Both the position numbers and the translations under genes were made by a program. A DNA stretch of 6,402 nt, from contig JBFLYA010000216.1 of the NCBI GenBank assembly GCA_040757115.1, forward strand, positions 1 to 6,402, in the 5' to 3' direction. Origin of the DNA: a bacterium (GTDB lineage: Bacteria; UBA9089; CG2-30-40-21; SBAY01). The notes beneath the pieces are model-generated. The model saw only the letters and a program-made list of their open reading frames with translations, was not told the DNA's origin and did not search any database. Every line of letters begins with the position of its first letter. Position 1 is the stretch's first letter. Below are positions 1-6,402 of the stretch, piece by piece.

Positions 1-188
1 AAAAATTTGAAGTAGTGGAAGATTCTGTTAATGGACGTTGGTCTCCAGATGGAAAGATGTTTATAGGAGAATGCTTTTCTCTATATGATAGCACTAGTGG
101 TAAACGAATAGGTCATCCATTGTCAGTTGGAGTGCCATCTCAAAGCGGTAAATATTTTATATATAAAAAGCCAAATAATATTTGGTAA
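1..188 (+). CDS. TolB-like PD40 beta-propeller protein, C-terminal end (copy A, partial)
   Basis: The left edge cuts this gene. An open frame beginning at base 3 encodes the last 61 residues and ends with TAA at 186-188. It contains a PD40/WD40-like strand motif (GRWSPDGKMFIGE), the hallmark of TolB-type beta-propellers, and ends in YKKPNNIW. The complete TolB-like gene at 1208-2389 ends in YKRPNNIW, and each is followed directly by an esterase gene, so this is the equivalent gene of an upstream duplicate module. The preceding part of the two C-termini is only loosely similar, so the duplication is not recent here. By comparison with the complete copy it was probably a membrane-anchored, periplasmic-facing propeller. 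Such propellers usually serve as protein-protein interaction platforms. The partner is unknown. Confidence 0.8.
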   Translation, partial: KFEVVEDSVNGRWSPDGKMFIGECFSLYDSTSGKRIGHPLSVGVPSQSGKYFIYKKPNNIW

Positions 189-206
189 TCAAGGAGGTAA
201 AAGGTC

Positions 207-1082
207 ATGAAAAAGTTTAACTTATGTATTTTATTGTTGTGCATTCTAAATAGTAAAGTAAGTGCCGAGGAATTTACCTGGGGAAGTTGTACCACTTATG
301 CTCCATATCCTGTGCTATTTATCCACGGTATTAACGCTAATTCATTAACATGGGATACTGCGACTAAAGAATTAGAAAAGTACTTTGGATATAGATGGGT
401 GCAATTTAATAAGCCAACCGAACCAATAACAAAAGAGAAGCCAGCAGTCACCTATGACGAAACCAAGCCCAATGCTCCGCAGAACAAGGTAGTCAAGCAT
501 TATTTAGAGGCGTTTGATTATGGTGGGGAGGATACAGTAGGGAGTACTAAGGCATTAAAGGGAAATTATACCGAGTTAGTAGAAGAAATAGAGAAGGTAT
601 TAAAGGCATATTATGGGGAAGATAAGTGGCAAGAGGGTAAATTAATCTTAGTTGGGCATTCACAAGGAGGTTTGATTGCCAGAGATTATTTACAACGGAA
701 TCCTGATAATGCTAAATACATCAAACGCCTTGTAACTATTGGTACTCCTCATTATGGTAGTCACTGGTTGGCTAATATATCAGCTATGGCAATGCAAGAT
801 CCATCTCTTTCACCGGGTACAAAGCCTAACTGGTTGGGTAAAATAATAAAAGCTTTTGACCAAACATTCAGAAACAATATAAAAGCAGTAGAACGAGGTG
901 ATGCTGCGGTAAAGGATTTATTACCTAATAGTGAATATTTAAAAGAACTTAATCGTCTTTCTATTCCTAAGGATATTGAATATGTATGTTTGGTAGGGCA
1001 GGTGGCAATTCCAGGCCCTCCATTTACATGTGATAGTGATGGTATAGTTATGGGTTATAGTCAAAGGGTGGATTGCTACTAA
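207..1082 (+). CDS. Secreted alpha/beta-hydrolase (lipase/esterase-like), truncated copy A
   Basis: The product is 291 residues. The start is set by GGAGG at 193-197, nine bases upstream of the ATG. Residues 1-20 look like a Sec signal peptide (KK, hydrophobic core, cleavage near VSA). The PVLFIHGINAN strand and oxyanion region (about 35-45), the nucleophile elbow GHSQGG (150-155, Ser152) and GTPHYGS (about 179-185) identify a lipase/PGAP1-like alpha/beta hydrolase. SDGIV (277-281) probably carries the acid, Asp278. From residue 81 to 287 it is nearly identical to the 1104-residue protein at 2405-5719. It then ends abruptly in VDCY, before the position of the intact copy's probable catalytic His320. 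It is therefore probably an internally deleted gene, and the product may be inactive. A LolA-like tail remnant follows out of frame. It may still be translated as a second cistron after the upstream TolB-like gene. Confidence 0.85.
   Translation: MKKFNLCILLLCILNSKVSAEEFTWGSCTTYAPYPVLFIHGINANSLTWDTATKELEKYFGYRWVQFNKPTEPITKEKPAVTYDETKPNAPQNKVVKHYLEAFDYGGEDTVGSTKALKGNYTELVEEIEKVLKAYYGEDKWQEGKLILVGHSQGGLIARDYLQRNPDNAKYIKRLVTIGTPHYGSHWLANISAMAMQDPSLSPGTKPNWLGKIIKAFDQTFRNNIKAVERGDAAVKDLLPNSEYLKELNRLSIPKDIEYVCLVGQVAIPGPPFTCDSDGIVMGYSQRVDCY
477..1068 (+). repeat. Near-identical direct repeat, copy A (pairs with 2675-3266)
   Basis: This stretch of the short esterase gene aligns without gaps to 2675-3266 in the long gene at a constant offset of 2198. 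From 495 to 757 (263 bases) the two are identical. From 758 to 1068 I count 12 mismatches, five of them amino-acid-changing. Upstream of about 477 the similarity falls sharply, to roughly 70% in the last 36 bases and lower in the signal-peptide region. The end at 1068 coincides with the deletion junction. Recent gene conversion between tandem copies is the simplest reading. A recent duplication with a diverged 5' end is the alternative. Confidence 0.9.
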
Positions 1083-1197
1083 ATGTGTTGATGAAGATAT
1101 GTGGGAGGGATATAGTAAAGTTACTGAGACTATCTATACGAAGAGCCAAATTAATACTGGTCTTGCTGATAGTGAATTTGAGCCAACATTTGAATAG
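1069..1197 (+). pseudogene. Out-of-frame remnant of the LolA-like C-terminus of copy A esterase
   Basis: Immediately after the esterase similarity ends, another frame is open for 42 codons to TAG at 1195-1197. It starts WIATKCVDEDMWE and ends INTGLADSEFEPTFE. This lines up with the last 41 residues of the long esterase (WIPTQYIDKMYFE to LNIGISDEEFSIPQ), and both resemble the end of LolA/lipoprotein-sorting-type domains. The segment has no start codon or ribosome site of its own suited to this frame, and the upstream esterase frame stops at 1082, so it is a decayed tail. It shows that copy A once carried the full multi-domain architecture. The homology is visible by eye but moderate. Confidence 0.72.
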
Positions 1198-1202
1198 GAG
1201 GG
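1196..1202 (+). promoter_or_regulatory. Ribosome binding site fixing the start of the TolB-like gene
   Basis: AGGAGGG lies five bases before the ATG at 1208 (and 11 bases before a second in-frame ATG at 1214). It overlaps the stop of the decayed tail frame at 1195-1197. It rules out the longer reading from the TTG at 1073, whose extra 45 residues lie over the esterase-tail remnant. Confidence 0.75.
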
Positions 1203-1207
1203 AACAG

Positions 1208-2389
1208 ATGAATATGGACAAGGTGGTAAGGATTTCAGCATTAACAGGATTAGGAGTAGTAGTTTTTTTGTTGGGATATACATTATATTATGCAGTTTTT
1301 TCTATTACTAAGGAATCAGATTTAATCTCCTACCATGCACCTTGCTGGGGAGAGAAAAACAAGATTTATTTTATCAAGAAAGTGGCTTATGGGAAGGCAA
1401 TAATAAATCCTTCTTCATTATTAAACAAGATTCTTTATCTTGAGGGGGATTATTTGCCAGAGAAAACCGAGGTATATGTTTGTTCGATGAATTACGATGG
1501 AAGCAATAAAAAGGAGATAGTAAAACTTTGTGATACAGAGATTGGTAATAGAGAATATGGTGATACAAAGGAAGGGAGTTATTGGTTACCGAGATATATG
1601 GACTGGTGTTCTGCTAATAATTTACTGCTTATTTCAGGAGGAGATATTCCAGGAAGAGGAGAAACTTCACAAGGGGTATATACAATGAAGATAAATGGGC
1701 AGGATAAGAGGAGACTGTCAGAGACAGGGGTGCATGCCTCCTGGTCACCGGATGGAAAGAAAATAGCATATGAAATAATCACAAAAGAATCAAGGAGTGA
1801 AAAAATGTATGGTTATAAGGAGCCTGTAGAATATTATGATGAAGAAAATACTATCTGGGTAATGAATAGTGATGGCAGTGATAAACATCAGATATCAAGA
1901 GAGAAAATACTAACGCGAACAGGCAGATGGGTGCGTGATGAACAAGGGAAACCAGTTATGGAAAACGGAAAAGAGAAGTATGTCTGGAAGGAAATGTATG
2001 AAGATACAGATCCCATCTGGTCACCCAGAGGTGACTTGATTGCCTTTGTTTGCAAAGGCTGGATATATACCATGAAACCAGATGGAAGCGAGAGGAGGAA
2101 GGTGATTGACAGCTCTCATCTTGCAGGTTGGACAGTAGATGGGAAAATGCTCTTTGTCGGTGGAAAAGAAGAAGGTGGTAGCGAACATGCATACAATTGG
2201 TTTGTGGATTTAAATGGTAACATTGTTAAGAAAGTAGCTTACTGGGGTAAATTTTCTTTAGACGGTTCATTATTACGTTGCACTTTGGATATTATTTACA
2301 ATAAAGAAGGGGAAAAATTGCCTTTGAAAGAACCATTTCCTGAAAAAGAGAAATACTGGCAATATAAAAGACCAAATAATATTTGGTAA
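1208..2389 (+). CDS. Membrane-anchored TolB-like PD40 beta-propeller protein (copy B)
   Basis: The 393-residue product begins at the ATG just after AGGAGGG. A single hydrophobic segment (about residues 12-31), preceded by Lys and Arg, looks like an uncleaved membrane anchor that leaves the rest outside the cytoplasm. The body carries PD40/TolB-type propeller repeats: HASWSPDGKKIAYE (176-189), DPIWSPRGDLIAF (268-280), and weaker AGWTVDGKMLFVG (306-318) and GKFSLDGSLL (347-356). Between them are blade strands of the form IWVMNSDGSDK and IYTMKPDGSER. It ends in PNNIW, like the truncated gene at the left edge. Such propellers usually bind other proteins, and no catalytic motif is visible. It lies 15 bases upstream of the long esterase gene, so the two are probably cotranscribed. 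Arginine is mostly AGA/AGG here (13 of 16). It is not a TolB orthologue by context, since no tol-pal genes are nearby. Confidence 0.88.
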   Translation: MNMDKVVRISALTGLGVVVFLLGYTLYYAVFSITKESDLISYHAPCWGEKNKIYFIKKVAYGKAIINPSSLLNKILYLEGDYLPEKTEVYVCSMNYDGSNKKEIVKLCDTEIGNREYGDTKEGSYWLPRYMDWCSANNLLLISGGDIPGRGETSQGVYTMKINGQDKRRLSETGVHASWSPDGKKIAYEIITKESRSEKMYGYKEPVEYYDEENTIWVMNSDGSDKHQISREKILTRTGRWVRDEQGKPVMENGKEKYVWKEMYEDTDPIWSPRGDLIAFVCKGWIYTMKPDGSERRKVIDSSHLAGWTVDGKMLFVGGKEEGGSEHAYNWFVDLNGNIVKKVAYWGKFSLDGSLLRCTLDIIYNKEGEKLPLKEPFPEKEKYWQYKRPNNIW

Positions 2390-2404
2390 AGGAGGGTAAA
2401 AATC

Positions 2405-5400
2405 ATGAAAAAAATTGGATTTTATTTATTATTAGTAGGAAGCATTTTGACTAACAGGGTGTATGGAGAAGAGACAAAGTGGTCAGATAAAGAAAGTTAT
2501 GGGCCTATGCCGGTTCTGTTTATTCATGGGATTAACGCTAATGCAGAGACATGGGACACTACTACTGAAGAATTGGAGAAGTATTTTCAATATAAATGGA
2601 AAAGATTCAATGGAGAAGATATAACATCTGAACCTTATCATCCAGTCACCTATGACGAGGAACATCCCACTGCCCCGCAGAACAAGGTCGTGAAGCATTA
2701 TTTAGAGGCGTTTGATTATGGTGGGGAGGATACAGTAGGGAGTACTAAGGCATTAAAGGGAAATTATACCGAGTTAGTAGAAGAAATAGAGAAGGTATTA
2801 AAGGCATATTATGGGGAAGATAAGTGGCAAGAGGGTAAATTAATCTTAGTTGGGCATTCACAAGGAGGTTTGATTGCCAGAGATTATTTACAACGGAATC
2901 CTGATAATGCTAAATACATCAAACGCCTTGTAACTATTGGTACTCCTCATTATGGCAGTGACTGGTTGGCTAATATATCAGCTATGGCAATGCAAGATCC
3001 ATCTCTTTCACCGGGTACAAAGCCTAACTGGTTGGGTAAAATAATAAAAGCTTTTGACCAAAGATTCAGAAACAATATAAAAGCAGTAGAACGAGGTGAT
3101 GCGGCTGTAAAGGATTTATTACCTAATAGTGAATATTTAAAGGAACTTAATCGTCTTTCTATCCCTAAGGATATTGAATATGTATGTTTGGTAGGGCAGG
3201 TGGTAATTCCAGGCCCTCCGTTTATATGTGATAGTGATGGTATAGTCAAGGGTTATAGTCAAAGGGCAGAAAAGCCACTTCCTCGACTATATCCAAAAGA
3301 CCCTATCATAATTGAGCAAAAAATCCCCTGGGATTATATAATTAACTTACCGGGGATAGAGCATACAAAAGAACCTAAACAATACCAAAAAATCTTCGAA
3401 TCCCTCGACGGTATACCTGATGACCCTGATGGGGAAAAAAGATATTATTACGATACACCAAAAATTACACTTGGCACTTATACCTTCACCCCAGCTACTG
3501 ATACTAATTTGTATTATGATGGTTCTGGCAATGACTTCTATATCACTGGTAAAATCTATGATTACTTACCTGCCAGCTGTACGATTAGTTTAGAAATAAA
3601 TAACCCAGACAATTATGTTATACAAAACAAGCCAGTATCAGCATTAAATATGACTACGGAATCCCAGGAAGAACCAAAAACAGGTCGTCCTCTTAATGCC
3701 AGGTTTAATTTTAAACCCGATGTTGTTTTATCACTTGGCATCCATACATTTCGCCTTACTATTAAAAATTCAGCAGGTTTAGTCGGCACAGCGACTACGC
3801 AAAACGGTTCATACTGGATACCATTCAGGATAACGGAAAAGGTAGTTGAGGTGCCGGGGCAGATAATTACTCCAGCAGGGACGGTTACGATTGCTGGCGG
3901 GTTTCAGGCGGCTTCATCCCTCTATTTCTGGGATAATCAAAATAATTACTGGGAGCGATGGATTAATTCTAATCTACGCGTGGATTCAGATAATATCATC
4001 CGCTATAATTGTGGCACTTCTAACCTCGATAACCCTAATCTCCGACATCGCGTTTATCTGGAAAGCAGAATCTATCCACCGGCCTCGATGTATCCCAAAG
4101 CCTCTTGCGTCAATAAAAAGGAGATGCAGGCGATTACCTATACCTACGGCTCGCCGCCTTTTAAACTACTCCCATTTCCTAAAGCCGATAACACGGTAGT
4201 ATATCGGCCTGATGTAGATGACAACGGCACAATTACCTATCCAGAAGATATGGTTACCTTTACTAATAACGAGGTTATCTTCACCCCAAAGAAAGATGCC
4301 TTACCCAATCTTAATTTTGGACCAATCATCCTTGGTAATCCGATGTATACTTACCCACTACACATAATTATCCCACCAGAATATCAAGGTGTTTCTTCTA
4401 ATGAGCTGGATATTTATATCAATCAGGTCGGAGGATTGTATGCCTTAGAATCGGTCCAGAAGGCGTTCGATTATAGCCAGAGTTTATCCAGCCAACAGGG
4501 TTTTAACCCCACACTAAATATTGCCTGGGCTCAAGAAGCAGATTTAACCAATGACGGGATTACAGGGTTTGGTAGTAACACTGCCGGCGTCTATCGACTA
4601 TTAGTCAATGGAGATAGGGAGGATGAGTTTAATGAGGATAGGATTATTCAGGCTTATGGCAATGCCTTATTGACTCATTACACCAATCGGCAGTATGGGC
4701 AGGGTTATTTTGACTACAAGTTACCCATTGCCTCAATCACCTATACGATGAGTCCACAGCAGGCGTTTGTAGATGGTTTTTGCCTGCGATTTAGTGCGGC
4801 GGTGCGTGGTTCTTCAATCGTAGAACTACCCATAGCATTGGATAAGATACCCTTTGATATATCAGAATCTACCCATCGCGGCACAACATCAGCCTTAGGC
4901 ATAGCTCAGGCATTATATCGAATACCAATGAAGAATATCTGGCAGGCATTAGAGAACCCGAACAAGACTATCGAGCATTCAGGATACACGATTCTTGATT
5001 TGCTTGATGAATTAGATACGCAGGGTTATGATACCAGTTCAATCAGAGCTGAGTTTTTTTCAACTGCCATGCCCACCCCCGCAGAAATTCTGCAAAAGGT
5101 AGCCGAGAATTTTGGGAAGATTGAGGATATGAAGGCAAAGATGATTAGTTGGGGGAGTGCAGGAACAAAAACTTTCTCTGCAGTAGAAAGAAAACTTTTA
5201 TTCAAAAAGCCAGATAAAATGAAGTTTATAACCCCAGATAGAAACCGAACTGTGATTATAAATGGTGATATACAATGCGAAATAGACCAGCAGGGAACTA
5301 TGACTACAAATATTTCTGATTATGCAGATATATCTGAACGCCAATTAGATATTCACTACTATCTTCAGGAGTTTAAAGACAAACACAATATTGTTATTAT

Positions 5401-5719
5401 TGATCATCAGATTGTCAAGGGGAATATTTATATTTTAGAAGCTATTCCTAAAGAACCTAACATAATTTATGGAAGATTAGTCTTTTATATCGACTATGAT
5501 AAAGGGATTGATGTTAAAAGGGAAGTATTTTCTGATGATAATATATTGTTAGTTACTAAAGAAATTACCATATCTGAATTGATAAAGGGTATTTGGATAC
5601 CTACTCAATACATTGATAAGATGTACTTTGAAGATGGAGTGATTGAAACAAATACAGAATTGAGAGAGATTGAATTAAATATTGGGATTTCGGACGAAGA
5701 ATTTAGTATTCCTCAATAA
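2405..5719 (+). CDS. Large secreted lipase-like hydrolase with Ig-like and LolA-like domains (copy B)
   Basis: The 1104-residue product starts at an ATG nine bases after GGAGG (2391-2395). Residues 1-21 form a signal peptide ending near VYG. Residues about 35-335 form a lipase/PGAP1-like alpha/beta hydrolase: PVLFIHGINAN (36-46), GHSQGG with Ser152, GTPHYGS (179-185), SDGIV with Asp278, and GIEH with His320 as the probable third triad member. About 350-480 looks like an Ig-like beta-sandwich (near its end SLGIHTFRLTIKNSAG). About 485-885 is not recognised. It holds an EF-hand-like loop at 603-614 and a D-x-T-x-D-G motif at 713-718. About 890-1104 resembles LolA or outer-membrane lipoprotein-sorting proteins: AEILQKVAENFGKIEDMKAKM at its start, KKPDKMKF, GIWIPT, and ISDEEF at its end. 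The product is exported and probably acts on an ester or lipid in the envelope or outside the cell. The substrate cannot be read from sequence. The middle uses CGN arginine codons far more than its neighbours. Confidence 0.88.
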   Translation: MKKIGFYLLLVGSILTNRVYGEETKWSDKESYGPMPVLFIHGINANAETWDTTTEELEKYFQYKWKRFNGEDITSEPYHPVTYDEEHPTAPQNKVVKHYLEAFDYGGEDTVGSTKALKGNYTELVEEIEKVLKAYYGEDKWQEGKLILVGHSQGGLIARDYLQRNPDNAKYIKRLVTIGTPHYGSDWLANISAMAMQDPSLSPGTKPNWLGKIIKAFDQRFRNNIKAVERGDAAVKDLLPNSEYLKELNRLSIPKDIEYVCLVGQVVIPGPPFICDSDGIVKGYSQRAEKPLPRLYPKDPIIIEQKIPWDYIINLPGIEHTKEPKQYQKIFESLDGIPDDPDGEKRYYYDTPKITLGTYTFTPATDTNLYYDGSGNDFYITGKIYDYLPASCTISLEINNPDNYVIQNKPVSALNMTTESQEEPKTGRPLNARFNFKPDVVLSLGIHTFRLTIKNSAGLVGTATTQNGSYWIPFRITEKVVEVPGQIITPAGTVTIAGGFQAASSLYFWDNQNNYWERWINSNLRVDSDNIIRYNCGTSNLDNPNLRHRVYLESRIYPPASMYPKASCVNKKEMQAITYTYGSPPFKLLPFPKADNTVVYRPDVDDNGTITYPEDMVTFTNNEVIFTPKKDALPNLNFGPIILGNPMYTYPLHIIIPPEYQGVSSNELDIYINQVGGLYALESVQKAFDYSQSLSSQQGFNPTLNIAWAQEADLTNDGITGFGSNTAGVYRLLVNGDREDEFNEDRIIQAYGNALLTHYTNRQYGQGYFDYKLPIASITYTMSPQQAFVDGFCLRFSAAVRGSSIVELPIALDKIPFDISESTHRGTTSALGIAQALYRIPMKNIWQALENPNKTIEHSGYTILDLLDELDTQGYDTSSIRAEFFSTAMPTPAEILQKVAENFGKIEDMKAKMISWGSAGTKTFSAVERKLLFKKPDKMKFITPDRNRTVIINGDIQCEIDQQGTMTTNISDYADISERQLDIHYYLQEFKDKHNIVIIDHQIVKGNIYILEAIPKEPNIIYGRLVFYIDYDKGIDVKREVFSDDNILLVTKEITISELIKGIWIPTQYIDKMYFEDGVIETNTELREIELNIGISDEEFSIPQ
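2675..3266 (+). repeat. Near-identical direct repeat, copy B (pairs with 477-1068)
   Basis: This is the matching segment in the long esterase gene, covering residues about 91-287 of the hydrolase domain including the nucleophile elbow and the acid residue. The block identical in both copies is 2693-2955 here. It ends with AAAGGG at 3261-3266. The same hexamer recurs at 5584-5589, just before the codons for WIPTQ, which are the two sites joined in the deleted copy A. Confidence 0.9.
4211..4246 (+). other. EF-hand-like calcium-binding loop inside the long esterase
   Basis: These codons specify residues 603-614, DVDDNGTITYPE. This fits the canonical 12-residue EF-hand loop at every key position: Asp at 1 and 3, Asn at 5, Gly at 6, Ile at 8 and Glu at 12. 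Flanking helices are not obvious, since the neighbourhood looks beta-rich. A stand-alone calcium loop, of the kind found in secreted bacterial proteins, is more likely than a true EF-hand pair. Calcium binding is an inference from the motif only. Confidence 0.5.
5072..5719 (+). other. LolA / lipoprotein-sorting-like domain at the C-terminus of the long esterase
   Basis: Residues about 890-1104. The helical start (PTPAEILQKVAENFGKIEDM), the KKPDKMKF strand, beta-strand repeats such as GRLVFYIDYDKGIDVKREVF, the GIWIPT turn and the closing NIGISDEEF follow the layout of the LolA/LolB/RseB-type half-barrel. Proteins with this fold hold acyl chains or lipoproteins in the periplasm. Family membership is judged from motif order by eye, without an alignment score. 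Confidence 0.6.
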
Positions 5720-5782
5720 AAAGAGGTTATTTTAAAAATAGAAAGAGTAATAAGGTAATAATGAATCTAAAATGGGTAGGAA

Positions 5783-5806
5783 GGTAGCCGCAGGCTTTAG
5801 CCTGCG
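5783..5806 (+). repeat. REP-type palindrome, left copy
   Basis: The element begins GGTAGC and contains the hairpin CGCAGGCTTTAGCCTGCG (5789-5806), a perfect 7-8 bp stem with a 2-4 base loop. Its reverse complement recurs at 6189-6212 with one mismatch. It lies 64 bases after the long esterase stop and could slow transcription or protect the mRNA end, but no T-run follows it. Confidence 0.85.
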
Positions 5807-5823
5807 TAGCTCGGCAGAAAATA

Positions 5824-6125
5824 ATGGAGAGACATATTAAAGAAAAGAAACATCGGTTGTCTTTAGATAATTATAAAGGTTTTGTAAGAGTTACATTTAC
5901 ATTAAGTCAGATTTATGGAGAGTAATAATTGCCTTTAAGCAGAAAACAGGTTTTTGGTTTTCCCAGAACAGGGAAAGGATACAGTGGCAAAAGGATTTTT
6001 ATGATCATATACATCGCAAGGAGGAGGATTTAAGAAAGCATATAGTATATATTTTTGAGAATCCGATAAGAAAAGGGATAGTAGATAATTTTAAGAATTA
6101 TCCCTATTTAGGGTCATTGGATTAA
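5824..6125 (+). pseudogene. REP-associated tyrosine transposase (RAYT, Y1/HUH type), internally deleted
   Basis: One frame from the ATG at 5824 gives an N-terminal RAYT signature (KKHRLSLDNYKGFVRVTFTLS) and then stops at 5923-5925. A second frame from about 5907 to TAA at 6123-6125 gives the C-terminal signature: SDLWRVIIAFKQKTGFWFS, then WQKDFYDHIHRKEEDLRKH and YIFENPIRKGIVDNFKNYPY. The two halves abut at about 5907. The catalytic middle, with the HUH histidines, is missing, and the join is out of frame. Only about 100 residues' worth of coding remains, against roughly 150-200 for intact relatives. The Tyr in FYDHI probably corresponds to the active-site region of the family. Confidence 0.82.
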
Positions 6126-6188
6126 AGTTTAGAGGAAATTGTTTTATAGGGTCGGTTTACGAACCAGCGGTTATCAGCTACCAGACAA

Positions 6189-6212
6189 CGCAGGCTAAAG
6201 CCTGTGGCTACC
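6189..6212 (-). repeat. REP-type palindrome, right copy (inverted)
   Basis: This is the reverse complement of the left element at 23 of 24 positions and ends in GGCTACC. Its hairpin CGCAGGCTAAAGCCTGTG (6189-6206) has one G-T wobble where the left copy has G-C. It lies 64 bases after the RAYT remnant and ends 20 bases before the next start codon. Confidence 0.85.
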
Positions 6213-6232
6213 AACTTAAGGTGGAAAAGATA

Positions 6233-6402
6233 ATGAAGACAATTGAAAATATATGTATTTTAGTTTTGGTTATTTTTTTAGTAGTAATTATCTTCAAGAA
6301 GAAGGCGATAAAAATAATCATTATCAGTGGGATAATCATAGGAGCAATAATAGGTGGTTGTAAATGGTTAGAATATAAGTTTGGTGCCAGAGAGAGTGAT
6401 AG
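6233..6402 (+). CDS. Small predicted membrane protein of unknown function (5' part)
   Basis: An open frame from the ATG at 6233 continues past the right edge, with 56 complete codons visible. AAGGTGG at 6218-6224 is a plausible ribosome binding site, eight bases upstream. The product has two hydrophobic segments (about residues 7-22 and 27-42) separated by a short KKKAIK loop, followed by a charged stretch (KWLEYKFGARESD). The first segment could be a signal anchor. I recognise no family. It follows the right REP element, so it is probably expressed separately from the esterase genes. It is too short and incomplete to assign a role. Confidence 0.6.
   Translation, partial: MKTIENICILVLVIFLVVIIFKKKAIKIIIISGIIIGAIIGGCKWLEYKFGARESD

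Follow-up and report, generated by a model that had tools for sequence, protein, structure and literature searches.

Why should a secreted lipase-type hydrolase carry a LolA-like domain at its C-terminus? The question is raised by the window, the whole stretch of 6,402 nucleotides analysed here, which comes from a genome of the phylum Candidatus Desantisbacteria. Scanning genome contigs with the full protein gave no match, while the middle domain of three relatives, used in the same way, identified the phylum. An open frame of 1104 codons with an ATG start, preceded by a ribosome-binding-site-like AAGGAGGG, was originally predicted to join a signal peptide, a lipase-type hydrolase, an Ig-like domain and a C-terminal LolA-like domain in one chain, and the ORF, Pfam matches and predicted structures bear this out. 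The order of domains was right and their borders needed small shifts, with LolA starting at about residue 889 and the part left unassigned covering residues ∼483–890 (Table 1). A second species of the genus (G001) has one copy running from hydrolase to trunk (65% identity to the main protein) and one trunk-LolA copy (∼59% identity). Since the frame is kept open there, we regard ORF 2405..5719 as a real gene; a chance frame or assembly artefact is ruled out by the same trunk-LolA fusion in this second genome, where it recurs (on C364). The LolA modules of the two fusions differ, and in the LolA tree the window's fused domain falls among Ig-LolA proteins and away from the other fused LolA. Our search of open-licence papers brought up no account of a LolA-lipase fusion, in line with the original remark that no such architecture was known. 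We give about an even chance to the following reading. The protein would be a lipase/esterase-type hydrolase that is secreted, sits on a metallopeptidase-like scaffold without catalytic activity and ends in a LolA-fold domain; it would represent, in fused form, a conserved envelope system of two or three components, namely a lipid carrier of LolA fold, a secreted PGAP1-like hydrolase and, often, a PD40 propeller protein.

Table 1. Features of the window, with positions counted from its first letter
Feature	Position	Strand	Basis or remark
3' end of preceding PD40 gene copy	1..188	+	repeat D3, ...NNIW* ending
Truncated hydrolase paralogue, 291 aa, ends before catalytic His	207..1082	+	84% identical to main protein residues 1–289
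LolA C-terminal tail remnant, ATKCVDEDMWEG...TGLADSEFEPTFE*, lying right behind truncated hydrolase in a different frame	1075..1197	+	A2 profile hit C216:1063-1185, E 2.3e–6; sequence reading
Gene for PD40/TolB-like beta-propeller, probably starting at ATG 1208	1208..2389	+	Pfam PD40 E 5e–5; family A6
Main gene, secreted hydrolase - Ig-like - pseudo-metallopeptidase - LolA fusion, 1104 aa	2405..5719	+	ORF, Pfam, homologues
N-terminal signal peptide, MKKIGFYLLLVGSILTNRVYG	2405..2467	+	by reading sequence; putative cleavage site
PGAP1/lipase-type alpha/beta hydrolase	2468..3439	+	Pfam PGAP1 E 7e–12, Palm_thioest E 8e–10; residue check; alignment A5
Catalytic residues	Ser152 nucleophile 2858-2860; Asp278 3236-3238; His320 3362-3364	+	
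Ig/fn3-like beta domain, residues ∼368–482	3506..3850	+	model m02e92591e766; VIA Z 7–8
Predicted thermolysin-like pseudo-metallopeptidase, residues ∼483–890	3851..5074	+	VIA; HExxH absence in homologues
QAYGN in place of expected HExxH	4649-4663	+	register from low-confidence profile alignment only
LolA-fold domain, residues 889–1104	5069..5716	+	PF17131; AF2 pLDDT 89.6; Foldseek/VIA
5' end of next PD40 gene copy, runs off contig	6233..6402	+	window 6107-6402 98% identical to C207:3252-3547

At residues 152, 278 and 320 the sequence has S, D and H, within GHSQGG, CDSDGIV and PGIEHT, which agrees with the proposed triad, its probable histidine included. The suggested HMM search places Pfam PGAP1 at residues 35–187, above the cut-off as is Palm_thioest, and the nucleophile elbow GxSxG is kept throughout the hydrolase family. 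By profile the closest solved enzymes are esterase BlEst2 (E 1.5e–11) and Burkholderia/Pseudomonas-type lipases (E ∼1e–10). The GHSQGG elbow, the Asp and His, both Pfam families and the profile matches are common to the window enzyme, PGAP1/PPT-like enzymes and family I bacterial lipases, while in contrast to them it is secreted together with Ig, pseudo-peptidase and LolA parts and has no foldase gene.

At the other end of the chain, the AlphaFold model shows the LolA half-barrel with its N-terminal helix (pTM 0.83), as the original prediction had it, and its top PDB matches with both Foldseek and VIA are LolA-superfamily proteins (VIA Z 20.2 to 4z48, a DUF1329 structure, 19.6 to 9tp6, P. gingivalis LolA3, and ∼12.5 to E. 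coli LolA structures). The search of LolA family models matched LolA_like PF17131 at residues 990–1101 with 35 bits for the whole protein (E 1.5e–8; curated cut-off 30 bits) and with 39 bits for the 222-residue C-terminal stretch alone (E 8.4e–10). This family is matched by 14 of the 15 aligned members and PF03548 by 4; for the window domain PF17131 was the only match at E ≤ 0.1, with none to PF03548, the canonical LolA model. An adhesion or secretion tail is ruled out by the fold. A crude test of hydrophobic alternation along the LolA strands gave no significant result, the observed value being reached by 130 of 2000 shuffles, and this counts against the lipid-holding reading. The predicted half-barrel and helix and the above-threshold PF17131 match are held in common with the LolA superfamily, but the housekeeping lipoprotein carrier is a free periplasmic protein, whereas here the fold is the C-terminal domain of an 1104-aa enzyme, or the product of a gene adjoining a lipase. 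The same genome holds separate weak LolA relatives (C24 and C32). Canonical LolA has LolCDE and LolB as its partners; six MacB_PCD-domain permeases are present in this genome, none assigned to LolCE.

The part between the two ends was described as ∼400 unassigned residues. For it, Pfam and PDB sequence and profile searches gave nothing, nor did Rfam for the window DNA; its predicted structure is mostly that of a thermolysin-like pseudo-peptidase. The model (mean pLDDT 68) has a two-lobed gluzincin fold, and the top 12 VIA rows are thermolysin-like M4/M36-type structures (Z 13–14.6, 229–253 residues aligned), followed by about 30 rows of M1 peptidases. Foldseek put pilins, adhesins and antibodies with poor TM-scores at the top, which we judge to reflect only the beta-sandwich parts. 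The HExxH zinc-binding motif is absent from 13 of 13 homologues and from all 18 reading frames examined, so that we call this zincin-like domain a pseudo-peptidase; an active metallopeptidase, as suggested by the DE...DK and AFVDGF motifs, is rejected on the same ground. Asp790 would take the place of the expected third-ligand Glu, in a register given only by a low-confidence profile alignment. While the predicted fold is that of M4/M36 metallopeptidases, the domain differs from them by the missing motif and by having no significant sequence-profile match: hhalign against active M36 sequences from other genomes scored 18.4, with a shuffled maximum of 18.9. For the preceding Ig-like domain, VIA matches are fn3/Ig modules and a C-terminal stretch of PorU.

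The strongest support for joint function of the two ends is gene neighbourhood conserved in several lineages. Downstream of the LolA-fold genes closest to that of the window there is mostly a gene for a secreted alpha/beta-hydrolase, at a distance of up to ∼50 bp or with one PD40 propeller gene in between. The first arrangement was found at 14 loci (in G000, G001, G002, G007, G124 and G260), and the order LolA, PD40, hydrolase at C255, C229, C364, C417, G003, G235, G364 and two G387 loci, with looser LolA-hydrolase pairs in G056 and G093. None of the 20 control LolA loci has such a neighbourhood, but these are more distant homologues, so the contrast is partly subfamily-specific. Besides Desantisbacteria, at least three other lineages have the arrangement, and two of these were confirmed as separate small phyla. 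Same-phylum LolA relatives with no hydrolase neighbour (G006, G013, G018 and G000 C24/C32) count against the coupling, as does a LolA-PD40 pair without hydrolase in G384. Given this conserved neighbourhood, we see the window fusion as the Rosetta-stone version of a LolA + lipase (+ PD40 propeller) operon, set in tandem mosaic cassettes. The arrangement suggests a so far undescribed team that would grip and cut a fatty molecule. The original prediction had the fusion and both folds right and missed the predicted pseudo-metallopeptidase, the exchangeable LolA module and this neighbourhood.

How the parts may work together can be sketched as follows. The LolA module would take an acyl chain or a lipidated molecule from an envelope membrane, and would then hold the acylated substrate beside the Ser-Asp-His site or carry off the freed acyl product. 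The pseudo-peptidase and Ig domains may space the two ends of the protein or bind a partner, and the PD40 propeller might act as this partner or else as a receptor at the surface. By analogy, the closest functional counterpart of the LolA-hydrolase system is YbbAP-TesA of E. coli, a system that pulls out hydrophobic molecules and hands them over to an esterase (PMC12646458). Both couple a handler of hydrophobic molecules to a periplasmic ester hydrolase, but presentation of the substrate is the task of an ABC transporter in E. coli and would here fall to a fused or adjacent LolA-fold module, and the two have no components in common. YfiM-Griddle operons, in the available part of the Lipocone survey (PMC12419801), likewise hold a LolA-like chaperone gene and may also hold a patatin-like lipase; the lipase fold and the partners are different, and that part reports neither a LolA-lipase fusion nor PD40. 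LolA2/LolB2 of the flexirubin locus include a LolA-like protein apparently specialised to one pathway, while the available part of that paper describes no lipase partner (PMC11885536).

A LolA module holding substrate or product for the lipase appears to us the likeliest mechanism, and its main rival is a lipase-specific chaperone. Here the LolA-fold part would be a dedicated folding or transit chaperone, similar to Lif of Burkholderia and Pseudomonas, that shields the hydrophobic active site of the secreted lipase and that the fusion makes intramolecular. The 10–50 bp spacing of adjoining LolA and lipase genes is reminiscent of lipase-foldase pairs. The solved lipases nearest by profile include the foldase-dependent 1cvl/2es4 and 1hqd, and the LolA module moves from trunk to trunk in the way a helper domain could. 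Lif, however, is helical, and the adjacent or fused partner here has the LolA fold. LolA-fold proteins are known as carriers of lipid moieties, and LolA modules are also found at the end of Ig proteins in whose chain no enzyme was seen. We consider a chaperone unlikely.

By another explanation the LolA domain only localises the enzyme, as a retention tag lodged in the outer membrane or adhering to it or to a lipoprotein. LolA domains do stand at the C-terminus of several unrelated secreted trunks, Ig proteins included, like a sorting or anchoring module. A tag cannot be a separate gene beside the hydrolase, though, as LolA is at many loci, and another protein with the same trunk ends in a putative FlgD-like C-terminal tail instead. 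We think this explanation quite improbable.

LolA proteins have been studied as lipoprotein ferries, and coupling of their fold to hydrolases would widen this role. Fusion and operon together give a testable prediction, namely that the LolA partner serves the lipase by supplying, holding or removing the acyl group. They also give a hypothesis of function for genes in candidate phyla about which little is known, where family models give only names such as 'lipoprotein-sorting' or nothing.

The tandem cassettes are mosaic. The 5' two-thirds of PD40 are 98–100% identical between copies and hydrolase residues ∼100–290 97–100%, while the segment between them (PD40 3' third and hydrolase N-terminus) is only 40–75% identical. 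A wider, tentative and rather doubtful proposal is that LolA-fold carrier, PD40 propeller and PGAP1-type hydrolase form an undescribed, widely scattered bacterial system that processes or releases lipidated molecules of the envelope, that it occurs in the form of operons, tandem mosaic arrays and fusions, with the enzyme on a pseudo-peptidase trunk, and that hydrolase and propeller diversify in step, each matched to the other. The mosaic identity and the many truncated copies would suit a recombination-diversified competition or self-recognition system with the lipase as antibacterial effector and the propeller as its cognate partner or immunity protein, but this is very unlikely. Trafficking domains of secretion systems were not seen, LolA can have PD40 beside it where there is no lipase (G384), and many hydrolase genes have LolA but no adjoining PD40. 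Both hydrolase genes and LolA-ending genes lie in these tandem arrays, and the fusion probably arose by deletion between one of each. Two truncated hydrolase copies have LolA-tail remnants behind them.

The secreted hydrolase in the main gene is indeed fused to a LolA-like domain, as the original prediction had it. PF17131 (LolA_like) matches residues 889-1104 above its curated cut-off and is matched by 14 of 15 aligned members of this C-terminal domain at E 0.1 or better. The AlphaFold model, built from 15 input sequences, has a pLDDT of 89.6, and its top structural matches by Foldseek and VIA-align are LolA-superfamily structures: 4z48 (Z 20.2), Porphyromonas gingivalis LolA3 (9tp6, Z 19.6) and 3bk5 (Z 19.5); structures of E. 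coli LolA score about Z 12.5. A C-terminal model lacking the half-barrel was thus looked for and not found. The hydrolase part matches Pfam models for PGAP1, palmitoyl-protein thioesterase and further alpha/beta-hydrolases, its closest solved enzymes in a profile search being BlEst2 and triacylglycerol lipases of the Burkholderia/Pseudomonas type; the proposed Ser152, Asp278 and His320 are present at these positions. The window spans the whole of contig C216 (6402 bases), one of 462 in a draft genome totalling 4.3 Mb. The name Candidatus Desantisbacteria is attached to related contigs such as MNYI01000132.1 (CG2_30_40_21), whose locus agrees in content with contig C68 of G007, a genome of the same taxonomic order.

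Between hydrolase and LolA domain, residues 340-890 were modelled with a mean pLDDT of 68 (74-93 over most of the helical half); the model places an Ig-like domain before a two-lobed domain. In the VIA comparison, thermolysin-like peptidases take all 12 top places for model residues 142-551 (Z 13-14.6; 229-253 aligned residues; rmsd about 4 Å), and about thirty M1 aminopeptidases and related proteins come next. The zinc motif HExxH is absent from all 13 aligned homologues and from the 18 reading frames examined. A low-confidence profile alignment sets QAYGN of the window against the active HEYTH, and Asp790 against the third-ligand Glu; as this match is not significant alone, we call the domain a predicted pseudo-peptidase on the basis of the modelled fold and the missing motif. 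It was found in 10 of the phylum's 19 genomes, whereas 174 genomes from elsewhere gave no occurrence. Within the phylum its heads and tails differ: labels read from the sequences suggest putative M23-like, Amidase_3-like and NlpC/P60-like heads, and beta-helix and FlgD-like tails. In one locus of G001, a second species of the genus, this trunk begins after an M23-like peptidase head instead of a lipase, so heads are exchangeable on it.

The fusion recurs in G001, where trunk and LolA share one frame on contig C364. In a 29-row tree the window LolA clusters with LolA tails of G001 Ig-repeat proteins (supports 97/96 and 98/97), and that of C364 with another set of Ig-LolA proteins (97/91). Because the two fall in separate groups, this trunk has acquired its LolA module, by joining or by exchange, at least two times. 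LolA-tail remnants behind two truncated hydrolase copies indicate that such fusions were probably once commoner in the array than its sole intact gene suggests.

Coordinates and loci of the features discussed (G, genome; C, contig; L, locus; G000 is the genome of the window)
Feature	Location	Remark
Main gene	window 2405-5719	1104 residues; ORF scan
LolA-tail remnant	window 1075-1197	after shortened hydrolase copy
LolA-tail remnant	C255 4094-4297	after shortened hydrolase copy
PD40 gene copies	window 1-188, 1208-2389, 6233-6402; G000 C207	near-identical 5' two-thirds, strongly divergent 3' ends
Inverted repeat	window 5783-6212	
Trunk-LolA fusion	G001 C364 (L042 2923-4182)	
Trunk after M23-like head	G001 L043 2080-3081	
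Repeat protein	G093 L088 2016-2867	MTGIQIAGL-type repeats
LolA-PD40 pair without lipase	G384 C24 (L155) 6456-8167	
Long downstream gene	L155 11180 onward	
First arrangement	G000 C41 (twice), C148 (twice); G001 C277, C366, C373, C425, C100; G002 C166, C223; G007 C102	
First arrangement	G124, G260	outside the phylum
Second arrangement	G000 C255; G001 C229, C364, C417; G003	
Second arrangement	G235, G364, G387 (two loci)	another small phylum

LolA and hydrolase also meet as neighbouring genes. In the first arrangement a stand-alone LolA gene of the subfamily precedes a secreted hydrolase gene that has the same orientation and begins no more than about 50 bp away (the C100 hydrolase, under the profile threshold, was identified from its N-terminus); in the second, a LolA-ending gene is followed by a PD40 propeller gene and, about 1-1.5 kb downstream, the hydrolase. 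G056 and G093 keep the same partner near LolA at looser spacing; in G093 a repeat protein separates LolA from PD40. Outside the phylum, G235, G364, G387 and G093 form one genus in a phylum with 5 genomes in the dataset, and G124 and G260 one genus in a phylum with 7. None of 20 loci of weaker LolA relatives, several of them short stretches, has such a hydrolase downstream. Counter-examples are LolA genes without a hydrolase neighbour (G006, G013, G018, G373, G000 C24/C32) and LolA with PD40 alone (G007 C118, G384); contigs of G388 and G390 stop too early to be scored. In G384 the start of a long gene downstream of the pair resembles zinc-dependent phospholipase C by eye, and Pfam finds only an Ig-like domain there. 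A second tandem family (L039, L040, L049, L089-L094, L056) places a LolA gene before a secreted 'AHSRGG' hydrolase with a long C-terminal region, separate from the window's hydrolase clade. Other LolA relatives, from three genomes within the phylum and one beyond it (L095, L096, L097, L156), adjoin a small protein bearing a GPRIGLELNEG-like motif, a possible further partner.

The LolA module would take up a lipid or lipidated molecule and keep it close to the hydrolase, or alternatively would take the acyl product away. The dead-peptidase trunk would serve as spacer or docking surface. We give this substrate-holding or product-removing role about an even chance; its main rival is that the LolA part acts as a lipase-specific chaperone. 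Coupling of this sort exists in YbbAP-TesA, in which hydrophobic molecules are proposed to be pulled out by a transporter and handed to an esterase (PMC12646458). Two further reports place YfiM-Griddle proteins in operons with a LolA-like gene and possibly a patatin-like lipase (PMC12419801), and LolA2/LolB2 in a flexirubin locus (PMC11885536). The components are of known kinds; a prior description of the architecture or operon was not found in the open-licence literature.

On C216, C207 and C255 hydrolase genes, several of them cut short, alternate with PD40 genes. Some copies agree at 97-100% identity over the 5' two-thirds of PD40 and over hydrolase residues about 100-290, and at just 40-75% over the segment between these, so the copies are mosaics. 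The divergent PD40 3' ends lie directly upstream of the divergent hydrolase 5' ends, forming one contiguous hypervariable block over two genes, which may be a matched specificity pair. Near the end of the window an inverted repeat (GGTAGCCGCAGGCTTTAGCCTGCG...) flanks an apparently decayed gene that, by its sequence, reads like a putative REP-associated tyrosine transposase, and short fragments of the inverted repeat recur at many sites across the genome.
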